DNA of 64,000 bases, from assembly GCA_022828145.1 (NCBI GenBank), contig JAJEJA010000046.1:1-64000 (forward strand). The letters run 5' to 3'. This DNA is from Candidatus Poribacteria bacterium (GTDB lineage: Bacteria; Poribacteria; WGA-4E; WGA-3G). Made by a program: the position numbers and the translations under genes. Under the pieces are notes generated by a model that was given only the letters and a program-made list of their open reading frames with translations, ran no database searches and was not told the origin of the DNA. Positions within the stretch are counted from its first letter, which is position 1; the number at the start of each line of letters is the position of its first letter. Below, one piece after another: positions 1 to 64,000 of the stretch.

Positions 1-796
1 TCTGCCCACCAGCTCGAATACACCATCCCCGCACGCCACTAGCCGGTCCAGTCAATGTGCGGAGATGCCGCCCCGTGTTCACATCCCAAACACGCACCGT
101 GTCATCATGACTCCCACTCACCAGTGTCTGTCCATCTGGACTAAAAGATACACTATAAACATTTCCCGAATGTCCAGTCAAGGTGCGGAGATGGCGACCC
201 GTGTTGACATCCCAAAGACGCACCGTGTCATCATGACTCCCACTCACCAGCGTCAGTCCATCTGGACTAAAAGATACACTATAAACATTTCCCGAATGTC
301 CAGTCAAGGTGCGGAGATGTTGACCCGTGTTGACATCCCAAAGACTCACCGTACCATCCTCACTCCCACTTGCCAGTGTCTGTCTATCAGGATTAAAAGA
401 CACACTATTGACTTCTCCCGTATGTCCAGTCAAAGTACGGAGATGTCTACCCGTGTTGACATCCCAAAGACGTACCTTGTCATCCGAACTCCCACTCACC
501 AGGGTCTGTCCATCAAGACTAAAAGACACACAATTGACATAAAGTGTATGTCCCGTCAATAAATCCAGTTCTTGTCCTGTCTGAGCGTCGTATATCCAAA
601 TACCGATGCTACTTGCAACTGCCAACTTAGTGCGATCTGGTGAGTATATAATTTCCGAAATACTCCCTTTACCGAGGCGCGCTTTGGCACCTTCAGGTAA
701 TCCCCATGTAGTGTAGTCTTGGGCAAAAGTGTCTGAAAAATATGGCATTGAAATGAACGTGAACATCACAACAAGTGTAAATAGTGTTCTCTTCAT
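1..796 (-). CDS. WD40-repeat protein, secreted, C-terminus cut by window edge
   Basis: The frame opens at an ATG at 796 and runs off the left edge, so only the N-terminal 265 residues are visible. A signal peptide of about 22 residues (MKRTLFTLVVMFTFISMPYF, ending near FAQ) is followed by at least four WD40 blades of about 42 residues. Each has the pattern LTGH-S/T-G-x-V-x-S-V-S-F-S-P-D-G then SGS-x-D-x-V-R-L-W-D-V. The repeats are very similar in DNA as well as protein, which suggests recent tandem duplication. A beta-propeller of this kind usually acts as a binding scaffold; no catalytic domain is visible. Near the left edge (about bases 1-45) the blade consensus (DG...LVG) continues in another frame, so there may be a one-base slip there. 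Confidence 0.8.
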   Translation of the reverse strand, partial: MKRTLFTLVVMFTFISMPYFSDTFAQDYTTWGLPEGAKARLGKGSISEIIYSPDRTKLAVASSIGIWIYDAQTGQELDLLTGHTLYVNCVSFSLDGQTLVSGSSDDKVRLWDVNTGRHLRTLTGHTGEVNSVSFNPDRQTLASGSEDGTVSLWDVNTGQHLRTLTGHSGNVYSVSFSPDGLTLVSGSHDDTVRLWDVNTGRHLRTLTGHSGNVYSVSFSPDGQTLVSGSHDDTVRVWDVNTGRHLRTLTGPASGVRGWCIRAGGQ

Positions 797-873
797 AACA
801 GAATATCTCCAAGACAAATCAAAATGAGCATCATACAAAGGTCAAAAAAATCGGTGTTATTTGGTTTTATAAA

Positions 874-935
874 GTAGTAGGCACACGCCGTGTGCCGTCA
901 TCTTATGTAAACGGCACGCGGAGCGTGCCTACTAC
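874..935. repeat. Palindromic intergenic repeat (GTAGTAGGCACAC family)
   Basis: Arms GTAGTAGGCACACGCCGTG (from 874) and CGGAGCGTGCCTACTAC (to 935) form an imperfect inverted repeat between two genes. A shorter relative with GGCACAC/GTGTGCC arms lies at 33391-33414. Confidence 0.7.
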
Positions 936-939
936 CATG

Positions 940-1749
940 CTATTTTAGTGCCTTTAGCTGTCCCCAAATGACACTCACTTTTCCAGATGAGTCTACGGAC
1001 TGTGATACTGGTGGAAAACGATTGGCAATAAGTTCTGCATAAGAAGTTGCAATTTGCTCAAATGCTGGGATTGCAGTGCCACAGCAGGACGTATGAAAAT
1101 TGATGAACCAACCTTCCATATCATCTGTTCGGTAGGCGACCGGATCGGTATTTGCCCCATCATGGGCATAACTTTCAAACTCAAAGTTGTTCTGTTCTAA
1201 TGCAGATATACCGACTGGACGATTTGAAACCCAGTTCTTCAGAGATGGCATATACTTCTTACCAAGATCAGTCGGTTTGACGGATGCTGTATTTGCATTT
1301 GTCACATTAACCCCGAAAATCTTCTGCTGACCTCCAGCAGCTGCTTCAACGCGGGCACCTGTTCCATAGTTCCAATAATAGTAGAAGGGATAATCTCCGA
1401 TAAACCCTCCGATACCGCCTTCTCTCAACCAGGAATATACCGGATCAGCTTCACCTTTATTTTGAAAAATGGTGTCGGGAGTGTTCCCTTGTGTGAGGAC
1501 ATAAATGCCTTTTGGATTGGCATTCATATAGTTAATCAATCCTTCACCATCAACTATTTCGCCGTTGATTTTTTTGTCAGCAAGTTTTTCTATGATAAGG
1601 TCTGCTAAATCGAATGCCTTGAGGCCGCCTGTACCTAATACATTTCCGTTTTCAAGAGCTGCGTCGTAGACGACTGCGACATCTTGTCCAAAACTGTATC
1701 CTGCAAACGTAAGAGCTATAATGGATACAAAACAGAATAACTTTTTCAC
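940..1749 (-). CDS. Secreted protein of unknown function with WGxxK C-terminal tail
   Basis: The start is a GTG at 1749: it follows AGGAGGG at good spacing and opens a clear signal peptide (VKKLFCFVSIIALTFAGYSFG). An upstream extension in the same frame overlaps the end of the sod gene and has no ribosome site. The mature part of about 250 residues is not a family I recognise. It has an aromatic and glycine-rich stretch (GDYPFYYYWNYG) and a Cys pair (TSCCGT). The last residues, VDSSGKVSVIWGQLKALK, match in pattern the C-termini of the secreted proteins at 45242 and 46309. It lies 73 bases downstream of sod on the same strand and may be cotranscribed. Function cannot be assigned. Confidence 0.8.
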   Translation of the reverse strand: MKKLFCFVSIIALTFAGYSFGQDVAVVYDAALENGNVLGTGGLKAFDLADLIIEKLADKKINGEIVDGEGLINYMNANPKGIYVLTQGNTPDTIFQNKGEADPVYSWLREGGIGGFIGDYPFYYYWNYGTGARVEAAAGGQQKIFGVNVTNANTASVKPTDLGKKYMPSLKNWVSNRPVGISALEQNNFEFESYAHDGANTDPVAYRTDDMEGWFINFHTSCCGTAIPAFEQIATSYAELIANRFPPVSQSVDSSGKVSVIWGQLKALK

Positions 1750-1822
1750 TATTTTCCCTCCTAATAAGATATAAGAAAATAGGGGCAGCTTGATGGCCAC
1801 CCCTATAAAAGTCAAATCGCTT

Positions 1823-2431
1823 TTAAGCATTGGCAACATAGATTTCATCAACCTTTTTCCAGTTAATGACGTGCTTCCATGCCGCAACGTAGTCTGGACG
1901 ACGGTTCTGATAGTTCAAGTAGTATGCATGTTCCCAGACATCAATTCCGAGTACAGGTGTATGCCCCTGCATAATTGGACTATCCTGATTTGCAGTAGAA
2001 TAGATTTCCAACCCGTCATCACCGATAACGAGCCATGCCCATCCTGAACCGAAACGTTTCGTGGCTGCTGTTGTGAATTCTTCATCTGCAGCTTCAAGAG
2101 ATCCGAATGCAGATTTGATAGCTTCACCGATTTCACCACTGCTGGGATCTCCACCGTTTGGTGCCATAATCGACCAGAAAAGTGAGTGATTGGCATGTCC
2201 GCCACCGTTGTTTATGACTGCCTGACGAATGTCTTCAGGAACTTGATCAATGTTTTTCAAGAGTTCTTCAACATCTAATTCAGCAAGATCATCATGACCT
2301 TCTAATGCTGCGTTGAGGTTGTTAACATACCCTTGATGGTGTTTTCCATGATGAATTTCCATCGTCTGCGTGTCAATATGGGGTTCTAAAGCACTGTGTG
2401 CATAAGGTAGTTCTGGTAATGTGTGTGCCAT
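1823..2431 (-). CDS. sodA: Superoxide dismutase, Mn/Fe type
   Basis: This 202-residue protein has the full length of the Fe/Mn superoxide dismutase family, which turns superoxide into hydrogen peroxide and oxygen in the cytoplasm. Visible hallmarks are the N-terminal helix with [10 protein letters not shown] (first metal histidine), [11 protein letters not shown] (second histidine) and the signature [20 protein letters not shown], which carries the metal Asp and His. [10 protein letters not shown] and NQDSP look more like the Mn type, but Fe or cambialistic use cannot be excluded. AAGGAG lies upstream of the ATG, and a sigma-70-like promoter is at 2468-2496. No secretion signal is present. 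Confidence 0.95.
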
Positions 2432-2467
2432 TTAAAGTATTCTCCTTAAGTATTTGTGATTAAAATT

Positions 2468-2496
2468 AGTATACCAAAATTACAACAAGTTTGCAA
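2468..2496 (-). promoter_or_regulatory. Sigma-70-like promoter for sod
   Basis: On the minus strand TTGCAA (2496-2491) and TATACT (2473-2468) are separated by exactly 17 bases, about 37 bases upstream of the sod start codon. Confidence 0.5.
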
Positions 2497-2514
2497 GGTA
2501 TTTGATAGCCACTA

Positions 2515-5500
2515 TCAATCTATTTGATATTCCTCCTCAAAAGCCCGTACCCGACATTGCCGCTTATAGTTGCAGTAATTGCACGGTTTGGTAGGATCTC
2601 TGGGGGTGTCGGGAGCATGTTCGGGTATTTCTAAGTCTACATCTGTTTCTGCTCGCGTGATGAGTGGGAAGAATCCTTCAGTTATACGTTCTACATAGAG
2701 TTCAACATAACCACAGATACGATCAAGGAAACTGTTAAAATCGTCATCTTCTAAACACTGTTTGTTAGATGAACCAAAATCATACCATCTTGAACCGTTG
2801 TAACCTTGATAAGCATTTCCGTTCAGTTGTCCCTTTCCTATACCAAGTTCCTGCTTGAATTCACGAAGTCTGATCTTCTGATACAGACCTGCTGCTGGAC
2901 TTAATCCTCTCAGGTTAGCATGTTGTGCGAATAAACTTTCAGCTACTTTGAGGTAGATTGACAGTTGAAGGCTTCGTCCTTCACGCATATCTTGTATGCC
3001 AATTGTTGAACTCCCGGTCTTGTAATCTACAACATTGAAATAGTTTTCACCGATGTCAATGCGGTCTATTTTTCCTTTCATGTTCACATCATTGACTGTT
3101 ATGGGTTCAGAAGAACTCAATTCAGTATCCGAATCGTCAGGAGGTGTTCCAAAACTCACTTCAAAGAATCTTGGTGATACAGTGAGCTCGCAACTCTGTT
3201 CTGCTTCTATCCATCTGAAGAGTGCTGCGCGTAGTTTATTGATACTGATTGACCAAATTAGATTTTGTTCGCTGATGGCGCGATCAATACGTTTCTCGTC
3301 AGACATTTTATTTAAAATACTCTTGAGTTGTTTTTTTGCTTCATTGGAATTTTCCTGACTGTATTGACTTAATCCTGGTGATCTGTCATCTCTACGATCC
3401 TTAAAAAAACTGAAAAGGACTTTATGTGCCAAAGTACCTTTATCTTGTCTTGAAATCTCATCCTCTTCATCATCCTCTTCTATTTTAGTATTTAAAATAT
3501 TTGACATAAAATACTGAAATGGACAATTTGCATAAGTTTCCAATTCCGTAACTGAATAGATTCTTTCGCGAAGTGTCTTCAGTTTTCTTTGACTGTCAGA
3601 TGAAAGTTCTTCAGTACATAAACGACCTTCATAGATCGTATTCTGTTTTATGTTTTCACGGTTTTTTTCCACTTGCACAACATGGTCTAAGATCGGTTTT
3701 AAGTTCTCTAAATTGGTTGGGAACTGTTTATTGACAGGATCATCTGTACTCCAAACATAATCACCGTAGGAACTGAGGAAACCTGTCATACTGTTCTGAC
3801 CGATATCGGATATTTTTTCTGAGCCTGTTTGACAAATCTCCTCTAATTGCTCAATGAATATTGATGGGATGAGTTCAGCGTCCCTATCACGTGATGGCGA
3901 AAGAAGATATAGTTTCTCTCCAAAGGATTTTAGGATGCGATAGAACAGAAAACGACTATCGTAAAGATGTTCAGCTTCAGTGCGGTATGGTGTTTCTGGC
4001 AGTAAAGGATCCGTGCGATATTGCACTGGAAACCCACCATCAACAAAATCACCCAAAAAGACATAGTCAAACTCAGCACTTCTGATCTCACCAAGTGGGA
4101 GAATCTTTACTGTTTCAACCTTACGTGATGCTCTCCGCTGATAAAAAGTATGTTTGACTATATAGTGTAGTTTCCTAATCAATTCATGTGTTGGATAGGT
4201 ATCCTGTGCTTCAGATTTCAACACAGAACAGAATTCATTTAATACTTCTTTGAATGTTTGTAGGGCGTTTATCTCTGCTTCAACTATGGTGGGGTTTTCT
4301 TCTGACATCTGGGTTAGGATAAATCTGAACGTCTTGGATTCGTTTAATATCATACTGATAGAGTCAAGAAATTCCTGTGGCGTACAACTCTTTTTTTCCA
4401 AGATATCCTGATTGTCAGTAAAATAAACAGAGGGTTGCGGATCCCTGCTTGATGTTAACAGTGAGAAAATCTCTTTAACTAATGGGGACTTTGCCAATGA
4501 GACTTTTTCAGATAGCGTGTACGGAATGCCGTAATCAGAAAAAACCTCAGTGATACGCTGCTGATACTTAGAAATACTATAGTAAGTAACACAGATTTTG
4601 TTGAGATTACATTTTTCTTTGTCAACAAGTGTTTTTATTGTGTGTGCAATCGTCTCTACTTCCTCAGATCGATCAGAAGGTTTCAACAACTTAATTTTTT
4701 CCGATAAATCCTTTCCCTTAACCACCTTATTGTTAGAATTAAAGAGGTTTTCAGCGAAATAGTGATGTAATTCTGATTGACGTTCAAAGTTAGCATCAAT
4801 CTTAACACCGAAATTCTCAAATTCTTTTACCAGATTGACGACATTCCAATATAAATCCTTATTCTCAGAATAACAGTCTGTGCGAAACCACATTTCAATG
4901 CTTTCTATATCAGCGATCTGTTTTAATAGTTTTATATTTGCTTTTGAAAGGACGGTGAAACCTTCAACCACGACAAGTTTCACATAAGGAAAAGCAGATT
5001 TGAAGTATCTCTCATCAAAGTTTTCAGCAAGGAATAGGTGTTTACCTTGTTCATCAATCCATTGAGAACCGAGTTTGTTTTCATAGCTGCGATAAATTGT
5101 ATCAAGATCCGTTCTTGTTTGGCTCTCTTCCACAAACTCAAGATGGGTCTCATTACGTCCCTTAAGGTTATTGATTGTATCTACTATCAGACTAAGTGTA
5201 CTATCTGGTACTGAAGCGTTTTGTATTGGACGAAACGTGTCAAGGTTGTGTTGGGATTCTACATCTGAACCTGTGATTTCATTTAACCACAGTCGTTGAA
5301 TACCTAATGAGATATGTCGTCTGGGGCTACGAATTTGCGAATATAATCTGTTTATAAAACCGACTATCTCTTGTACTTGCAGGTTAGTTATAGCATTTTC
5401 AGGATGATAGTCAATTAACTTTCGTTCTCGGTTCTGACGCGAAGCAACATTTGGCACAATTACCAGAAAGGAATTTGCTCTGTTGTTCTGGATTTCGGTT

Positions 5501-5526
5501 TTTAATCTGTTTTCTATTTCAGACAT
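2515..5526 (-). CDS. AddB/RexB-like PD-(D/E)XK nuclease without visible P-loop
   Basis: This protein of 1003 residues looks like the B subunit of AddAB-type recombination helicase-nucleases, which process double-strand breaks. The C-terminal RecB-like nuclease is clear: SVTELETYANCPFQYFMSN near 660, GTLAHKVLFSFF near 703, and GKIDRIDI...NVVDYKTGS near 820-840 with the catalytic D and K. Four cysteines (ANC near 667, then C-x2-C-x5-C near 987) match the spacing of the AddB iron-sulfur cluster. The N-terminus begins directly at the VP-x-xxSRQNRE segment, so the AddB Walker A that normally precedes it is absent. There is no addA next to it. ATG 5526 is preferred over a TTG nine bases upstream. 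It is the last gene of the operon, 30 bases after metG. Confidence 0.75.
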   Translation of the reverse strand: MSEIENRLKTEIQNNRANSFLVIVPNVASRQNRERKLIDYHPENAITNLQVQEIVGFINRLYSQIRSPRRHISLGIQRLWLNEITGSDVESQHNLDTFRPIQNASVPDSTLSLIVDTINNLKGRNETHLEFVEESQTRTDLDTIYRSYENKLGSQWIDEQGKHLFLAENFDERYFKSAFPYVKLVVVEGFTVLSKANIKLLKQIADIESIEMWFRTDCYSENKDLYWNVVNLVKEFENFGVKIDANFERQSELHHYFAENLFNSNNKVVKGKDLSEKIKLLKPSDRSEEVETIAHTIKTLVDKEKCNLNKICVTYYSISKYQQRITEVFSDYGIPYTLSEKVSLAKSPLVKEIFSLLTSSRDPQPSVYFTDNQDILEKKSCTPQEFLDSISMILNESKTFRFILTQMSEENPTIVEAEINALQTFKEVLNEFCSVLKSEAQDTYPTHELIRKLHYIVKHTFYQRRASRKVETVKILPLGEIRSAEFDYVFLGDFVDGGFPVQYRTDPLLPETPYRTEAEHLYDSRFLFYRILKSFGEKLYLLSPSRDRDAELIPSIFIEQLEEICQTGSEKISDIGQNSMTGFLSSYGDYVWSTDDPVNKQFPTNLENLKPILDHVVQVEKNRENIKQNTIYEGRLCTEELSSDSQRKLKTLRERIYSVTELETYANCPFQYFMSNILNTKIEEDDEEDEISRQDKGTLAHKVLFSFFKDRRDDRSPGLSQYSQENSNEAKKQLKSILNKMSDEKRIDRAISEQNLIWSISINKLRAALFRWIEAEQSCELTVSPRFFEVSFGTPPDDSDTELSSSEPITVNDVNMKGKIDRIDIGENYFNVVDYKTGSSTIGIQDMREGRSLQLSIYLKVAESLFAQHANLRGLSPAAGLYQKIRLREFKQELGIGKGQLNGNAYQGYNGSRWYDFGSSNKQCLEDDDFNSFLDRICGYVELYVERITEGFFPLITRAETDVDLEIPEHAPDTPRDPTKPCNYCNYKRQCRVRAFEEEYQID

Positions 5527-5556
5527 TTTGATCAATCTTATGGTAAAAATTAAAGA

Positions 5557-7452
5557 CTACCTGACTTGAGTGCCAAGGGGTACTTCAGTTTCTGGGGTTG
5601 TCAATACAACAGAGTCACCACTTGCGGCAAGCACCATACCGTGCGATTCAACATTGCGAATAGTTGCGGGTTCCAAGTTTACGACCACAATAACCTGTTT
5701 CCCTATCAGACTGTCAGTCGGATAGTGTTCTGCTATTCCTGCCACGACCTGACGTTTCTCTGTGCCGATGTCTACGATTAGTTTAAGTAGACGATCAGCA
5801 CCCTGGATGGGTTCTGCTGAGATGATACGTCCAACACGAAAATCCATTCTTTGGAATTCTGTGAATGAGATGAGATCTGTTTTTCCTTGTTTTGGCTGCT
5901 CTTCAGACTTCGTTTTACCGGTTTTTTGAGGAGGTTTCTCTTTTTTGAGATCAACACGCGGGAATATAGGTTCACCTTTAGCGACCTTTTTGCCTGCCTT
6001 CAGTCGTCCCCATTCTAATGTGTAATCAGAATCGGTAGAGCCAATCTGTCTCTGTATCTTATCAGCAGTATCGGGAATAAATGGAAAGATCAAGGCGGAA
6101 ATGAATCTGAGTGCCTCTAAACTGTTGTATAAGATTGTACCCATTCGCGGTTTTGTCTCTGGTTTCGCGAGTGTCCATACTTGTGTTTGTTGCACATAAC
6201 GGTTGATACGTCTGACAAATTCCCAGATAGTTTCAAGTGCTATGTCATAAGCAAAAGTCTGCATGTGAGAGTCAAACGTTTCAAGAGTATCGTGAGCAAG
6301 TGTCTTGATCTCATCATCAAACTCACCTGGTGTCGTAGGTTCAGGAATCGCGTCAAAGTTCTTATTCAATAAACCGAGGACGCGATTGAGCAGGTTTCCG
6401 AGATCGTTGGCAAGGTCTGCGTTGTAACGTTCATGCAGACGAGATGGACGATAGTCTCCATCATTTCCGAAACTGAATTCGCGCAGCAGATAGTATCTGA
6501 ATGCATCTACACCGTATGTTGCTATATCACTATCCATGTCGATGAAGATACCACGCGTTTTGCTCAATGCTTCACCATCCTTCGTCAGCCAACCGTGACC
6601 GACAATATGTTTAGGGAGTGGTATGTCCGCGGCCATTAACATGGCAGGCCAAAGCAACGCGTGAAAACGGGTGATGTCTTTTCCCATCATGTGAACATCG
6701 GCAGGCCAAAAGGTTTGGAATTGTTCACCGTCCGTTTCATAGCCGAGTGCGGTGATATAGTTACTTAATGCTTCTATCCATATATAGATTATATGCTCTG
6801 GATCAAATGGAAAGGGTATCCCCCAAGAGAGTGATGCGCGCGAAATACTGACATCTTGTAATCCTGATTCGAGGAAACTTAACAACTCATTCCGTCTTGT
6901 TTCTGGGTAAACAAAATCTGGGTTGTCATTGAAATGTGTGAGAAGCCGATCCGCATACTTTGAGAGTCTAAAGAAATAATTCTCCTCTTCTAACCACTGC
7001 AGCGGAATCTTATGGTCCGGACAGATTCTATCCTCTGTTAGCTCCTTCTCAGCAAAGAACTTCTCACATGAGATACAGTAAAATCCTTCATATTTGGCTT
7101 TATAGACGTCACCGTTCTCATATAGAACGTTAAGGAACTTTTGTGCACCGCGTTTATGTATATCACTGGTTGTACGAAAGAAAATGTCATGTGAGATGTT
7201 AAGACGTTCCCACAGGTTGACGAACGTTGGTGCGATCTTATCGCAATATTCTTGGGGTGTCAGTCCCTCCTCTTTAGCAGCATTAAACACATTAGCAGCA
7301 TGCTCATCAACGCCAGTCAAGAAGCATACTTCATATCCTTTGAGTCTGTGATAGCGTGCCAAGACATCCGCAGCAATTGTAGTATATGCATTCCCCGCAT
7401 GGGGTTCACTGTTGGGATAGTAGATTGGGGTAGTGACATAAAATGTGTTCAT
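5557..7452 (-). CDS. metG: Methionyl-tRNA synthetase
   Basis: The 631-residue protein charges tRNA-Met with methionine. The N-terminus FYVTTPIYYPNSEPHAGN holds the HIGH-type motif (HAGN), and GEALSKTRG is the KMSKS-type loop. A cysteine-containing zinc region (CISC...CPDH) lies near residues 125-145. The C-terminal roughly 110 residues (MDFRVGRIISAEPIQGADRL to the end) form the OB-fold tRNA-binding domain, joined by a charged Lys-rich linker. Length is that of the long form with the fused domain. SD AGAGGT precedes the ATG. It sits in the middle of the operon, 13 bases after the small gene at 7466. Confidence 0.96.
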   Translation of the reverse strand: MNTFYVTTPIYYPNSEPHAGNAYTTIAADVLARYHRLKGYEVCFLTGVDEHAANVFNAAKEEGLTPQEYCDKIAPTFVNLWERLNISHDIFFRTTSDIHKRGAQKFLNVLYENGDVYKAKYEGFYCISCEKFFAEKELTEDRICPDHKIPLQWLEEENYFFRLSKYADRLLTHFNDNPDFVYPETRRNELLSFLESGLQDVSISRASLSWGIPFPFDPEHIIYIWIEALSNYITALGYETDGEQFQTFWPADVHMMGKDITRFHALLWPAMLMAADIPLPKHIVGHGWLTKDGEALSKTRGIFIDMDSDIATYGVDAFRYYLLREFSFGNDGDYRPSRLHERYNADLANDLGNLLNRVLGLLNKNFDAIPEPTTPGEFDDEIKTLAHDTLETFDSHMQTFAYDIALETIWEFVRRINRYVQQTQVWTLAKPETKPRMGTILYNSLEALRFISALIFPFIPDTADKIQRQIGSTDSDYTLEWGRLKAGKKVAKGEPIFPRVDLKKEKPPQKTGKTKSEEQPKQGKTDLISFTEFQRMDFRVGRIISAEPIQGADRLLKLIVDIGTEKRQVVAGIAEHYPTDSLIGKQVIVVVNLEPATIRNVESHGMVLAASGDSVVLTTPETEVPLGTQVR

Positions 7453-7465
7453 GATACCTCTTTAC

Positions 7466-7687
7466 CTAACTATTTTGATCGTTTTCCTCTGAGACCCAAT
7501 TCTCTGTGGCGTCAGAGAATTCTTTTGAAAGTTCTTCAGAAATTGTTTGTTCTATTAAGTCAATTAAGTCCTTACGAAATTTCAACCAATCTTGTCCGCG
7601 TCGGGTGAATCTATGCAACCCCTCAATCTCAACATACATTGTATCTTGTGGTTCTGACATTGATTCAAGATAACGTCTGACCTGCAT
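7466..7687 (-). CDS. Small hypothetical protein, 73 residues
   Basis: I do not recognise this protein. It is acidic, probably helical, and carries no signal peptide or membrane segment. The start is set at ATG 7687 because AGGAG sits eight to nine bases upstream; a GTG 18 bases further up would place the ribosome site inside the gene. It lies between the HAD phosphatase and metG in a tight same-strand series (gaps of 43 and 13 bases), which supports expression. No function can be given. Confidence 0.65.
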   Translation of the reverse strand: MQVRRYLESMSEPQDTMYVEIEGLHRFTRRGQDWLKFRKDLIDLIEQTISEELSKEFSDATENWVSEENDQNS

Positions 7688-7730
7688 TCTTTCTTCTCCT
7701 AACACTTTAGGTATAGTCTACGATAGTTTC

Positions 7731-8417
7731 TCATGATGCTTGCATCCATTCATGCATTTCCCATCCTGTTGAGAGTGCTTTTTGCCGTAATGCTCTGCTT
7801 GGATTTACGACAACAGGATTTCCAACACAATTTAACATCGGTAAGTCTGAATGACTATCACCATAAGCATAGCAAACATCAAGTGATATACCGACTTCTT
7901 CTGCAAACTTTTTCATTACAATTGCTTTCTGTTGTCCAATAAGTGGTTCTGATTTCAACTCCCCCACAAACCTACCGCCAAGTTCCCCGAGTGACGGAGC
8001 CAAAACAGAATCTACTCCCAGAAAATCAGCAATTGGATTGACAATAAAGTCAAGTGACCCTGTCAGCAATACGATCTGATCACCTTTTTCCTTATGTTCC
8101 TCAATTTGAGAAATTGCTTCAGGAAAAATTTTCTGTTTCAGATAACTGTTGAACATGTCAATAGATAATTCTTTTAACTCAGTGCTTTCTAATCCATCAT
8201 AGTTTCTATAAAATACTTTATTAAAGCGAGTTCTACTTATTTTGTCCAGTATGAGATAATAGACAACCTTTGGTAAGAAACCTATTGTCCAGAAAAACTT
8301 CATAAGAGGAGTCAATGTATGGGTACGCAGCCAGACGTAGCAATGCACAATGGTTGAACTTAACAATGTACCATCTACATCAAAAAACGCGATTGCTTGT
8401 GTCTGAGGGGAATCCAT
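7731..8417 (-). CDS. HAD-superfamily IB phosphatase
   Basis: The protein of 228 residues has all HAD motifs: FFDVDGTLL (motif I, nucleophile Asp), LLTGS (motif II), a Lys in the motif III region, and YGDSHSDLPML (motif IV). The layout is that of the IB (SerB-like) subgroup, cytosolic phosphatases acting on small phosphorylated substrates. It starts eight bases after the stop of the ElbD-like gene, and its SD (AGGA) overlaps that stop, so the two are probably translationally coupled. HAD-IB proteins often pair with PlsC acyltransferases, and a similar phosphatase belongs, to my knowledge, to the myxobacterial ether-lipid cluster. A role in lipid head-group or glycerol-phosphate removal is therefore inferred, not shown. 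Confidence 0.85.
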   Translation of the reverse strand: MDSPQTQAIAFFDVDGTLLSSTIVHCYVWLRTHTLTPLMKFFWTIGFLPKVVYYLILDKISRTRFNKVFYRNYDGLESTELKELSIDMFNSYLKQKIFPEAISQIEEHKEKGDQIVLLTGSLDFIVNPIADFLGVDSVLAPSLGELGGRFVGELKSEPLIGQQKAIVMKKFAEEVGISLDVCYAYGDSHSDLPMLNCVGNPVVVNPSRALRQKALSTGWEMHEWMQAS

Positions 8418-8425
8418 CGGGTATC

Positions 8426-11400
8426 CTAAGTTAATGTCTCTTTGAGCTTTTCTACGCGGTTTTCAAGTTCTGTTAAGAACGTTTTATATTTACCTGTGTT
8501 ATCTACTGCATCTCCAGGGTTTTTGTTGACCTCAAATAGTAACGGTTCACCAAAGACGATCTGTATCGGGTGTTTTCTTGGGAAGTTCTGTCCTTTTGGA
8601 AGAACTTCATAAGCACCTTGAATGTAAGTAGGTATAATTGGGACTTGCTGTCCGTACATCAATAGACTGAGAATACCCGGTTTAAAAGGTTGTAAGTTTC
8701 CGTCAACTGAACGGGTGCCTTCAGGAAAAATTAGAACACCGTTATTCTGTTCTAATACGCTATTTGCCAATCTCAAGTCTTGCATGAACTGTGCGAAATT
8801 CCCATCCCGTTCTATTGGAAGAGCGTTCATACAGTTGTGTGCGAACCATCCTTGAAACCGTTTTCCAAACCAATAATCTCTCGCAGCGAGCGTCCACAAA
8901 CGGTGTGATTCCTTTCCTAACGCCGTGATAACCGTTAACGTATCTAAATGGCTCGTGTGGTTAGGGGTGATGATGTAAGGTTCATCTTTCGGTATGTTCT
9001 CTAAACCGAAGACCTTAAATGAAAACATACCTTGATAGAGACTTCGGATCCCCGCACGAAACAACCTTGCATACCAGTACGGTTCACGACGAAGTTTCAG
9101 CGTATTTTCAGAATCTACGATTGCGCGTTCAGATGTCCCATCAAACGTTTGTGATAGTTCAACTACATCCCTTACTGTTTGAAGATTGGCAAGAATCCCA
9201 TCTGGAATTGTTTGACCGATCTGTGATTCAAGGAGCATTAATAGATCAAGTCGCGTAAGGGAATCCAAACCGAGATCAGCTTCAAGATGACTGTCAAGGT
9301 GTATTCTATTTGTAGGCATACGCGCCAATTGTGCAAGACGTGTCAGAATCTCTTCAGGAATTTCATTATTCGGTTTTGTCTCAACTGAATGTTCCATACG
9401 CATCTCATCATCTACCAGATGTTTAAGTAACATCTCCTTAACGCGTTTACGGTCAAATTTATGGTCAGCGGTCTTGGGCAACGCATCGTAGAAAATATGT
9501 GATTTATGGAAATGCTGATAACTCGGTAAACATTTCGCAGTCTTCTGAAGATGTTCATGTATTTCCACTTCAACTGATTCACTGTTCTGTTTAGGAACAA
9601 TGATAGCGTGTACGTCTGTGTCAGAACCATCCTGATAGGGTAATCCGATAACACAGATCTCCGCAATTGCAGGATGGTCTCTATAGAGTGTCTCTAATTC
9701 AACCGGATAGATGTTTTTGCCAGAAGCGGGAACGATGACATCCTTACAATGACCTGTGATATATAAAAACCCTTCATCATCAATATATCCGAGGTCTCCT
9801 GTGTAGAGCCATCCATCTCGTATGGTATTATCTGTAGCGATGGGATTTTTAAAGTACCCTTTCATATTACTTGGACCTTTAGCGACAATTTCTCCTATGC
9901 CATCTTTGTCTGAGTTATCTATGCGGAATTCCACACCTTCAACAGGTAGTCCGACGGAACCGCGTCTGCTATTCTGGTATGGATTTACACTCAGTACAGG
10001 AGCAGTTTCTGTCATACCATATCCTTGATAAAGCGTCAATCCAAATTTTTGAAATCCATCGTATACGGTATCTGCGAGTGCAGCCCCGCCGCTCACGAGA
10101 ACCCGTATATGACCCCCCATGACGTTTTGAGTCTTTTCTTCATAGCAGCTGCCGGGAGTTTCCTCACGTATTGCTTGTCTCTCAATCGTGCTCTGTAGTA
10201 ACTGGAAAAGTCTTGGCACCCCGATAAAGGCGGTGGTCTTGTCCTCACGCATTGTCTTTAAGAGCGTGGTTGGTCGGAACGCATTGACATAAGTTGCTGT
10301 TGTGCCGCTGTAAAGTGCCATCAATAGACTGCAGGAAAAACTCAAGGCATGATACAGAGGGAGAGCTGAGAGAATCCTTTCTGAATCTGTTGGTGGCAAC
10401 GCCTTGGCAACTGCTTTTACGTTGGAGATGAAACCTCCATGTGTGAGCATAGCTCCCTTAGGGTCTACTGTTGTACCCATTGTGAATATTATGGAAGCAA
10501 CAGAATCTGGTGATATCTTTACACTCGGAAAGTCCGCAGATAAGTTTTTATCAGAACTCACAATATGTTTAAATTGATTGATATTGAGAACAGGTACTTC
10601 TGATTTAGCAAAACGTGTTTCAGAATTTGCAATGACTGCTTCCGAAGCAAGAATAGATTTTGCTTCTGTGAATTCAGTTAGAGAAAGGATTTCCTCAATG
10701 GGAGTCTGTGCATCAATGGGAACTACAGTAGCACCTAACTGTGACACTGCCAAATAAGCGATACACCATTCCGGTTGGTTTTCAGATACCAATATAACAC
10801 GACTACCTTCACCTATACCATTTTGCCATAGATGGTATGCAGTCTGAAGTGTAAAGTTGTAAGTTTCTGCATACGTATACTTTTCCCATTCTCCCTCGGT
10901 GACCATTTGAAGTGCGATTTTCTCTGGTATACGGTTCGCTTGAATCGCAATCAGATCCACGATTGTTTTTGGTGAAATGTCATCTATGGGATTTGGTGCG
11001 GCAGAAGGCATTTCCTCAGATACATCAGGTGAAGTTCCATTTTTTGTAACCTTTCCCGTTTGATCCTCAAGTTTTAGTACGTGTCGCTTGATACCTGGTA
11101 TATGTATTTCTTGAAAATACTGCTGCCATTGAATCCGAGACACATCAAAATTGAAGGTTTTCTTTTCTGTTGGAGAGAGTGATTCAAATAAGGCGCGCGT
11201 TTTATCCGTTTCAAATTCAAAGTTCGTTCTTGTATAGGGACCGTAGATCTGAATATAATTCAGGAGTGCTTTTACACTGCTCTGTTTCACAATTAGTTTT
11301 CTACGTTGACGTTTTGCTGACCGCGTTGGTAGTAGGGATAACGCTTTTATGAGACGATTGAGTAGACGCATTTTACCAGCTAACTTCTTCTGAAATTTTT

Positions 11401-12664
11401 TCAGACTGGGGAATTGCCATACGGGAACTGATATGGGGTTACCATTCTCCATCATAGGATTCTCTGTAAAGTACCCATAAGTTGCGTCAACAATACCCCT
11501 GAAATACAAAGGATTTTGAGTGCCAGTTGCAACATGATAAACATCAATTCCGCCTCTATTTGCTATTGCTTCAGCAGCTGCTAACATTGCATTTACAACG
11601 AAATCTACGGGAATGATGTCTAATATAATATCTGGATCGGCAGGAAAATCTGGCAATCTCCCTTTCGCAAAACCGACAATTAGCGGTTCGGACATACGAT
11701 ATTTTCCTAACCATCCCGGACGAGGCTCTGCAATACTACTTTCTATAATTGAGGGTCGGATTATAGCAGTAGGGATGTCCCCATGTAATTCCATTATGAC
11801 CTGTTCAGCAAGGAATTTCATATAGGTATAGGTGTCGTTCCAGCCACGAGAGCGTGCATGTTCAAGTCCTGTCTCAACAAGACGTGCTTCAAGCCATTCT
11901 TCCTTGATTTCCTCTATAAGTGTTTCAATGTTCTTTCTGTTCGCCCGTTTATCAGCATTGTATTGCTTCTGAGCAAGTTGTTTGAACTTAGATGATTGTT
12001 CAGGAGACTCCGCTTCCTCTCGGATTGACCGGTTTAATGAGAGGAGATAATCAATCTCTTCAGTAAGTGTTGTGGAAATGGAGATATCACTGTTTTCGTT
12101 GTGTCGTGATGCAAACTTTTCAAAAGGGGGATGCAGTTCTTCTTCTACTCTCTTAGGTTCTTTTCCACATACATAAGCGGTTGAAACATGGAGAAAGACA
12201 ATGTCAGAACACCCTCTTGCAAATGTGATTGCATGTTTGGCAGCAAGCGCATTTCCTTTTAGGGATGCATCAAAAGGAGGATCAAAATCTACAAGACCAG
12301 CAATATTGATGAATACATCAATTTCATTTTGCAGACGCCTGTAGGTCTCATCACTGAATCCGAGATATGCATCAGTTAGGTCGCCTTCAACAGCTGATAC
12401 TTTCTCTTTTGCCCAAGTTTCAAATTCTGATCCGCGCGTATCTCGCAACACATCAAAAACATCTGAAGTCAAGAGTTCATTTTCAAGGCGTTCTTGAGCA
12501 GTCGTTATTCTTCCGTTTGACTCTACACGTTTTCTAATAAGAAGGTAGATCTTTTTGACATCTGGCAGTGAAGTAAGAATTTTCGCAACCATAGGTTGCC
12601 CGAGGAAAGCAGTCCCACCCGTAATTAGTAATACCTTACCTCTAAAGAATTCGGTTATTGACAT
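8426..12664 (-). CDS. ElbD-like multifunctional enzyme: reductase, AMP-ligase, ACP, PlsC acyltransferase
   Basis: This protein of about 1412 residues joins four lipid enzymes. Residues 10-500 form a fatty acyl-CoA reductase-like Rossmann domain (LLITGGTAFLGQP near 15-27; catalytic YTYMK near 281-285) with the FAR C-terminal part. Residues 550-1080 are an acyl-AMP ligase with a modified core motif FTMGTTVDPKG near 730, GYGMTETAP and YTGDLGYIDDEG. An acyl carrier domain follows, with DLGLDSL near 1132 (Ser for phosphopantetheine). The C-terminus is a PlsC acyltransferase with NHTSHLD near 1237 and FPEGTRS near 1315. As I recall, this order matches ElbD of Myxococcus, which makes ether lipids. 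Start ATG 12664 follows AGG at short spacing. It is the first gene of a five-gene operon. Confidence 0.85.
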   Translation of the reverse strand: MSITEFFRGKVLLITGGTAFLGQPMVAKILTSLPDVKKIYLLIRKRVESNGRITTAQERLENELLTSDVFDVLRDTRGSEFETWAKEKVSAVEGDLTDAYLGFSDETYRRLQNEIDVFINIAGLVDFDPPFDASLKGNALAAKHAITFARGCSDIVFLHVSTAYVCGKEPKRVEEELHPPFEKFASRHNENSDISISTTLTEEIDYLLSLNRSIREEAESPEQSSKFKQLAQKQYNADKRANRKNIETLIEEIKEEWLEARLVETGLEHARSRGWNDTYTYMKFLAEQVIMELHGDIPTAIIRPSIIESSIAEPRPGWLGKYRMSEPLIVGFAKGRLPDFPADPDIILDIIPVDFVVNAMLAAAEAIANRGGIDVYHVATGTQNPLYFRGIVDATYGYFTENPMMENGNPISVPVWQFPSLKKFQKKLAGKMRLLNRLIKALSLLPTRSAKRQRRKLIVKQSSVKALLNYIQIYGPYTRTNFEFETDKTRALFESLSPTEKKTFNFDVSRIQWQQYFQEIHIPGIKRHVLKLEDQTGKVTKNGTSPDVSEEMPSAAPNPIDDISPKTIVDLIAIQANRIPEKIALQMVTEGEWEKYTYAETYNFTLQTAYHLWQNGIGEGSRVILVSENQPEWCIAYLAVSQLGATVVPIDAQTPIEEILSLTEFTEAKSILASEAVIANSETRFAKSEVPVLNINQFKHIVSSDKNLSADFPSVKISPDSVASIIFTMGTTVDPKGAMLTHGGFISNVKAVAKALPPTDSERILSALPLYHALSFSCSLLMALYSGTTATYVNAFRPTTLLKTMREDKTTAFIGVPRLFQLLQSTIERQAIREETPGSCYEEKTQNVMGGHIRVLVSGGAALADTVYDGFQKFGLTLYQGYGMTETAPVLSVNPYQNSRRGSVGLPVEGVEFRIDNSDKDGIGEIVAKGPSNMKGYFKNPIATDNTIRDGWLYTGDLGYIDDEGFLYITGHCKDVIVPASGKNIYPVELETLYRDHPAIAEICVIGLPYQDGSDTDVHAIIVPKQNSESVEVEIHEHLQKTAKCLPSYQHFHKSHIFYDALPKTADHKFDRKRVKEMLLKHLVDDEMRMEHSVETKPNNEIPEEILTRLAQLARMPTNRIHLDSHLEADLGLDSLTRLDLLMLLESQIGQTIPDGILANLQTVRDVVELSQTFDGTSERAIVDSENTLKLRREPYWYARLFRAGIRSLYQGMFSFKVFGLENIPKDEPYIITPNHTSHLDTLTVITALGKESHRLWTLAARDYWFGKRFQGWFAHNCMNALPIERDGNFAQFMQDLRLANSVLEQNNGVLIFPEGTRSVDGNLQPFKPGILSLLMYGQQVPIIPTYIQGAYEVLPKGQNFPRKHPIQIVFGEPLLFEVNKNPGDAVDNTGKYKTFLTELENRVEKLKETLT

Positions 12665-12784
12665 GTTCAACCTGTATTGTAAAATGTAGTGTTATGGCTA
12701 ATAGGTAGGACAATATAAATAGTCCAGTTTTAGTTTCTTTAAGTTATGTTGATAGAAGTTCATTCGCTTGATTATAATAGGTGT

Positions 12785-12813
12785 AGTTTAACACAAATAG
12801 GATTTAATGTCAA
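12785..12813 (-). promoter_or_regulatory. Promoter of the elbD-like operon
   Basis: On the minus strand TTGACA (12813-12808) is followed after 17 bases by TAAACT (12790-12785). It would give a leader of about 115 bases before the ATG at 12664. Confidence 0.55.
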
Positions 12814-12845
12814 GTATAGATGTTGCTTTGATTGACATTTGAGAA

Positions 12846-12874
12846 TTGACAAAAATGCATCCTTTAGATATAAT
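12846..12874 (+). promoter_or_regulatory. Consensus sigma-70 promoter for the cNMP/PP2C gene
   Basis: TTGACA at 12846-12851 and TATAAT at 12869-12874 are both perfect consensus boxes with 17 bases between them. A transcript would start near 12881. This decides the start of the gene downstream, because a longer reading frame would begin inside the -35 box. Confidence 0.8.
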
Positions 12875-12947
12875 CATGCGATGCTTGAACGGGAATATCA
12901 ACTTATATTCAAAATCAGACTCTACATTAATGGGAATCATCATAAAT

Positions 12948-14129
12948 ATGTTAATAGAGCAGAAGAAGAGTTTCTTAAAACATACCGATCTTTTTGAAGG
13001 ACTTCCGGATGAAAGATTAAACCTAATTGCAGAAATAACTTACCGAGTAGACTATCCAGCAAATCATATCATCTTTGAAGAGGGAACAGAAGGCGATTCG
13101 CTTTACCTACTTGTTGAAGGAGAAGTAGCAATCATTAAAGCAGATACTGAGGTGTTGTCCTTTAATGAGAAAGGTTACTGCTTCGGTGAAGTGGCATTGA
13201 TAGATGATAAACCGAGAAGCGCAACAATCAAAACAACTTTACAAACATGTCTGTTAAAAATTACAAGAGATGATTTCTTTCAGGTATTAGCAACTGAACC
13301 ACTCATCGGTAGAGGTATGTTTCGTGTGCTGAATAATAAAATAAGAAATGATCTTGAAGTGCAGATGAGTTCCATTCGCAAGGAAGTTGCCCAAGAGGAA
13401 TCGCTCCGACTCGCAGCTGAAGTGCAACAGTCAATCCTGCCTAATGAAGAGATAAAACACTGTAGTCTTACCTCTGCCAGCTACTGTAAACCGACGAATC
13501 GTGTCGGTGGTGACTACTACGATTATTTGTATCTACCGAATGATAGTATCGGTATTTTCATCGGGGACGTGATGGGTCACGGATTCCATTCTGCTCTACT
13601 CGCTGCAATGACAAAAAGTTGTATTCAGACTCAGATTCGTTTTGATGCTTCTGTTCCCGAAGTTATGAAAGCAATAAAACGTGTAACAGATGAAGATGCA
13701 CAGACCTTTATTTACATGACGTGTTGCTATGTTTTAATCCACAATGACAACACAATGTATTATGCAAATGCAGGTCATCCATCAATGTTATTCCTACCAG
13801 CAAATAGTAATGAATGTATTGAGTTAGAATCCCAGTTTCCTCCTGTTGGTATCGCTTTGCCAGATAGGGACTCAGTTATACAGTATTATAGTGCCAAAAC
13901 TACATGGCGACCTGGTGATCTCCTCGTACTTTATTCAGATGGTATTACCGAAGCATTAAATGCTGATAATCAGATGTATGGTATTGAGCGATTTAGAGAG
14001 GTATTATCTGACACAAGAAATCTTTCGGCAACAGAGATTAGAGAAGAAGTACTTGCTGACCTTCAAGAATATCAGCAAGGTGTAAACGCAAATGACGATA
14101 TAACACTGGTGATCGCAAAGTTTCAATAA
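12948..14129 (+). CDS. cNMP-binding domain + PP2C/SpoIIE-type phosphatase (RsbU-like)
   Basis: A cyclic-nucleotide-binding-like domain (FLKHTDLFEGLPDERL, then EEGTEGDSLYLLVEGEVAII and FGEVALIDDKPRSATI) is joined by a helical linker (AAEVQQSILPNE) to a PPM-type serine phosphatase. The metal-binding acids are in GGDYYDY, FIGDVMGHG, LYSDGITEA and NDDITLVI. Proteins of this build release partner-switch regulators of sigma factors or anti-sigma factors when a signal binds the sensor part. The frame stays open up to 12846, but a perfect promoter covers that stretch; ATG 12930 or 12948 is more likely and I take 12948 (393 residues), with a weak SD. No anti-sigma partner is adjacent. Confidence 0.85.
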   Translation: MLIEQKKSFLKHTDLFEGLPDERLNLIAEITYRVDYPANHIIFEEGTEGDSLYLLVEGEVAIIKADTEVLSFNEKGYCFGEVALIDDKPRSATIKTTLQTCLLKITRDDFFQVLATEPLIGRGMFRVLNNKIRNDLEVQMSSIRKEVAQEESLRLAAEVQQSILPNEEIKHCSLTSASYCKPTNRVGGDYYDYLYLPNDSIGIFIGDVMGHGFHSALLAAMTKSCIQTQIRFDASVPEVMKAIKRVTDEDAQTFIYMTCCYVLIHNDNTMYYANAGHPSMLFLPANSNECIELESQFPPVGIALPDRDSVIQYYSAKTTWRPGDLLVLYSDGITEALNADNQMYGIERFREVLSDTRNLSATEIREEVLADLQEYQQGVNANDDITLVIAKFQ

Positions 14130-14142
14130 TGCAGTTAAACGG

Positions 14143-14226
14143 GTAGGTCGGGTAGAGCGAAGCGAAACCCGACTTTGCTTATGATATGTGGGTCCATGTC
14201 GGGTTTCGTTCCTCTACCCGACCTAC
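14143..14226. repeat. Palindromic repeat, GTAGGTCGGGTAGAGCGAAG family
   Basis: Arms at 14143-14173 and 14198-14226 (GTCGGGTTTCG...CCCGACCTAC) form an imperfect inverted repeat. It is followed by TATTTAGTCTGGACTGTCCA, an end sequence shared with the elements at 31165, 35514 and 42819. A half copy lies at 54453. Confidence 0.8.
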
Positions 14227-14263
14227 ATATTTAGTCTGGACTGTCCATTAGTAGAGATGAAAC

Positions 14264-15466
14264 TTACTTCTGCATTCTGCTTGCAGCATAATGTAGTATG
14301 TTTTCCATCAGAGCCTTGTTCATGGATACAGTATACTGGTTGTCGTTTCTCAGACTGGTGATGATATAGAGTCCTTTACCATATTTTCGAGCTCCAACAA
14401 CAAGTTCGTTGGTATCAGGTGTAGTAGCAAATACTTCATCATCTGCTTCCCATTCTGTCCAGGCATCGTCAATATAGATTTTACCAGATTGGATTTTATT
14501 CGGTGTGGAAAACAATGCATCGGCATCTTCAGTTTTTATAAACACTCTTTTAGGTGGACTTTCAACCCCTTTCAGTTTCCCATCTAACCATCCAATACCA
14601 CAAGGTTTATTTGGCGTGCTATCTTGGCCTGAAACGACAACTATTCCCCCGTTTTTTACATAGTCTTTGATGGCTTGTTCAGTATTTTTTGATAGCAGAT
14701 ATCTACCGTAACTTGAAATCTCTTCATAACCGATCCACAATATATCGGCATCTTTAAGGTGTGGGAGTGTTCTGACTTTAGTGTACTCAAAAGCCAACGG
14801 ACGTTTTCCGACCTTTTTGATATTGCGTAACGCTTGGTATTCGTAAGTCATGGTGTTAGTGTCAACAGGTGTTTGTCCCCAAGTGGGTGAAGTGCTATTC
14901 CCTGTTAGGACATAAGCTTTCAGTGTGTTTTCAGTAGCCATAACCCACATTTTACCGTCTAACATATCTCTAACAACCTTCTGAAAGGCAACAGTCTTTC
15001 CATCAAAAGTGCGAGACATCATTGGGTCAATATGTGTAAAACTCCACCATGAGCTTCGACTTCTACGGTGGTATCCTCGCATTTGGAACCAAGTATTATC
15101 TATAAAGCACATGCTATCAACGCCGTAATTGTTCGCGCGATAGAATACAATTATCGGCATACCCGGTTTTAAGAGTCTCACCAATTTCTGCGGTGACGAA
15201 CCCTGTTTATAATGTCCAGTTGCCAGATTAAACTTTAATTCAGCTGTATTACTCTTACCTTTTACATCTTCATTTACTTTGACGATCGTCTGATACCGAG
15301 TTTTATTTACAGATTCAATTTCTCCAAAAACGATGTTTGTGCATGCATCAAGCACTTCACGAATTGTATATTCTCGTTCAATAAAACCGAGTGCTGGTGC
15401 TGTGGTAATGAAACAGATAAAACATAGTGAAACGAACAGTGTAGTCAAGGTTTTTGTCAAACGCAT
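14264..15466 (-). CDS. Secreted protein with C-terminal GATase1-like fold, unknown function
   Basis: The start ATG 15466 follows GAGGTG and opens a signal peptide (MRLTKTLTTLFVSLCFICFI...APALG); a longer frame upstream overlaps the promoter. The protein has 400 residues. The first half, after the signal, is beta-rich (FGEIESVNKT...VKVNEDVKG, then a KPGMPIIVFYRANN segment). The second half reads like a class-I glutamine-amidotransferase-type domain: LPHLKDADILWIGYEEIS, IKDYVKNGGIVVVSGQD, ELVVGARKYGKGLYIITSL. The catalytic Cys-His pair of true amidotransferases is not evident, so it is probably a non-enzymatic or hydrolase-like relative. It acts outside the cytoplasm. A palindromic repeat follows the stop. 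Confidence 0.75.
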   Translation of the reverse strand: MRLTKTLTTLFVSLCFICFITTAPALGFIEREYTIREVLDACTNIVFGEIESVNKTRYQTIVKVNEDVKGKSNTAELKFNLATGHYKQGSSPQKLVRLLKPGMPIIVFYRANNYGVDSMCFIDNTWFQMRGYHRRSRSSWWSFTHIDPMMSRTFDGKTVAFQKVVRDMLDGKMWVMATENTLKAYVLTGNSTSPTWGQTPVDTNTMTYEYQALRNIKKVGKRPLAFEYTKVRTLPHLKDADILWIGYEEISSYGRYLLSKNTEQAIKDYVKNGGIVVVSGQDSTPNKPCGIGWLDGKLKGVESPPKRVFIKTEDADALFSTPNKIQSGKIYIDDAWTEWEADDEVFATTPDTNELVVGARKYGKGLYIITSLRNDNQYTVSMNKALMENILHYAASRMQK

Positions 15467-15512
15467 TATAACACCTCTATCCAACGAATTAATTGTTTTT
15501 CTATTGACAGAT

Positions 15513-15541
15513 ATTGTATCATATATTTTGTAGATTGACAA
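15513..15541 (-). promoter_or_regulatory. Promoter for the secreted protein gene at 14264
   Basis: On the minus strand TTGTCA (15541-15536), 17 bases, TACAAT (15518-15513); a leader of about 40 bases with SD GAGGTG follows. Confidence 0.6.
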
Positions 15542-15577
15542 TAGCTTTATAAATCTTTATTGAGGTATTCTTTTGAC

Positions 15578-15606
15578 TTGACATTTTTCCAATTAAACAT
15601 TAAACT
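15578..15606 (+). promoter_or_regulatory. Promoter for the small coiled-coil gene
   Basis: TTGACA at 15578-15583, 17 bases, TAAACT at 15601-15606, the same two boxes as the elbD-like promoter. The gene begins at 15654. Confidence 0.55.
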
Positions 15607-15653
15607 TTAACTAAACATTAACTCAAATAAAGTTAACATAGGGAGTTTTTATT

Positions 15654-15995
15654 ATGTGGGAGTCGTTTGTATTACCTACGCTAACATCAGTTATCGGATC
15701 ATGGCTAATTATCGGTGGATTTTATCTATACCATAGAAAAAGACAAACAGATGCCGGGATTAATGAAACTACGCGCCTGACAAACGAGATTACCAATTTA
15801 AATGGTAAATTTGAAAACCTAAATGACAAATTTGAAAACCTAAATGCAAAAATTGATAACCTATATACAAGAGTCGACAACGGATTTGAAATACTTACAT
15901 TTGAGATGGACAAACTACACACAGACGTAGAAACCAATACTAAGAGAATAGATATTATTGAATCTACCGCCAATAACAATTCCGATGTTATTTGA
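15654..15995 (+). CDS. Small membrane-anchored coiled-coil protein
   Basis: The 113-residue protein has one N-terminal membrane helix (about residues 5-26, FVLPTLTSVIGSWLIIGGFY) followed by RKR and a coiled coil. The coil contains a repeated seven-residue unit (LNGKFEN, LNDKFEN, LNAKIDN) that is also repeated in the DNA. SD GGGAG precedes the ATG, and a promoter is at 15578-15606. No enzyme domain is visible; it could tether or oligomerise partners at the membrane. It resembles many small hypothetical proteins with such heptads, so family assignment is not possible. Confidence 0.7.
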   Translation: MWESFVLPTLTSVIGSWLIIGGFYLYHRKRQTDAGINETTRLTNEITNLNGKFENLNDKFENLNAKIDNLYTRVDNGFEILTFEMDKLHTDVETNTKRIDIIESTANNNSDVI

Positions 15996-16156
15996 GGCAA
16001 TCATATATTTTTTTGTTTTACAGGGTATAATTAAAAATTATTGTTGATTACATGAAAACTCCAGATAAACGTACATCACCTGAATAGTCACCCCCACCGT
16101 TTTCTTTAACCGCTCCTACGTGTTCACCTGTCCAATGTCCATTACTCAGCAATACC

Positions 16157-17104
16157 ATGAACATAAGAACAAAACCTGTTGACATCTCAAAAGTAAAGAC
16201 CCTTCCATTAAAAGACCGAACCAATAAAGTGTCAGTCAACGATTTCGCAACATTAACAGACTCAGGGGAAGGTATTTCATCCTTCTTGGATGCACTGCCT
16301 AAAATCCTGAAGGGTGAAGATTTTTTAGAACTTGTTGACATAATCATTGCAGCGCATCAAAGAAAAAAACCTGTCATCGTGATGATGGGGGGACATGTTA
16401 TTAAATGCGGTCTTAGTCCACTCCTAATCTCATTAGCTAAGCAAGGAATCATCACAGCGTTTGTCTTCAATGGAGCTAGTAGCATACACGACTTTGAAAT
16501 CGCATTGATTGGTGAGACATCTGAAGACGTCTCTCTATACCTACAGAACGGACAGTTTGGGATGTGGGAAGAAACAGGAAATCTAATGAATGCGGCTATA
16601 CAAAAGGCAGCTGATACGAAAATCGGTATGGGGGAAGCCTTGGGAAATAGCCTGATAGAACTTAATGCACCCTACAACGCATTTAGTCTACTTGCATCCT
16701 GCAGTGAGTTGAATATACCAATTACAGTTCACGTTGCTATAGGGACAGATATAATACATCAACACCCAAGCGCGAATGGTGCTGCAATCGGGGAAGCAAG
16801 TTTCACAGATTTTAGAATTCTAACAAACTTAGTGACACAGTTGGAGGATGGAGGTGTTATTCTCAACTTTGGTTCCGCGGTAATTCTTCCCGAAGTGTTC
16901 CTGAAAGCATTGACGATTGCACGCAATCTTGGACATACAGTTTCACATTTCACTGCCGCTGACTTTGACATGCAACAACAATACCGACCATTGGAAAATG
17001 TAGTAAAACGTCCAACAGAGATGGGAGGAAAAGGATATAACTTTACTGGACATCATGAACTGATGATACCGCTCTTGGTGCATGCAATCCAGTCGCGTTT
17101 ATAG
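16157..17104 (+). CDS. Deoxyhypusine-synthase-like protein
   Basis: The 315-residue protein shows features of the deoxyhypusine synthase fold, an NAD-dependent family. These include VIVMMGGHVIKCGLSPLLISL, FNGASSIHDFEIALIGETSEDV, KIGMGEALG, HVAIGTDIIHQHPSANGAAIGEASFTDFRIL and ILNFGSAVILPEVFLKALTIARNLG. In eukaryotes and archaea the family modifies eIF5A; bacteria lack that substrate, and bacterial relatives often make polyamines such as homospermidine or have unknown roles. The conserved active-site lysine region cannot be placed with certainty here. ATG 16157 has no good SD, so the start is uncertain. No polyamine genes are adjacent. Confidence 0.6.
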   Translation: MNIRTKPVDISKVKTLPLKDRTNKVSVNDFATLTDSGEGISSFLDALPKILKGEDFLELVDIIIAAHQRKKPVIVMMGGHVIKCGLSPLLISLAKQGIITAFVFNGASSIHDFEIALIGETSEDVSLYLQNGQFGMWEETGNLMNAAIQKAADTKIGMGEALGNSLIELNAPYNAFSLLASCSELNIPITVHVAIGTDIIHQHPSANGAAIGEASFTDFRILTNLVTQLEDGGVILNFGSAVILPEVFLKALTIARNLGHTVSHFTAADFDMQQQYRPLENVVKRPTEMGGKGYNFTGHHELMIPLLVHAIQSRL

Positions 17105-17109
17105 ACTAT

Positions 17110-17185
17110 AACGTGAGTTTGATAAATGTAGCGCAAACTTTCCAGTTTGCACCAGATGTGCCACAAACTGAAAGTTTGTGCTACA
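17110..17185. repeat. Inverted-repeat element, AACGTGAGTTTGAT end plus TGTAGCGCAAACTTTC palindrome
   Basis: AACGTGAGTTTGATA at 17110 is followed by an inverted repeat with arms TGTAGCGCAAACTTTCCAG (17127) and AAACTGAAAGTTTGTGCTACA (ending 17185). The mirror-image combination is found at 18900-18979. Confidence 0.75.
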
Positions 17186-17220
17186 ATTCGCGCCTGATAC
17201 TGCATCAATATCTATCCATC

Positions 17221-17442
17221 TCAATGCCTATGACACATTATGCGTCGAATAGTTTTCAAACACTTCTGTCTTGAAGCTGAACAACGATTTAAGGATTTCT
17301 TTATCTCAAACAACAAAGCACGGGCTGCTTGTAGTTTCGGTAACGTAGGAGTCTGGAGATAGATTCTTAATAACTCTCTTCTTTTCGCACTATCTATATC
17401 TTCTTTTAATTCAAGTATCTCACGTAATCGTGCATAATCCAT
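17221..17442 (-). CDS. Small hypothetical protein, 73 residues
   Basis: This is a helical, basic protein (MDYARLREILELKEDIDSAK at the N-terminus) with four cysteines or histidines near the C-terminus (CSASRQKC...CHRH), which might bind metal. The start is set at ATG 17442 because GGAG lies nine bases upstream; an ATG 15 bases earlier overlaps this ribosome site. It is 39 bases downstream of the CYTH gene on the same strand. I do not recognise a family. Confidence 0.55.
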   Translation of the reverse strand: MDYARLREILELKEDIDSAKRRELLRIYLQTPTLPKLQAARALLFEIKKSLNRCSASRQKCLKTIRRIMCHRH

Positions 17443-17481
17443 TTTTGTTTTCTCCATTCTGTTGTGCCAGTGTAGTGTGTG

Positions 17482-18006
17482 TTAAACTTCTGATGTTTTT
17501 TGTATTGCAATATCACTATAAGAAACAGCAATGGGTTCAGCAAGGTTTAGTTCAAGCGTGTGTTTTACATGATCATGCTCAGTTATTGCATCAGTTTCAG
17601 TCTGTCCCTGAAATACAGTCTCTAACTCTACGTATTCACCCAAATCAACAACTGTATCCAAGTGAATACGGGTGTTTTTGTACATCCAGACTGACCTCTC
17701 TTTTTTGACGACTGTTTTTATACGTAAAGCTGCAGTTAAGAGTTCCTTTAGGCTTGATCCATGCGTAATTTTACTCAGTTGATATAGGCTATAACGAGAA
17801 CTTTTCTTATTCGGACGTTCATAATATATGAGCCAACTCTCATCCGAGCCATCCGTCTCGCGTAATTTTAACCTCCCTTTAGGACTATTAAAATAGGTAT
17901 CCACTTGGTGAATGGTTTCACGGTGTGTTGCTCCTAAAGTTTTCAATTTTGGGAGTAATCTATCAAGTGCTTCATATCGCACTTTATATTCTAAATTCTT
18001 CGCCAT
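17482..18006 (-). CDS. CYTH-domain protein (triphosphate-tunnel family)
   Basis: About 174 residues with CYTH signatures: NLEYKVRY at the start (a variant of the ExExK motif), VDTYFNSPKGRLKLRE, YYERPNKKSSRY, a Lys/Arg stretch (VVKKERSVWMY), and IHLDTVVDLGEYVELE. The family includes class IV adenylate cyclases and thiamine or inorganic triphosphatases, which bind triphosphates and metal inside a beta-barrel. Which reaction applies cannot be told from sequence. The first acidic motif is reduced to LEYK, so activity may be altered. ATG 18006 is chosen because family members start just before this motif; a GTG at 18024 is possible. Neighbours are a receiver-like protein upstream and a small protein downstream on the same strand. 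Confidence 0.8.
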   Translation of the reverse strand: MAKNLEYKVRYEALDRLLPKLKTLGATHRETIHQVDTYFNSPKGRLKLRETDGSDESWLIYYERPNKKSSRYSLYQLSKITHGSSLKELLTAALRIKTVVKKERSVWMYKNTRIHLDTVVDLGEYVELETVFQGQTETDAITEHDHVKHTLELNLAEPIAVSYSDIAIQKTSEV

Positions 18007-18041
18007 CTTACGACTGATTGACACGTAATTTTTATTTTTGA

Positions 18042-18692
18042 TTAGAATGGATCGTATCGATTATTCGGGTCCATTTCAGGTTCAATGAACTCCTCTCCAA
18101 CATCTATAAAGTCCTCTTCGGTCTGATAGCTGTTAACACAAGATCGGTTGCATTTTTCTCCACGGACCTGCAAACCACAGACTTGATGCTTCATCCTTAG
18201 TGAACTGACAAGACATGTGCGGAGTTGTTCTGTGTCAAAGTTTCGTCCAACAAGAAAACTGTAACTCCCATATCTCATCAGATCGCGTGCTCTTCTTTCA
18301 TCTGATACGATAGAGATTATCTTTACATGGGGTTGAAATCTTCTGACAAAGGAGAAAATATTGGATCGTCTAAACCGAGTGAAGTCAACTATTATCAACT
18401 CATATTTAGCCATTTTAAGCATGCCAACAGCGATGGAGCTACGTTCAGCGATGTCACATCGGTAGTTCTCGGATACAAGTACATCCATAATCCTTTGTTG
18501 TAAGGAATCGCTATATGATATAATTAAGACTTGACCTTTCAACTGGGAGATACCGTGTTTTTCCTGAACGGTGAGTGGTATCTTTGCTTCATCGACTCTC
18601 CAACGTAAACGTCCCCGTGCTTCGCGAAACCTTCTATCGGCTTGATCAAGTTTCTCCTTCATTTCTGGTCGTCGTTCTCTGTTCCTCTTCAT
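18042..18692 (-). CDS. Receiver-like (CheY-fold) protein with basic N-terminus
   Basis: The protein has 216 residues. The first 50 are very basic and charged (RNRERRPEMKEK, RRFREARGRLRWR). Residues about 53-165 read as a response-regulator receiver fold: QVLIISYSDSLQQRIMDVL, YELIIVDFTRF (possible phospho-acceptor Asp), KIISIVSDERRARDLMRYG. The N-terminal acidic pair is missing (ISYSD in place of DD) and the conserved Lys is not visible, so it may be a non-phosphorylated receiver. The tail contains four cysteines (VCGLQVRGEKCNRSC) and an acidic end. AAGGTG lies eight bases before the ATG. There is no histidine kinase nearby. Confidence 0.65.
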   Translation of the reverse strand: MKRNRERRPEMKEKLDQADRRFREARGRLRWRVDEAKIPLTVQEKHGISQLKGQVLIISYSDSLQQRIMDVLVSENYRCDIAERSSIAVGMLKMAKYELIIVDFTRFRRSNIFSFVRRFQPHVKIISIVSDERRARDLMRYGSYSFLVGRNFDTEQLRTCLVSSLRMKHQVCGLQVRGEKCNRSCVNSYQTEEDFIDVGEEFIEPEMDPNNRYDPF

Positions 18693-19197
18693 AAATAAAC
18701 ACCTTCTATTGCCAGTATTATCTACAATTTATTACTCCACAATTGATGAAAAGTTGCATTAATTAGTGAACCGTCATAAATCGGACAATACTTGCGTACT
18801 TATATAACGAGATATTTTGAAATTGTATACATAATTTAACGCTAGTTTGATAATAAAAGATGTCAGTCCTATAAGCAGTATTTTGTCCCAAGAACCGCCT
18901 TGTAGCACAAACTTTCCAGTTTGTGTGCTATGAACAAACTAAAAGTTTGTCCTACAATGTGTTTTATCAAACTCACGTTAATTTAACAAATACTTTGATC
19001 CCTAAAGAATTATCTGATCTATTAGACGTTTAGACCCGATTTTTGTTGTAAGAAATCGAAATTTACTATAAAATAACGGTACATCGTCAAGACAATCCAA
19101 TGAATGCTACACTTTATAGACGCAAATGGACAAATTAAGATAGTAAAAACTGAACGTTGTCTATTGGGAAGACATAAATTAGATATATGATTGAAAA
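18693..19197. repeat. Intergenic region with two nested palindromes ending in TATCAAACTCACGTT
   Basis: In this 505-base gap, 18900-18957 holds GTAGCACAAACTTTCCAGTTTG and ACAAACTAAAAGTTTGTCCTAC, and 18964-18979 holds TATCAAACTCACGTT, the reverse complement of the end at 17110. The remainder is AT-rich and I see no gene in it. Confidence 0.65.
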
Positions 19198-20244
19198 ATG
19201 CGCATCAACCATCAGAATATACCTCTGCCGATTCCTGACCATTTCGATGAAAAAACTGTAGGTGATGTTTGGAGAATACCCTACCAATCCCACCTCACAG
19301 TTGCCCGTGAATGGTCAGAAAGATATAAAATTGCCCCCGCATCTGAGGATTATATCAGAACCTGCTTATTACTGATTGATGTCCAGAATACTTTCTGTAT
19401 TCCAGACTATGAGCTGTTTGTTGGTGGCAGGTCAGGTAATGGTGCAGTTGAAGACAACGTCCGTTTGTGTCAATTCATCTATCACAATCTTCAGAACATA
19501 ACTCAAATTGCATGTACATTAGATACGCATACCACAATGCAGATATTCCACGAGGTATTCTGGATTGATGATGTGGGAAATCACCCAACACCACTACAGA
19601 CACTTATCACCCAAGAAGATATTGAAGCAGGAAAATGGCGTGTAAATCCTGCTATCGCTGATAATCTGTATCGTGATTCAAATCAATTAACTTGGTTAGA
19701 AACTTATGTCAAACACTATGTCAAAACACTCACCGCCGATGGAAAGTATCCACTGACAATATGGCCCTACCATGCCATGCTGGGTGGAATTGGACATGCT
19801 GTTGTCTCCGCTGTTGATGAGGCATGCTTTTTCCATACAATTGTCAGACAAAGTCAGACACATTACGAACTAAAAGGACAGAATCCACTGACAGAGAATT
19901 ATTCAGTGTTACGTCCCGAAGTGCTTTATGATGAGAACGGAAAACCTATTGCACAAAAGAATAATGCGTTTCTTCATAAGCTTTTAGATTATGATCGGCT
20001 GATTATTGCTGGACAAGCAAAAAGCCACTGTGTTGCTTGGACAATCAGTGATCTGTTAGATGAAATACAACAGACTGACACAAGTCTAACTGAAAAGGTA
20101 TATCTCGTTGAAGATTTGACATCACCCGTTGTTGTTCCCGATATTGTAGACTATACTGATGCTGCTGATGCTGCTTTTGCAAAGTTTTCTAATGCGGGGA
20201 TGCATATTGTTAAGTCTACTGAACTGATAGATCGTTGGGTATGA
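19198..20244 (+). CDS. Isochorismatase-fold cysteine hydrolase
   Basis: The 348-residue protein carries the isochorismatase/nicotinamidase fold. TCLLLIDVQNTFC holds the catalytic Asp, TIWPYHAMLGGIGHAV follows the region of the catalytic Lys, and IIAGQAKSHCVAWTISDLL holds the catalytic Cys. The family hydrolyses amide or ester bonds such as nicotinamide, isochorismate or carbamoyl groups. It is longer than typical members (180-230), with an N-terminal extension of about 55 residues and an insertion between Asp and Lys (TPLQTLITQEDIEAGKW). Relatives of this size are usually annotated simply as nicotinamidase-like. No clear SD is visible upstream of the ATG. It stands alone between two repeat regions. 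Confidence 0.8.
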   Translation: MRINHQNIPLPIPDHFDEKTVGDVWRIPYQSHLTVAREWSERYKIAPASEDYIRTCLLLIDVQNTFCIPDYELFVGGRSGNGAVEDNVRLCQFIYHNLQNITQIACTLDTHTTMQIFHEVFWIDDVGNHPTPLQTLITQEDIEAGKWRVNPAIADNLYRDSNQLTWLETYVKHYVKTLTADGKYPLTIWPYHAMLGGIGHAVVSAVDEACFFHTIVRQSQTHYELKGQNPLTENYSVLRPEVLYDENGKPIAQKNNAFLHKLLDYDRLIIAGQAKSHCVAWTISDLLDEIQQTDTSLTEKVYLVEDLTSPVVVPDIVDYTDAADAAFAKFSNAGMHIVKSTELIDRWV

Positions 20245-20254
20245 TAGACTACTG

Positions 20255-20378
20255 CTTAGTCAAGTGTCTTTTGATGGTATAAAATAGTCGGGAATCGGAG
20301 TTCCCTCCTACAATACAAAAGATTCTGTAGGAGCGATCTCCGAATCGCGACCTACAAAAGTATATTGACTAAACACTA
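20255..20378. repeat. Inverted-repeat element, GTCGGGAATCGGAG family
   Basis: A central imperfect palindrome (20287-20351, GTCGGGAATCGGAG... / ...CTCCGAATCGCGAC) is flanked by outer arms TACTGCTTAGTCAA (left) and TTGACTAAACACTA (right). The right arm runs into the TAG stop codon of the fadD-like gene. Relatives lie at 35514, 42819 and 47098. Confidence 0.75.
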
Positions 20379-22154
20379 CGACGATTCTTCTGGATACATT
20401 CCCTCTATTTCATCTGAGAACTTTTCTATAATCACGTTACGCTTTAATTTCAACGTTGGGGTCATCTCATCTTCCTCCTGTGAGAATTCTCTTTCAAGTA
20501 AAGCGAACCTTCGAACCTGTTCAAAGTCAGCAAAATCTGTCAACCTTTCCCGAATTTCCTTCTGAATGAGCTGGTGTACCTCCCGCGTTTTTAACATTGC
20601 ACTCATATCTGATGTATCTACTTCGTTCTCTTTACCCCACGAATTTAGAGCCTCAAAGTTTGGCACAATCAGAGCAGCAACGTTCTTCCTTTCATTCCCA
20701 ACTAACATAATCTGGTTGATGAAAGGACTCTGTATGAGTTGACTTTCTATCGGTTGCGGTGCGACATTTTTACCATTTGATAGGACGATGATGTTCTTCT
20801 TCCTATCCGTAATTTTGATAAAACCATCTTCGTCTATTATGCCTATGTCTCCTGTATAAAACCATCCCTCCGAATCAATCACTTCTGCTGTTGCTTCATC
20901 ATTGTTGAAGTAACCCTTCATCACATGCGGACCCCGAGTTAATATTTCTCCATCTTCTGCAATCTGTACTTCTATACCGGGAACAGGTTCACCCACTGTG
21001 CCAAATTTCCATTTTTCAGGATAATTAAGACTAATGACAGGAGATGTTTCGGTGAGTCCATATCCCTCTAATATCAGTATACCCGCTGCATGAAAAAACT
21101 CAGCGATGGACTGTGGTAATGCGGCACCACCGGATATGAAAAACCTAAGACTTCCACCTGTGGCTGCTTTCAATTTAGCGAAAACCAGTTTGTCAGCAAT
21201 ACCTTGCTTGATACTTAACATTAATGATGGATTCTGTCCTTGTTGGATACTTGTACTGACTTTTGAACCGACAGCCACACCCCAGTGAAATATTTTCTGT
21301 TTGAGTGGTGACCCCGCTTCAACCGCGCGTAGCACTCTGTCGTGCATAGTCTCATATAGACGGGGTACACTGAGCATCACAGTCGGTGATACCTCTTGCA
21401 TATTTTGTGCTACGGTGAATGTACTTTCAGCATAAGCAATTTTCGCACCAGAAAACAACGGAACATAATGTCCCCCAAGTCTTTCAAAGACATGAGATAG
21501 CGGAAGGAAAGACAGAAGGACATCAGTTTCTCCGACATCAACGAGAGATTTACACGCATTGAAATTGAAGAGGAAATTTGCATGCGTTAACATGACACCC
21601 TTAGGATTTCCCGTAGTACCAGATGTGTAAATGATCGTCGCAATGTCATCTTCAGTTATGTTATTATCATTTTCTGTCTCTACGTCTTTTCCGTTTTCGC
21701 AGACATCAACATAACTGACAACACCATCGGGTAATTCGTCTTCAGTTGAATCGTAGAGGATAATAGTTTCAAGTGTTTCAACATTGTCACGAATTGTAAC
21801 CACTTTCTCCAACTGTTTAACAGTGGATACACATATAATTTTTGCTCCAGAATCGTTCAGGATATAGCCAACTTGTGCAGCAGTAAGTGTTGAGAACATC
21901 GGCACATTAATTGCACCAATCTTCAAAATACCAAAGTCTGAGATTGCCCATTCAGGACGATTCTCAGATATAATTGCGATCCTATCCCCTTTTTTTACAC
22001 CTAAAGAACGTAAGCCGTTACTGAACTGTTGAATAGAGTCACCAAAGTCAGCATAAGAGATATCTTGATATGTATCACCTTTCTGTTTATATGCTAAAGC
22101 GGGTTTATTAGCATGCTTCTGAATTGAATCTTCAATCATGGCAATAAGCGTCAT
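20376..22154 (-). CDS. Long-chain fatty acid-CoA ligase (FadD-type)
   Basis: The 592-residue protein is an AMP-forming acyl-CoA synthetase that activates fatty acids with ATP and CoA. Motifs are complete: IIYTSGTTGNPKGVMLTH near 185-200, LEGYGLTETSPVISLN, FYTGDIGIIDEDGFIKITDRKK, and LKLKRNVI near the C-terminus with the late Lys. Long-chain members of this type (AMP-binding, about 600 residues) are common in bacteria. A very good SD (AGGAGGG) precedes the ATG, and a strong promoter is at 22187-22215. The TAG stop lies at the edge of an inverted-repeat element. It could supply acyl-CoA to the ElbD-like enzyme, which is inference. Confidence 0.93.
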   Translation of the reverse strand: MTLIAMIEDSIQKHANKPALAYKQKGDTYQDISYADFGDSIQQFSNGLRSLGVKKGDRIAIISENRPEWAISDFGILKIGAINVPMFSTLTAAQVGYILNDSGAKIICVSTVKQLEKVVTIRDNVETLETIILYDSTEDELPDGVVSYVDVCENGKDVETENDNNITEDDIATIIYTSGTTGNPKGVMLTHANFLFNFNACKSLVDVGETDVLLSFLPLSHVFERLGGHYVPLFSGAKIAYAESTFTVAQNMQEVSPTVMLSVPRLYETMHDRVLRAVEAGSPLKQKIFHWGVAVGSKVSTSIQQGQNPSLMLSIKQGIADKLVFAKLKAATGGSLRFFISGGAALPQSIAEFFHAAGILILEGYGLTETSPVISLNYPEKWKFGTVGEPVPGIEVQIAEDGEILTRGPHVMKGYFNNDEATAEVIDSEGWFYTGDIGIIDEDGFIKITDRKKNIIVLSNGKNVAPQPIESQLIQSPFINQIMLVGNERKNVAALIVPNFEALNSWGKENEVDTSDMSAMLKTREVHQLIQKEIRERLTDFADFEQVRRFALLEREFSQEEDEMTPTLKLKRNVIIEKFSDEIEGMYPEESS

Positions 22155-22186
22155 GTTTCCCTCCTATCTATTATTGAATGGATTCT

Positions 22187-22215
22187 ATAATATCATAGTA
22201 GCTGCCTTATGTCAA
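22187..22215 (-). promoter_or_regulatory. Promoter of the fadD-like gene
   Basis: On the minus strand TTGACA (22215-22210), 17 bases, TATTAT (22192-22187), 33 bases upstream of the ATG. Confidence 0.7.
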
Positions 22216-22239
22216 ATTTCCATAATACCCTAAAAAAAT

Positions 22240-22268
22240 TTGACATTTCTGCAGATTTAGCGTATACT
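22240..22268 (+). promoter_or_regulatory. CRISPR array promoter
   Basis: TTGACA at 22240-22245, 17 bases, TATACT at 22263-22268. It points into the array and is divergent from the fadD promoter only 25 bases away. Confidence 0.7.
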
Positions 22269-22517
22269 TATATCAAGCGCATGCATTGTAAACTTACGCG
22301 ATGTGTCGATTGATTGTCAATGCAGTCAAAATTGCCTCTGAGCATAGATGGGGACTGGTTTTAGCGTCATTTTTGCTATCAAATCGTGTTTGGTGTAGTG
22401 TTCATAAGGGTTTTTACCGTTTTTAACAATAATTATCACAAAAAAAAACCCTCGCGCAGTTCGTGTTTGGTTTTGGCAATTTTAGCCCTTACTGTGACTG
22501 GGTTCGCAGAGGGGTAA
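22269..22517 (+). other. CRISPR leader region
   Basis: This non-coding stretch of about 250 bases lies between the array promoter and the first repeat. It contains a run of nine A (near 22438) and no reading frame worth calling. Its place upstream of the uniform repeats and opposite the decayed end supports the leader call. Confidence 0.65.
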
Positions 22518-23753
22518 GTTCAGAAAGACCTTCCCGTTTGAAGGGAATTGAAACCAGATTTCGCTCGCGTTCGTATCGCATTTCTTCACAATCGTTCAGA
22601 AAGACCTTCCCGTTTGAAGGGAATTGAAACTAGAAGGTAAAAAACGAATCCTTTTCCTTCAGACTGGGTTCAGAAAGACCTTCCCGTTTGAAGGGAATTG
22701 AAACGAATCCCAACAACGGTACCGACACTTTCCACGCCTCAAGGTTCGGAAAGACCTTCCCGTTTGAAGGGAATTGAAACTTTTGCCCCATCATTCTGAC
22801 CTCTAAATCATTTATTGTTCGGAAAGACCTTCCCGTTTGAAGGGAATTGAAACTTCATCTTCTCGTTGGCTAGCCGTTCCAACTCCCAAATAGTTCGGAA
22901 AGACCTTCCCGTTTGAAGGGAATTGAAACAGGAAACGGTGATCTGGTCCCGTTGGTTTTGCAAGGTTCGGAAAGACCTTCCCGTTTGAAGGGAATTGAAA
23001 CCTTAAGGCCGGATTCGAAGTTTTCAAAGTATTGGTAATGTTCGGAAAGACCTTCCCGTTTGAAGGGAATTGAAACCATTGGGATCTCCGGTTTCCAACC
23101 ACCCGTAAGAAGAAGTTCGGAAAGACCTTCCCGTTTGAAGGGAATTGAAACTCAAGATGTTGAATAATTGCGTGCCTGTTACTATCTGAGTTCAGAAAGA
23201 CCTTCCCGTTTGAAGGGAATTGAAACTTTATTATCAGGTTCATTATCTTCTCCTTTTAGTATTTGTTCAGAAAGACCTTCCCGTTTGAAGGGAATTGAAA
23301 CACCGAAGTGTCACACGGGGACACCCGACGTTCGCATTGTTCGGAAAGACCTTCCCGTTTGAAGGGAATTGAAACCGTTATACGGAGTAAAGCTGAAGAC
23401 TTCCTCTGCCTCTAAGTGTTCGGAAAGACCTTCCCGTTTGAAGGGAATTGAAACAATAAATAGTGAAAAAGGTAATTTTTTCATTAGAAAACTGTTCGGA
23501 AAGACCTTCCCGTTTGAAGGGAATTGAAACGCATTGTGGCAGTCCAAAATCCTATCCACTTTTTATTGTTCGGAAAGACCTTCCCGTTTGAAGGGAATTG
23601 AAACTCGTTAAGGGCTGCTATCGTGTGACTCAAACGATAATCAGTTCGGAAAGACCTTCCCGTTTGAAGGGAATTGAAACTTTTCCCGTACTCAACCATG
23701 ACCTTACCTTTTCCAGGTTCGGAAAGACCTTCCCGCTTCAATAGAATTAAAAC
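22518..23753 (+). CRISPR. CRISPR array, 17 repeats of 37 bases, 16 spacers
   Basis: The repeat starts GTTCRGAAAGACC and ends GAAGGGAATTGAAAC (37 bases). TTCCC and GGGAA form a short hairpin around GTTTGAA, and the ATTGAAAC end sets the direction as plus. Repeats begin at 22518, 22594, 22668, 22744, 22817, 22893, 22965, 23040, 23115, 23190, 23265, 23339, 23418, 23494, 23568, 23644 and 23717. Spacers are 35-42 bases and all different. Base five is A in repeats 1-3, 10 and 11 and G elsewhere. The last repeat (23717) has several changes in its 3' half, as expected for the leader-distal end. No cas gene lies anywhere in the window, so processing must depend on genes elsewhere. The ATTGAAAC end fits class 1 (type I or III) systems. 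Confidence 0.97.
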
Positions 23754-24348
23754 ACAACCTGTCAATACGAGAAGATAACTCTTATCCCGAAAAAATCCTA
23801 TAATCCTGAAAATCATGGTTCAGACAAGCGTTCAGAAAAACCTTCCCGTTTGGCATATAAACATATCGTCCCTACGGGACTGAAAGAGAGGTGGGGTAAA
23901 CATTCTTCTATAAACATATCGTCCCTACGGGACTGAAGAGAGGACAACCCGTATAACCATAAGGATGCAGAGTGATGCATCAGGGTTCTAAGTTTTCTTA
24001 ACTTCACATACGATGAATGCCATACGCGCATTCACATCATTGTTTTTAGGTCTCGCTTCTTTCTACCCGACATACAAAATAGCACTTGACAAAGAATTAG
24101 ATCGGAAAAACCTTCCCATTTGAAAGGAATTGAAACAAGATCTATCAATACGAGAAGATAACTCTTATCCTGAAAAAAATCCTATAATCCTGGTTCAGAC
24201 AAGCGTTCAGAAAAACCTTCCCATTTCAATAGAATTAAAACAAAACCTATCAATACGAGAAGATGCCTCTTATCCTGAAAAAATCCTATTAATCCTGAAA
24301 ATCATGGTTCAGACAAGCGTTCGGAAAGACCTTCCCGTTTGAAGGGAA
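23754..24348 (+). repeat. Decayed CRISPR repeats alternating with a 70-base dispersed repeat
   Basis: Beyond the array, altered repeats lie at 23830-23852 (cut short), 24100-24136, 24205-24241 and 24319-24348 (cut short). Between them runs nearly the same sequence three times (23754-23829, 24137-24204, 24242-24318): TATCAATACGAGAAGA ... CTTATCC ... ATCCTATAATCCTG ... GGTTCAGACAAGC. These are not spacers but a tandemly copied unit of repeat plus dispersed element. At 23855-23940 there are also two copies of ATAAACATATCGTCCCTACG. Confidence 0.8.
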
Positions 24349-24349
24349 G

Positions 24350-24553
24350 GGTGTGTAAAGTTTTTGCACAGAAGATTCAGGAGCATATCCACCTCCTCCG
24401 TGCCTTCCACGATTCAGACAGATTGCAAAACATTCTTCCATCCTTCCACCCATTCCCTCTCCCATCCTTCCATTCTTCCATCCCTTTTTCCCTTCCGTGT
24501 CCTCCGCGCTTTCCGCGATTCTGACAAACAGAATGACAAAAACTTTACACACC
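24350..24553. mobile_element. MITE-like element with GGTGTGTAAAGTTTTT ends
   Basis: GGTGTGTAAAGTTTTT (24350) and its exact complement AAAAACTTTACACACC (ending 24553) bound about 200 non-coding bases. The left end follows directly on a CRISPR repeat cut after GAAGGGAA. The interior has a C/T-rich stretch at 24437-24500 with repeated CATCCTTC. Confidence 0.55.
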
Positions 24554-24563
24554 CGAAAAACAC

Positions 24564-24592
24564 TTGCATATTATCGCTAAATCGGGTATTCT
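24564..24592 (+). promoter_or_regulatory. Possible promoter of the GT2 gene
   Basis: TTGCAT at 24564-24569, 17 bases, TATTCT at 24587-24592. Both boxes are imperfect. Confidence 0.35.
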
Positions 24593-24674
24593 TTCTATAC
24601 TTGCAGAGTCTTAGTTTATCCTCAGCAATAATCCGAGGATTTTATCTAACAATATACAAACTGGAGGAATCTGG

Positions 24675-25373
24675 ATGGCGCAGACACTATCCATAGTGAT
24701 TCCGATTTACAATGAAGCGGACCATTTAGAAGAAGTTCTCAGACAGATAGAGGCAGTTGAAATCGGATTGAAAAAGGAACTAATCTTGGTTGATGATTGT
24801 TCAACCGATGGTACTCGTGAGATATTGGAAAAACTCCAAAATTCAGACGATAATGATGCTAAAATATTTTATCACGAGATCAATCGTGGTAAAGGAGCGA
24901 CTCTAAGAACCGGTTTTGAACATATAACAGGTGATATTACCCTGATTCAAGATGCGGATTTGGAATATGACCCACAAGACTATCCAAAATTACTGGAACC
25001 CATCCTAAATGAGACTGCAGATGTCGTGTACGGGTCGCGTTTTATGGAAGGTAGACAGGAAGGTTTATTAAGAAGTTACCTCGCAAATAGATTCCTAACC
25101 TTTCTCTCAAATCTTGTGAACGGTACAAAAATCACAGACATGGAAACCTGCTACAAGGTGATGAAATCGGATATATTGAAAAACATATCACTCACTTCAG
25201 ATAGGTTCGGTTTTGAACCAGAAATAACAGCAAAATTGGCAAAACGAAAGTGTAGAATTGTTGACGTGCCGATCAGTTACCGAGGTAGAGACTATCATGA
25301 AGGAAAAACTGTGAGTTGGAAGGATGGTGTGGCAGCCATTTTTCATATTTTCAGGTTCCGTTTTTTTTCCTAA
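24675..25373 (+). CDS. Family 2 glycosyltransferase (dolichyl-phosphate-mannose-synthase type)
   Basis: The 232-residue protein has the GT2 GT-A fold: LSIVIPIYNEADHLEEVL, ELILVDDCSTDGT (nucleotide-binding Asp), NRGKGATLRTGFEHITGDITLIQDADLEYDP (DxD-like DAD), VVYGSRF, DMETCYKVMKSD and FGFEPEITAKLAKR. These proteins move a sugar from a nucleotide donor to a lipid phosphate such as undecaprenyl phosphate, on the cytoplasmic face of the membrane. Members of this size lack membrane segments, as here. SD GGAGG precedes the ATG. It is followed after 41 bases by recQ. Its sugar and acceptor cannot be told. Confidence 0.9.
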   Translation: MAQTLSIVIPIYNEADHLEEVLRQIEAVEIGLKKELILVDDCSTDGTREILEKLQNSDDNDAKIFYHEINRGKGATLRTGFEHITGDITLIQDADLEYDPQDYPKLLEPILNETADVVYGSRFMEGRQEGLLRSYLANRFLTFLSNLVNGTKITDMETCYKVMKSDILKNISLTSDRFGFEPEITAKLAKRKCRIVDVPISYRGRDYHEGKTVSWKDGVAAIFHIFRFRFFS

Positions 25374-25414
25374 TAGAACCAGCTTAGTCCTTCAAACAAA
25401 CGGATATGTTGTAA

Positions 25415-27184
25415 ATGCGTAACCTACAGGATTTATTAAGTGAGGTTGATAGTATACTCAAAAATCCCATCGCACTTGATGCGGAGGCGGGTATTACACA
25501 ACCTGAAGTGAAGGATGATAAACTATTAACTGAATTAGAGAAGCATTTCCAATACAAGGATTTTCGGGACGGTCAACGTGAGATAATTGAGACAATCCTC
25601 AACGGTGAAGATGTTTTTGCTGTATATCCAACCGGACACGGTAAATCGCTATGCTACCAACTACCTGCCCTGATGTTACCGGGTTTAACGGTAGTAGTAT
25701 CACCCTTAATATCCTTAATGAAAGATCAGGTTGATACTTTAAGGCAACAAGGTATAAAGCACGTTTCTCTCATCAATAGTATGCAATCTTGGGATGAGAA
25801 TCGTAATGAAATGAACCGTGTCCAGAATGGGGACGTCAAACTCATCTATGTTTCACCTGAAAGACTGCGTAGTAGAAAGTTCTTAGACCTATTAAACACT
25901 TCTCTTATTTCACTGTTTGTGATTGATGAAGCACACTGTATTTCTCAATGGGGACACGACTTCCGTCCTGCATATCTGGCTATCTGTAACGCAATTGACT
26001 CGCTGTTCCCTAAGTCTATTGCGTTATTCACAGCGACAGCACCCCCAGACATTCGAGATGATGTGTTACGTATCTTGAAAATCACAAAAGCCAAGGTGCT
26101 TACCGGAGGGATTGAACGTTCCAATTTAAGACTCAGCGTTAATGCAATTGAAAGAAAAGACAGAGAGGAACAGAAATACGAACTCCTGAAACAGTATGTA
26201 TCTTCATTTGCAGGCAAAGGTATCATATATGCAGGACGCCGTAGAGAGACGGAAGAGATTGCAGACTTCCTTCAGAGACAAGGATATGCCGCTGATTTTT
26301 ATCATGCTGGCAGAGAGACAGCTGAACGCAAACATATACAGGAAGCATTCTTTGACGATAGCACAAACGGGTTGAACATCGTTACTGCAACGAATGCATT
26401 CGGTATGGGAATAGATAAACCGGATATCCGTTTTATAATCCATTGGACAGTGCCTGGAACATTGGAGGAATACTGTCAAGAAATTGGGCGCGCAGGTAGA
26501 GATGGAAAACCATCAGAGTGCATCCTGTTTTATATGCATAAAGATACTGAGTTACATGAATGGTTCATTAGAGAAAGTGCTCCCGATAAATCCTCACTGC
26601 TGAGACTCTTACAAGAACTTGAAAACATCAATGGGGCTGGAGAATATCGATTGATTGCAATGGAGGAATTAGCGTGGAGAATAGGTTTTAAGGACACAAA
26701 ATTACAAGTCGGCCTATCTTATTTAGAGAAGTTGGGATTTATTAAAAGATGGAATAATCTACCTTCTCGTGTATCAGTGACATTTAGGTCACAACCTGAA
26801 GATACCAATTTTGAGCAGTCAAAACTCTATTTACAACTTAGGCAACAACGCGTGACAGATATATTGAGTTTTTGTCAAACGCTTGAACTCAGTCCAAAGT
26901 CTTTAATGGAACAACTCGTCGAACTGCAGAATGAAGGACATCTTCAGTATTGGGGTAAAGATGAATTAATGCTGATTGAAATACAACAAGATAGCGAGTT
27001 CTTCGCTTCAATATCGGAGGAGCAAATGGGGCTTGGGGACTATGTAAAACACAGAAAAAGCAGAATAGATAAAATGGTCTACTATGCAACTTCTGAAGGG
27101 TGCAGGATGAAAATTATACGAGATTATTTCGGAGAGGAGGTGGCAGAGGATTACAGGTGCAACAACTGTGATAGGTGTTCATAA
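25415..27184 (+). CDS. recQ: RecQ-family ATP-dependent DNA helicase
   Basis: The 589-residue protein unwinds DNA in repair and recombination. Motifs: Walker A YPTGHGKSLCYQLPA near 72, DEAHCISQWGHDFRPAYL near 170, FTATAPPDIRDDV, and ATNAFGMGIDKPDIRFIIHW with EEYCQEIGRAGRDG. A winged-helix-like segment (YRLIAMEELAWRIGF...LSYLEKLGFI) follows the helicase core. The zinc hairpin (SEGCRMKIIRDYFGE...CNNCDRC) is at the very C-terminus, unlike E. coli RecQ where it precedes the winged helix; there is no HRDC domain. The first Met codes a good start (ATGCGTAACCTACAGG), but SD is weak. Confidence 0.93.
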   Translation: MRNLQDLLSEVDSILKNPIALDAEAGITQPEVKDDKLLTELEKHFQYKDFRDGQREIIETILNGEDVFAVYPTGHGKSLCYQLPALMLPGLTVVVSPLISLMKDQVDTLRQQGIKHVSLINSMQSWDENRNEMNRVQNGDVKLIYVSPERLRSRKFLDLLNTSLISLFVIDEAHCISQWGHDFRPAYLAICNAIDSLFPKSIALFTATAPPDIRDDVLRILKITKAKVLTGGIERSNLRLSVNAIERKDREEQKYELLKQYVSSFAGKGIIYAGRRRETEEIADFLQRQGYAADFYHAGRETAERKHIQEAFFDDSTNGLNIVTATNAFGMGIDKPDIRFIIHWTVPGTLEEYCQEIGRAGRDGKPSECILFYMHKDTELHEWFIRESAPDKSSLLRLLQELENINGAGEYRLIAMEELAWRIGFKDTKLQVGLSYLEKLGFIKRWNNLPSRVSVTFRSQPEDTNFEQSKLYLQLRQQRVTDILSFCQTLELSPKSLMEQLVELQNEGHLQYWGKDELMLIEIQQDSEFFASISEEQMGLGDYVKHRKSRIDKMVYYATSEGCRMKIIRDYFGEEVAEDYRCNNCDRCS

Positions 27185-27192
27185 ATTAGGAT

Positions 27193-28398
27193 TTATTGTG
27201 TGTAAATATTGCGAAGAGCTTCTTGGAAAACTGTTTGCAGCGGGATTCCGGTCTGTTCAGCGATGCTTTTACAATCTTCATACTCAGGAACTGTTTTAAT
27301 GGAAACGCCATTTAGGTAACCCCGTTTAGCACGGACGGGTCCCCACGGGGTGGTGATTTCAACAGTCTCGCGTTTTAGGATTACACGATCAGCAGCGTAA
27401 TACCTAACACCGAAAGTGGTGGTTTCTGTGAGGAGGATATGGATCAGTTTCTGTCTATTTTCTGCGGAACAGATAACATTGATCTGTATTGCAGGGCGTC
27501 CCTTCTTCATGAGGAGCGGGACAAAAAAGACATCTAACGCACCACAATCAAATAATTTCTCCATGACATACCCCGAAACTTCAGGTGACATGTCATCTAC
27601 ATTTGTTTCTATAATTTCTATACAGTCATTGGTTTCAGACACGTTGGAGATGTCGCCTATACATATTCGTAGTAGGTTTGGCTGCATTTCAAGGTCTCTT
27701 GAACCAGCACCGTAGCCGACATGAGATACCGTCATGTTAGGCATGACTCCAAATCTATCAGCAAGTGTTGAGATAATCGCTGCCCCTGTTGGTGTAACTA
27801 ATTCTTTAGGAATGCCTGTCTGACGAATGGGTATACCTTGCAACAGAGTCATCGTGCCAGGGACAGGAACAGGCATCATACCGTGGGCACATTCAACAAA
27901 ACCGCGACCGAGAGAGAGAGGCGAAGCGTGTATTTTCTCTACTCCGAGTTTATTTAGTCCGATAACCGCTCCGACGATGTCCACTATAGAATCGATACCA
28001 CTGACTTCATGAAGATGCACATTTTCTTTTTCAGTATTGTGGACTTTAGCCTCTGCTTCAGCAAGTCTGTCAAAGATGTTTTTTGATTTTTCACGAACGG
28101 TTGTGTCTAATTCACTTGAATCAATGAGACCGAATATATCGGAAAGGTGTCTGCTGGGAGCATGTGAGTGTTTGTGATGGTTGCTTTCCTGGGAATGCTC
28201 ATGAACTTCAACTTTAGCTTGCGTACCAAAAATGCCATGTTTCTCTGTTTTGTGAAAATCAAGACTGAATTCTTCATCCAATTTAAGTTTCGATAATTCT
28301 GTTTTGATATAATCTGGGTCGATTCCTGTGTCAACAAGAGCTCCAAGAACCATATCACCACTAATGCCGGAGAAGCAGTCAAAGTACACAATTTTCAA
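27193..28398 (-). CDS. larC: LarC-type nickel insertion protein (pincer cofactor synthesis)
   Basis: The 401-residue protein begins IVYFDCFSGISGDMVLGALVD, the hallmark of LarC (DUF111). LarC inserts nickel into the pyridinium-dithiolate pincer cofactor of lactate racemase-like enzymes and uses CTP. Other matches are VHLHEVSGIDSIVDIVGAVIGL, ELVTPTGAAIISTLADRFG, VDDMSPEVSGYVMEKLF and GVRYYAADR. A His-rich segment (HEHSQESNHHKHSHAPSRH, near 70-90) may hold nickel. It reads as one frame, whereas in some species it needs frameshifting. The start is a TTG at 28398 with AAAGGA upstream; no ATG lies before the conserved N-terminus. LarB, LarE and LarA are not in the window. Confidence 0.9.
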   Translation of the reverse strand: MKIVYFDCFSGISGDMVLGALVDTGIDPDYIKTELSKLKLDEEFSLDFHKTEKHGIFGTQAKVEVHEHSQESNHHKHSHAPSRHLSDIFGLIDSSELDTTVREKSKNIFDRLAEAEAKVHNTEKENVHLHEVSGIDSIVDIVGAVIGLNKLGVEKIHASPLSLGRGFVECAHGMMPVPVPGTMTLLQGIPIRQTGIPKELVTPTGAAIISTLADRFGVMPNMTVSHVGYGAGSRDLEMQPNLLRICIGDISNVSETNDCIEIIETNVDDMSPEVSGYVMEKLFDCGALDVFFVPLLMKKGRPAIQINVICSAENRQKLIHILLTETTTFGVRYYAADRVILKRETVEITTPWGPVRAKRGYLNGVSIKTVPEYEDCKSIAEQTGIPLQTVFQEALRNIYTQ

Positions 28399-28478
28399 TT
28401 GGGGATAGTCCTTTGGTAATGATAACTGGAATGAAGACGATTTCTATTGAAACGAATACTAAAGGCAATGTGTTTATA

Positions 28479-28521
28479 CATCATCAGCAGATGTATAATT
28501 TCCTATTATCTGCTGATGATG
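28479..28521. terminator. Perfect 14-base inverted repeat between sigma gene and larC
   Basis: CATCATCAGCAGAT (28479-28492) and ATCTGCTGATGATG (28508-28521) form a perfect stem with a 15-base loop, just past the stop of the sigma factor gene. The following T-run is poor, so this may be a terminator or a protein-binding site. Confidence 0.5.
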
Positions 28522-28533
28522 CACAAAGAATCG

Positions 28534-30204
28534 TCATTTTTGGAACAGCTCCAGGAGCAATTCTTTCGGTTCGTTCCTTCTAAGTTTGTTTAGTGCCTCT
28601 ACTTCGATCTGTCGAACGCGTTCACGACTAATTTGAAGTTTCGTACCAATTTCAGCGAGGGTGTATTCTGTTCCATCAATTAGTCCGTATCGTAGCACAA
28701 TCACATGTGTTTCACGAGGATTGAGCGTTCTATTCAGAACTTCTTCTAACGCCTCGATTTTGGAGTAGTTAACTAATTCTGTTTCGGGTGTAATCTGTGA
28801 GTGGTCCGGTATGATTTCACGAAAGGACACCTCAGGGGATGCCTCATTTATCGGTGCGTCTAATGAGATCGGGTCTCTTGTTGCTTGTAAGATTTCATCA
28901 ACCTTTTTCTCAGAAAGTTTAACCTCTTGAGCGATCTCTTTTGTAGTGGGTTCACGTCCCAGTTTGATAGTAAGATTAGATTGCACCTGTTTTATCAACC
29001 GACGTGTCTCGCCAATATAACATGGGACACGAATGATCTGACCTTGTTGGTCTATTGCACGTTTTATTGACTGCATCACCCACCATGTTGCATAAGTGCT
29101 GAAGCGGAAACGTAGTGTGTGGTCGAATTTTTCAACTGCTTTCATCAGACCAATACTACCTTCCTGCATCAGATCGAGGAAGGTGAGAGCAGTTCTATTA
29201 AAATGATGCTGTTTTGCTATGCTTGCCACTAATCTTAAATTGGCTTCAACAATTTTCATTTTTGTACCGTGTGCAAGCTCATCAGCTTCGGTTAGTTTAG
29301 ATAGGACGTTCTTGAGATGTGCCAATTCTGTCTGAATAGTTTCCAATAGTGGATGTAGTGTGTTTGGACTACACTCCTTATCCGAAGTTTTGACAATATT
29401 GGAGTAAGTAATTTCATCCAAGAAATCAGTAGGTAATTTATCCAAGAGTTGATTGATCTCGTATAACGTGATATTGAACGTCTCAAGCAAACGCAGCTCT
29501 TCATGCTTATCAATGGGTTCCGCGTTTAGAATAGAATCGTATTCAGAACTTTGAACAGATGTATCATCTTTATCATTCTCGGATTTGGACGGCAGTTCAG
29601 ATTTTTTTAGTAAGGCATCTAAATTTTTACGAACTGTTTCACTTGCGAATGAACGGAATGAACGCCCGCGTTCAGGACTCCAACTTTCGATTGCACTTAT
29701 GATAGCAAGGTAACCAACTTGCTGAAAATCAGGACCCACAATACCGGAATATTCAGGTTTGGTAAGGTATGCCTTGAGGATGTGCAGATTTCCCGTTAAG
29801 AGTTTCGCTTTCGTTTTATCTAACTTTTGTTGTTTTTTATTCAATCTATCTAAGATGCTCTCTATAGATTGCAAATGCGATGATATTTGATCAATGATAC
29901 GTCCGTGATCTTTCTGAAATGGATTTACTTTGTGCCCTGATGTTTTACGGCTTTTTGTTGGATAATCCAGGGCATTTAACACCCACATCGGAAGCAGTTT
30001 AAAGTTTGATGTAAACGCTTGTACACCCTCTTGGTATGACGCAAAGAGTTCTCTTTCTTGTTCAGGTTCTAATAGAGGTGTCTTGGCAATTGTCTGCAAG
30101 TAGGCAAATGTTTCATCTTTAATAGGAGCAGTGCTGTCCTCCTTTTTTTCTTCTGAAGGAAGCACTTCAAACTCTACTGAATCAATTGGGTTATAATCTT
30201 TCAT
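28534..30204 (-). CDS. Sigma-70 family factor with an extra, degenerate sigma-2-like domain
   Basis: The 556-residue protein contains a complete group 1/2 sigma factor in its second half. Region 2 is at about 315-385 (EANLRLVASIAKQHH, FLDLMQEGSIGLMKAVEKFD, FRFSTYATWWVMQSIKRAI), region 3 at about 400-480, and region 4 at 500-545 (RETHVIVLRYGL, TLAEIGTKLQISRERVRQIE). A region 1.2-like segment lies near 30-60. Between these, residues 131-200 look like another region 2 (GPDFQQVGYLAIISAIESW, PERGRSFRSFASETVRKNL), followed by a possible region-4-like remnant (LRLLETFNITLYEINQLLDK). Good SD (AAGGAAAA) precedes the ATG. It could be the housekeeping factor or an alternative one; this window alone cannot decide. 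Confidence 0.85.
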   Translation of the reverse strand: MKDYNPIDSVEFEVLPSEEKKEDSTAPIKDETFAYLQTIAKTPLLEPEQERELFASYQEGVQAFTSNFKLLPMWVLNALDYPTKSRKTSGHKVNPFQKDHGRIIDQISSHLQSIESILDRLNKKQQKLDKTKAKLLTGNLHILKAYLTKPEYSGIVGPDFQQVGYLAIISAIESWSPERGRSFRSFASETVRKNLDALLKKSELPSKSENDKDDTSVQSSEYDSILNAEPIDKHEELRLLETFNITLYEINQLLDKLPTDFLDEITYSNIVKTSDKECSPNTLHPLLETIQTELAHLKNVLSKLTEADELAHGTKMKIVEANLRLVASIAKQHHFNRTALTFLDLMQEGSIGLMKAVEKFDHTLRFRFSTYATWWVMQSIKRAIDQQGQIIRVPCYIGETRRLIKQVQSNLTIKLGREPTTKEIAQEVKLSEKKVDEILQATRDPISLDAPINEASPEVSFREIIPDHSQITPETELVNYSKIEALEEVLNRTLNPRETHVIVLRYGLIDGTEYTLAEIGTKLQISRERVRQIEVEALNKLRRNEPKELLLELFQK

Positions 30205-30571
30205 TTTGATTTTCCTTATTTCAGTGCTAATCTGATACCATTTCTATTAGGTTTCCATCATTTCCGACTGTTAGAAATGAAAAGGAGAACTGCACAAACT
30301 AAAAGTTTATGCTACAATTAATATAAAGTCAATTTGAAATGGTATAGGTGCAATCGCATAATCAATGATACTCTATTAAACAATCTTGAACATAATAAGT
30401 GAATTACACATCCATGTCGAATTGTCACATAATTTAATTACTGTAGAATATTGAGATATATTGAGGTAAAATACGTCTAATCATTATCTCTGTTTCAACT
30501 TGTTTCTTTTCCACGAAGTACTATAAGTTTTTGTGGTTTTAAACCCTTACTATGAATAAAGGAGACATTCT
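30205..30571. promoter_or_regulatory. Divergent intergenic region, sigma gene / pentapeptide gene
   Basis: The 367 bases are AT-rich. A half copy of the CACAAACTAAAAGTTTATGC repeat lies near 30293. A possible promoter for the plus-strand gene is TTGTTT (30500-30505), 16 bases, TATAAG (30522-30527). No gene is seen. Confidence 0.35.
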
Positions 30572-31147
30572 ATGCAAGAAGAACTTCAATCTGATGTAAT
30601 CAAAAGAATCTTAGTTGGTGAATCACTCGCCAATGAAAACTTATCCAATATTGACCTATCCAACCAATCGCTTGTTGGTGCAGATCTGTCCTCGTCAGAT
30701 TTGAGCAATGCCAATTTAAACGGTGCTGATCTGACTGATGCCAATCTGAACGATGCTGATCTGACTGGGGCAGATTTATCAAACGCAACGTTATTAAGAA
30801 CCTATTTGGTCGGTGCTAATCTAACAGAGACAAAACTCGAGAACGCAAATTTGTTCGGGGCATTCCTGAGTGGGAGTCTACTTTCCGGCACAAATTTCCG
30901 TAATGCTGACTTGCGAAGAGCAACAATGGGGTGCCCAAAATGTATACCCACTGCACCATTCGGTAATCTTACAACATTTGAGAATGCTAACCTTGAAGAG
31001 GCAATTTTTGGCGAAATCAAATTAGAAGGTGTCGTGTTACTCGGTGCTAATTTCAAGGACGCATACCTATATGAGGTAGACCTCACTGAAGCCATCTACA
31101 GAGAATCAGACCTTGAGGGTGCAATAACAAAACAAGGATTAAACTAA
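30572..31147 (+). CDS. Pentapeptide-repeat protein
   Basis: After about 20 residues, the 191-residue protein is a run of five-residue A(D/N)LXX units (LSNQSLVGADLSSSDLSNAN and so on), predicted to fold as a right-handed square beta-helix. Relatives include DNA-gyrase-protecting Qnr/MfpA proteins, but most pentapeptide proteins have no known role and the repeat alone does not show it. Around residues 125-140 the pattern is broken by MGCPKCIPTAPFGNLTTF, which carries a CxxC pair. Good SD (AAAGGAG) precedes the ATG. There is no signal peptide, so it should be cytoplasmic. Confidence 0.9.
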   Translation: MQEELQSDVIKRILVGESLANENLSNIDLSNQSLVGADLSSSDLSNANLNGADLTDANLNDADLTGADLSNATLLRTYLVGANLTETKLENANLFGAFLSGSLLSGTNFRNADLRRATMGCPKCIPTAPFGNLTTFENANLEEAIFGEIKLEGVVLLGANFKDAYLYEVDLTEAIYRESDLEGAITKQGLN

Positions 31148-31511
31148 ACCTCAAATGCTATATTGTAGGTCGGGTAGAGCGAAGCGAAACCCGACATGTA
31201 TTGATTGTGTCTATCCTGTCGCCAGTTAATATTTTATTGGCGCTTCGCTCTACCCGACCTACTTATTTAGTCTGGACTGTCCACTTAGTTGTAATTTTAC
31301 CGATGTAATTCAGTAAATGCTGCCAAGCGATAGTATCTGTTGAAAACCTGATGCTATTATATGTTTAGAGCAATCTACAATATAATGAGACGAATCTAAA
31401 CATAAATAGTTTACAAACCGTCTTTTTTTCAATGGATTCGTTAGAATGCTATAACAGGTATTATAACACAAGCCAGATTATTTGTCAAATAAATATTAAC
31501 AATATCGGAAC
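31148..31511. repeat. Intergenic region with GTAGGTCGGGTAGAGCGAAG element (31165-31262)
   Basis: Arms GTAGGTCGGGTAGAGCGAAG and GCGCTTCGCTCTACCCGACC enclose a GCCAGTTAATATTTTATTGG core, followed by TATTTAGTCTGGACTGTCCA. The rest of the 364-base gap is AT-rich without a visible gene. Confidence 0.75.
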
Positions 31512-33374
31512 TTATTCAAAAACTTGTTGTTCACACATTTTTTGATAAAGTCCGCCTTTTTCAACTAAGTCAGCATGTGTTCCCCTTTCAACGATACTGC
31601 CATCTTTAAGGACAAGAATCGTATCCGCGCGTTGAACAGTTGAAAGTCGATGGGCAATTATAAAGCAGGTTCTGCCATGCATCAGCTCCAGTAGCGACTT
31701 CTGTATGACTGCCTCAGATTGTGAATCCAGTGCAGAAGTCGCTTCATCCAAAATCAGAATTGGAGCATCTTTCAAAAATGCACGCGCAATTGAGATCCGT
31801 TGTTGTTCACCCCCTGAAAGCTTACCGCCTGATTCACCAATTTGTTCATTGTACCTATCTGTCATGGACATAATGAAATCGTGTGCGTTCGCTTTTTTAG
31901 CGGCATCTGCGATAGCATTCAAGCTCACATCCGGTGTACCGTAGGCAATATTCTCTTGTACTGTCCCATCAAACAGAAACGTATCTTGTGGAACAAGGGC
32001 AATATTCTGTCTCAACGATTCAAGCGTAACTGTTTCTATCGGATTGTCGTCAATTAATATCGTACCAGAACTTACAGTATAGAATCTTTGCAGCAGATGC
32101 AATAGTGTTGTCTTACCACTACCACTTGGACCGACAAATGCAATTACCTGACCAGGATCAGCCTTAAAGCTCACATTTTTGATTACTAAATCTTCCTGAT
32201 AGGCGAAATTCACATCTCGGAATTCTACCACGCCTTTTATATTAGATAATTCCGTTTCTTTCTCTGAAGTCCTATCCTGTTCCCTTTCAATCTTCATCAA
32301 TTCAAAGATACGTTCACCAGAGGCTAAACTCTGCTGTAGTACTGTATTCACACTGCCGATAATCTTGACAGGTTTATACATTAAAGCTACCATCACGATA
32401 TAACTTGCGAACCAACCGATTGATAATGCCCCATTTATAACTTGCCAACATCCCAGACCAAAGACTAAAGCGGTGCCTATTGCACCCATCCATTCAATCA
32501 GCGGTGGCAGAAGAACTGCAAAACGGGAACGACGAATTGCCATGCGGTATTGTGATGTCGTGATGTCTTCAAATCGTTGCCTCTCAAAATCTTCCGCAGT
32601 AAAACTCTTTATGATACTGATACCAGATAAGGTCTCTTTAAGCTGTGTATAAATGTCAGAGCTTTTCTGTTGTATCTCCTCGCTTGCTTTTCGAACCCTA
32701 CCACCAATACGATAAATAGAGTAGGCAACCAAGGGAAGAACAAGAATCGAGAGGAGAGTCATCAAAATGCTCTTATACAGCATCACAGAGACAAAAATGA
32801 CAACCTGAATCATAGCACGCATAATTGACGCAGTAGCTGTAACAGCCTGCTGCATACCTCGGACATCATCTGTAACCCGTGTCATTATATCGCCACTGTG
32901 CTGTTGCGAAATCTTCCGAAGTGATGTAGAAATGATTTTGTCGTATAGATCATTACGTATCCTTAAACTTACCTTATTGCCAACTCTATCCATCAGAAAA
33001 TCACTAATATAGACAAAGACTCCTTTTACTAAGACGATAGCAAGCACACCGAGTAAAATCCAGAAATAGAAACGGAACGCATCACCCGTACCCGTTAGTG
33101 TGATTTTAATACCTTGAAATAGATGCTCATGCTGGAAAATAGTGATGGTTTGGTTGACACCTGAATCCTTGAAGTTTTCCAGTTCCTTTAGGGAGTCAAG
33201 GGTATCTGCTAAGAGTTGAATCCTGGCAAGTTCACAGATTGATACGACTAAAGCACAACCCATAGCAATAAAGATTGAAATTTTGAAGGATTTCAGATAT
33301 TGCAGAAACTGATGCAGGACTTTTTTCTCTGGCAAGGATATCGCCCCAGATAGGCGATGTAAGACTTTTTTCAT
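31512..33374 (-). CDS. ABC exporter, MsbA/BmrA-like (fused membrane and ATPase domains)
   Basis: The 620-residue protein has six membrane helices in its first 330 residues and a C-terminal ATPase with Walker A GPSGSGKTTLLHL, signature LSGGEQQRISIARAF, Walker B ILILDEATSALDSQS and the switch His in IIAHRLSTV. This is the half-transporter type that works as a homodimer and flips lipids, lipid A, drugs or peptides outward. The site next to surface-polysaccharide and lipid genes makes a lipid-linked substrate likely, but this is inference. ATG 33374 is chosen; a GTG 24 bases upstream lies inside a palindromic repeat. SD is weak. Confidence 0.9.
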   Translation of the reverse strand: MKKVLHRLSGAISLPEKKVLHQFLQYLKSFKISIFIAMGCALVVSICELARIQLLADTLDSLKELENFKDSGVNQTITIFQHEHLFQGIKITLTGTGDAFRFYFWILLGVLAIVLVKGVFVYISDFLMDRVGNKVSLRIRNDLYDKIISTSLRKISQQHSGDIMTRVTDDVRGMQQAVTATASIMRAMIQVVIFVSVMLYKSILMTLLSILVLPLVAYSIYRIGGRVRKASEEIQQKSSDIYTQLKETLSGISIIKSFTAEDFERQRFEDITTSQYRMAIRRSRFAVLLPPLIEWMGAIGTALVFGLGCWQVINGALSIGWFASYIVMVALMYKPVKIIGSVNTVLQQSLASGERIFELMKIEREQDRTSEKETELSNIKGVVEFRDVNFAYQEDLVIKNVSFKADPGQVIAFVGPSGSGKTTLLHLLQRFYTVSSGTILIDDNPIETVTLESLRQNIALVPQDTFLFDGTVQENIAYGTPDVSLNAIADAAKKANAHDFIMSMTDRYNEQIGESGGKLSGGEQQRISIARAFLKDAPILILDEATSALDSQSEAVIQKSLLELMHGRTCFIIAHRLSTVQRADTILVLKDGSIVERGTHADLVEKGGLYQKMCEQQVFE

Positions 33375-33390
33375 AGTATGTTTTAGGTAA

Positions 33391-33414
33391 CGGCACACGG
33401 CGTGTGCCTACTAC
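33391..33414. repeat. GGCACAC/GTGTGCC palindrome before the ABC exporter
   Basis: GGCACAC and GTGTGCC arms around GGC, followed by TACTAC, are related to the palindrome at 874-935. It sits between the Clp1-like stop (33431) and the exporter start. Confidence 0.6.
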
Positions 33415-33430
33415 TTTGCAGGAATGAAAA

Positions 33431-34555
33431 CTAATCCGATGGATTAGGTATTTCATAATGCTGATAATCTCCAAACTGAATCATCGCTGCTTGACTGAGA
33501 ACACCAGTATGACAACGAATTCTCAGTTCTTGATTCTTAAAATCAACTGACTCTATTATACCGATACCTATTGTCGTTCCTGATGTGCCAACTAAGCCGA
33601 CGCTTCTCTGATGAAAATATGAAGGAGTCTCTGTAGTTACGTTTCTCAAACTTAGATAGTCCTTGATCCTATTTATATCACTTGGAATTAATCTTCTGTT
33701 GGCAATTAATGCTAATTCACGATGTCCCCATTCCGCATATAGTATATCTTCCTCAGTAAGTTCCATGAGAATGTCTACCTCTCTCTGATTCGCAATTCTA
33801 CCTTTAAAGAAGGGGGTACGCACACTGTTTATATCTGAAAACGTAATGTTCTGAATTTCACTATTTCTAAAATACGTCTTAAACTTCGTCCGTCGATGCT
33901 CTTGACGTCTCTGTTGACTTTTTATGCGAGCCATCTTATGTACTGGCAGATAGTGTATCTTTAACCAATCCATCAACTTGTAACTTGCAGTGATCTTTTC
34001 CATTTCTCTTGAACGTCCTATACAGACGATATGATGTGGTTGAATTATGTCTATTTTCTGCTGTTTGAGCATTACAGCTGCGGGTTCATGAATATAACCT
34101 GTTGTGTCTATAACGACAAACTCGGCAGACGCTTCCTGTGCAGCATCTACCATCAGACGGGTACCAGACACTAAGGGAAGAAAGTTCCTTACAGGGGATA
34201 TTGCACCAACATAGTATAGCGAATCAGCATTCAACGCGGTGGTTACACTGTTCCCATCTTCAACGATATGATTCTGGTTAACATTCACTCCATCCAAAAG
34301 CTTACCGGTAGAAGCATCACAGGAAGGAAGTAGTTTCATACCTATCATCGTTGGAGGTCCAATGGTAGATTGACCAATGTCTGTGTCTATGAGTGCAGAT
34401 CTTAAACCCTGATTGACAGCGACATCAATAAGATATTGACAGAAGGTAGTTTTACCCGCGTCTAACGCTCCCAGAACCAGGATGTGTTGATTCGGTTTGA
34501 CTATTTCATCCGACAGACGTTCCCAATCGGGATTAAGTTGGTATGTGCGACTCAT
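33431..34555 (-). CDS. Clp1/Grc3-like polynucleotide 5'-hydroxyl kinase
   Basis: The 374-residue protein has a P-loop HILVLGALDAGKTTFCQYLID near residue 28 and ALIDTDIGQSTIGPPTMIGMK next to it. This combination (GxxDxGKTT, DTDIGQSTIGPP) is typical of the Clp1/Grc3/NOL9 family, which phosphorylates 5'-OH ends of RNA or DNA. TTGYIHEP, VVIDTTGY and the LIANRRLIPSDI segment fit too. It is followed by a C-terminal half with a beta-rich region (VGLVGTSGTTIGIGIIESVD). The substrate in bacteria is mostly unknown; RNA repair or end healing is possible. It starts 12 bases after the sppA stop without a visible SD, suggesting coupling. Confidence 0.75.
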   Translation of the reverse strand: MSRTYQLNPDWERLSDEIVKPNQHILVLGALDAGKTTFCQYLIDVAVNQGLRSALIDTDIGQSTIGPPTMIGMKLLPSCDASTGKLLDGVNVNQNHIVEDGNSVTTALNADSLYYVGAISPVRNFLPLVSGTRLMVDAAQEASAEFVVIDTTGYIHEPAAVMLKQQKIDIIQPHHIVCIGRSREMEKITASYKLMDWLKIHYLPVHKMARIKSQQRRQEHRRTKFKTYFRNSEIQNITFSDINSVRTPFFKGRIANQREVDILMELTEEDILYAEWGHRELALIANRRLIPSDINRIKDYLSLRNVTTETPSYFHQRSVGLVGTSGTTIGIGIIESVDFKNQELRIRCHTGVLSQAAMIQFGDYQHYEIPNPSD

Positions 34556-34567
34556 TATGCATTGGTG

Positions 34568-35434
34568 TTAATCACCCAAACTCAGTTCATATCGGAAAGT
34601 AACGCCAGGGAAACTGATGAAGTTTTCAATTTGAGAATTGTGTTCAATACCTATGAGTTGTTCAAGCAGAGAAGATCTGCGTTCTTTTCGGATTATCTTC
34701 GGTTTTCCTTCAATTTTACCGAGTTTTCCAGCAACGATTATCGCATCTTGCAGGTTACCTATCTGATCAATCAATTTGTGTGATAAAGCTTGGTTACCAG
34801 AATATATCCTACCATCCGCAAGTTCAACGATTTCATCACGGGTTAGGTGTTCATTCCGCGATTGGTGGATAGCGTCAACAAATTGATTATAGACATCATC
34901 TACTGTCTCTTGAAGTATTGCTTTATCTTCAACTGAAAGGTCACGGAACATGGATCCAGCATCTTTGAACTGACCGCTCTTAATCACCTGTTGTTCCAAT
35001 CCAACTTTCTCGTAAAGTCCCTTTATTTTGGTAAACTGCATGATGACACCGATACTGCCAGTCAATGTCCCCGGATTTGCCATGATAGTATCTGCTGCAC
35101 ATGCTATATAGTAACCCCCAGATGCCGCTGAACCAGCCATAGATGCAACTATCGGTTTATCCAACTTCGTTAATTCACGGTGTATCTCCTGAACAGGTGC
35201 AACACTGCCACCGGGTGAATTGATCCTTAACACAATTGCTTTCACATTTGGATTATCTCGGTATGTATGAATAAGGCTAATCGTAGCATCTGATTTGGTA
35301 ATGATACCTGGAATATCAATCACGGCTACCCTTGGACCGATTGTCGGAGGGTTGATTAAAAAAGGTACCATTAAAGTAACAAAAAACAGTATCACAATCA
35401 CAAGTATGATCAGATATACACTTTTTTTTCTCAT
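34568..35434 (-). CDS. sppA: Signal peptide peptidase SppA
   Basis: The 288-residue protein starts with a single membrane helix (YLIILVIVILFFVTLMVPFL). It continues as a ClpP-fold serine peptidase: IVLRINSPGGSVAPVQEIH, SMAGSAASGGYYIACAADTI (nucleophile Ser in ASGGYY), GTLTGSIGVIMQF and IKSGQFKDAGS (general base Lys). It degrades leftover signal peptides in the membrane. Length and layout match the short form (one catalytic domain, 36 kDa or less), as in Bacillus. SD GGAAG is eight bases upstream of the ATG. It is followed by the Clp1-like gene after 12 bases. Confidence 0.93.
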   Translation of the reverse strand: MRKKSVYLIILVIVILFFVTLMVPFLINPPTIGPRVAVIDIPGIITKSDATISLIHTYRDNPNVKAIVLRINSPGGSVAPVQEIHRELTKLDKPIVASMAGSAASGGYYIACAADTIMANPGTLTGSIGVIMQFTKIKGLYEKVGLEQQVIKSGQFKDAGSMFRDLSVEDKAILQETVDDVYNQFVDAIHQSRNEHLTRDEIVELADGRIYSGNQALSHKLIDQIGNLQDAIIVAGKLGKIEGKPKIIRKERRSSLLEQLIGIEHNSQIENFISFPGVTFRYELSLGD

Positions 35435-35513
35435 AGAATTGCTTCCATAGTAGGTGAGATTACGGTGACTATTCAGTCAGGATTAGTTACGAACAGATCA
35501 GATTAGGAGTGTT

Positions 35514-35644
35514 TATAGTGGATAGTCCAGACTAAATATCCAGGTCGCGATTCGGAGATCGCTCCTACCAATAGTCTGTTCTGTAGGAGGGAACTCCGAT
35601 TCCCGACTATTACTTATACCCACAAACTTAGTATGGACTGTCTA
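35514..35644. mobile_element. MITE-like element, GTCGCGATTCGGAG core with GGACAGTCC ends
   Basis: Outer arms GGATAGTCCAGACTAA (left) and TTAGTATGGACTGTC (right) enclose the palindrome GGTCGCGATTCGGAGATC ... ACTCCGATTCCCGAC. Its right end abuts the TAG stop of the sugar transferase gene. Confidence 0.65.
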
Positions 35645-36343
35645 ATAGTCCTCGTCACGTTTCCCAGGAAAAAAGATAACCCAAAGCGTTCTCACCAACC
35701 AAGCGATATCACGAAAGAAGCTTCGATTTGCAAGATAATGTAGGTCAAGTTCTAATTTCTTAGGCATTAATTCCGTAATGTAATAATGTTCTGGATTCTC
35801 TGTAGTTTTCAGTTTTTTCTCCTCGTCTCTATTTTCAATTTGAGAGGGACCCGTAATACCCGGCTTTACTTGTAGAACTTGCTCTTGGCGTTCAGAGTAG
35901 AATTTGACATATTCCGGAGCCTCTGGACGAGGACCTATTAAGCTCATGTCCCCTTTCACAACATTGATGAGATTAGGCAGTTCGTCTAATTTCAACTTCC
36001 GCAAGAATCCGCCAATCACAGTTATACGAACATCCTGATGCGTTGTTAGTCCTATTCCAATTTGATCAGCGTTCTCAACCATAGTCCGGAATTTATACAT
36101 TTTAAAATGCTTACCATTCTTACCTACTCTTGTTGCTTTGTAAAACACAGGTCCACGCGACTGGAATCTCGCAAGAAAAATACTAACGATGAAGACAGGG
36201 GATGTGATTGTTAAGAGTACCAGGGATAGGATAAAATCAAAACAACGTTTTATCCAACGTGACCCACTTGACCATTTAATACATGGCGATGTTTCGTCAA
36301 TGGCTGTGAAGCAATCCTGTGGTGGAGAATCCTGAGTGAGCAT
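35642..36343 (-). CDS. Sugar phosphotransferase, WcaJ/PglC type
   Basis: The 233-residue protein is a monotopic phosphoglycosyl transferase that puts the first sugar-phosphate on undecaprenyl phosphate for polysaccharide. The membrane hairpin is near residues 30-55 (CFDFILSLVLLTITSPVFIVSI). The catalytic core has GPVFYKATRVGKNGKHFKMYKFRTM and the catalytic DE in LKLDELPNLINVVKGDMSLIGPRPE, then PGITGPSQI. It overlaps the stop of the upstream CapD-like gene (TAATG), so translation is probably coupled. The TAG stop forms the boundary of an inverted-repeat element. Confidence 0.92.
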   Translation of the reverse strand: MLTQDSPPQDCFTAIDETSPCIKWSSGSRWIKRCFDFILSLVLLTITSPVFIVSIFLARFQSRGPVFYKATRVGKNGKHFKMYKFRTMVENADQIGIGLTTHQDVRITVIGGFLRKLKLDELPNLINVVKGDMSLIGPRPEAPEYVKFYSERQEQVLQVKPGITGPSQIENRDEEKKLKTTENPEHYYITELMPKKLELDLHYLANRSFFRDIAWLVRTLWVIFFPGKRDEDY

Positions 36344-38319
36344 TACACGCCTCTATCTGTATCAGAAGGTTCGGTCGATTCGGTATCTTGACTTGAACTC
36401 ATCAGATGTCTTCTAATATTCTCTTGGTTTTCAACCTCACGACTTTGAACAAATTCACGATTCGGTTCATAAGTAGGAACTAACTCCTGTAGTTTCGCAA
36501 TAATCCCATCTGTTTCAAGTGAATCGGCATATTTAGAAAGTTCATCAATCTGCGAAAGCAGTTGTTCCTCCTCAATCGTCTCTAATTGTGCCACAAAGAT
36601 ACGTTGGTGTTTGGTTGCAGTGACGCCTTCTTGCGGTGTGAGGAGTTCTTCATAGAGTTTCTCACCGGGTTCCAATCCAGTAAAGTCTATCTTTATGTCT
36701 ACATCTAATTCTAAACCTGATAGTCGGATTAAGTCTCTTGCCAGGTCAAGGATCTTTATCGGTTCTCCCATATCTAACATCAAGATTTCACCACCATTAC
36801 CCATTGCACCCGCCTGTATTAGAAGTTGTACCGCTTCAGGTATCGTCATAAAGTAACGCGTAGCTTCTCTGTGTGTGACCGTAACGGGTCCACCTTTTGC
36901 GATCTGTCGCTTAAAGTTAGGAAGAACGCTTGCTCTACTACCGATAACATTTCCAAAACGAACAGCGATGAATTTCGTCCCGTTTCTATTTGCTTTACAC
37001 TGAATTAACTTCTCTGTTACCCGTTTGGATGCCCCGTAGACACTCGTAGGATTAACCGATTTGTCAGATGAAACCAGGATAAATGCCTCTACATGATGCT
37101 TGATAGCAGAATCAATAAGATTCTTAGTACCGATAATGTTATTTTTTACCGCTTCGTCAGGGTGAGCCTCCATGAATTTGACGTGTTTGTGTGCAGCAGC
37201 ATGAAATATAATATGAGGTCTGTATCGCTTGATAATCTGAAAAACTTTAGAATTATCACGAATATCGCCTATTACAAGCTCGCGATTAATTGGGGGATCC
37301 AATTCTCGCAATTCCATATCAATGTGATAAATGCTGTTTTCGCCACGACCAAATAAGATCAATAACTCTGGATCAAGTTTAGCAACTTGTCTACACAACT
37401 CAGAACCGATAGACCCACCAGCACCCGTAACCATCACGCGCTTACCAGATAGATACTTGGAAATTTCAGCTAAATCTATCGGAGATGTAGAACGGTTAAG
37501 AAGGTCTTCTAACTTGACTTCACGGATATGATTGATGCTAACCTTACCCTCCAGGATCGCATGAATACTCGGTACAATTTTGAAATGACATCTTCTATAT
37601 TCACATTGACGAATAATGTCCCTTATCTTACCGCCGGGGGCAGATGGCATGGCGATTATAACTTCTTCAATCGTCCGCTTTCTTGCGATATAGGTGAGGT
37701 CTCTTGTCGTACCGAGTACTTCAAGACCCGCAATCGTTTTACCGACTTTCTGCAAATTGTCATCTATAAAACCTATAGGCAAATAACCTTTCTCAGGATG
37801 AGACCGTAATTCCCGCAAAACACCGATTCCAGCAGCACCAGCTCCAACTATCAATACCTTGGTTCGCGGTAATGCAACCTCATTATGTCTGCCTTCACGG
37901 AATAACTTATAGGAGAACTTAGCAAATCCAATGATGAATGCGTTGTAGAAAATGTCAACTAAGAAGAAACTCCATGTATCAAACCTTTGAAAAAATGCCG
38001 ATATAGTATATAACACCAAGCCTGACACACATACTGCATAGATTATAGAACGAAATTCTTTCACGCCAGCATATTGCCAAATAGGTTTATACAGACGAAA
38101 ACATACGAAGGTGAGAAGACGAACTAATGTGACAACAGCACATATCATTAAAACTAAAGGATATGTTCCCACATTTGAAAATATCGGTATCTGCTTGAAT
38201 TGATCTATTATATCAAAGTTAAGCTGACTACATGTAAAGTATGTTAATATTAATGCAAGATTAACAAGAAAAAAATCAATTACAATTGAAGAACTCCATC
38301 TGACTTTTGTTTTTTCCAT
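36343..38319 (-). CDS. CapD/WbpM-like membrane nucleotide-sugar 4,6-dehydratase
   Basis: The 658-residue protein has four N-terminal membrane helices (about residues 12-130), a first Rossmann domain (KVLIVGAGAAGIGVLRELRS) and a second one (GKRVMVTGAGGSIGSELCRQ). The catalytic segment is NPTSVYGASKRVTEKLIQ, and there is a HAAAHKHVKFMEAHPDEA motif. The family converts UDP-GlcNAc-type sugars to 4-keto-6-deoxy forms for surface polysaccharide or glycan. The typical sequence is NPTN-M-GA-TKR; here it is NPTSVYGASKR, so substrate handling may differ. GGGAGGT precedes the ATG. It is followed by the WcaJ-like gene. Confidence 0.92.
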   Translation of the reverse strand: MEKTKVRWSSSIVIDFFLVNLALILTYFTCSQLNFDIIDQFKQIPIFSNVGTYPLVLMICAVVTLVRLLTFVCFRLYKPIWQYAGVKEFRSIIYAVCVSGLVLYTISAFFQRFDTWSFFLVDIFYNAFIIGFAKFSYKLFREGRHNEVALPRTKVLIVGAGAAGIGVLRELRSHPEKGYLPIGFIDDNLQKVGKTIAGLEVLGTTRDLTYIARKRTIEEVIIAMPSAPGGKIRDIIRQCEYRRCHFKIVPSIHAILEGKVSINHIREVKLEDLLNRSTSPIDLAEISKYLSGKRVMVTGAGGSIGSELCRQVAKLDPELLILFGRGENSIYHIDMELRELDPPINRELVIGDIRDNSKVFQIIKRYRPHIIFHAAAHKHVKFMEAHPDEAVKNNIIGTKNLIDSAIKHHVEAFILVSSDKSVNPTSVYGASKRVTEKLIQCKANRNGTKFIAVRFGNVIGSRASVLPNFKRQIAKGGPVTVTHREATRYFMTIPEAVQLLIQAGAMGNGGEILMLDMGEPIKILDLARDLIRLSGLELDVDIKIDFTGLEPGEKLYEELLTPQEGVTATKHQRIFVAQLETIEEEQLLSQIDELSKYADSLETDGIIAKLQELVPTYEPNREFVQSREVENQENIRRHLMSSSQDTESTEPSDTDRGV

Positions 38320-38345
38320 ATTACCTCCCTTGGCTACTTTTGCAA

Positions 38346-39578
38346 TTAGATTTCAGTATAGACCTGTTCCAATCTTTCAACGAGTACATTCCAATCATAA
38401 CTGTCCTCAACCCTTTTTCTACCTGCCCTCGCGATACTTTCACGTCTCTCACGATCCTCAATTAAATCTATAACGGTTTCAGCAAAACCTTCTGGTGTAT
38501 CTGCGATGACAACTTCCTTCTCACGTTCCGCCTCTAAACCCATGGCACCAATGGATGTTGTTACAACAGGTGTCTGCATAGCCATTGCCTCTAAGTTCTT
38601 AGTCTGTATGCCTGAACCGGATCTTAAGGGGGCAACAAATATCGTTGCCTTCTCAAAGTACGGTCGTATATCAGGAACATAACCTGTAACAACTACACCT
38701 TTCGTTTTTTCCAACTGCTTTACTTGGTTGGTAGGATGATTACCCACAATCTGAAAAGATACATCAGGATAACGTTCCTGTATCAATGGTAAAATATCTT
38801 CACAAAAATAGATAACAGCATCAGAATTTGGAAAATAGTTCATAGTTCCTGTAAATAGCAGGTTTATAGATTCTTCTGATGCCAATCCACTATGGATACC
38901 AGATTGCCTGTCGGTTTCTGTGCTGATACTCTCATCGGCATCACTATGATGAAAGTACTTTAAATCAACTCCCATCGGGACAACGGATAAGTCGAGATTT
39001 TCATCCTGTTTAAGCAGATAGTCTTTATCGAATTGTGCTACGACTGTTCCACGATCAAATGATTTCATTATCTCAACTTCATAACTTCTGACACGTTTTT
39101 CCTCTAATCTTACCAAAAATCGTTTTGGTGTGCAATCTAAATCTGCTCGACGACTCAGATTTAAGGCTAACGAATCGCATAAATCCAATACCTTAGAGAC
39201 ACGTTTTTCATCTTTCACATATTGTCCCATGCGAAAGAGTTGGGCATGAATGAGATCAATATCCTCCTCCTGCAGAAGTTGGTTTATCTTTTGTTGCATC
39301 TGTTGCGAATACCAATAATGTACTTGTAAAGGTAGTCGAGAAAAGAAGTGAACAGCAGTATTTACTTTCGCCAAAAAAGAACGAAAACGAACCCATTCAA
39401 TTCGTTTACAGTAAGGTCTAAGATGTTTTACCGCAGCAACGTCATCATCAGACTCAGCGAAAAAGACTAAGGTGATTTCATGACGTTTTGACAGTTGTCT
39501 GATAAAGTGATATGAGCGAATACGGTCTCCTCTCTGTGGTGGATATGGACACCGTAAACTCAAGTAAAGGATACGCAT
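38346..39578 (-). CDS. Glycosyltransferase group 1 (EpsH/exosortase-associated type)
   Basis: The 410-residue GT-B enzyme starts MRILYLSLRCPYPPQRGDRI. That is characteristic of the glycosyltransferase linked to exopolysaccharide/exosortase systems in other bacteria. The C-terminal half has the donor site: INLLFTGTMNYFPNSDAV, VVTGYVPDIRPYFEKA, APLRSGSGIQTKNLEAMAM and PVVTTSIGAMGL. It transfers a nucleotide sugar to a lipid-linked acceptor. ATG 39578 is chosen with SD GGAAAG seven bases upstream; a TTG 15 bases earlier is less likely. It leads the operon GT, CapD, WcaJ. No exosortase or PEP-CTERM protein is visible. Confidence 0.88.
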   Translation of the reverse strand: MRILYLSLRCPYPPQRGDRIRSYHFIRQLSKRHEITLVFFAESDDDVAAVKHLRPYCKRIEWVRFRSFLAKVNTAVHFFSRLPLQVHYWYSQQMQQKINQLLQEEDIDLIHAQLFRMGQYVKDEKRVSKVLDLCDSLALNLSRRADLDCTPKRFLVRLEEKRVRSYEVEIMKSFDRGTVVAQFDKDYLLKQDENLDLSVVPMGVDLKYFHHSDADESISTETDRQSGIHSGLASEESINLLFTGTMNYFPNSDAVIYFCEDILPLIQERYPDVSFQIVGNHPTNQVKQLEKTKGVVVTGYVPDIRPYFEKATIFVAPLRSGSGIQTKNLEAMAMQTPVVTTSIGAMGLEAEREKEVVIADTPEGFAETVIDLIEDRERRESIARAGRKRVEDSYDWNVLVERLEQVYTEI

Positions 39579-39598
39579 AAGTTGACTTTCCAATACAT

Positions 39599-39636
39599 CC
39601 CTGGTAGGTGCGGTTAGGAAACCGCACCTACCAGGG
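39599..39636. terminator. Perfect 17-base hairpin upstream of the GT operon
   Basis: CCCTGGTAGGTGCGGTT and AACCGCACCTACCAGGG are perfectly complementary around AGG. It lies just before the GT start (minus), and a similar GTAGGTGCGGTT hairpin is at 60702-60732, so it is likely a dispersed hairpin rather than a terminator of one gene. Confidence 0.5.
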
Positions 39637-39658
39637 TGTTCACATATTTTTATATTTT

Positions 39659-39812
39659 AACGTGAGTTTGATAAATCAGAACAAATAACTTACGTAGGTT
39701 GGGTTGAGGAACGAAACCCAACATCTTGACCCATTATAGAGCAATATATGTTGGGTTTCGTGCCTCAACCCAACCTACAATGAATATTGCATTTAATTAT
39801 CAAACTCACGTT
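39659..39812. mobile_element. MITE-like element with AACGTGAGTTTGAT ends, copy 1 (154 bases)
   Basis: AACGTGAGTTTGATAA at 39659 and ATCAAACTCACGTT ending 39812 are terminal inverted repeats. Inside are GTAGGTTGGGTTGAGG and CCTCAACCCAACCTAC arms. Copies 45957-46110, 48830-48997 (reverse orientation) and 54109-54247 (right end lost) share it. Confidence 0.8.
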
Positions 39813-39838
39813 ATTTTATAATAATCAGACTATTCTGC

Positions 39839-40030
39839 TTAAGCAGGCAATTCTGCCTCGTCGATTAACAGGACGGGTATCCCATCGCGAATTGGATATC
39901 GACGTTTACATTCACCTCGACATACCAATTTCTGCTCTGTTTCTATATACTCTATTTTACCCTTACAAGCAGGGCATGCAAGAATATCAAGCAAAGTCTG
40001 TGATAACGTATAAGGTTTTTCAGATTTCAA
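39839..40030 (-). CDS. Trm112/YcaR-like small zinc protein
   Basis: The 63-residue protein has the Trm112p-like core LLDILACPACKGKIEYIE, LVCRGECKRRYPIRDGIPVLLIDEA, typical of bacterial YcaR-type proteins of about 60 residues. Four cysteines (CPAC, C, C) can bind zinc. The eukaryotic and archaeal relative activates methyltransferases; bacterial function is not settled. The start is a TTG at 40030 with GGGAGAG upstream; an ATG just before it runs into a stop. It lies 47 bases after secA and may belong to its operon. Confidence 0.8.
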   Translation of the reverse strand: MKSEKPYTLSQTLLDILACPACKGKIEYIETEQKLVCRGECKRRYPIRDGIPVLLIDEAELPA

Positions 40031-40077
40031 TTCATCTCTCCCAGAAGAAATCTATAGCATACGGATTTAGAATTGCA

Positions 40078-42780
40078 TTACCTTCCATGACACTTCTTAT
40101 ATTTTACACCACTGCCACATGGACAAAGTTCATTCCTTCCAACTTTTGGTACTGTTCCCATGGCTTGTTGTGAAGCAAATTCTGCTTCAGACTGACTGGT
40201 ATAGTTTGGATGTCTCCGTTGTGCAGGACGACGTTGTCTGCTCTGACGTCTTTCAGGCACAGGACGCGTAGGTTGCGTCGTTACTTCCATCTTAAAAATA
40301 AATTCGCTAACCTGCTTCTCAATATTCTTATACATGGATTCAAAAATACCCAATGCCTCGCTCTTAAATACAACGATAGGGTCTTTTCCTCCATATTGCT
40401 CAAACCTTATGCCGTGCTGAATATAGTCAATGTTATGCAAATGATCTTTCCAATGGTGGTCAATCGCATTTAAGACCAGTAAACGTTCAAGTAGACGCAT
40501 GTTTTCTGAACCCAACTCTTCTTCGCGTCGTTTATAAAAACTCTTTAATTCATGCAGAATCTCACTATGAAGTTCTTCTGCGGATATCTCCTTGAGAGGC
40601 GTTTTGAAATTAGGACTAATTAAAAAGGTTGTAACTAACCACTTCTCAAACTGATCAAGTTCTTCAGGTTCACGGGGTCCCCTTTCTGGAATGACTTCGT
40701 ATACCTCATCAGCGACAACATTGTCTATCATATTCCAAACTGTATCTTTGGGATCCTCTTCAGAAAGTATTGAATCTCTTAATGAGTATATTGTATCGCG
40801 CTGTGCTTCCATAACATCATCAAACTTCAGGATGTTTTTTCGTGCTTCAAAGTTTATTTCCTCAACGCGGGTCTGTGCTTTTTCTATTGACTTTGTTACC
40901 CAAGGGTGTTCAAGTGGAATGGTGTCATCCATACCAGCTCTTGTCATGGTATTTGTCATAAATCCTTGTAATCGTTCTGATCCGAACTTTCGCATCAGAT
41001 CATCTTCAAGTGATAAGTAAAAGCGCGATGAACCTGGATCACCTTGTCTTCCAGACCGACCCCTTAATTGGTTATCAATGCGTCGCGAATCATGTCTTTC
41101 TGTACCGACAATATGCAATCCGCCCGCGTTCAGCACATGTTCTTTATTCTTTTCGCAGATCGCTTCCGCCTCAGAAAATGCAGTTTGCCATTCTTCAGAT
41201 TCTGTAGACAGTGTTCTTAAATCTACCTTCTTTTTACGTAATGTGTCCTTTGCTAAACCTTCAGGATTGCCCCCAAGAAGAATATCCACGCCTCGACCTG
41301 CCATATTGGTAGCAATCGTTACTGCCCCCGGCATGCCTGCTTGTGCAATGATGTCTGCTTCACGCGCGTGTTCCTTAGCATTCAGTACTTGATGCTTAAT
41401 GTTTCTATTTCTTGCCCTTAGGAGTTTGCTTAGCTTCTCGGAATTCTCAATTGAAATCGTTCCAACAAGCACAGGTCTGCCTTTCTCATGCTGCTCCTGA
41501 ATATCCTCCAAGACTGCGTTATATTTCGCTTCCTCTGTCCTATAAATCTGATCAGGATTGTCAATACGGATCATCGGTTCATTCGTCGGTACGACGACGA
41601 CATCTAAACCGTATATATGTGCAAATTCGTTTGCTTCTGTCGCAGCGGTTCCTGTCATACCTGCAAGTTTATCATATAGACGGAAATAATTTTGGTAGGT
41701 GATAGTTGCAAATGTTTCGCTCTCTTGTGCTATGCGGACACGCTCTTTTGCCTCAATTGCCTGATGCAAACCTTCATTAAGACGGCGACCTACCAGTTTT
41801 CTACCCGTAAATTCATCAATAAGCAAAACCTCTCCATTCTCCACAAGATAGTCAATATCCCGTTTCCAAAGATGGTGCGCATTCAGAGACTGATTGACAT
41901 GATGCACAAGCATAACATGATCAGGTTCATACATATTCGCGATACCGAGTAACCGTTGCACCTCTTCTATACCATCATCCGTGAGTGAGACATTACCCCG
42001 AGATTTGCCTTTATCATCAATAACAAAATGCTCTTCAGTACGTAACTGTGTAACGATATAATTGATTCTTCTATATAGTTCTGCCGGTTTGTCAGAGGCG
42101 TCTGATATGATAAGTGGTGTGCGTGCTTCATCAACGAGAATACTATCTACTTCATCCAAAATAGCATAGATATGGCCACGTTGAACCTTGTTTTCAAGTG
42201 TGAGGGCTCTGTTGTCATTTAGGTAATCAAAACCGAACTGACTATGTACCCCATAGGTGATGTCTGCTTTATATGCAAGTTTTCTTTGTTCATAAGGCAT
42301 CTGGTTCAGTGTTAGACCGACAGACATGCCCAGGAAATTATATATTTGCCCCATCCATTCAGCATCGCGTTGTGCAAGATAGTCGTTGACAGTGGCGAGG
42401 TGAACACCATTTCCGGTAAGCGCATTTAGATAGACTGCAAGTGTTGATGTTAATGTCTTACCTTCACCTGTTCTCATTTCAGCGATGGACCCACTATGTA
42501 AGGCGGATCCTCCGATAATCTGGACATCATAGTGTCGTTGTTTCAATGTCCGTACCGCAGTCTCTCGCACCACAGCGAAGGCATCCGGTAATAATTCGTC
42601 AAGTGTAGCACCTGATTCTATCTGTCGTCTGAAGTGTGGTGTTTTTGCCTGTAATTGGGCATCGGTTAATTTCTTTACTTGCGGTTCACGCTGGTTAACC
42701 GCTTCAACTATGTCTGTAAACTTCTTTACGTCCCTGTCCTCTTTACTACCAAAGACCTTGGTCATTATTTTATCAAACAT
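40078..42780 (-). CDS. secA: Preprotein translocase ATPase SecA
   Basis: The 900-residue protein drives proteins through SecYEG. Visible: [20 protein letters not shown] start, [19 protein letters not shown] (Walker A), [35 protein letters not shown] (Walker B), [45 protein letters not shown], and a C-terminal zinc tail ([18 protein letters not shown]). Length fits the full family, with the usual linker ([19 protein letters not shown]) before the zinc tail. SD AAGGAGAG is upstream. An inverted-repeat element lies in the gap before it. Confidence 0.97.
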
Positions 42781-42818
42781 TTCTCTCCTTGAAGAATATC
42801 AACTTAAGCACACACTAA

Positions 42819-42960
42819 TGGATTGTCTATTCTAACATTGTGTGTATCATCAATAGTCGGGAATCGGCCAGTTTTATATAGTTGGCCTCCTACAGAACTG
42901 AGTATTGGTAGGAGCGATCTCCGAATCGCGACCTACATATTTCGTCTGGACTGTCCACTA
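42819..42960. mobile_element. MITE-like element, GTCGGGAATCGG core with GGACTGTCC ends
   Basis: CTAATGGATTGTCTATTC (left) and TCTGGACTGTCCACTA (right) are outer arms of an element whose inner arms are GTCGGGAATCGGCC... and ...TCTCCGAATCGCGACC. The TAG stop of the membrane protein gene (42958-42960) sits at its right end. Confidence 0.65.
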
Positions 42961-44094
42961 AGAGGCAGCTGTTAATTGATACCCTTCATCTCCTGTCAAT
43001 ATAGGCTGCTGTTCCTCAACAGCATTCGGCTTTATAATATTCTCTCCATCAACGTGTTTTTTAAGTATAACATAAATCAGAGTCGTTCCTACAGAGACTA
43101 ACGAAAAAAGATAACCGAGAATACCTCCAAATAAAGATATTAACATAAATGCTAAAAAGATAGCACAGATAGTTGTGGAAAAACTCATATCGGGAAGTTC
43201 TGTATTAAAAAAAGCACCATCATCACTTAGAAAGATACCTGAGATTTTTTCTATAATGCCACCCAACCATCTGTTTACATATAACAACGCGTCCGGCAAA
43301 AATGATGGATGCAGATAGTAGGTCGGCAGCAGTGCGATTAAAAACCCACCTATACAAAACAGTGCCCAAATTGGGACATGAAACAACTTTAAAGCAGATA
43401 AAAGTAATCCATAACCCATGAGGCGCCACGGCTGATTCCATACAATAAAAAAAAGTTGATAGATAATTTCAAACGCATCTACTTCTGTTGTTGCCGACAT
43501 AGCAGGAATAAGGAATAAACCTGCCAAACACACTGAAAGTATAAATAGGAGGAGTATGCCAAACAAGAATCCGATAGGTGTAAAAATAGAAGATATCGTA
43601 AGGATGGTTCCCTTAAGGAATGGTATTTTCGCTAATAATCCGACACATATAGGGATTATTAGTAGGCAAAGGATGAGTAAAAATAACCAAAGAAAGGGCC
43701 CAATAACTGTTTTCCATCTCCTTCTCAATACACCTAATGCATTACCGATAGTATAGAGTGTATCACCCCGTAACTGTTCAAAAGTAATCTTGGATGAAAG
43801 TGTACTACATAAAAGAAATACAATTCCAAAAATTACAATACCAAACCACATCGCAACAGATGAAATAACACTTAAGTCATGGTCTACGAAGGGTAGAATA
43901 GGAAGTAATCCGTGAGATGTCCAAATATCCTGTGCCTTTGAACCATCCACTATAATCAGGCTGAGATAAACTAAAATCTGATAAATAAGGTAAGCAAGTA
44001 TTATCCCCGTAAAATGAATTCCAATCCTGCGACCGCTGAATCCATATCGGTAAACCCGGAGAATATCCTTGTAATTGAAGTGAATCTGTTCCAT
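42958..44094 (-). CDS. Multi-pass membrane protein, unknown
   Basis: The 378-residue protein is highly hydrophobic with about six to eight membrane helices (for example IIGIHFTGIILAYLIYQILV, FGIVIFGIVFLLCSTLSS, FLWLFLLILCLLIIPICVG). No catalytic motif or family signature is recognised. The N-terminus MEQIHFNYKDILRVYRYGFS is soluble and the C-terminus is hydrophilic (EEQQPILTGDEG). It may belong to the widespread DUF family of uncharacterised membrane proteins with a conserved N-terminal helix, but I cannot name it. ATG has a weak SD (GAG). Its stop codon lies at an element end; it stands alone upstream of secA. Confidence 0.7.
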   Translation of the reverse strand: MEQIHFNYKDILRVYRYGFSGRRIGIHFTGIILAYLIYQILVYLSLIIVDGSKAQDIWTSHGLLPILPFVDHDLSVISSVAMWFGIVIFGIVFLLCSTLSSKITFEQLRGDTLYTIGNALGVLRRRWKTVIGPFLWLFLLILCLLIIPICVGLLAKIPFLKGTILTISSIFTPIGFLFGILLLFILSVCLAGLFLIPAMSATTEVDAFEIIYQLFFIVWNQPWRLMGYGLLLSALKLFHVPIWALFCIGGFLIALLPTYYLHPSFLPDALLYVNRWLGGIIEKISGIFLSDDGAFFNTELPDMSFSTTICAIFLAFMLISLFGGILGYLFSLVSVGTTLIYVILKKHVDGENIIKPNAVEEQQPILTGDEGYQLTAAS

Positions 44095-44314
44095 ACTACT
44101 CGTTATCTAATATCTGGTGTTGATTGAACTTCTGATGATAAATTATATTCACAGAATTATGTCTGCCGCCGCATTGATTAATCCTTAAAAATATTACCAT
44201 ACTTTACCGATTCATGTCAAATATATTATTTTTGAAGGGAAGGATGGAAGGATGGAAGGGTGAAAGATGTTTTGGGTGGGATTCTTGAATTTGAAGGAAA
44301 AAAGAAATTTAAAC

Positions 44315-44989
44315 ATGGGGGAACAACAATCAGTGAAAAGAATACTTGAACCAGAAGTCATGGATACCAAGGAAGAAGCTGAAGCTTATGACGCAATGGG
44401 ACACGGTGAAGTTGATAAAGCTTTTGTTGACCGTGTAATCACACTCGGTGCAAAATCCGGACATTTTCTTGATGTTGGTACGGGTCCAGCTCAAATACCG
44501 ATCCTACTTGCACAAAGGTGCCCAAATATTAACCTCACTGCTATAGATTTGTCAATTGAGATGTTGAAAATTGCTGAAAGACATATTTCTGACAATGATC
44601 TAACAGAACGTATCACGCTTGAACTTGTAGATGCGAAATCCTTACCCTATCCTGATAACACCTTTGACGGTCTGATTTCAAACAGTATTGTGCATCACAT
44701 CCATGATTCATTGAAAGCACTCAAAGAGATGGCGAGAGTCATGAAACCTACAGGTGTAGTTCTTATAAGAGACCTTATCCGACCAGAAACACCAGAGGCA
44801 GCACAAGCATTCGTAGACAAATATGCTGCGGAGGATACGCCTATTCAACAGAAACTCTATTATGAATCTTTCCTGGCATCTTTTACAATTGCTGAAGTAG
44901 AACAGATGTTGATACAAGCGGACATACCAGGGGCAGCTGTAGTGCAAAGCACTGATAGACATTGGTCTATTGAACGAGGTGCTGATTAA
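44315..44989 (+). CDS. SAM-dependent class I methyltransferase
   Basis: The roughly 224-residue protein has the Rossmann SAM-binding motif I HFLDVGTGPAQIPILLAQRC, followed by LTAIDLSIEMLKIAER (acidic residue), LELVDAKSLPYPDNTFD (motif II) and SNSIVHHI with LKEMARVMKPTGVVLIRDL. That pattern is common to UbiE/menaquinone-type and many small-molecule methylases, so the substrate cannot be given. ATG 44315 (MGEQQSVKRIL) is chosen; the frame opens earlier at 44267 and the choice is uncertain. It is followed by the promoter region of the UGA-containing gene. Confidence 0.75.
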   Translation: MGEQQSVKRILEPEVMDTKEEAEAYDAMGHGEVDKAFVDRVITLGAKSGHFLDVGTGPAQIPILLAQRCPNINLTAIDLSIEMLKIAERHISDNDLTERITLELVDAKSLPYPDNTFDGLISNSIVHHIHDSLKALKEMARVMKPTGVVLIRDLIRPETPEAAQAFVDKYAAEDTPIQQKLYYESFLASFTIAEVEQMLIQADIPGAAVVQSTDRHWSIERGAD

Positions 44990-45132
44990 CACTGATATGT
45001 GTCAACTTAGTGATGTTCCCAGGCCAGTCAGCTCGGTTTCCTAACCTTATACGTCAATTTAGCGATTTCCGAAACCATAGCTGTAGCACATTCATCCTTG
45101 ATTGTGCTTCTTTGAAGGCGTATAAAAAATGT

Positions 45133-45161
45133 TTGACAATTTCTTGCAAATGTGATATGCT
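45133..45161 (+). promoter_or_regulatory. Promoter of the secreted UGA gene
   Basis: TTGACA at 45133-45138, 17 bases, TATGCT at 45156-45161; SD AAGGAGG at 45226-45232 leads into the gene at 45242. Confidence 0.6.
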
Positions 45162-45241
45162 GCATTAATTTCAATTTTAAGATTCACGATATAGCAAACT
45201 TACATACAAGTGAAATTCATTTTTTAAGGAGGATGAACAAC

Positions 45242-45937
45242 ATGAAAATGCTATCAGTATTAGCAGCACTTATCTTGATGATACCTTTTTTAGTTATCTA
45301 TTCAAGCAACATGGCACAGGCTGAGGAAGTGTTGGGTACAGGAACAGGATCACTGTTAGGAGGCGACCTAACCGACCCAGAAGACGATGGGGATCCTGAA
45401 GCAGATAAAAATTACAACGCCATTTTCTCATCCAGCGATGAACCCGGGTTCGCGGGCGGAGAATTCGCGTTTAACGTCTTTGATAACGTACTTGGCGGCG
45501 GTAACGCAAAATGGTGCTGAGGCCCTGGCGGAGGCATTCCGGCGGAAGGCCTACACGTGACAGCTGAGTTTGATGTACCTTATGCACTGACACACTTCAC
45601 AGTCTCGTCAGCGAACGATGTTCCTAACAGAAACCCTATAGAGTGGGAAATTCAAGGATCAAACGATGGCGAGGATTTTACCACTATTTTTTCTCACGAC
45701 GGTGATAGTTTTTGGAACGAGCGACTGCAAGTCGTCCGTTTTGATGCAGGAGACGATTTTGACGTTCAGAAAGTCGGGTATCGGTTTTTCCGACACGTTA
45801 CTTTTAACACCGTAGCGAACCCAGCTGGAGCGTATTTTCAAATCGGCGAAATCGAATACTTTGGCGATGATAAGTTCCCTGTAGAGGCAGAAGGAAAACT
45901 TGCAACCCAATGGGGAAACATCAAAAAAGTCCGATAA
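45242..45937 (+). CDS. Secreted discoidin/F5-8C-like protein with in-frame UGA (selenoprotein candidate or nonsense mutant)
   Basis: The start is set at ATG 45242, nine bases after AAGGAGG; an ATG at 45233 touches the ribosome site. A signal peptide (MKMLSVLAALILMIPFLVIY to AQAEE) is followed by FNVFDNVLGGGNAKWC and then TGA (45518-45520), residue 93. The frame stays open with no other stop for 138 more codons to 45937. It encodes VTAEFDVPYALTHFTVSSAN, NPIEWEIQGSNDGEDF, FRHVTFN and the tail EGKLATQWGNIKKVR. A galactose-binding-like (F5/8 type C) fold is likely. The UGA follows a Cys codon TGC, one base from a second Cys codon. A hairpin begins at the UGA itself. Intact downstream coding sequence and the conserved tail suggest either readthrough with selenocysteine or a very recent nonsense change. 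Confidence 0.75.
45520..45552 (+). promoter_or_regulatory. Hairpin directly after in-frame UGA (SECIS-like candidate)
   Basis: AGGCC (45520-45524) pairs with GGCCT (45548-45552). Inside, GCGGA (45528-45532) pairs with TCCGGC (45538-45543) with one bulged G, leaving a GGCAT loop. The UGA adenine starts the stem. The position resembles bacterial selenocysteine-insertion hairpins, but the coding sequence is GC-rich and glycine-rich here, so chance pairing is possible. Confidence 0.4.
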
Positions 45938-45956
45938 ACACAAATATCACCTATTT

Positions 45957-46110
45957 AACGTGAGTTTGATAAATCAGAACAAATAACTTACGTAGGTTGG
46001 GTTGAGGAACGAAACCCAACATCTTGACCCATTATAGAGCAATACATGTTGGGTTTCGTTCCTCAACCCAACCTACAACGCATATTGCATTTAATTATCA
46101 AACTCACGTT
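45957..46110. mobile_element. MITE-like element with AACGTGAGTTTGAT ends, copy 2
   Basis: This copy is almost identical to 39659-39812, including length (154 bases) and inner GTAGGTTGGGTTGAGG arms, and lies in the same orientation. It starts 19 bases after the stop of the UGA gene. The gap to 46308 has a hairpin-like GGCTTGAATCTAAGTAATTA region and otherwise nothing certain. Confidence 0.8.
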
Positions 46111-46308
46111 ATTTACTAAAATGGCTTGAATCTAAGTAATTACTTAGGTTTGAGTCGTTTTCATTTCCACAACAAATAGAAACAGATAGAAGTGGTATAA
46201 TTTCAAAAAATATCTGTATTTTAATTCCCGACAAATAAGAAAACATGGTATACTATTAACAGCAATCCATGATATATATTAGAACACAACATTTAAAGGA
46301 GATTAAAA

Positions 46309-47055
46309 ATGTCAAAAGTTAGTTTAGTACTCTTTTTGTGTCTACTCTTAGCTATAAGCAGTGTCTGTATAGCAAATGTTGCTGAAGATGGACTCGTTGT
46401 ATTCTTACCCTTTGATGAAGGTGCTGGTAAATCGGTAAAAGATGTAACAGGAAATGGGCATGATGGCGCATTTGAAGGCGCACCGAAATGGGTCGATGGA
46501 AAATTCAATTCAGCACTTGAATTTGACGGTAAAAATGACTATGTGGTCGTCCCAGATAACAACGCATTAGATTTTACAAACAAAATTACAATGATGGCAT
46601 GGTTCAGTCCAAATGATGATTTAACAAGCAGACGTCTCATGGTAAAAAACGATTCTATCTTCGTCATTTTTGACTTTGGAAATACAAAAAGCATAGATTT
46701 CCTCGTAAAACCGAATAACCTATTCGCTGAATCATCAACTATCGACTGGAAAATCGGTGAATGGTACCACTTTGCGGGGACATTCGACGGAAAAACACTC
46801 CAAGTTTTTGTCAACGGTAAACTGGAAGGTGAAGCAGACAATCCAACTGATATTACACCCTCAGACTTAGATCTCTGGATTGGTGGTGATGATTACGGAC
46901 GAGAATCGGATATGTTCCCAGGGAAAATCGATGAAGTACGGATATATAATAAAGTCCTAACTGAATCACAAATCCAGCGCGTGATGGATACCCCACAAGA
47001 TGTTGACGCAAAAGGAAAACTTACAACGACTTGGGGAAAAATAAAGGGTCGGTAA
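46309..47055 (+). CDS. Secreted LamG-domain protein with WGxIK C-terminal tail
   Basis: The 248-residue protein has a signal peptide (MSKVSLVLFLCLLLAISSVC). One LamG/concanavalin-A-like domain follows: LVVFLPFDEGAGKSVKDVTG, GKFNSALEFDGKNDYVVVP, ITMMAWFSP, WYHFAGTFDGKTLQVFVNGK and GKIDEVRIYNKVLTESQIQ. Such domains bind sugars or proteins outside the cell. The end, VDAKGKLTTTWGKIKGR, has the same pattern as two other secreted proteins of this window. AAAGGAG lies upstream, and a -10 box TATACT is at 46249-46254 with a weak -35. The gene is preceded by an AACGTGAG element. Confidence 0.9.
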   Translation: MSKVSLVLFLCLLLAISSVCIANVAEDGLVVFLPFDEGAGKSVKDVTGNGHDGAFEGAPKWVDGKFNSALEFDGKNDYVVVPDNNALDFTNKITMMAWFSPNDDLTSRRLMVKNDSIFVIFDFGNTKSIDFLVKPNNLFAESSTIDWKIGEWYHFAGTFDGKTLQVFVNGKLEGEADNPTDITPSDLDLWIGGDDYGRESDMFPGKIDEVRIYNKVLTESQIQRVMDTPQDVDAKGKLTTTWGKIKGR

Positions 47056-47097
47056 CTGCATATATAGTAAATTATGTAAATAAGTTTACATATATTC

Positions 47098-47163
47098 TGT
47101 AGGAGCGATCTCCGAATCGCGACGCAACCCCTAATAGTCGGGAATCGGAGTTCCCTCCTACAT
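47098..47163. repeat. Palindromic repeat, TGTAGGAGCGATCTCCG family
   Basis: TGTAGGAGCGATCTCCG and CGGAGTTCCCTCCTACA arms around GCAACCCC between the LamG gene and gpmI; related to 20287-20351, in reverse order. Confidence 0.8.
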
Positions 47164-47208
47164 CTCAAAATGTCAAGCTAATTGTAAAATCCACTATATA
47201 GGAGGTTT

Positions 47209-48828
47209 ATGACAAACCACCAGACTCGTCCTGTCGTTCTCATCATCAGAGATGGATGGGGCAATAATCCATATCCTGAATATCAGGAATCAAATGCGGT
47301 GCATTTGGCAAAAACACCTGTAGATGACCGGTTGCGGAAAACATATCCGCACGTGCAAATTCACACTTCCGGTGAAGATGTCGGTCTACCTGCAGGTGTC
47401 ATTGGTAACAGCGAAGTCGGACATCAGAATATAGGTGCAGGACGGATTGTCAATCAGGAATTACTTCGCATTAGCACAATGATCCGTTCTGGCGAATTCA
47501 ACAAGAACGAAGTCCTCTTGAAAACGTTTGCAAAAGTAAAGAATAGCGGAACGCATTTACATCTCATGGGGTTAGCAAGTGATGCAGGTGTTCACAGTTC
47601 ACTTGAACATCTCTACGGTCTGCTTGCACTCGCTAAATCTAATGGATTGAATGCTAATCAAGTATTTATACATAATTTTAGTGATGGACGAGATTGTCAA
47701 CCTGATCTTGGGATAAAGTTTTGCCAACAGATTGAGGCGAAATTAAATGAGATCGGAATCGGGAAGATCGCATCCGTGATCGGTCGTTTCTACGCAATGG
47801 ACCGTGATGACAGATGGGAACGTGTAGAGATCGCCTATAGATTATTGACAGAGGGTGCTGGATCACACGTAAAAGATGCAACAGCGGCATACAGTGCCTA
47901 TTATAAGGATCCTGATGATCAGAACCGTAAAGGTGATGAATTCATTAGACCGACTGTAATTGTTGACAACGAAGGGAAACCCCTACCAAGAATATCTGAT
48001 GGTGATTCAGTAATTTTCTATAACTTCCGTGGAGATCGCCCCCGTGAACTCACCAAAGCATTCTGTCTGGATAACTTCCCATTTCGAGCTGAAGGTAAAG
48101 ATGGCGTTGTGCGAGAAATGGGTTTTAAACGGAATTGCAAAATGAGCGTTAACTTTGTTACAATGACTCAATATGAACAGCGATTACCGGTCAAAGCAGT
48201 TGTTTCCAAACCGCCAAAAATGCGAAATACGCTCGGAGCATACCTTAGTGAAGTTGGGATGAAACAGTTCCGGTGTGCCGAGACAGAGAAGTTTCCACAT
48301 GTCACTTTTTTCTTCAATGATTATATAGATGAGGCTTATGAAGGTGAAGACAGACAGATTATTGCATCACCCCGCGATGTAATGACTTATGATCAAAAAC
48401 CTGAGATGTCTGCCCCTGATGTAACAGATGAAATGTTGCGACGCATCGCAACCGGCAAGTATGATCTGATGGTCCTAAACTATGCAAACGGGGATATGGT
48501 GGGACATACAGGATCGCTCCCCGCAGCGATAAAAGCTGTCGAAGCCGTTGATAACGGTGTCGGAAAGATCGTGAATGCTGTTTTAGCAAAAGGGGGCGCA
48601 CTCATTGTAACTGCTGATCATGGGAATTGTGAACAGATGATTGATCCTGAAACGGGTGGTATACATACCGCCCACACAACTTACGATGTTGATCTCATCG
48701 TCGTTGATGATCGGTATAAAGGCAAACAACTGAGGATAGGCGGAAGACTTGCTGACATTGCTCCGACAGCACTTCGTCTCCTCGGATTAAAACAGCCGAC
48801 TGATATGACAGGTGAATCCTTAATCTAA
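47209..48828 (+). CDS. gpmI: 2,3-bisphosphoglycerate-independent phosphoglycerate mutase
   Basis: The 539-residue protein interconverts 2- and 3-phosphoglycerate with two metal ions. PVVLIIRDGWG at the start and GVIGNSEVGHQNIGAGR with the catalytic Ser near 67 are characteristic. FIHNFSDGRDCQPDLG, VIGRFYAMDRDDRW, FYNFRGDRPREL, GDMVGHTG and LIVTADHGNCEQM supply the phosphate- and metal-binding residues. Length is close to the family norm of about 510 residues. AGGAGG lies three bases upstream of the ATG. An AACGTGAG element begins directly after the TAA stop (at 48830). Confidence 0.97.
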   Translation: MTNHQTRPVVLIIRDGWGNNPYPEYQESNAVHLAKTPVDDRLRKTYPHVQIHTSGEDVGLPAGVIGNSEVGHQNIGAGRIVNQELLRISTMIRSGEFNKNEVLLKTFAKVKNSGTHLHLMGLASDAGVHSSLEHLYGLLALAKSNGLNANQVFIHNFSDGRDCQPDLGIKFCQQIEAKLNEIGIGKIASVIGRFYAMDRDDRWERVEIAYRLLTEGAGSHVKDATAAYSAYYKDPDDQNRKGDEFIRPTVIVDNEGKPLPRISDGDSVIFYNFRGDRPRELTKAFCLDNFPFRAEGKDGVVREMGFKRNCKMSVNFVTMTQYEQRLPVKAVVSKPPKMRNTLGAYLSEVGMKQFRCAETEKFPHVTFFFNDYIDEAYEGEDRQIIASPRDVMTYDQKPEMSAPDVTDEMLRRIATGKYDLMVLNYANGDMVGHTGSLPAAIKAVEAVDNGVGKIVNAVLAKGGALIVTADHGNCEQMIDPETGGIHTAHTTYDVDLIVVDDRYKGKQLRIGGRLADIAPTALRLLGLKQPTDMTGESLI

Positions 48829-48829
48829 T

Positions 48830-48997
48830 AACGTGAGTTTGATAATTAAATGCAATATGCGTTGTAGGTTGGGTTGAGGCACGCCAATCAAATATTAACT
48901 GGCAACATGAATTGTTCTATAATGGGTCAAGATGTTGGGTTTCGTGCCTCAACCCAACCTACGTAAGTTATTTGTTTTGATTTATCAAACTCACGTT
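48830..48997. mobile_element. MITE-like element with AACGTGAGTTTGAT ends, copy 3 (inverted)
   Basis: It is 168 bases with both ends (AACGTGAGTTTGATAATT and ATCAAACTCACGTT). The inner part has a CGCCAATCAAATATTAACTG insertion not in copies 1 and 2. The left end starts one base after the gpmI stop codon. Confidence 0.8.
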
Positions 48998-49061
48998 ACA
49001 CCGTCAATTCCTACAAAATTGGACTTGACAAAGCAAAAGTTGCAAACTAAGGAGATTTAGC

Positions 49062-50075
49062 ATGTCCATGTCCACGCTCCCCCCGTATGACCACCATGTC
49101 CGACACGATTTCAGGCTGTTTGCAGGACGCGCGAATCCAGGATTGGCTAAAGATATCGCTTCAATTTTAGGTGTAGAATTAGGGAAAATATCGATCGGTA
49201 CTTTTCCAAACAGTGAAACACGCGTACAAATTGAAGAGAGTATTCGCGGAACCGATAGCTACATCATACAACCAACAAGTGAACCTGCAAATGAGAACCT
49301 AATGGAACTCCTCATCACTATTGATGCTCTGAAACGGGCATCCGCAAAGCAGATTACCGCAATCATCCCATACTTCGGCTATGCACGGCAAGATCACAAG
49401 ACAACAGGACGAGAACCTATTAGTGCAAAACTCGTGGCTGATCTCCTCACCACCGCAGGCGCAAGTCGTGTTATGGCTATTGACCTCCATGTGCCACAGA
49501 TACAGGGATTCTTTGATATTCCGATGGACCATCTAACGGCTGTTACGACATTAACAAACTACTTTCGCGAGAAGAACATCGAAAACGGTGTAATTGTCGC
49601 ACCAGATGTCGGACGCGCAAAACTCGCTGAAAAATATACCGACATCCTACGACTCCCGTTAGCTATCATGCACAAACGCCGAAATGGGAAAGATGGACAA
49701 GATGTCAAATTTGTTGAACTTGTCGGAGATGTCAAAAATAAAACGCCTATCATAATAGACGATGAAATAGCAACCGGCGGCAGTATATCCGAACAAGCAC
49801 AAGCATTAGCAGAAGCTGGCGCAAAACCCGCTTATGTCAGCATTACACATCCCGTACTTGTCGGACCCGCAATAGAAAGACTGCAACACGATTCAATAAA
49901 AGAAGTGGTGACGACAAACACAATACCGGTATCAGGAAAGAAAGAGACTAAACTTGAGGGTAAAATCGAAGTACTCTCTATCGCACCACTGCTCGCAGAA
50001 GCAATCCTAAGAGTTCATCAACACAGATCTGTTAGTCAAGTCTTCAGAGACCAACATCTCGATTTTGCTGTTTAA
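49062..50075 (+). CDS. prs: Ribose-phosphate pyrophosphokinase (PRPP synthase)
   Basis: The 337-residue protein makes PRPP from ribose 5-phosphate and ATP for nucleotide, His and Trp synthesis. FRLFAGRANPGLAKDIA, YFGYARQDHKT (ATP site), LMELLITIDALKRASAK, VVAPDVGRAKLAEK, and the PRPP loop PIIIDDEIATGGSISEQA are visible. The usual catalytic loop KRR is present (MHKRRNGKDGQDVK), shorter than in E. coli. AAGGAG is upstream. It is about 64 bases after an AACGTGAG element. A GT4 gene follows after 30 bases. Confidence 0.95.
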   Translation: MSMSTLPPYDHHVRHDFRLFAGRANPGLAKDIASILGVELGKISIGTFPNSETRVQIEESIRGTDSYIIQPTSEPANENLMELLITIDALKRASAKQITAIIPYFGYARQDHKTTGREPISAKLVADLLTTAGASRVMAIDLHVPQIQGFFDIPMDHLTAVTTLTNYFREKNIENGVIVAPDVGRAKLAEKYTDILRLPLAIMHKRRNGKDGQDVKFVELVGDVKNKTPIIIDDEIATGGSISEQAQALAEAGAKPAYVSITHPVLVGPAIERLQHDSIKEVVTTNTIPVSGKKETKLEGKIEVLSIAPLLAEAILRVHQHRSVSQVFRDQHLDFAV

Positions 50076-50105
50076 CCTGAAATTTCGCCTCTACTGATAA
50101 GATAG

Positions 50106-51203
50106 ATGATACCTATACTCTACCTCAGTCATTATCGATCAATTATCGGTGGAGGCGAAAGACAGCTCTACTATCTCACGGCAAACTTAGATAAAACCAA
50201 ATTCCAACCTATCGTAGTCTGTCCAAATGAGGGACCTTATGTCCATCAATTAAGGAGAGTTGATGTCAGCACATCTGTTATGAAACTCCCACCTTGGCGA
50301 AGAACCATTTCATTGTTGACACGACACCTGACTGTAATCAGATTAACAGATCTTGCCAAGAAACATAATATACAACTCATACATTCCGCTGACCCTTGGT
50401 TAAACCCCTATGCCAACCGAATTAAAAGGAGACTGGATATACCCGTAGTTTCACATGTTCCTAATCTCCTTACACCTGAACAGGTTGATAAGTACGAGTG
50501 TGAGTTCATGGATCGTTTCATCTCAATCTCAGCACAAGGCAAGAAACCCCTTGTAAATGCAGGTATATCATCTGAAAAGATAGAAGTTGTAACAAATTGT
50601 GTAGATCTGTCTATGTTCAAACCTAATTCTATCCAAAACAGAACAGACTCAGACCTTTTCGTCGTGGGTATAGTTGGTAGGATAGAACCTTTCAAGCGCC
50701 AGAAGTCATTCATTGAGATTGCCAGACAGGTACATCAACAGTGTGATAATGTTCGTTTTCACATCATCGGTTCGTCCCCTGACACTAACAGACATCGTAT
50801 TTATGAAAATGAAGTCAGACGTTCGGTTTTAGACTATAAGCTTCAAGACGTAGTTTATTTTATGGGGTATAGGAATGATATGCCGAAAGCCATGACTGAA
50901 CTTGATCTATTGGTAACGCTTTCCGCTGGTAGTGTCATCGCTGAAGCAATGGCATGTGGGAAACCGGTTATTGGAACGCCAATCGGCAGCACAGCTGATA
51001 TGATTGTGGACGGTAAGACAGGTTACATTTTACCAGAAGATGCAATAGAGCTTATATCTGAAAAAATTGTACACCTTGTAAAAAATCCTGACACCTGTAT
51101 GCAAATGGGAAATACTGCCAGAAAACATGCTGAAAGAAACTTCAGTATAGAAAAATATGTACACAGGATACAAGCAATTTATGAGACGCTCGTGTCAAAG
51201 TAA
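50106..51203 (+). CDS. Family 4 (GT-B) glycosyltransferase
   Basis: The 365-residue protein has the N-terminal ILYLSHYRSIIGGGERQLYYL with a glycine-rich loop and the donor domain VGIVGRIEPFKRQKSFIEIA, VRFHIIGSS, VYFMGYRNDMPKAM, LDLLVTLSAGSVIAEAMACG (E-x7-E-like EAMACGKPVIGTPIGST). It transfers an activated sugar in polysaccharide or lipid glycan synthesis. It probably lies in one transcript with prs. ATG 50106 follows CTGATAAGATAG with only a weak SD. No acceptor can be named. Confidence 0.9.
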   Translation: MIPILYLSHYRSIIGGGERQLYYLTANLDKTKFQPIVVCPNEGPYVHQLRRVDVSTSVMKLPPWRRTISLLTRHLTVIRLTDLAKKHNIQLIHSADPWLNPYANRIKRRLDIPVVSHVPNLLTPEQVDKYECEFMDRFISISAQGKKPLVNAGISSEKIEVVTNCVDLSMFKPNSIQNRTDSDLFVVGIVGRIEPFKRQKSFIEIARQVHQQCDNVRFHIIGSSPDTNRHRIYENEVRRSVLDYKLQDVVYFMGYRNDMPKAMTELDLLVTLSAGSVIAEAMACGKPVIGTPIGSTADMIVDGKTGYILPEDAIELISEKIVHLVKNPDTCMQMGNTARKHAERNFSIEKYVHRIQAIYETLVSK

Positions 51204-51380
51204 TAGTTAATCAGTATTTGACACACAATTAAATCATACTTGACAATTATCTGAATATGTGATTAACTATAGTGTGTTATGAGGAATATAAAAATCTTAG
51301 TTCCTTCATTTCCTTTTAGAAATAGTAGTTTTCAATAAACATCTTATTGATTTGTATGAGGAAAACCACAGGAGCAGATA

Positions 51381-52289
51381 ATGCCTACAGGACGGATAAA
51401 GTATTTCAATTTGGATAAAGGTTTCGGTTTTATTGCACAAGATAGTAGTGAAGAAGATGTCTTCTTACACAGTTCCGCGATTAAAAACGCAGACTACGAA
51501 GAACTTCGTGTAGGACAACGGGTTAAGTATATCGTTGTAGAAGGTGATAGAGGATTAGTAGCGAAGAATGTAGAGGTTTTACTGACACCCACCGAACGAC
51601 GATGGTTACGTCAAGGAAAGACTATTATTCCACGGGGTTATTCAGGTTTTCCAAATCAGAACCAAGATCAGTATTATGGTGAAGAGAGACGACAGTCGCG
51701 CAGACAAACTACCAGAAATTCTAACATTGAATCTGAATTACAGAAGGAGCAGACAGCGGATAACTCACAGGTAAAGACAGCTAATGATACCGATGATGCA
51801 AAAGTAACCGTATCAAGACAATTGAGTTTTGGGGATTTATACATTCTGAAACAGATAAATCTGGAAACACCCATGTATTTTGCCTTGTACAATCATGTTC
51901 AATTACCTGCTATTGTATTAGAGATGACACTTTCTAGCTTAACGCTAAACTGCAACGGTGAAGAAAGAAGTTTACAAAAAACTGAAATAAAATATTGTTA
52001 TAAAGATGAAGATGCTGAGAATGTTAAATCTCTGCTTACATTCAATGAGGAGATCAAAGCTCAACAGCTTAAACCGGTTCAGACACAAGACAGTGTCTAC
52101 AGTCTTGACACTGAATCCATCCAAGAATCTCGTCAAGAAGGCAAACGCATTGAAATTACTTTACGTGAAGGAGAAGTATTTCAAGGAACTGTCGATTGGA
52201 TTAGTCCGTATGAAATAAAACTGGTATTAGATAATGCCTCAAAGGTTGTTGTTTTCCGCCATGCAATCTGTAACTTCATCCTAATATAG
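51381..52289 (+). CDS. Cold-shock domain protein with two Sm/Hfq-like C-terminal domains
   Basis: The 302-residue protein starts with a cold-shock domain (residues 1-68): GRIKYFNLDKGFGFIAQDSS with RNP1 and EEDVFLHSSAIK with RNP2. A Gln/Arg/Ser-rich linker of about 80 residues follows. Residues about 150-215 (MYFALYNHVQLPAIVLEMTL, LTLNCNGEERSLQKTEIKY) and 252-302 (RIEITLREGEVFQGTVDWIS then VVVFRHAICNFIL) look like Sm/Hfq folds. The second aligns with E. coli Hfq, including its YKHAI motif (here FRHAI) and the G-x-x-x-x-G strand. RNA binding is inferred, through single-stranded RNA contact by the cold-shock part and a possible ring by the Sm part. SD AGGAG is six bases upstream. A YkgJ-like gene follows after 15 bases. 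Confidence 0.75.
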   Translation: MPTGRIKYFNLDKGFGFIAQDSSEEDVFLHSSAIKNADYEELRVGQRVKYIVVEGDRGLVAKNVEVLLTPTERRWLRQGKTIIPRGYSGFPNQNQDQYYGEERRQSRRQTTRNSNIESELQKEQTADNSQVKTANDTDDAKVTVSRQLSFGDLYILKQINLETPMYFALYNHVQLPAIVLEMTLSSLTLNCNGEERSLQKTEIKYCYKDEDAENVKSLLTFNEEIKAQQLKPVQTQDSVYSLDTESIQESRQEGKRIEITLREGEVFQGTVDWISPYEIKLVLDNASKVVVFRHAICNFILI

Positions 52290-52304
52290 ATAAGGAAAAA
52301 TAAT

Positions 52305-52904
52305 ATGAGTTCAATTGCTGATGATGTGATGCTTACGTATCAAGAACTTATTGATGAAATCAATCAGGAGATAGATCGTATACGTAATGAATACGGTAGA
52401 TCCCCGTGTCCATCTAATTGCTTTCAATGTTGTTCAAACACCTCCACAATACCTATCAGTGAAGTGGAAGCGCGTGATCTGAAAAAAGGTTTAGATGCAC
52501 TTCCGTCTGAGATTCGTCAACACATACGCCAGAAAGCTGAACGGACTATAAGGGAATTAGAAGCGAAAGGTTACACACCTGAGAACATGGTTAAGGACAC
52601 AGGTATGAAAGCAATTGATGTTGTCAAAGGTAAATCTTCTGGGGAATGTCCGATGCTTATCGGTGGCATCTGTTCTGTCTATGAACATCGACCCGTGATA
52701 TGTCGTGTATGGGGTTACCCGATAGATAATGGACAGAATTTAGCATGCTGTAAGAAGACATTTATCGGTCAATACCGTAACTATAAACCGCTAAAATATG
52801 CAGATTATTGGCAACGGTGCAAGAATCTTAGTGACGCACTTGGTAGTAAACAGAAAACTCCCAATTGTTATTTAGTGGTTGCGTTGTTGGAGGATGCGTC
52901 TTGA
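52305..52904 (+). CDS. YkgJ-family cysteine-cluster protein
   Basis: The 199-residue protein has the YkgJ/UPF0153 cysteine layout: CPSNCFQCCSNTSTIPISEVE near 45-65, GECPMLIGGICSVYEHRPVICRVWGYP near 125-150, and a CC in NLACCKK. The family is thought to bind zinc or an iron-sulfur cluster, and its role is unsettled. It starts with SD AAGGA and lies 15 bases after the Sm-like gene, probably cotranscribed. Its last 37 bases overlap the end of the DUF971 gene on the other strand. Confidence 0.85.
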   Translation: MSSIADDVMLTYQELIDEINQEIDRIRNEYGRSPCPSNCFQCCSNTSTIPISEVEARDLKKGLDALPSEIRQHIRQKAERTIRELEAKGYTPENMVKDTGMKAIDVVKGKSSGECPMLIGGICSVYEHRPVICRVWGYPIDNGQNLACCKKTFIGQYRNYKPLKYADYWQRCKNLSDALGSKQKTPNCYLVVALLEDAS

Positions 52905-53212
52905 TACGTATCTGTAGAAAGTTCGTATAGAAAACTGAAGGTATAAATCCCTGTCTTATGTCCATCACTCCACTGTAGCTGCACAGCATAACGTCCTACC
53001 GGCTTAATTCCCACCAGATGTAGATTATTCCAGTATTCTGCAGTTGGAAGGACTCTAAACGGGTCATTTTCTTGTTTGATAGCACTACACCTGGCACACG
53101 GACATTTTTCCCTGAGTATACGGTATGGTATCTCGCTGCGTAGTCCGTCCTTCCATTCTATAGATAGACTCTGTGGTAAACGTCTGATTTCAGTTGGTTG
53201 ATGATTTTGCAT
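52868..53212 (-). CDS. DUF971 (GBBH-like N-terminal) protein
   Basis: The 114-residue protein has the DUF971 pattern IRRLPQSLSIEWKDGLRSEI, YRILREKCPCARC, VGIKPVGRYAVQLQWSDGH, and TGIYTFSFLYEL. The domain is found at the start of gamma-butyrobetaine hydroxylases and fused to Mrp-type iron-sulfur scaffold proteins. The three cysteines CPCARC could bind metal. A free-standing role is unknown. Its stop region overlaps the convergent YkgJ-like gene by 37 bases. No SD is obvious. Confidence 0.8.
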   Translation of the reverse strand: MQNHQPTEIRRLPQSLSIEWKDGLRSEIPYRILREKCPCARCSAIKQENDPFRVLPTAEYWNNLHLVGIKPVGRYAVQLQWSDGHKTGIYTFSFLYELSTDTYQDASSNNATTK

Positions 53213-53291
53213 GTGAAGTTAGAAAGGTATCCTCTTCATTTGTATGACGTATTCGGTTTGATATGACATCTATTGGCATGATACACGCTTC

Positions 53292-54095
53292 TTACGCAAC
53301 GGCTACGATCGCTATTTTCCATTTGTCTGCTTGATTGCATAAAACTTCAGGTTCCATTACAAAAGTGCGTCCTGCTTCTACTGCCAATACACTTGCTCTG
53401 GCATCATGCAAGGTCTTTAGTGTCTGCATACCAACTGTAGGCACATCAATTCGAAAATCGTGGTTCTTTTCAGCAGCCTTAGCAACGACAACTCCCTTAC
53501 CACCTAACTCTCCACCTCGTAAAATAGTTTTGTCAGTTCCCTCAATGGCTTCAATTGCAACAACCATCTGATTTTTTACAACAACTGTCTGTCCGATACC
53601 GAGTTCGGCAATTTTGCGTGCAGTAAGAATACCTGCTTTTATCTCTTCCCACTGAGCAGCAGTTGGATGCCGCTTTGTGAGAACGCCTGGGTCAGGTAAG
53701 AGATGTTTAAGGAACTGATCCTGTCTTAGAATCATCAGTCCAGCATTTTCAAAGTGCTCAAGGACAGCTGAGATGATTGCAGAAGTTTTCTTGTTAAGGT
53801 TTTGTGTCAAGATCTTAATTGTCGTTGCATCCACTTTAAAGGGATTAAGTAATATGCTTGGTTCAATCTTGCCAATAATTACAATCTCTTTTGTATTGAG
53901 TTCAAGCAATTTTCTCGTGATTTTCTGGATCTGTCCAACACCGAAAGGATATATTTCACACGGTATATCTTTAAAGCGGTTCTCTTCGTCGTTTGTGATA
54001 GGTATGACGACAAGTTCCCGTCCTTGTGAAACTATACTTTTTGCGGTTAGAACAGGCAGTTGACCTGATCCAGCAATTATACCAACTCTGTCCAA
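53292..54095 (-). CDS. lpxI: LpxI-type UDP-2,3-diacylglucosamine pyrophosphatase
   Basis: The 267-residue protein matches LpxI (DUF1009), which hydrolyses UDP-2,3-diacylglucosamine to lipid X in lipid A synthesis where LpxH is absent. RVGIIAGSGQLPVLTAKSI is the N-terminal domain; IVIIGKIEPSILLNPFKVDA, DPGVLTKRHPTAAQWEEIKA, GQTVVVKNQMVVAIEAIEGTDKTI and DVPTVGMQTLKTL follow. The start is a TTG at 54095 with AAGGA eight bases upstream. A longer frame to 54170 lies inside an AACGTGAG repeat element and is spurious. Other lipid A genes are not in the window. Confidence 0.9.
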   Translation of the reverse strand: MDRVGIIAGSGQLPVLTAKSIVSQGRELVVIPITNDEENRFKDIPCEIYPFGVGQIQKITRKLLELNTKEIVIIGKIEPSILLNPFKVDATTIKILTQNLNKKTSAIISAVLEHFENAGLMILRQDQFLKHLLPDPGVLTKRHPTAAQWEEIKAGILTARKIAELGIGQTVVVKNQMVVAIEAIEGTDKTILRGGELGGKGVVVAKAAEKNHDFRIDVPTVGMQTLKTLHDARASVLAVEAGRTFVMEPEVLCNQADKWKIAIVAVA

Positions 54096-54108
54096 GACAC
54101 TGTTCCTT

Positions 54109-54247
54109 AACGTGAGTTTGATAATTAAATGCAATATGCGTTGTAGGTTGGGTTGAGGAACGCCAATCAAATATTAACTGGCAACATGTATTGCTCTATA
54201 ATAGGTCAAAATGTTGGGTTTCGTGCCTCAACCCCAACCTACGTAAC
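54109..54247. mobile_element. MITE-like element with AACGTGAGTTTGAT end, copy 4 (right end lost)
   Basis: It begins AACGTGAGTTTGATAATT, has the inner GTAGGTTGGGTTGAGG arm and CGCCAATCAAATATTAACTG, and ends at CCCCAACCTACGTAAC without the second terminal repeat. It abuts the SD of lpxI. Confidence 0.75.
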
Positions 54248-54254
54248 TGAATCC

Positions 54255-54506
54255 TTATGGTTATACGGGACTAAAGAGGGTTTCTGGCATCGAAAAACCC
54301 TTAACTTTACACCCGACAAATGCCAAACGCGCATTTGGCGTTGATTTGGCTGAATGCCAAAGGCATTCATAGCGTTGATTTATAGATTTCGCTTCGCTCT
54401 ATTCGACCTACAAAAGAAAACTATACCTTCAAATTAGAAGTTGACAGTATTGTAGATCGGGTAGAGCGAAGCGAAACCCGACAAATACCAATTAGAAGTT
54501 GACAGA
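54255..54506. repeat. Mixed dispersed repeats before the ABC permease gene
   Basis: The stretch holds CCAAACGCGCATTTGGCGTT and GAATGCCAAAGGCATTC palindromes, a half copy of the GTCGGGTAGAGCGAAGCG element (54453-54482), and two direct copies of ATTAGAAGTTGACAG (near 54431 and 54491). No gene is seen. Confidence 0.6.
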
Positions 54507-54523
54507 ACAGTAGAAGAATTCGG

Positions 54524-55765
54524 TTATGTATGCCGAATTGCTTCAATCGGACTAAGTTTTGCAGCCTGACTCGCTGGATAATAACCGAAAAACACACCAA
54601 CTGCAGTTCCCGCAGCGACAGATGTGAGAACTGATTTAATAGTGACAACAGAGGGCCACCCAAACATATCTGGCATAAATTTTCCAACTGCCCATGCAAA
54701 TCCCTGTCCAGCAATTGCCCCGAGAGCAATACCGAGTAAACTTCCAAACAGACACAATAGAACAGATTCTGTCAAGAATTGGAAACGGATATGATAGTTT
54801 TTCGCCCCGACAGCTTTACGCAAACCTATCTCAGGAATACGTTCCGTAACGGAAACAAGCATGATGTTAAGGATTCCGATTCCCCCGACGATCAATGAAA
54901 CTGATGCGATCACGACCAGCACCATCTCAATAATGAAGATAGTCTTTTTTGCACTTTCAATACCTTTCTGTGCCTGCCACGTTCTGAAGAAAGTATCATC
55001 TCCACCGTGGTTGCGTCTGATGACCGTCTGCACCTCTTTTACTGCTTGGTCAACAACCAAGGGGCTTTTTGCCCGAACCATAATATGACCGACATTGCTG
55101 TGTCCCCAAAATCTTGTTTGAGCAGTTGTGATAGGAATGAAAATCATATTATCATCGCTTTTACCTGCCTCCAACCCCGGACCGCGACTATTCATGACAC
55201 CGATAATATTGAAACGTCTGTTATTGATAGACACCTCTTTTCCTATCGGGTCCAGACCTTTGAACTGTTCCTTCCAAACCTGTGAACCAATAACACAGAC
55301 TTTGTTCCAGAGGTCCATATCCGTATCAGCCAGGAATCTGCCGATTTGCGTATGCCATTGTCTGACAGCTTGGTATTCAACGGTAGTAGCACGCATGTAA
55401 GTCTTTTGGTGTTTTCCTGCCACCTCTAAGTTTATGTAATAACTGCCTTCGACGGTTGCGACTTCAACGGATGGACATTCAGTCAATACATCCCGCAAAT
55501 CATCCATATTAAGGTAGTTAGGACTATTGTTTCGTTGCCATCTATTGTTCTTCTTAATGTATCCAGGGCGGTATACACCAAACATACTCGGTCCACCGAT
55601 TTTCTCAAACTCTAACATGATGAGTTTTTCTGCACCTGCGCCTAATGACATCATAGCGATCACACCTGCAATACCTATAGTAATGCCTAACAAGGTCAGA
55701 ATAGTTCTAAGTTTGCTTGCGAAAAGTGCAGACAGTGCTGTAATAAGATTCTCAAGGATTCTCAT
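54524..55765 (-). CDS. MacB/FtsX-type ABC transporter permease
   Basis: The 413-residue protein has the MacB-like layout: one membrane helix at 15-40 (LRTILTLLGITIGIAGVIAM), a periplasmic domain of about 200 residues (IIGVMNSRGPGLEAG, MIFIPITTAQTRFWG), and three C-terminal helices with VTERIPEIGLRKAVGA and SPIEAIRH at the very end. This family pairs with a separate ATPase and works in outward transport or lipoprotein handling. No ATPase gene is next to it, although MacB homologs usually have one. ATG has a weak SD (GGAT). An AT-rich gap of about 190 bases separates it from the decarboxylase gene. Confidence 0.9.
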   Translation of the reverse strand: MRILENLITALSALFASKLRTILTLLGITIGIAGVIAMMSLGAGAEKLIMLEFEKIGGPSMFGVYRPGYIKKNNRWQRNNSPNYLNMDDLRDVLTECPSVEVATVEGSYYINLEVAGKHQKTYMRATTVEYQAVRQWHTQIGRFLADTDMDLWNKVCVIGSQVWKEQFKGLDPIGKEVSINNRRFNIIGVMNSRGPGLEAGKSDDNMIFIPITTAQTRFWGHSNVGHIMVRAKSPLVVDQAVKEVQTVIRRNHGGDDTFFRTWQAQKGIESAKKTIFIIEMVLVVIASVSLIVGGIGILNIMLVSVTERIPEIGLRKAVGAKNYHIRFQFLTESVLLCLFGSLLGIALGAIAGQGFAWAVGKFMPDMFGWPSVVTIKSVLTSVAAGTAVGVFFGYYPASQAAKLSPIEAIRHT

Positions 55766-55958
55766 TTCGTTTTATCCAGATAAAGCTTGTATACGGAGAT
55801 TTGAAATACATCATAAAGATAAGATCCGAACATTGCTTCTGTTAGCAATTCGTGGTAAAAGTGCTAAATCTTATGTATCTCATTCCCTCAGTGCTAAGTA
55901 TAACACACAATGAGAGTAATTTGCAAATTAGTCCTTCGGTATGCATTTATCGCTATAC

Positions 55959-57605
55959 TCAAAGTTGCTTAGACACCTGTTCTGCTAATCGGGTCAGTGC
56001 GCGCGACATGTCCGATTTATCAAGTTTCACCTCAATAAGGACATAGTGTTGTGTCTCTGCAAGCGCGATTTTCATAGCACTGTCAAATTCACCTTCAGTG
56101 CGAACAACAAACCCGCGTCCTGTACCGATGAGTTCCGGCAGCCGGGAATAGTGCCAATTCTCTATATCATTGAAACTGCCTTCAATGAACGGACGAATGG
56201 TGCCATAGCCAGAATTGTTCAGGACAAGGATGATCGGATTGAGTCCGTAACGGATAGTCGTTGACAACTCGGTGCCGGTCATTTGGAATGCCCCATCTCC
56301 TACAATAACAAGTGGTCGGGAAGTGGGTTTGCCGAGTTGTGCACCAATTGCAGCAGGGACTGCGAATCCCATTGAGGTATAATAGGCAAGGCTAATAAAC
56401 TCCGTGCGTTCAGGGAGTCGTAGGTCCGCAGCAGCCCAAAGACCATCACCAACATCCGGAATAACTGTCATGTCTTTCTGTAACAACAGGTTCAGTTGTT
56501 GGAATAGGCGGCGCACTGTTAGGGGTTGGTCAGGCACCATCTCAAAAGGTTCTGGCACTGTCAGCACCCATTCCAAGTCTATGTCCCCACGTTTATGGAG
56601 TTTTGAAGAATGCAAGCCATCCATAAAATCCTCTAATGTGACATCTTCATAAGTAGAGTAACCGACCGAGATTCTATCCGAAGTTGCATATACACAACGA
56701 CTTCGCTCAAGATTTGATTGATATGTCCCAAAGTTCACATCTGTCATGAATGCACCGCAAACGATAACACAATCGGCTGATTCAACAAGCATCGTGACTT
56801 CATCTCTGGCTGTCGCTCCCCCATAAATTCCCAAGTAAAGCGGATGTGCCTCTGGCATCACCGATTTGCCCAACAACGTTGTCGCCACAGGGAATTGTCT
56901 CGTTTCAGCAAGTCGAAGTAACTTGTCTTGATAGCCGAATCTATGGATTTCTGCACCTGCTAAAATAACTGAATTTTCGGATTGATTTATAAACGCAACG
57001 GCATCCGTTAAGGCAGCATCCAAAGTTTTAGGGTCACTGTGATGGCCGCCCGTTGAAGGCCGTTGGTAAACTAATCCCGGTGTACTTACCATATCGCGCG
57101 GCAGCTCAATGTAGCCCGGACGCTTATGCCAATACACAGTATCCAGAACTCTATCTATCTCGTTGAAGGCAGTAAAAGGGTCGTCAAGAAGTGCTGAGGC
57201 AACAGTTATCTCGTCATAGATACGTTGCTGTGTATAAAAATCTCTACCTTTATGATGTAAAAGCGCATCCGTTGTCCGTTCCTTTATCCCTGGGCTACCG
57301 CTAATAACAACAAGGGGTGATTTTTCAGCATAAGCTGCGGTGACTGCGTTGATCATGGATAATCCACCGACACCGTACGTCACGCACGCAGCTCCCATCC
57401 CCTTTGTCCGAGCATAGGCATCTGCAGCAAATCCCGCCGTTTCTTCCCGCGTAGTGCCGATATGTTGAATAGAACTCTGCTCAATCATATCAAAGAACTG
57501 CACAATATAATCACCGGCTATGCCAAAAATGTGGTCAATATCGTAACTCTTTAGTTTTCTCAGAAGATACTCACCGATTGTGGGAGTCGGTTGGCTATTT
57601 GACAT
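55959..57605 (-). CDS. Thiamine-diphosphate 2-keto acid decarboxylase (PDC/IPDC-like)
   Basis: The 548-residue protein belongs to the pyruvate/indolepyruvate decarboxylase group. TREETAGFAADAYARTKG has the catalytic Glu, GVGGLSMINAVTAAYAEKSPLVVISGSPG forms the N-terminal domain, and VIVGDGAFQMTGTELSTTIRYGLNPIILVLNN is the TPP/Mg-binding segment. HKRPGYIELPRDMV is also conserved. It removes CO2 from 2-keto acids to give aldehydes. The start is ATG 57605 with GAGAGGT upstream; an extension to 57686 is rejected. A keto-acid substrate cannot be told, though IPDC and PDC are both possible. Confidence 0.88.
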   Translation of the reverse strand: MSNSQPTPTIGEYLLRKLKSYDIDHIFGIAGDYIVQFFDMIEQSSIQHIGTTREETAGFAADAYARTKGMGAACVTYGVGGLSMINAVTAAYAEKSPLVVISGSPGIKERTTDALLHHKGRDFYTQQRIYDEITVASALLDDPFTAFNEIDRVLDTVYWHKRPGYIELPRDMVSTPGLVYQRPSTGGHHSDPKTLDAALTDAVAFINQSENSVILAGAEIHRFGYQDKLLRLAETRQFPVATTLLGKSVMPEAHPLYLGIYGGATARDEVTMLVESADCVIVCGAFMTDVNFGTYQSNLERSRCVYATSDRISVGYSTYEDVTLEDFMDGLHSSKLHKRGDIDLEWVLTVPEPFEMVPDQPLTVRRLFQQLNLLLQKDMTVIPDVGDGLWAAADLRLPERTEFISLAYYTSMGFAVPAAIGAQLGKPTSRPLVIVGDGAFQMTGTELSTTIRYGLNPIILVLNNSGYGTIRPFIEGSFNDIENWHYSRLPELIGTGRGFVVRTEGEFDSAMKIALAETQHYVLIEVKLDKSDMSRALTRLAEQVSKQL

Positions 57606-57832
57606 AAAATACCTCTCTAACATTTGGATACCATTGCTCCATAAAACATATAGGAAAATAGGATAAAAGACTACAAAACTCGTCAAGTGTATAGCCTGTC
57701 AACGACAGAAAACTTCTTGGATCCCTCTTCAGTTTTTCATATTTTGTCTTATGTTAGAATCCATAAAGGCAAATGTTGTCCGTATATCATAAACTAATTA
57801 TGACAAAATGTAAATCGTTAAGCAGATTACAC

Positions 57833-57862
57833 TTGACACAATATTAATATACGTGTTACAAT
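57833..57862 (+). promoter_or_regulatory. Promoter of the candidate structured RNA
   Basis: TTGACA at 57833-57838, 18 bases, TACAAT at 57857-57862. It would start transcription near 57869, at the first base of the folded region. Confidence 0.65.
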
Positions 57863-57868
57863 AATAAG

Positions 57869-57950
57869 TGCCAGGGACGAAATGCGGCTCCATGCCGCGT
57901 GATTGTCGGGCTGCGGTTCGTTCAATCCTATATCCCTGGTATTTTTATTG
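57869..57950 (+). ncRNA. Candidate structured small RNA, three-way junction
   Basis: A 7-base closing stem joins CCAGGGA (57871-57877) with TCCCTGG (57933-57939). Inside are hairpin 1 (ATGCGGC/GCCGCGT, loop TCCAT, 57882-57900) and hairpin 2 (GATTG/CAATC, 57901-57927). ATTTTTATTG follows the closing stem like a weak terminator. The promoter at 57833-57862 points to it. It resembles a tRNA in having a 7-base outer stem and a loop with CCA, but it lacks a D arm. The complementary strand could fold as well and lies just after the stop of a degraded gene. I do not recognise a known RNA family. Confidence 0.5.
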
Positions 57951-58235
57951 TCTCCACTTCAAGACTTGCGCGGTCAGAGGGGCATTTTGTGTGTAATAGA
58001 CACCCTGACTTGATTCCCGTGTGTCGTCAATATCATGCACAAGCCGAAATGCCTTCCATAGATATGCCAAATATCGTTCTTCACCTCGCTCATAGAGTCT
58101 CTGTAATGCCCAAACAAAATAGTCAACAGTCTGCAAACCTGCATGCTCATTTGGCGTTGCTGCAGATATATTCAGAGAAACATCGGTTAGTATATGATTT
58201 TGTAAATTGTTCTGATTTTGTAGATTGAGGTTTGT
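57945..58235 (-). pseudogene. Fragment of a DUF3800-like (integrase/RNase H-like) protein
   Basis: The minus frame reads ISAATPNEHAGLQTVDYFVW, then ALQRLYERGEERYLAYLWKA and FRLVHDIDDT, ending TAQVLKWRQ*. This looks like the C-terminal part of DUF3800-type proteins. Nothing upstream of 58190 continues it, so it is a remnant. A structured region follows on the same strand. Confidence 0.5.
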
Positions 58236-58356
58236 TTATTCTCCATAAAACGCCTTATTCAAATCCTTATCTTCCCTACTAACATCAAAATCCGCATCCT
58301 CTACAATTATATCACAATCTTGATTTAGGTACCGATCTAAATTTCCGATGGTAGTA
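58236..58356 (-). pseudogene. C-terminal coding remnant (GNL...QDCDII)
   Basis: The frame TTIGNLDRYLNQDCDIIVED ... REDKDLNKAFYGE* is intact to its stop but has no upstream part. A second degraded copy is at 60905-60967 (TAIGNLEHCLKQDCDIITI*). Confidence 0.4.
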
Positions 58357-59049
58357 CAAGGGGTATGTAAAAGTTTTGCACTCTATCTGTCTGAACCAGG
58401 ATTTGCAGGATTAGTAGGATTTCCAGGATAAGAGGTTTCTTGTGCTATCGGATGGATAGGATGGAAATGTATTCTTTGTCTGAACCAGGATTTGCAGGAT
58501 TATAGGATTTTCAGGATAATTTGTCCCTTGTATCCCGCCTGGTAGGTTCGGTTTCCTAACCAATGCAGAATACCAAACGCGTATTCTGCGATAGGCGTTA
58601 ATTGCGTGAAAAACGTTAGTGGGTTTAATACACCTTTCGTCCCCTCTGAGGCTTGCTATTGGTTGGATCCATGGGAACTATACACCTTTCGCCTCTCTAA
58701 GGCTTTGGATAATCACATATCAGCACCCGCTGAATGCCATACGCGCATTCATAGCGTTGATTTCGGTGCGGAAGGTGTATAGAAAACATATCCCACGAAA
58801 ACCTAAGCACCAGCGGTGCGACAGGTATGAGGATAAAATCGGTTTTATATAGCCTGCCAAGAAGAGGAATATCTTTAAATTGACTCTTATGGTAGTTGGA
58901 GAAAGATAGCACAATCAAGGATGAATGTGCTACAGCAGAATCCAGATGGATGGTGTGCGGAAAATCGTAATAAAGGATGAATGTGCTTCACACATAGTCT
59001 TGGGAATCGCTAATTTGACCCATAGTAATTTCACAGCGTAGGAACATTA
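58357..59049. repeat. Gene-poor region full of dispersed repeats
   Basis: TGTCTGAACCAGGATTTGCA occurs twice (58388 and 58477) with CAGGATTATAGGATTTTCAG, as in the decayed CRISPR region. Further on come AATACCAAACGCGTATTCTG and GAATGCCATACGCGCATTCA palindromes, and GCACAATCAAGGATGAATGT (near 58910; its complement lies near 45090). I see no gene. Confidence 0.6.
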
Positions 59050-59229
59050 TCATGCCCGGTGTGCAGTTTTCTCATGTTTGTCATATTCTTCCTGTCGAAG
59101 CTCTGCGACTGTGCGTTCGACATCTTGATAGACTTCCTCTTCGCTGACACCTTTATTTTGTTCGTGGACACTTTTCATGACTTGCAAGAGTTGCGCCCAA
59201 TTTTCAGGTGACGTTGATTTTTTTGGCAT
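59050..59229 (-). CDS. Small third gene of the toxin-antitoxin operon
   Basis: The 59-residue charged, helical protein (MPKKSTSPENWAQLLQVMKS, then VHEQNKGVSEEEVYQDVERT) starts six bases after the antitoxin stop at ATG 59229. It has no signal peptide or membrane helix. I cannot assign a family; its place suggests an accessory or second antitoxin. No strong SD is visible (TAGTGATC precedes the ATG), so it may be translated by coupling. Confidence 0.55.
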   Translation of the reverse strand: MPKKSTSPENWAQLLQVMKSVHEQNKGVSEEEVYQDVERTVAELRQEEYDKHEKTAHRA

Positions 59230-59234
59230 GATCA

Positions 59235-59552
59235 CTACACAATTACCCTCAATCCGTTTAACTTTGAAAGAATCTCCAACACTTTATCCAATTGCAGTGG
59301 GTGCTTGGTACTAAGGAGATAGGTAAGGTCCTGCGGACTGAGATGCGTCCAATTGACAAGTCTGTCAATCCCACCCTGTGCCTCTGCAACATCTTTCATG
59401 CATAACAAAATTGTCTCAATGTTGCCATCTTTAGCAAAATCTTGAAGTGCAACTTCCAGGTAACCTTTTGCAAATTCCGGTTCGGCAAGGTCTTTAAGAA
59501 GATAGTCTTTAAAAGGTATTGTGCATTGCTGTAGTTTAATATCTATATTCAT
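59235..59552 (-). CDS. HigA-like antitoxin (addiction module antidote)
   Basis: The 105-residue protein has the shape of the short antidote that pairs with RelE/HigB-like killers: FKDYLLKDLAEPEFAKGYLEV, then a helix-turn-helix segment (AQGGIDRLVNWTHLSPQDLT, YLLSTKHPLQLDKVLEILSK). It should bind both the toxin and its own promoter. It begins five bases after the toxin stop with AAGGAG inside the end of the toxin gene, the toxin-first order known for HigBA. The ATG is 59552. Confidence 0.8.
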   Translation of the reverse strand: MNIDIKLQQCTIPFKDYLLKDLAEPEFAKGYLEVALQDFAKDGNIETILLCMKDVAEAQGGIDRLVNWTHLSPQDLTYLLSTKHPLQLDKVLEILSKLNGLRVIV

Positions 59553-59557
59553 GGTAA

Positions 59558-59896
59558 TTACTCCTTCATTTGTACTAAGAAGTCGTTCCAATAGTCTTGT
59601 GCTTTTTCAATATCCCGCTGTTGTGTGCTTTTAGTTCCACCACAAAGCAGAACAACAATGTCATTTTGAAAGATTCCGTAATAGACACGAAATCCAGGAC
59701 CATAATGGATCCTCAATTCATATAAACTTGAACTTAATCGCTTGAAATCGCCAAAATTACCTGTCCGCAAACGTGCAATTCTATTAGAGATAGCTATCCG
59801 TGCATTTCGATCTTTAATCTGCATGTACCATTGCTGATACGCATCACGTCCGCTTGGTGTTATGTAAGTGACTATTTCTCTGTGACGAATTTGCAT
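59558..59896 (-). CDS. RelE/HigB-like toxin (addiction module killer protein)
   Basis: The 112-residue protein has the RelE/ParE-like fold of the killer family. AIRLRTGNFGDFKRL-like text is seen as IARLRTGNFGDFKRL, then LYELRIHYGPGFRVYYGIF and VVLLCGGTKSTQQRDIEKAQ. HigB-type members cut ribosome-bound mRNA, but the reaction here is inferred from the family. A promoter at 59903-59931 places the transcript start at about the ATG itself, so translation may be leaderless; no SD is visible, in agreement. Confidence 0.85.
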   Translation of the reverse strand: MQIRHREIVTYITPSGRDAYQQWYMQIKDRNARIAISNRIARLRTGNFGDFKRLSSSLYELRIHYGPGFRVYYGIFQNDIVVLLCGGTKSTQQRDIEKAQDYWNDFLVQMKE

Positions 59897-59902
59897 ATCT
59901 TA

Positions 59903-59931
59903 AGTATAATGCCTTTTTGGTAATTAATCAA
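59903..59931 (-). promoter_or_regulatory. Promoter of the toxin-antitoxin operon, start at ATG
   Basis: On the minus strand TTGATT (59931-59926), 17 bases, TATACT (59908-59903). The expected start is near 59896, which is the A of the ATG. Confidence 0.6.
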
Positions 59932-60054
59932 TTTATTATTACAATACCTTCGCCAAAAGAAACGCTTTATATTTTTCAACAAACCTTTTTGAATAATTTC
60001 CAACAGACCCAGCGAGGCGACAAGTGTATAGAAAACGGTTATCCTGAAGACTGT

Positions 60055-60561
60055 TCAATCATGTGTACATGCCTCAATACGTGCTGAAATATACAAGCTG
60101 AGCAGAACTGAGATTGTGAAAAGAATGATTCCCCAACTCGGTTTTATCTGTGCACCACCCGGTAAGGTTCTAATTGTCAATATGAGTATGGCAACGATGT
60201 AGACATCAAGCATAGAAAAGCGACCCCATTTGTGAACGAGTGCTGATATACCCCTGTTCAAGTTACCATCATTGAGCTTGTGATAGAAAACGCCTAACTT
60301 TAGGATTGGGAACACGACAGAAAAAATAAAGATTATAGACGCAAGTAAAATGTCCAAGACAACACCATTTTTAATCAGTGCCCATACGCTGCTCAGGATG
60401 GAATAACTTGATGGTCCTGGTGTGATGAACGCCATGATAAAACCTTTGATACCGCCTCCGTTTGCATCAATCCGCATCACAGGGAGCATAATACCTAAAC
60501 CTAAGCACACCACAGCGATGTTTACAAGCCATGTGAGTCTTATTCTCTCTTGTGTGGTCAT
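60055..60561 (-). CDS. PqiA-like membrane protein, copy 1
   Basis: The 168-residue protein has four membrane helices and PqiA-domain features (ASIIFIFSVVFPILKLGVFY, GRFSMLDVYIVAILILTIRT). PqiA proteins belong to inter-membrane lipid transport systems in Gram-negatives, usually with MCE proteins; none is seen here. Copy 2 at 63551 differs at about 14 of some 450 bases by eye. After the stop of copy 1 the frame that would start the next gene (ATGATTGAACAG) ends after a few codons. SD is weak (AGGA). Confidence 0.8.
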   Translation of the reverse strand: MTTQERIRLTWLVNIAVVCLGLGIMLPVMRIDANGGGIKGFIMAFITPGPSSYSILSSVWALIKNGVVLDILLASIIFIFSVVFPILKLGVFYHKLNDGNLNRGISALVHKWGRFSMLDVYIVAILILTIRTLPGGAQIKPSWGIILFTISVLLSLYISARIEACTHD

Positions 60562-61005
60562 ATCCTAATCTTCAACGAACTACCTATCTAAAGGGTTTTT
60601 AGCAAGAAATCAACCTTTTCGAGTTTTCACTCTTTGGTTTTTCAGGTTCATAGTGTCCATTTATAGTGAAGTTTGAAAATAATTACACACTTTCGGACCA
60701 CGGTAGGTGCGGTTTCCCAACCGCACTGGTACAAACTGTATAATTAATTCAAAAATTTACTATAATGTGTTTTCTATTTAGTGTTAGAGTAGACACAACA
60801 CTAATAATCATTTTGCTCTTTGTAGGATCGGTGCAGGAAATATACTGTAGAGATGCCGAGGATACTTCAATTACTTATTCACTGAAACAGAATTCTCCTC
60901 TAAATTAGATTGTAATTATATCACAATCTTGTTTTAGGCAGTGCTCTAAATTTCCGATGGCAGTACAGACTTTGCTTTATCCTATTGCCTAAAATTCAGG
61001 AATCG
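60562..61005. repeat. Intergenic region with GTAGGTGCGGTT hairpin and coding remnant
   Basis: It holds the hairpin GTGCGGTT/AACCGCAC at 60702-60732 and the degraded coding remnant at 60905-60967. The rest (444 bases in all) is AT-rich and shows no gene. Confidence 0.6.
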
Positions 61006-63558
61006 TTACCAAATAACTGTCTCAATTTCCTTTTCAAAGACGCCTTTGGGATATTGCGGATCGTTGAGTCGGATAACAAGTGTATCCTTGATTTTTCTAC
61101 CTAAGAAATTAATTGTTTTATTCGGCTTGACATACCTTTCAACAGACTCCCCGGGGAGAAGTGTGCACTCCTGTGAAGTTAGATGTGGAAAGAGGTAAAA
61201 TCGCTGCTTTTTAAAACGCACTTCAAATATACATAACTCGGTTTCACCGATGTTGGTTATCCTCAAAGGTATACCGTTAGAACTTTGTTCTTGATTTTTG
61301 ACCTCAATCCCGGCTTTTCCTCCGACAATATCTGCTACGAATTGGATTGGTAGAACCATTCCGGAGTTTTTATCCTTAAAGTCTAAAGTATCTGAAATGC
61401 GTCCGGCAACTGAGTGAGCTTGTGGATTGATAGTCAACTGATGATGTCCCGTATAGTTTTCTGCATGACTATCGGCAACCTTTAAGAATCCCGATTGAGA
61501 TAGTTCATCAGGTATTTGAACGCTGCACACCACGTCACCCTCATTATCACTGCGTTTTATTGTTATAGCTGCGTGTTGTGGGGTATCAAACAGATAAATC
61601 TTAGGAAGATATAAAGCGGAAGGGTTAGCTACAAGATGGGCCATATCATATTTTGCAGTGAAGCGATGCACACGACGGTTCGCTAAATAGCAATCTGTGA
61701 TCAGCGATGCACGTATCTGTTTGCGATAGGCATTAGCAGGTCTTTCACTCACGACCTGGACCAACGGGGATGTAACCATAGGTTCAAATGCTGCTTCGTT
61801 TTGGATATCCAGTTCACTTTCTGCAAAACGTAAAACAGTGGATGGTTGAATATCTCCTTTCAGTCCACCTACTCCAAAAATATCAAGTTCAAGTGGCACG
61901 GATTCAGATGTATTCTGTTCCATTTGAGGAAAGACCAACTCATCGTTACGTACAATTGGAACAGGTCCGTTTACTTTACCAAACACATAGATTGGTGATT
62001 GAAATTTCCTCTTCGGTTCTTTCTTAGTTTCCAATTGAATCCATCCTAAATTAAGTCCGGGCAGGAGATGTTCTGGTCGGATGGTAGCGGTTATCTCACG
62101 CTCTTTGCGGCCAGATAGAACAAGCGTTTCAGGTTTAATGCGTAGCCAATCCGTAGCAGAACGAAGTGTTAATTCCAATTTCTGTTTAGATCTGTTCCGC
62201 AGTGTCACCTTCTGCCCTGTCTTTTCAATCTGTATTCTAGATGCGATCCCGTGTGAACAGCAGATTATTTCGTATAAGCGCGTAGGGTCAAGTCGCATTT
62301 CACCATCAATCTCAGCACGATATATGTATGTGCCATCAGAAAGACTCAGCGTTACACCAAACCCATCCTCTCTTTTTTTAAAGAAAAGCGTTCGCGGTGC
62401 CCAATCATTGAAACTGCCCATTAGATAACCGAGACGTTCTTCCCCTGTCCGTGGGAATTGAAAATCTACGTCACTAAAAATCATAACGGATTCGCAGAAA
62501 TTATCTTCTGTGTTAACGTCAATTGGTAAAGGCTTTTCTTGTTCATCAAATGTTTCAACATGGTGGAAATCAGTTTGTTCTTTCTCTAATATCAACGTTG
62601 TTTCATTGACAATTTTGTACCATGTCCACACTGATATTTTCTCATCTGCTAAATGGAGTTCACCAACGTTCCGTCCCAGCTTCAGTTTTTCAACATTTAC
62701 AGTAACAGGTAAATCTGTTGTATCATATCCATCAGTTTGGATTTGAGTCGGGGCAACTATCCAGTCCGAATCCGCTGTTGAAATTTGCATTGATAACCTA
62801 TGTCGGGTAATATTCGGAACAGGAATAGTTTGTTGGAAAGATTTAAGGGTAATCCCTGTCTTTTTTTCTCGTGGAAGGATTACCCCCGGGTTTTTTAAAT
62901 CTAATGCGTACTGTAGTTCCCTTTTTGATGTAATAATAGATACGTCAAAAGTTGATTCGTCATTTTGTGTTATTTCAAGATGGGTTGGCGGGTAAAGCGT
63001 AAAATCTCCAATGAGTAGAAACTCAGTAGTCGGTGCTTCTGTCCCCTCACGTTTATCAGCAATAGAGACTTTATGCGTAGTTATCTCACCGAAATTGATA
63101 TATTCTGGGAGCGTCAAATTGGTAGATTGAGCGTCTGGGGGTTGCACACGTAACAATATCTGACTAAATGTTTTACGTTTTGAACTGGAAATGACGCTCA
63201 GTTTTACCACATTTTCCGATGAAGGATTTGGTAGGTTTCTTAGGTTGAGTTTCAGTTCAAGTTCCAATGGTTCTGATGTTGATGTCAGAGTCGCAGGTTT
63301 TGATCTCTCTGCCCGTTTTATCCACTTTTCAAATCCGCGAGGAATACGAATTCGTTCAACATGCAACTTCCCGTCACCAACATTTGATATTTCAACTTTT
63401 ACAGATTGGTTTGGATTATCAAACGAATCCACATTGATATTCGCATCAGTATAGAGGAAGGGGTCAGTAATCGGTGTAATCTTATATGGAGGTGGAGTTG
63501 GATCATGCGCTAATGGTAGGTAGAGTTCGCGATGAACTTTCTTTAGATGTTCAATCAT
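61006..63558 (-). CDS. Large multi-domain beta-sandwich protein with CBM48-like domain
   Basis: The 850-residue protein has no signal peptide or membrane helix. Near residues 385-440 LGYLMGSFNDWAPRTLFFKK, VTLSLSDGTYIYRAEIDGEM and RLDPTRLYE form a CBM48/AMPK-type glycogen-binding domain. The rest looks like repeated immunoglobulin-like sandwiches (VKVEISNVGDGKLHVERIRI, VTLRNRSKQKLELTLRSATD, VPLELDIFGVGGLKGDI, IPLRITNIGETELCIFEVRF), resembling ASH/BACON-type repeats. The start ATG 63558 overlaps the stop of PqiA copy 2 (ATGATTGA), so the two are probably coupled. Function is not known; it may recognise glucan or act as a scaffold. Confidence 0.8.
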   Translation of the reverse strand: MIEHLKKVHRELYLPLAHDPTPPPYKITPITDPFLYTDANINVDSFDNPNQSVKVEISNVGDGKLHVERIRIPRGFEKWIKRAERSKPATLTSTSEPLELELKLNLRNLPNPSSENVVKLSVISSSKRKTFSQILLRVQPPDAQSTNLTLPEYINFGEITTHKVSIADKREGTEAPTTEFLLIGDFTLYPPTHLEITQNDESTFDVSIITSKRELQYALDLKNPGVILPREKKTGITLKSFQQTIPVPNITRHRLSMQISTADSDWIVAPTQIQTDGYDTTDLPVTVNVEKLKLGRNVGELHLADEKISVWTWYKIVNETTLILEKEQTDFHHVETFDEQEKPLPIDVNTEDNFCESVMIFSDVDFQFPRTGEERLGYLMGSFNDWAPRTLFFKKREDGFGVTLSLSDGTYIYRAEIDGEMRLDPTRLYEIICCSHGIASRIQIEKTGQKVTLRNRSKQKLELTLRSATDWLRIKPETLVLSGRKEREITATIRPEHLLPGLNLGWIQLETKKEPKRKFQSPIYVFGKVNGPVPIVRNDELVFPQMEQNTSESVPLELDIFGVGGLKGDIQPSTVLRFAESELDIQNEAAFEPMVTSPLVQVVSERPANAYRKQIRASLITDCYLANRRVHRFTAKYDMAHLVANPSALYLPKIYLFDTPQHAAITIKRSDNEGDVVCSVQIPDELSQSGFLKVADSHAENYTGHHQLTINPQAHSVAGRISDTLDFKDKNSGMVLPIQFVADIVGGKAGIEVKNQEQSSNGIPLRITNIGETELCIFEVRFKKQRFYLFPHLTSQECTLLPGESVERYVKPNKTINFLGRKIKDTLVIRLNDPQYPKGVFEKEIETVIW

Positions 63559-64000
63559 GTGTACATGCCTCAATACGTGCTGAAATATACAAGCTGAGCA
63601 GAACTGAGATTGTGAAAAGAATGATTCCCCAACTTGGTTTTATCTGTGCCCCTCCTGGTAGGGTCCTAATTGTCAATATGAGTATGGCAACGATGTAAAC
63701 ATCAAGCATAGAAAAGCGACCCCATTTGTGAACGAGTGCTGATATACCCCTATTCAACTTGCCATCATTGAGCTTGTGATAGAAAACGCCTAACTTTAGG
63801 ATTGGGAACACGACAGAAAAAATAAAGATTATAGACGCAAGTAAAATGTCCAAGACAACACCATTTTTAATCAGTGTCCATACACTGCTCAGGATGGAAT
63901 AACTGGATGGTCCTGGAGTGATGAACGCCATGATAAAACCTTTGATACCGCCTCCGTTTGCATCAATCCGCATCACAGGGAGCATAATACCTAAACCTAA
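63551..64000 (-). CDS. PqiA-like membrane protein, copy 2 (start beyond window)
   Basis: This is the near-identical second copy of the gene at 60055, with changes such as SSVWTLIKN for SSVWALIKN and DGKLNRG for DGNLNRG. Its N-terminus runs off the right edge. Its end overlaps the start of the CBM48-containing gene. The first copy has lost this partner, so this is likely the original locus. Confidence 0.85.
   Translation of the reverse strand, partial: LGLGIMLPVMRIDANGGGIKGFIMAFITPGPSSYSILSSVWTLIKNGVVLDILLASIIFIFSVVFPILKLGVFYHKLNDGKLNRGISALVHKWGRFSMLDVYIVAILILTIRTLPGGAQIKPSWGIILFTISVLLSLYISARIEACTHD

Follow-up and report, generated by a model that had tools for sequence, protein, structure and literature searches.

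Mammalian thioredoxin reductase ends in GCUG, where an adjacent Cys and Sec, followed by Gly, can form a vicinal selenylsulfide. The protein considered here would present the same order of Cys, Sec and Gly, but it lacks a flavoprotein or partner domain and its pair would lie inside a beta-sandwich rather than at a mobile C-terminus. In bacteria, a Cys directly before Sec is also found in the CU-motif selenoproteins SaoC, SaoL, SaoB, HgcA, MbdU and KCU-star (PMC13188914 Table 1), several of which are tied by name to mercury or metals; unlike the present protein, none of them is F5/8C or CBM32-like by the names and domain identifiers given in that table. The other system to be compared is the CBM32, or F5/8C, domain, as found in 4a41 of the C. 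perfringens GH89 and in the GH92 modules of 7nsn, with which the protein appears to share its fold and an aligned conserved Trp. It differs from CBM32 by a Cys at the position of the ligand His followed by Cys or Sec, by a conserved NDxPxRDP loop and an N-terminal DLTDPEDDG segment, and by being a stand-alone domain instead of a glycosidase module. The canonical galactose site of CBM32-5 consists of H1392, Y1395, R1423, N1428 and F1483 (excerpt of PMC3313936). As for the signal that recodes UGA, the bSECIS model, as summarized in a section of PMC13188914, comprises an apical loop of 3–9 nt with a G in its first two positions, an upper stem of 4–16 bp, a distance of 16–37 nt between the UGA and the loop and a minimum free energy (MFE) of at most -7.5 kcal/mol.

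The window, that is, the whole 64,000-nucleotide stretch of DNA that was analysed, corresponds to contig C48 of a 5.06 Mb Poribacterial genome in 123 contigs, estimated to be 94.3% complete. It holds a gene whose frame contains a single TGA (codon 93, 45518–45520) directly preceded by TGC, and which then runs for 138 open codons until it closes at TAA 45935–45937; the TGA, the TGC before it and the 138 open codons had been reported in the original prediction and are all present in the sequence. With high confidence, this gene is read as encoding a selenoprotein in which the UGA stands for selenocysteine, a reading for which the frame, the machinery genes, the Cys/TGA exchange among homologs, the selection on the full-length product and a conserved hairpin core all argue at the sequence level. 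The insertion of Sec as such is somewhat less firm, although likely. TGA also serves as an ordinary stop in this DNA, as had been stated before, ending 4 of 31 long ORFs hand-picked from the ORF list of the window (including those at 2515 and 28534); TGA is therefore not recoded throughout the genome. A gene caller that reads TGA as a stop would split the gene in two. From the ATG the protein begins with MKMLSVLAALILMIPFLVIYSSNMAQAEE..., a typical signal-peptide start, and a signal peptide is predicted, by reading of the sequence, at approximately residues 1–28. At the other end, the C-terminal tail noticed earlier as shared (GKLATQWGNIKK) indeed has similar counterparts in the following gene (46309–47055) and in other proteins of this genome. 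Tails of the form GKLxTTWGxIK close at least five otherwise different proteins of the window genome (45893–45934 and 47014–47052 in the window; L020:295-1131 on the minus strand, L022:817-1806 and L023:823-1641), and this type of tail may be a sorting or anchoring signal.

Features of the candidate selenoprotein locus (window coordinates)
Feature	Position	Strand	Description
Candidate selenoprotein gene	45242..45937	+	231 residues with U93; predicted signal peptide, one F5/8C (discoidin/CBM32-like) domain, C-terminal tail
Ribosome-binding site AAGGAGG	45226..45232	+	Read from the sequence; ATG start 45242 lies 9 bases downstream
TGC TGA, Cys92 and candidate Sec93	45515..45520	+	Reading frame; Cys-Cys or Cys-TGA in homologs
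C-terminal tail GKLATQWGNIKKVR	45893..45934	+	Similar tails in other proteins of the same genome
Likely SECIS	45532..45552	+	Lower stem AGGC/GCCU, A-G mismatch, upper stem UUCC/GGAA, apical loop GGC 45541-45543
Hairpin of the original prediction	45518..45555 (given as 45520-45552)	+	Loop GGCAU 45533-45537; mutually exclusive with the 45532-45552 hairpin

All the genes needed to make and insert selenocysteine, which the original prediction had named as the first thing to look for, are found in the window genome. The matches to selA (593.5 bits), selB (354.4 bits), selD (369.7 bits) and tRNA-Sec (selC, 75.7 bits) each exceed the curated cut-off, and tRNA-Sec lies approximately 110 bases after selB on contig C64. 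The selD gene contains an in-frame TGA of its own within the CAGU motif, so at least one member of an established selenoprotein family is encoded here. Eight other genomes carry TGA copies of the family described here; selB and a selD with one TGA are found in all eight, and tRNA-Sec and selA in seven of eight each. selA was not found in G034 and tRNA-Sec was not found in G035, both of them draft genomes (estimated completeness 95% and 93%, respectively). Across the phylum, selA is over its cut-off in 71 of 84 genomes, and the selD genes of the Poribacteria genus to which the window belongs (L010, L146–L153) are themselves selenoprotein genes, with one in-frame TGA in 9/9 genomes inspected. 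According to an excerpt of PMC5649159, most sponge-symbiont bins, across several phyla, contain both SelA and SelB.

Related loci are numerous: the family was found in 48 of 84 genomes of the phylum, and 53 related loci were recovered in one contig scan. The window genome itself has two full-length paralogs, of which L020 (71% identical) reads TGC TGC without a stop and L021 (69%) reads TGC TGA, the same codons as the window gene; homology is conserved on either side of the TGA. A motif scan gave 94 distinct sequences at the site, the window copy included, of which 81 read Cys-Cys, 12 Cys-TGA and 1 TGA-Cys (distinct sequences being those that differ in the 300 bases around the site, among the fetched loci and exclusive of some stop-free matches). 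Four relatives that fall outside the motif pattern are all Cys-Cys (L058, L063, L082 and one copy in L060), distant relatives in Verrucomicrobia and Planctomycetota records read Trp-Cys-Cys, and the matches at L072–L076 stop short of the site. A looser scan for other residue pairs at the site produced one match, a Sphingobacterium locus unlike the true site. Position 93, which the original prediction proposed to compare, reads Cys or TGA in the homologs scanned. That neither TAA nor TAG is seen at the site carries no weight here, TGA being the only stop within one step of TGC. Within the window's genus, 9 of 18 genomes carry a TGA form, and none of the 66 other genomes of the phylum does so at this site; the Cys-TGA state is spread over 12 distinct genes (window included) in 9 genomes, and each full-length TGA copy has one TGA only. 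A TGA copy and a Cys copy stand in tandem in two genomes, G031 and G044; tandem Cys-Cys and Cys-TGA copies on one contig are seen at L024 and L028.

These counts bear on three other explanations of the TGA. The first is a fault of assembly or sequencing, which might be suspected because the window is known from a single draft genome; its probability is negligible, given that the homologous TGA is present in independent assemblies of 9 genomes, among them the single-contig genome G045. The second is a recent nonsense mutation from TGC to TGA, leaving a pseudogene or a truncated 92-residue protein. Such a change requires one step only, produces a codon that is a working stop in the window, and would not be alone in a family that does decay, since L057, L113 and L053 are frameshifted and G080 holds a 5'-truncated TGA-bearing fragment without the site. 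Against it stand the presence of TGA at the same codon in 12 genes of 9 genomes, two of them paralogs in the window genome, and the length after the site, which is usual in 10 of the 12 Cys-TGA genes (L028 is cut by the contig end and L113 is frameshifted). Frameshifts are also few, affecting 3 of 79 Poribacterial rows. Synteny identifies L057, one of the frameshifted loci, as the ortholog of the window gene; there the TGA occupies the first Cys codon (TGG TGA TGC, L057:3274-3279), and a one-base frameshift follows further on. This swap of TGA and Cys may represent a decaying copy or an error.

Selection on the part of the gene downstream of the TGA also argues against a nonsense mutation. In 19 pairs that each join the window copy or L021 to another usable copy (11 TGA copies, with L057 and L113 left out and L028 partial), dN/dS was 0.08–0.37 after the TGA and 0.16–0.43 before it, and the window copy compared with its closest TGA relative, L024, gave 0.145 after the TGA. 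With dN/dS well below 1, the sel genes, the Cys/TGA exchange and the TGA in 9 genomes, the choice that the original prediction had left between a selenoprotein and a recent Cys-to-stop mutation falls to the selenoprotein, and the mutation is now highly improbable. The selection data support read-through as such without specifying the inserted residue, and they would also suit a third explanation, read-through without selenium, where the UGA would be filled with Cys, Trp or some other residue by a suppressor tRNA, or where leaky termination would yield both the short and the full-length product. This explanation is just as improbable as the nonsense mutation, in view of a site that exchanges only with Cys in the sequences scanned, the complete Sec machinery of the genome, the single TGA of the full-length TGA copies and a SECIS-like hairpin in 13/13 TGA copies. 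A quick tree was built from 82 rows after masking of the site, and 34 of its 78 inner branches have weak support. On it, the 13 TGA rows require a minimum of 3 state changes, compared with a mean of 12.3 for shuffled labels; a single origin of the TGA state may be compatible with the starred branches of this tree.

The hairpin that would direct the decoding is not the one first proposed. The original prediction placed a stem directly at the UGA, and this structure is real insofar as it is the minimum-energy fold of the window sequence (-18.7 kcal/mol for 45518–45557; z = -2.1, with 9 of 200 shuffles as stable; z = -0.6 within a 64-nt stretch), favoured by MFE over the hairpin at 45532–45552. 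As the SECIS of the family it was rejected, with its loop only 12 nt from the UGA and a stem that is impossible in the five TGA copies with a short loop: imposed on the remaining TGA copies, it reaches -5.2 to -14.5 kcal/mol in the seven long-loop copies and +5.8 to +10.4 kcal/mol in the five short-loop ones. The likely SECIS is the hairpin at 45532–45552, which falls within the published bSECIS limits (loop of 3 nt, GGC; upper stem of 4 bp; 20 nt after the UGA; -9.4 kcal/mol). The energy of this element (+10 to +45) passes the -7.5 kcal/mol limit in 12 of 13 TGA copies, L021 falling short at -6.8 kcal/mol, and in the short-loop TGA copies (n = 5) the same element takes the form of a 6- to 7-bp stem with the loop GGC at +17. 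The selD of the window genome has a comparable hairpin (loop CGGGU at +16) of -6.2 kcal/mol, which is likewise short of the limit.

Comparison of TGA and Cys copies supports the same element. The core UUCC-GGN-GGRA is present in 13/13 TGA copies and in 8/66 Poribacterial Cys copies, a contrast for which Fisher P values overstate the independence of the rows because the TGA copies are mutually related. Its parts are less exclusive: the closing C-G pair is found in 13/13 TGA and 27/66 Cys copies and the GG loop in 13/13 and 23/66, while the lower-stem glycine codon GGC is used in 8/8 long-loop TGA copies and 3/66 Cys copies. Many of the SECIS pairs are common to the Cys copies too because the amino acids are conserved. 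Looser definitions gave 13/13 TGA versus 25/66 Cys copies when four standard pairs of any kind sufficed and a G stood within the first two loop positions, and 10/13 versus 16/66 for a six-pair rule with G-U allowed. A general scan for any hairpin within the stem, loop and spacing limits separates the groups poorly (13/13 TGA copies, 42/66 Poribacterial Cys copies and 13/15 Cys copies from outside), so the homologous hairpin was used instead. A criterion of Watson-Crick pairing in the lower stem (13/13 versus 0/66) was discarded as circular, having been drawn from the TGA copies themselves.

With regard to the fold, the window protein scores 27.2 bits against the Pfam model F5_F8_type_C (PF00754), under the gathering cut-off of 28.2, whereas its paralog L020 passes with 31.7; no NCBIfam model matches either protein up to an E-value of 0.1. 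An AlphaFold2 model built from 42 aligned sequences (pLDDT 84.2, pTM 0.78) has as its best PDB matches in Foldseek 7nsn (1.5e-9), 4oyu (3.1e-8) and 4a41 (7.4e-8); the best matches comprise a GH92 enzyme, the muskelin discoidin domain and CBM32 modules. By this model the window protein has a discoidin/CBM32 fold. The location of the pair within the fold relies on weak profile alignments, which place W91-C92-U93 on W-H1392-T of CBM32-5 (4a41, E 0.0058) and on W-H-S of 2j7m (E 0.024); 4a42 has a V at the aligned His position, and the alignment to the strongest profile match, 7nsn, leaves the site uncovered. Residue numbering of the chain in the profile alignment agrees with H1392, R1423 and N1428 as given in the excerpt of PMC3313936. 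Aligned by eye to 4a41, C92 falls on H1392, P95 on Y1395, A124 on R1423 and N129 on N1428, with the family-invariant N125 and R130 within one residue of R1423 and N1428, and F1483 lies beyond the stretch covered. The canonical galactose ligands of CBM32-5 are thus not kept in the window protein according to this by-eye alignment, and a galactose-binding CBM32 is therefore not claimed. The pair probably sits in the ligand cleft, which is likely to about the same degree as the export of the protein; placed at the ligand-His position, it would probably constitute a vicinal selenylsulfide or selenol-thiol in that cleft. Cys92 and Sec93 are the only Cys or Sec of the mature window protein. No further Cys exists in the domain in 76 of 79 Poribacterial rows, the other three being frameshifted, so the pair in these proteins must work unaided or together with another molecule; among 15 rows from outside Poribacteria, 4 contain one further Cys.

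The role of the pair is where the selenoprotein reading leaves most latitude. A redox function for Cys92-Sec93 is conjecture, with chances slightly under even. Alternatively, the pair in the selenoprotein could have no redox function and form a rigid platform, similar to a vicinal disulfide, for a sugar or another ligand. The CBM32-like fold, the location of the pair at the ligand-His position in the weak alignment and the retention of Cys-Cys in distant Verrucomicrobia and Planctomycetota relatives would suit such a platform, and adjacent-residue disulfides are counted among the rare features mostly found at functional sites (part of PMC12102755). On the opposite side, the window protein has a Pro at the position aligned to CBM32 Y1395. 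Sec is as a rule employed at places where the selenolate takes part in a reaction, which also weighs against a non-redox platform. Most uncharacterized selenoprotein families are likely redox according to a section of a 2026 review (PMC13188914). A rigid platform is less likely than not, yet it is the only one of the rival explanations with a substantial share of the probability.

Taking the selenoprotein reading forward, SelB and Sec-tRNA-Sec would decode the UGA at 45518–45520 as selenocysteine under the direction of the SECIS hairpin at 45532–45552. The product would be an exported protein made up of a signal peptide, one F5/8C (CBM32-like) beta-sandwich and a C-terminal tail, the last possibly an anchor or sorting signal. 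Its vicinal pair might then bind a soft metal or an oxidant, or switch ligand binding according to its redox state. In its fullest form, the proposal is a selenium lectin, an exported CBM32-like protein with a cleft around Cys-Sec that would bind a glycan, a metal or an oxidant at the cell surface under the control of a selenylsulfide switch; this is put forward tentatively and with less assurance than a redox role in general.

By its sequence, the gene very probably represents a new family of selenoproteins, predicted to be exported and set apart by name from the families listed so far. No discoidin, F5/8C or CBM entry appears by name among the 119 prokaryotic families and subfamilies tabulated in PMC13188914, the main text of which does not contain the word discoidin, and none is among the nine new deep-Sep families as they are described in the excerpt of PMC12013277. 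Within the literature covered, subscription papers and preprints being outside its scope, there was no report of a selenoprotein in Poribacteria or with an F5/8 type C domain, no discoidin or carbohydrate-binding-module selenoprotein by title or opening of the abstract among the papers listed, and nothing joining selenylsulfide, vicinal and Cys-Sec. The gene would add to the bacterial selenoproteome a family with an F5/8C, CBM32-like fold and, if export is right, would give an extracytoplasmic Sec in a fold of the binding type and not of the oxidoreductase type. Moreover, the presence of Cys and Sec paralogs in one genome, and in tandem in two genomes, makes the benefit of Sec over Cys testable on a small single-domain protein.

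In 36 loci compared, the genes flanking the window copy recur only at its syntenic ortholog L057 among the 14 largest clusters, and several small clusters of neighbouring ORFs are found around Cys copies among the clusters listed. Just 3' of the gene, nested perfect inverted repeats span 45956–46111, with inner arms of 31 nt (45992–46022 and 46046–46076) and outer arms of 17 nt (45956–45972 and 46095–46111), and resemble a small mobile element or a long terminator.
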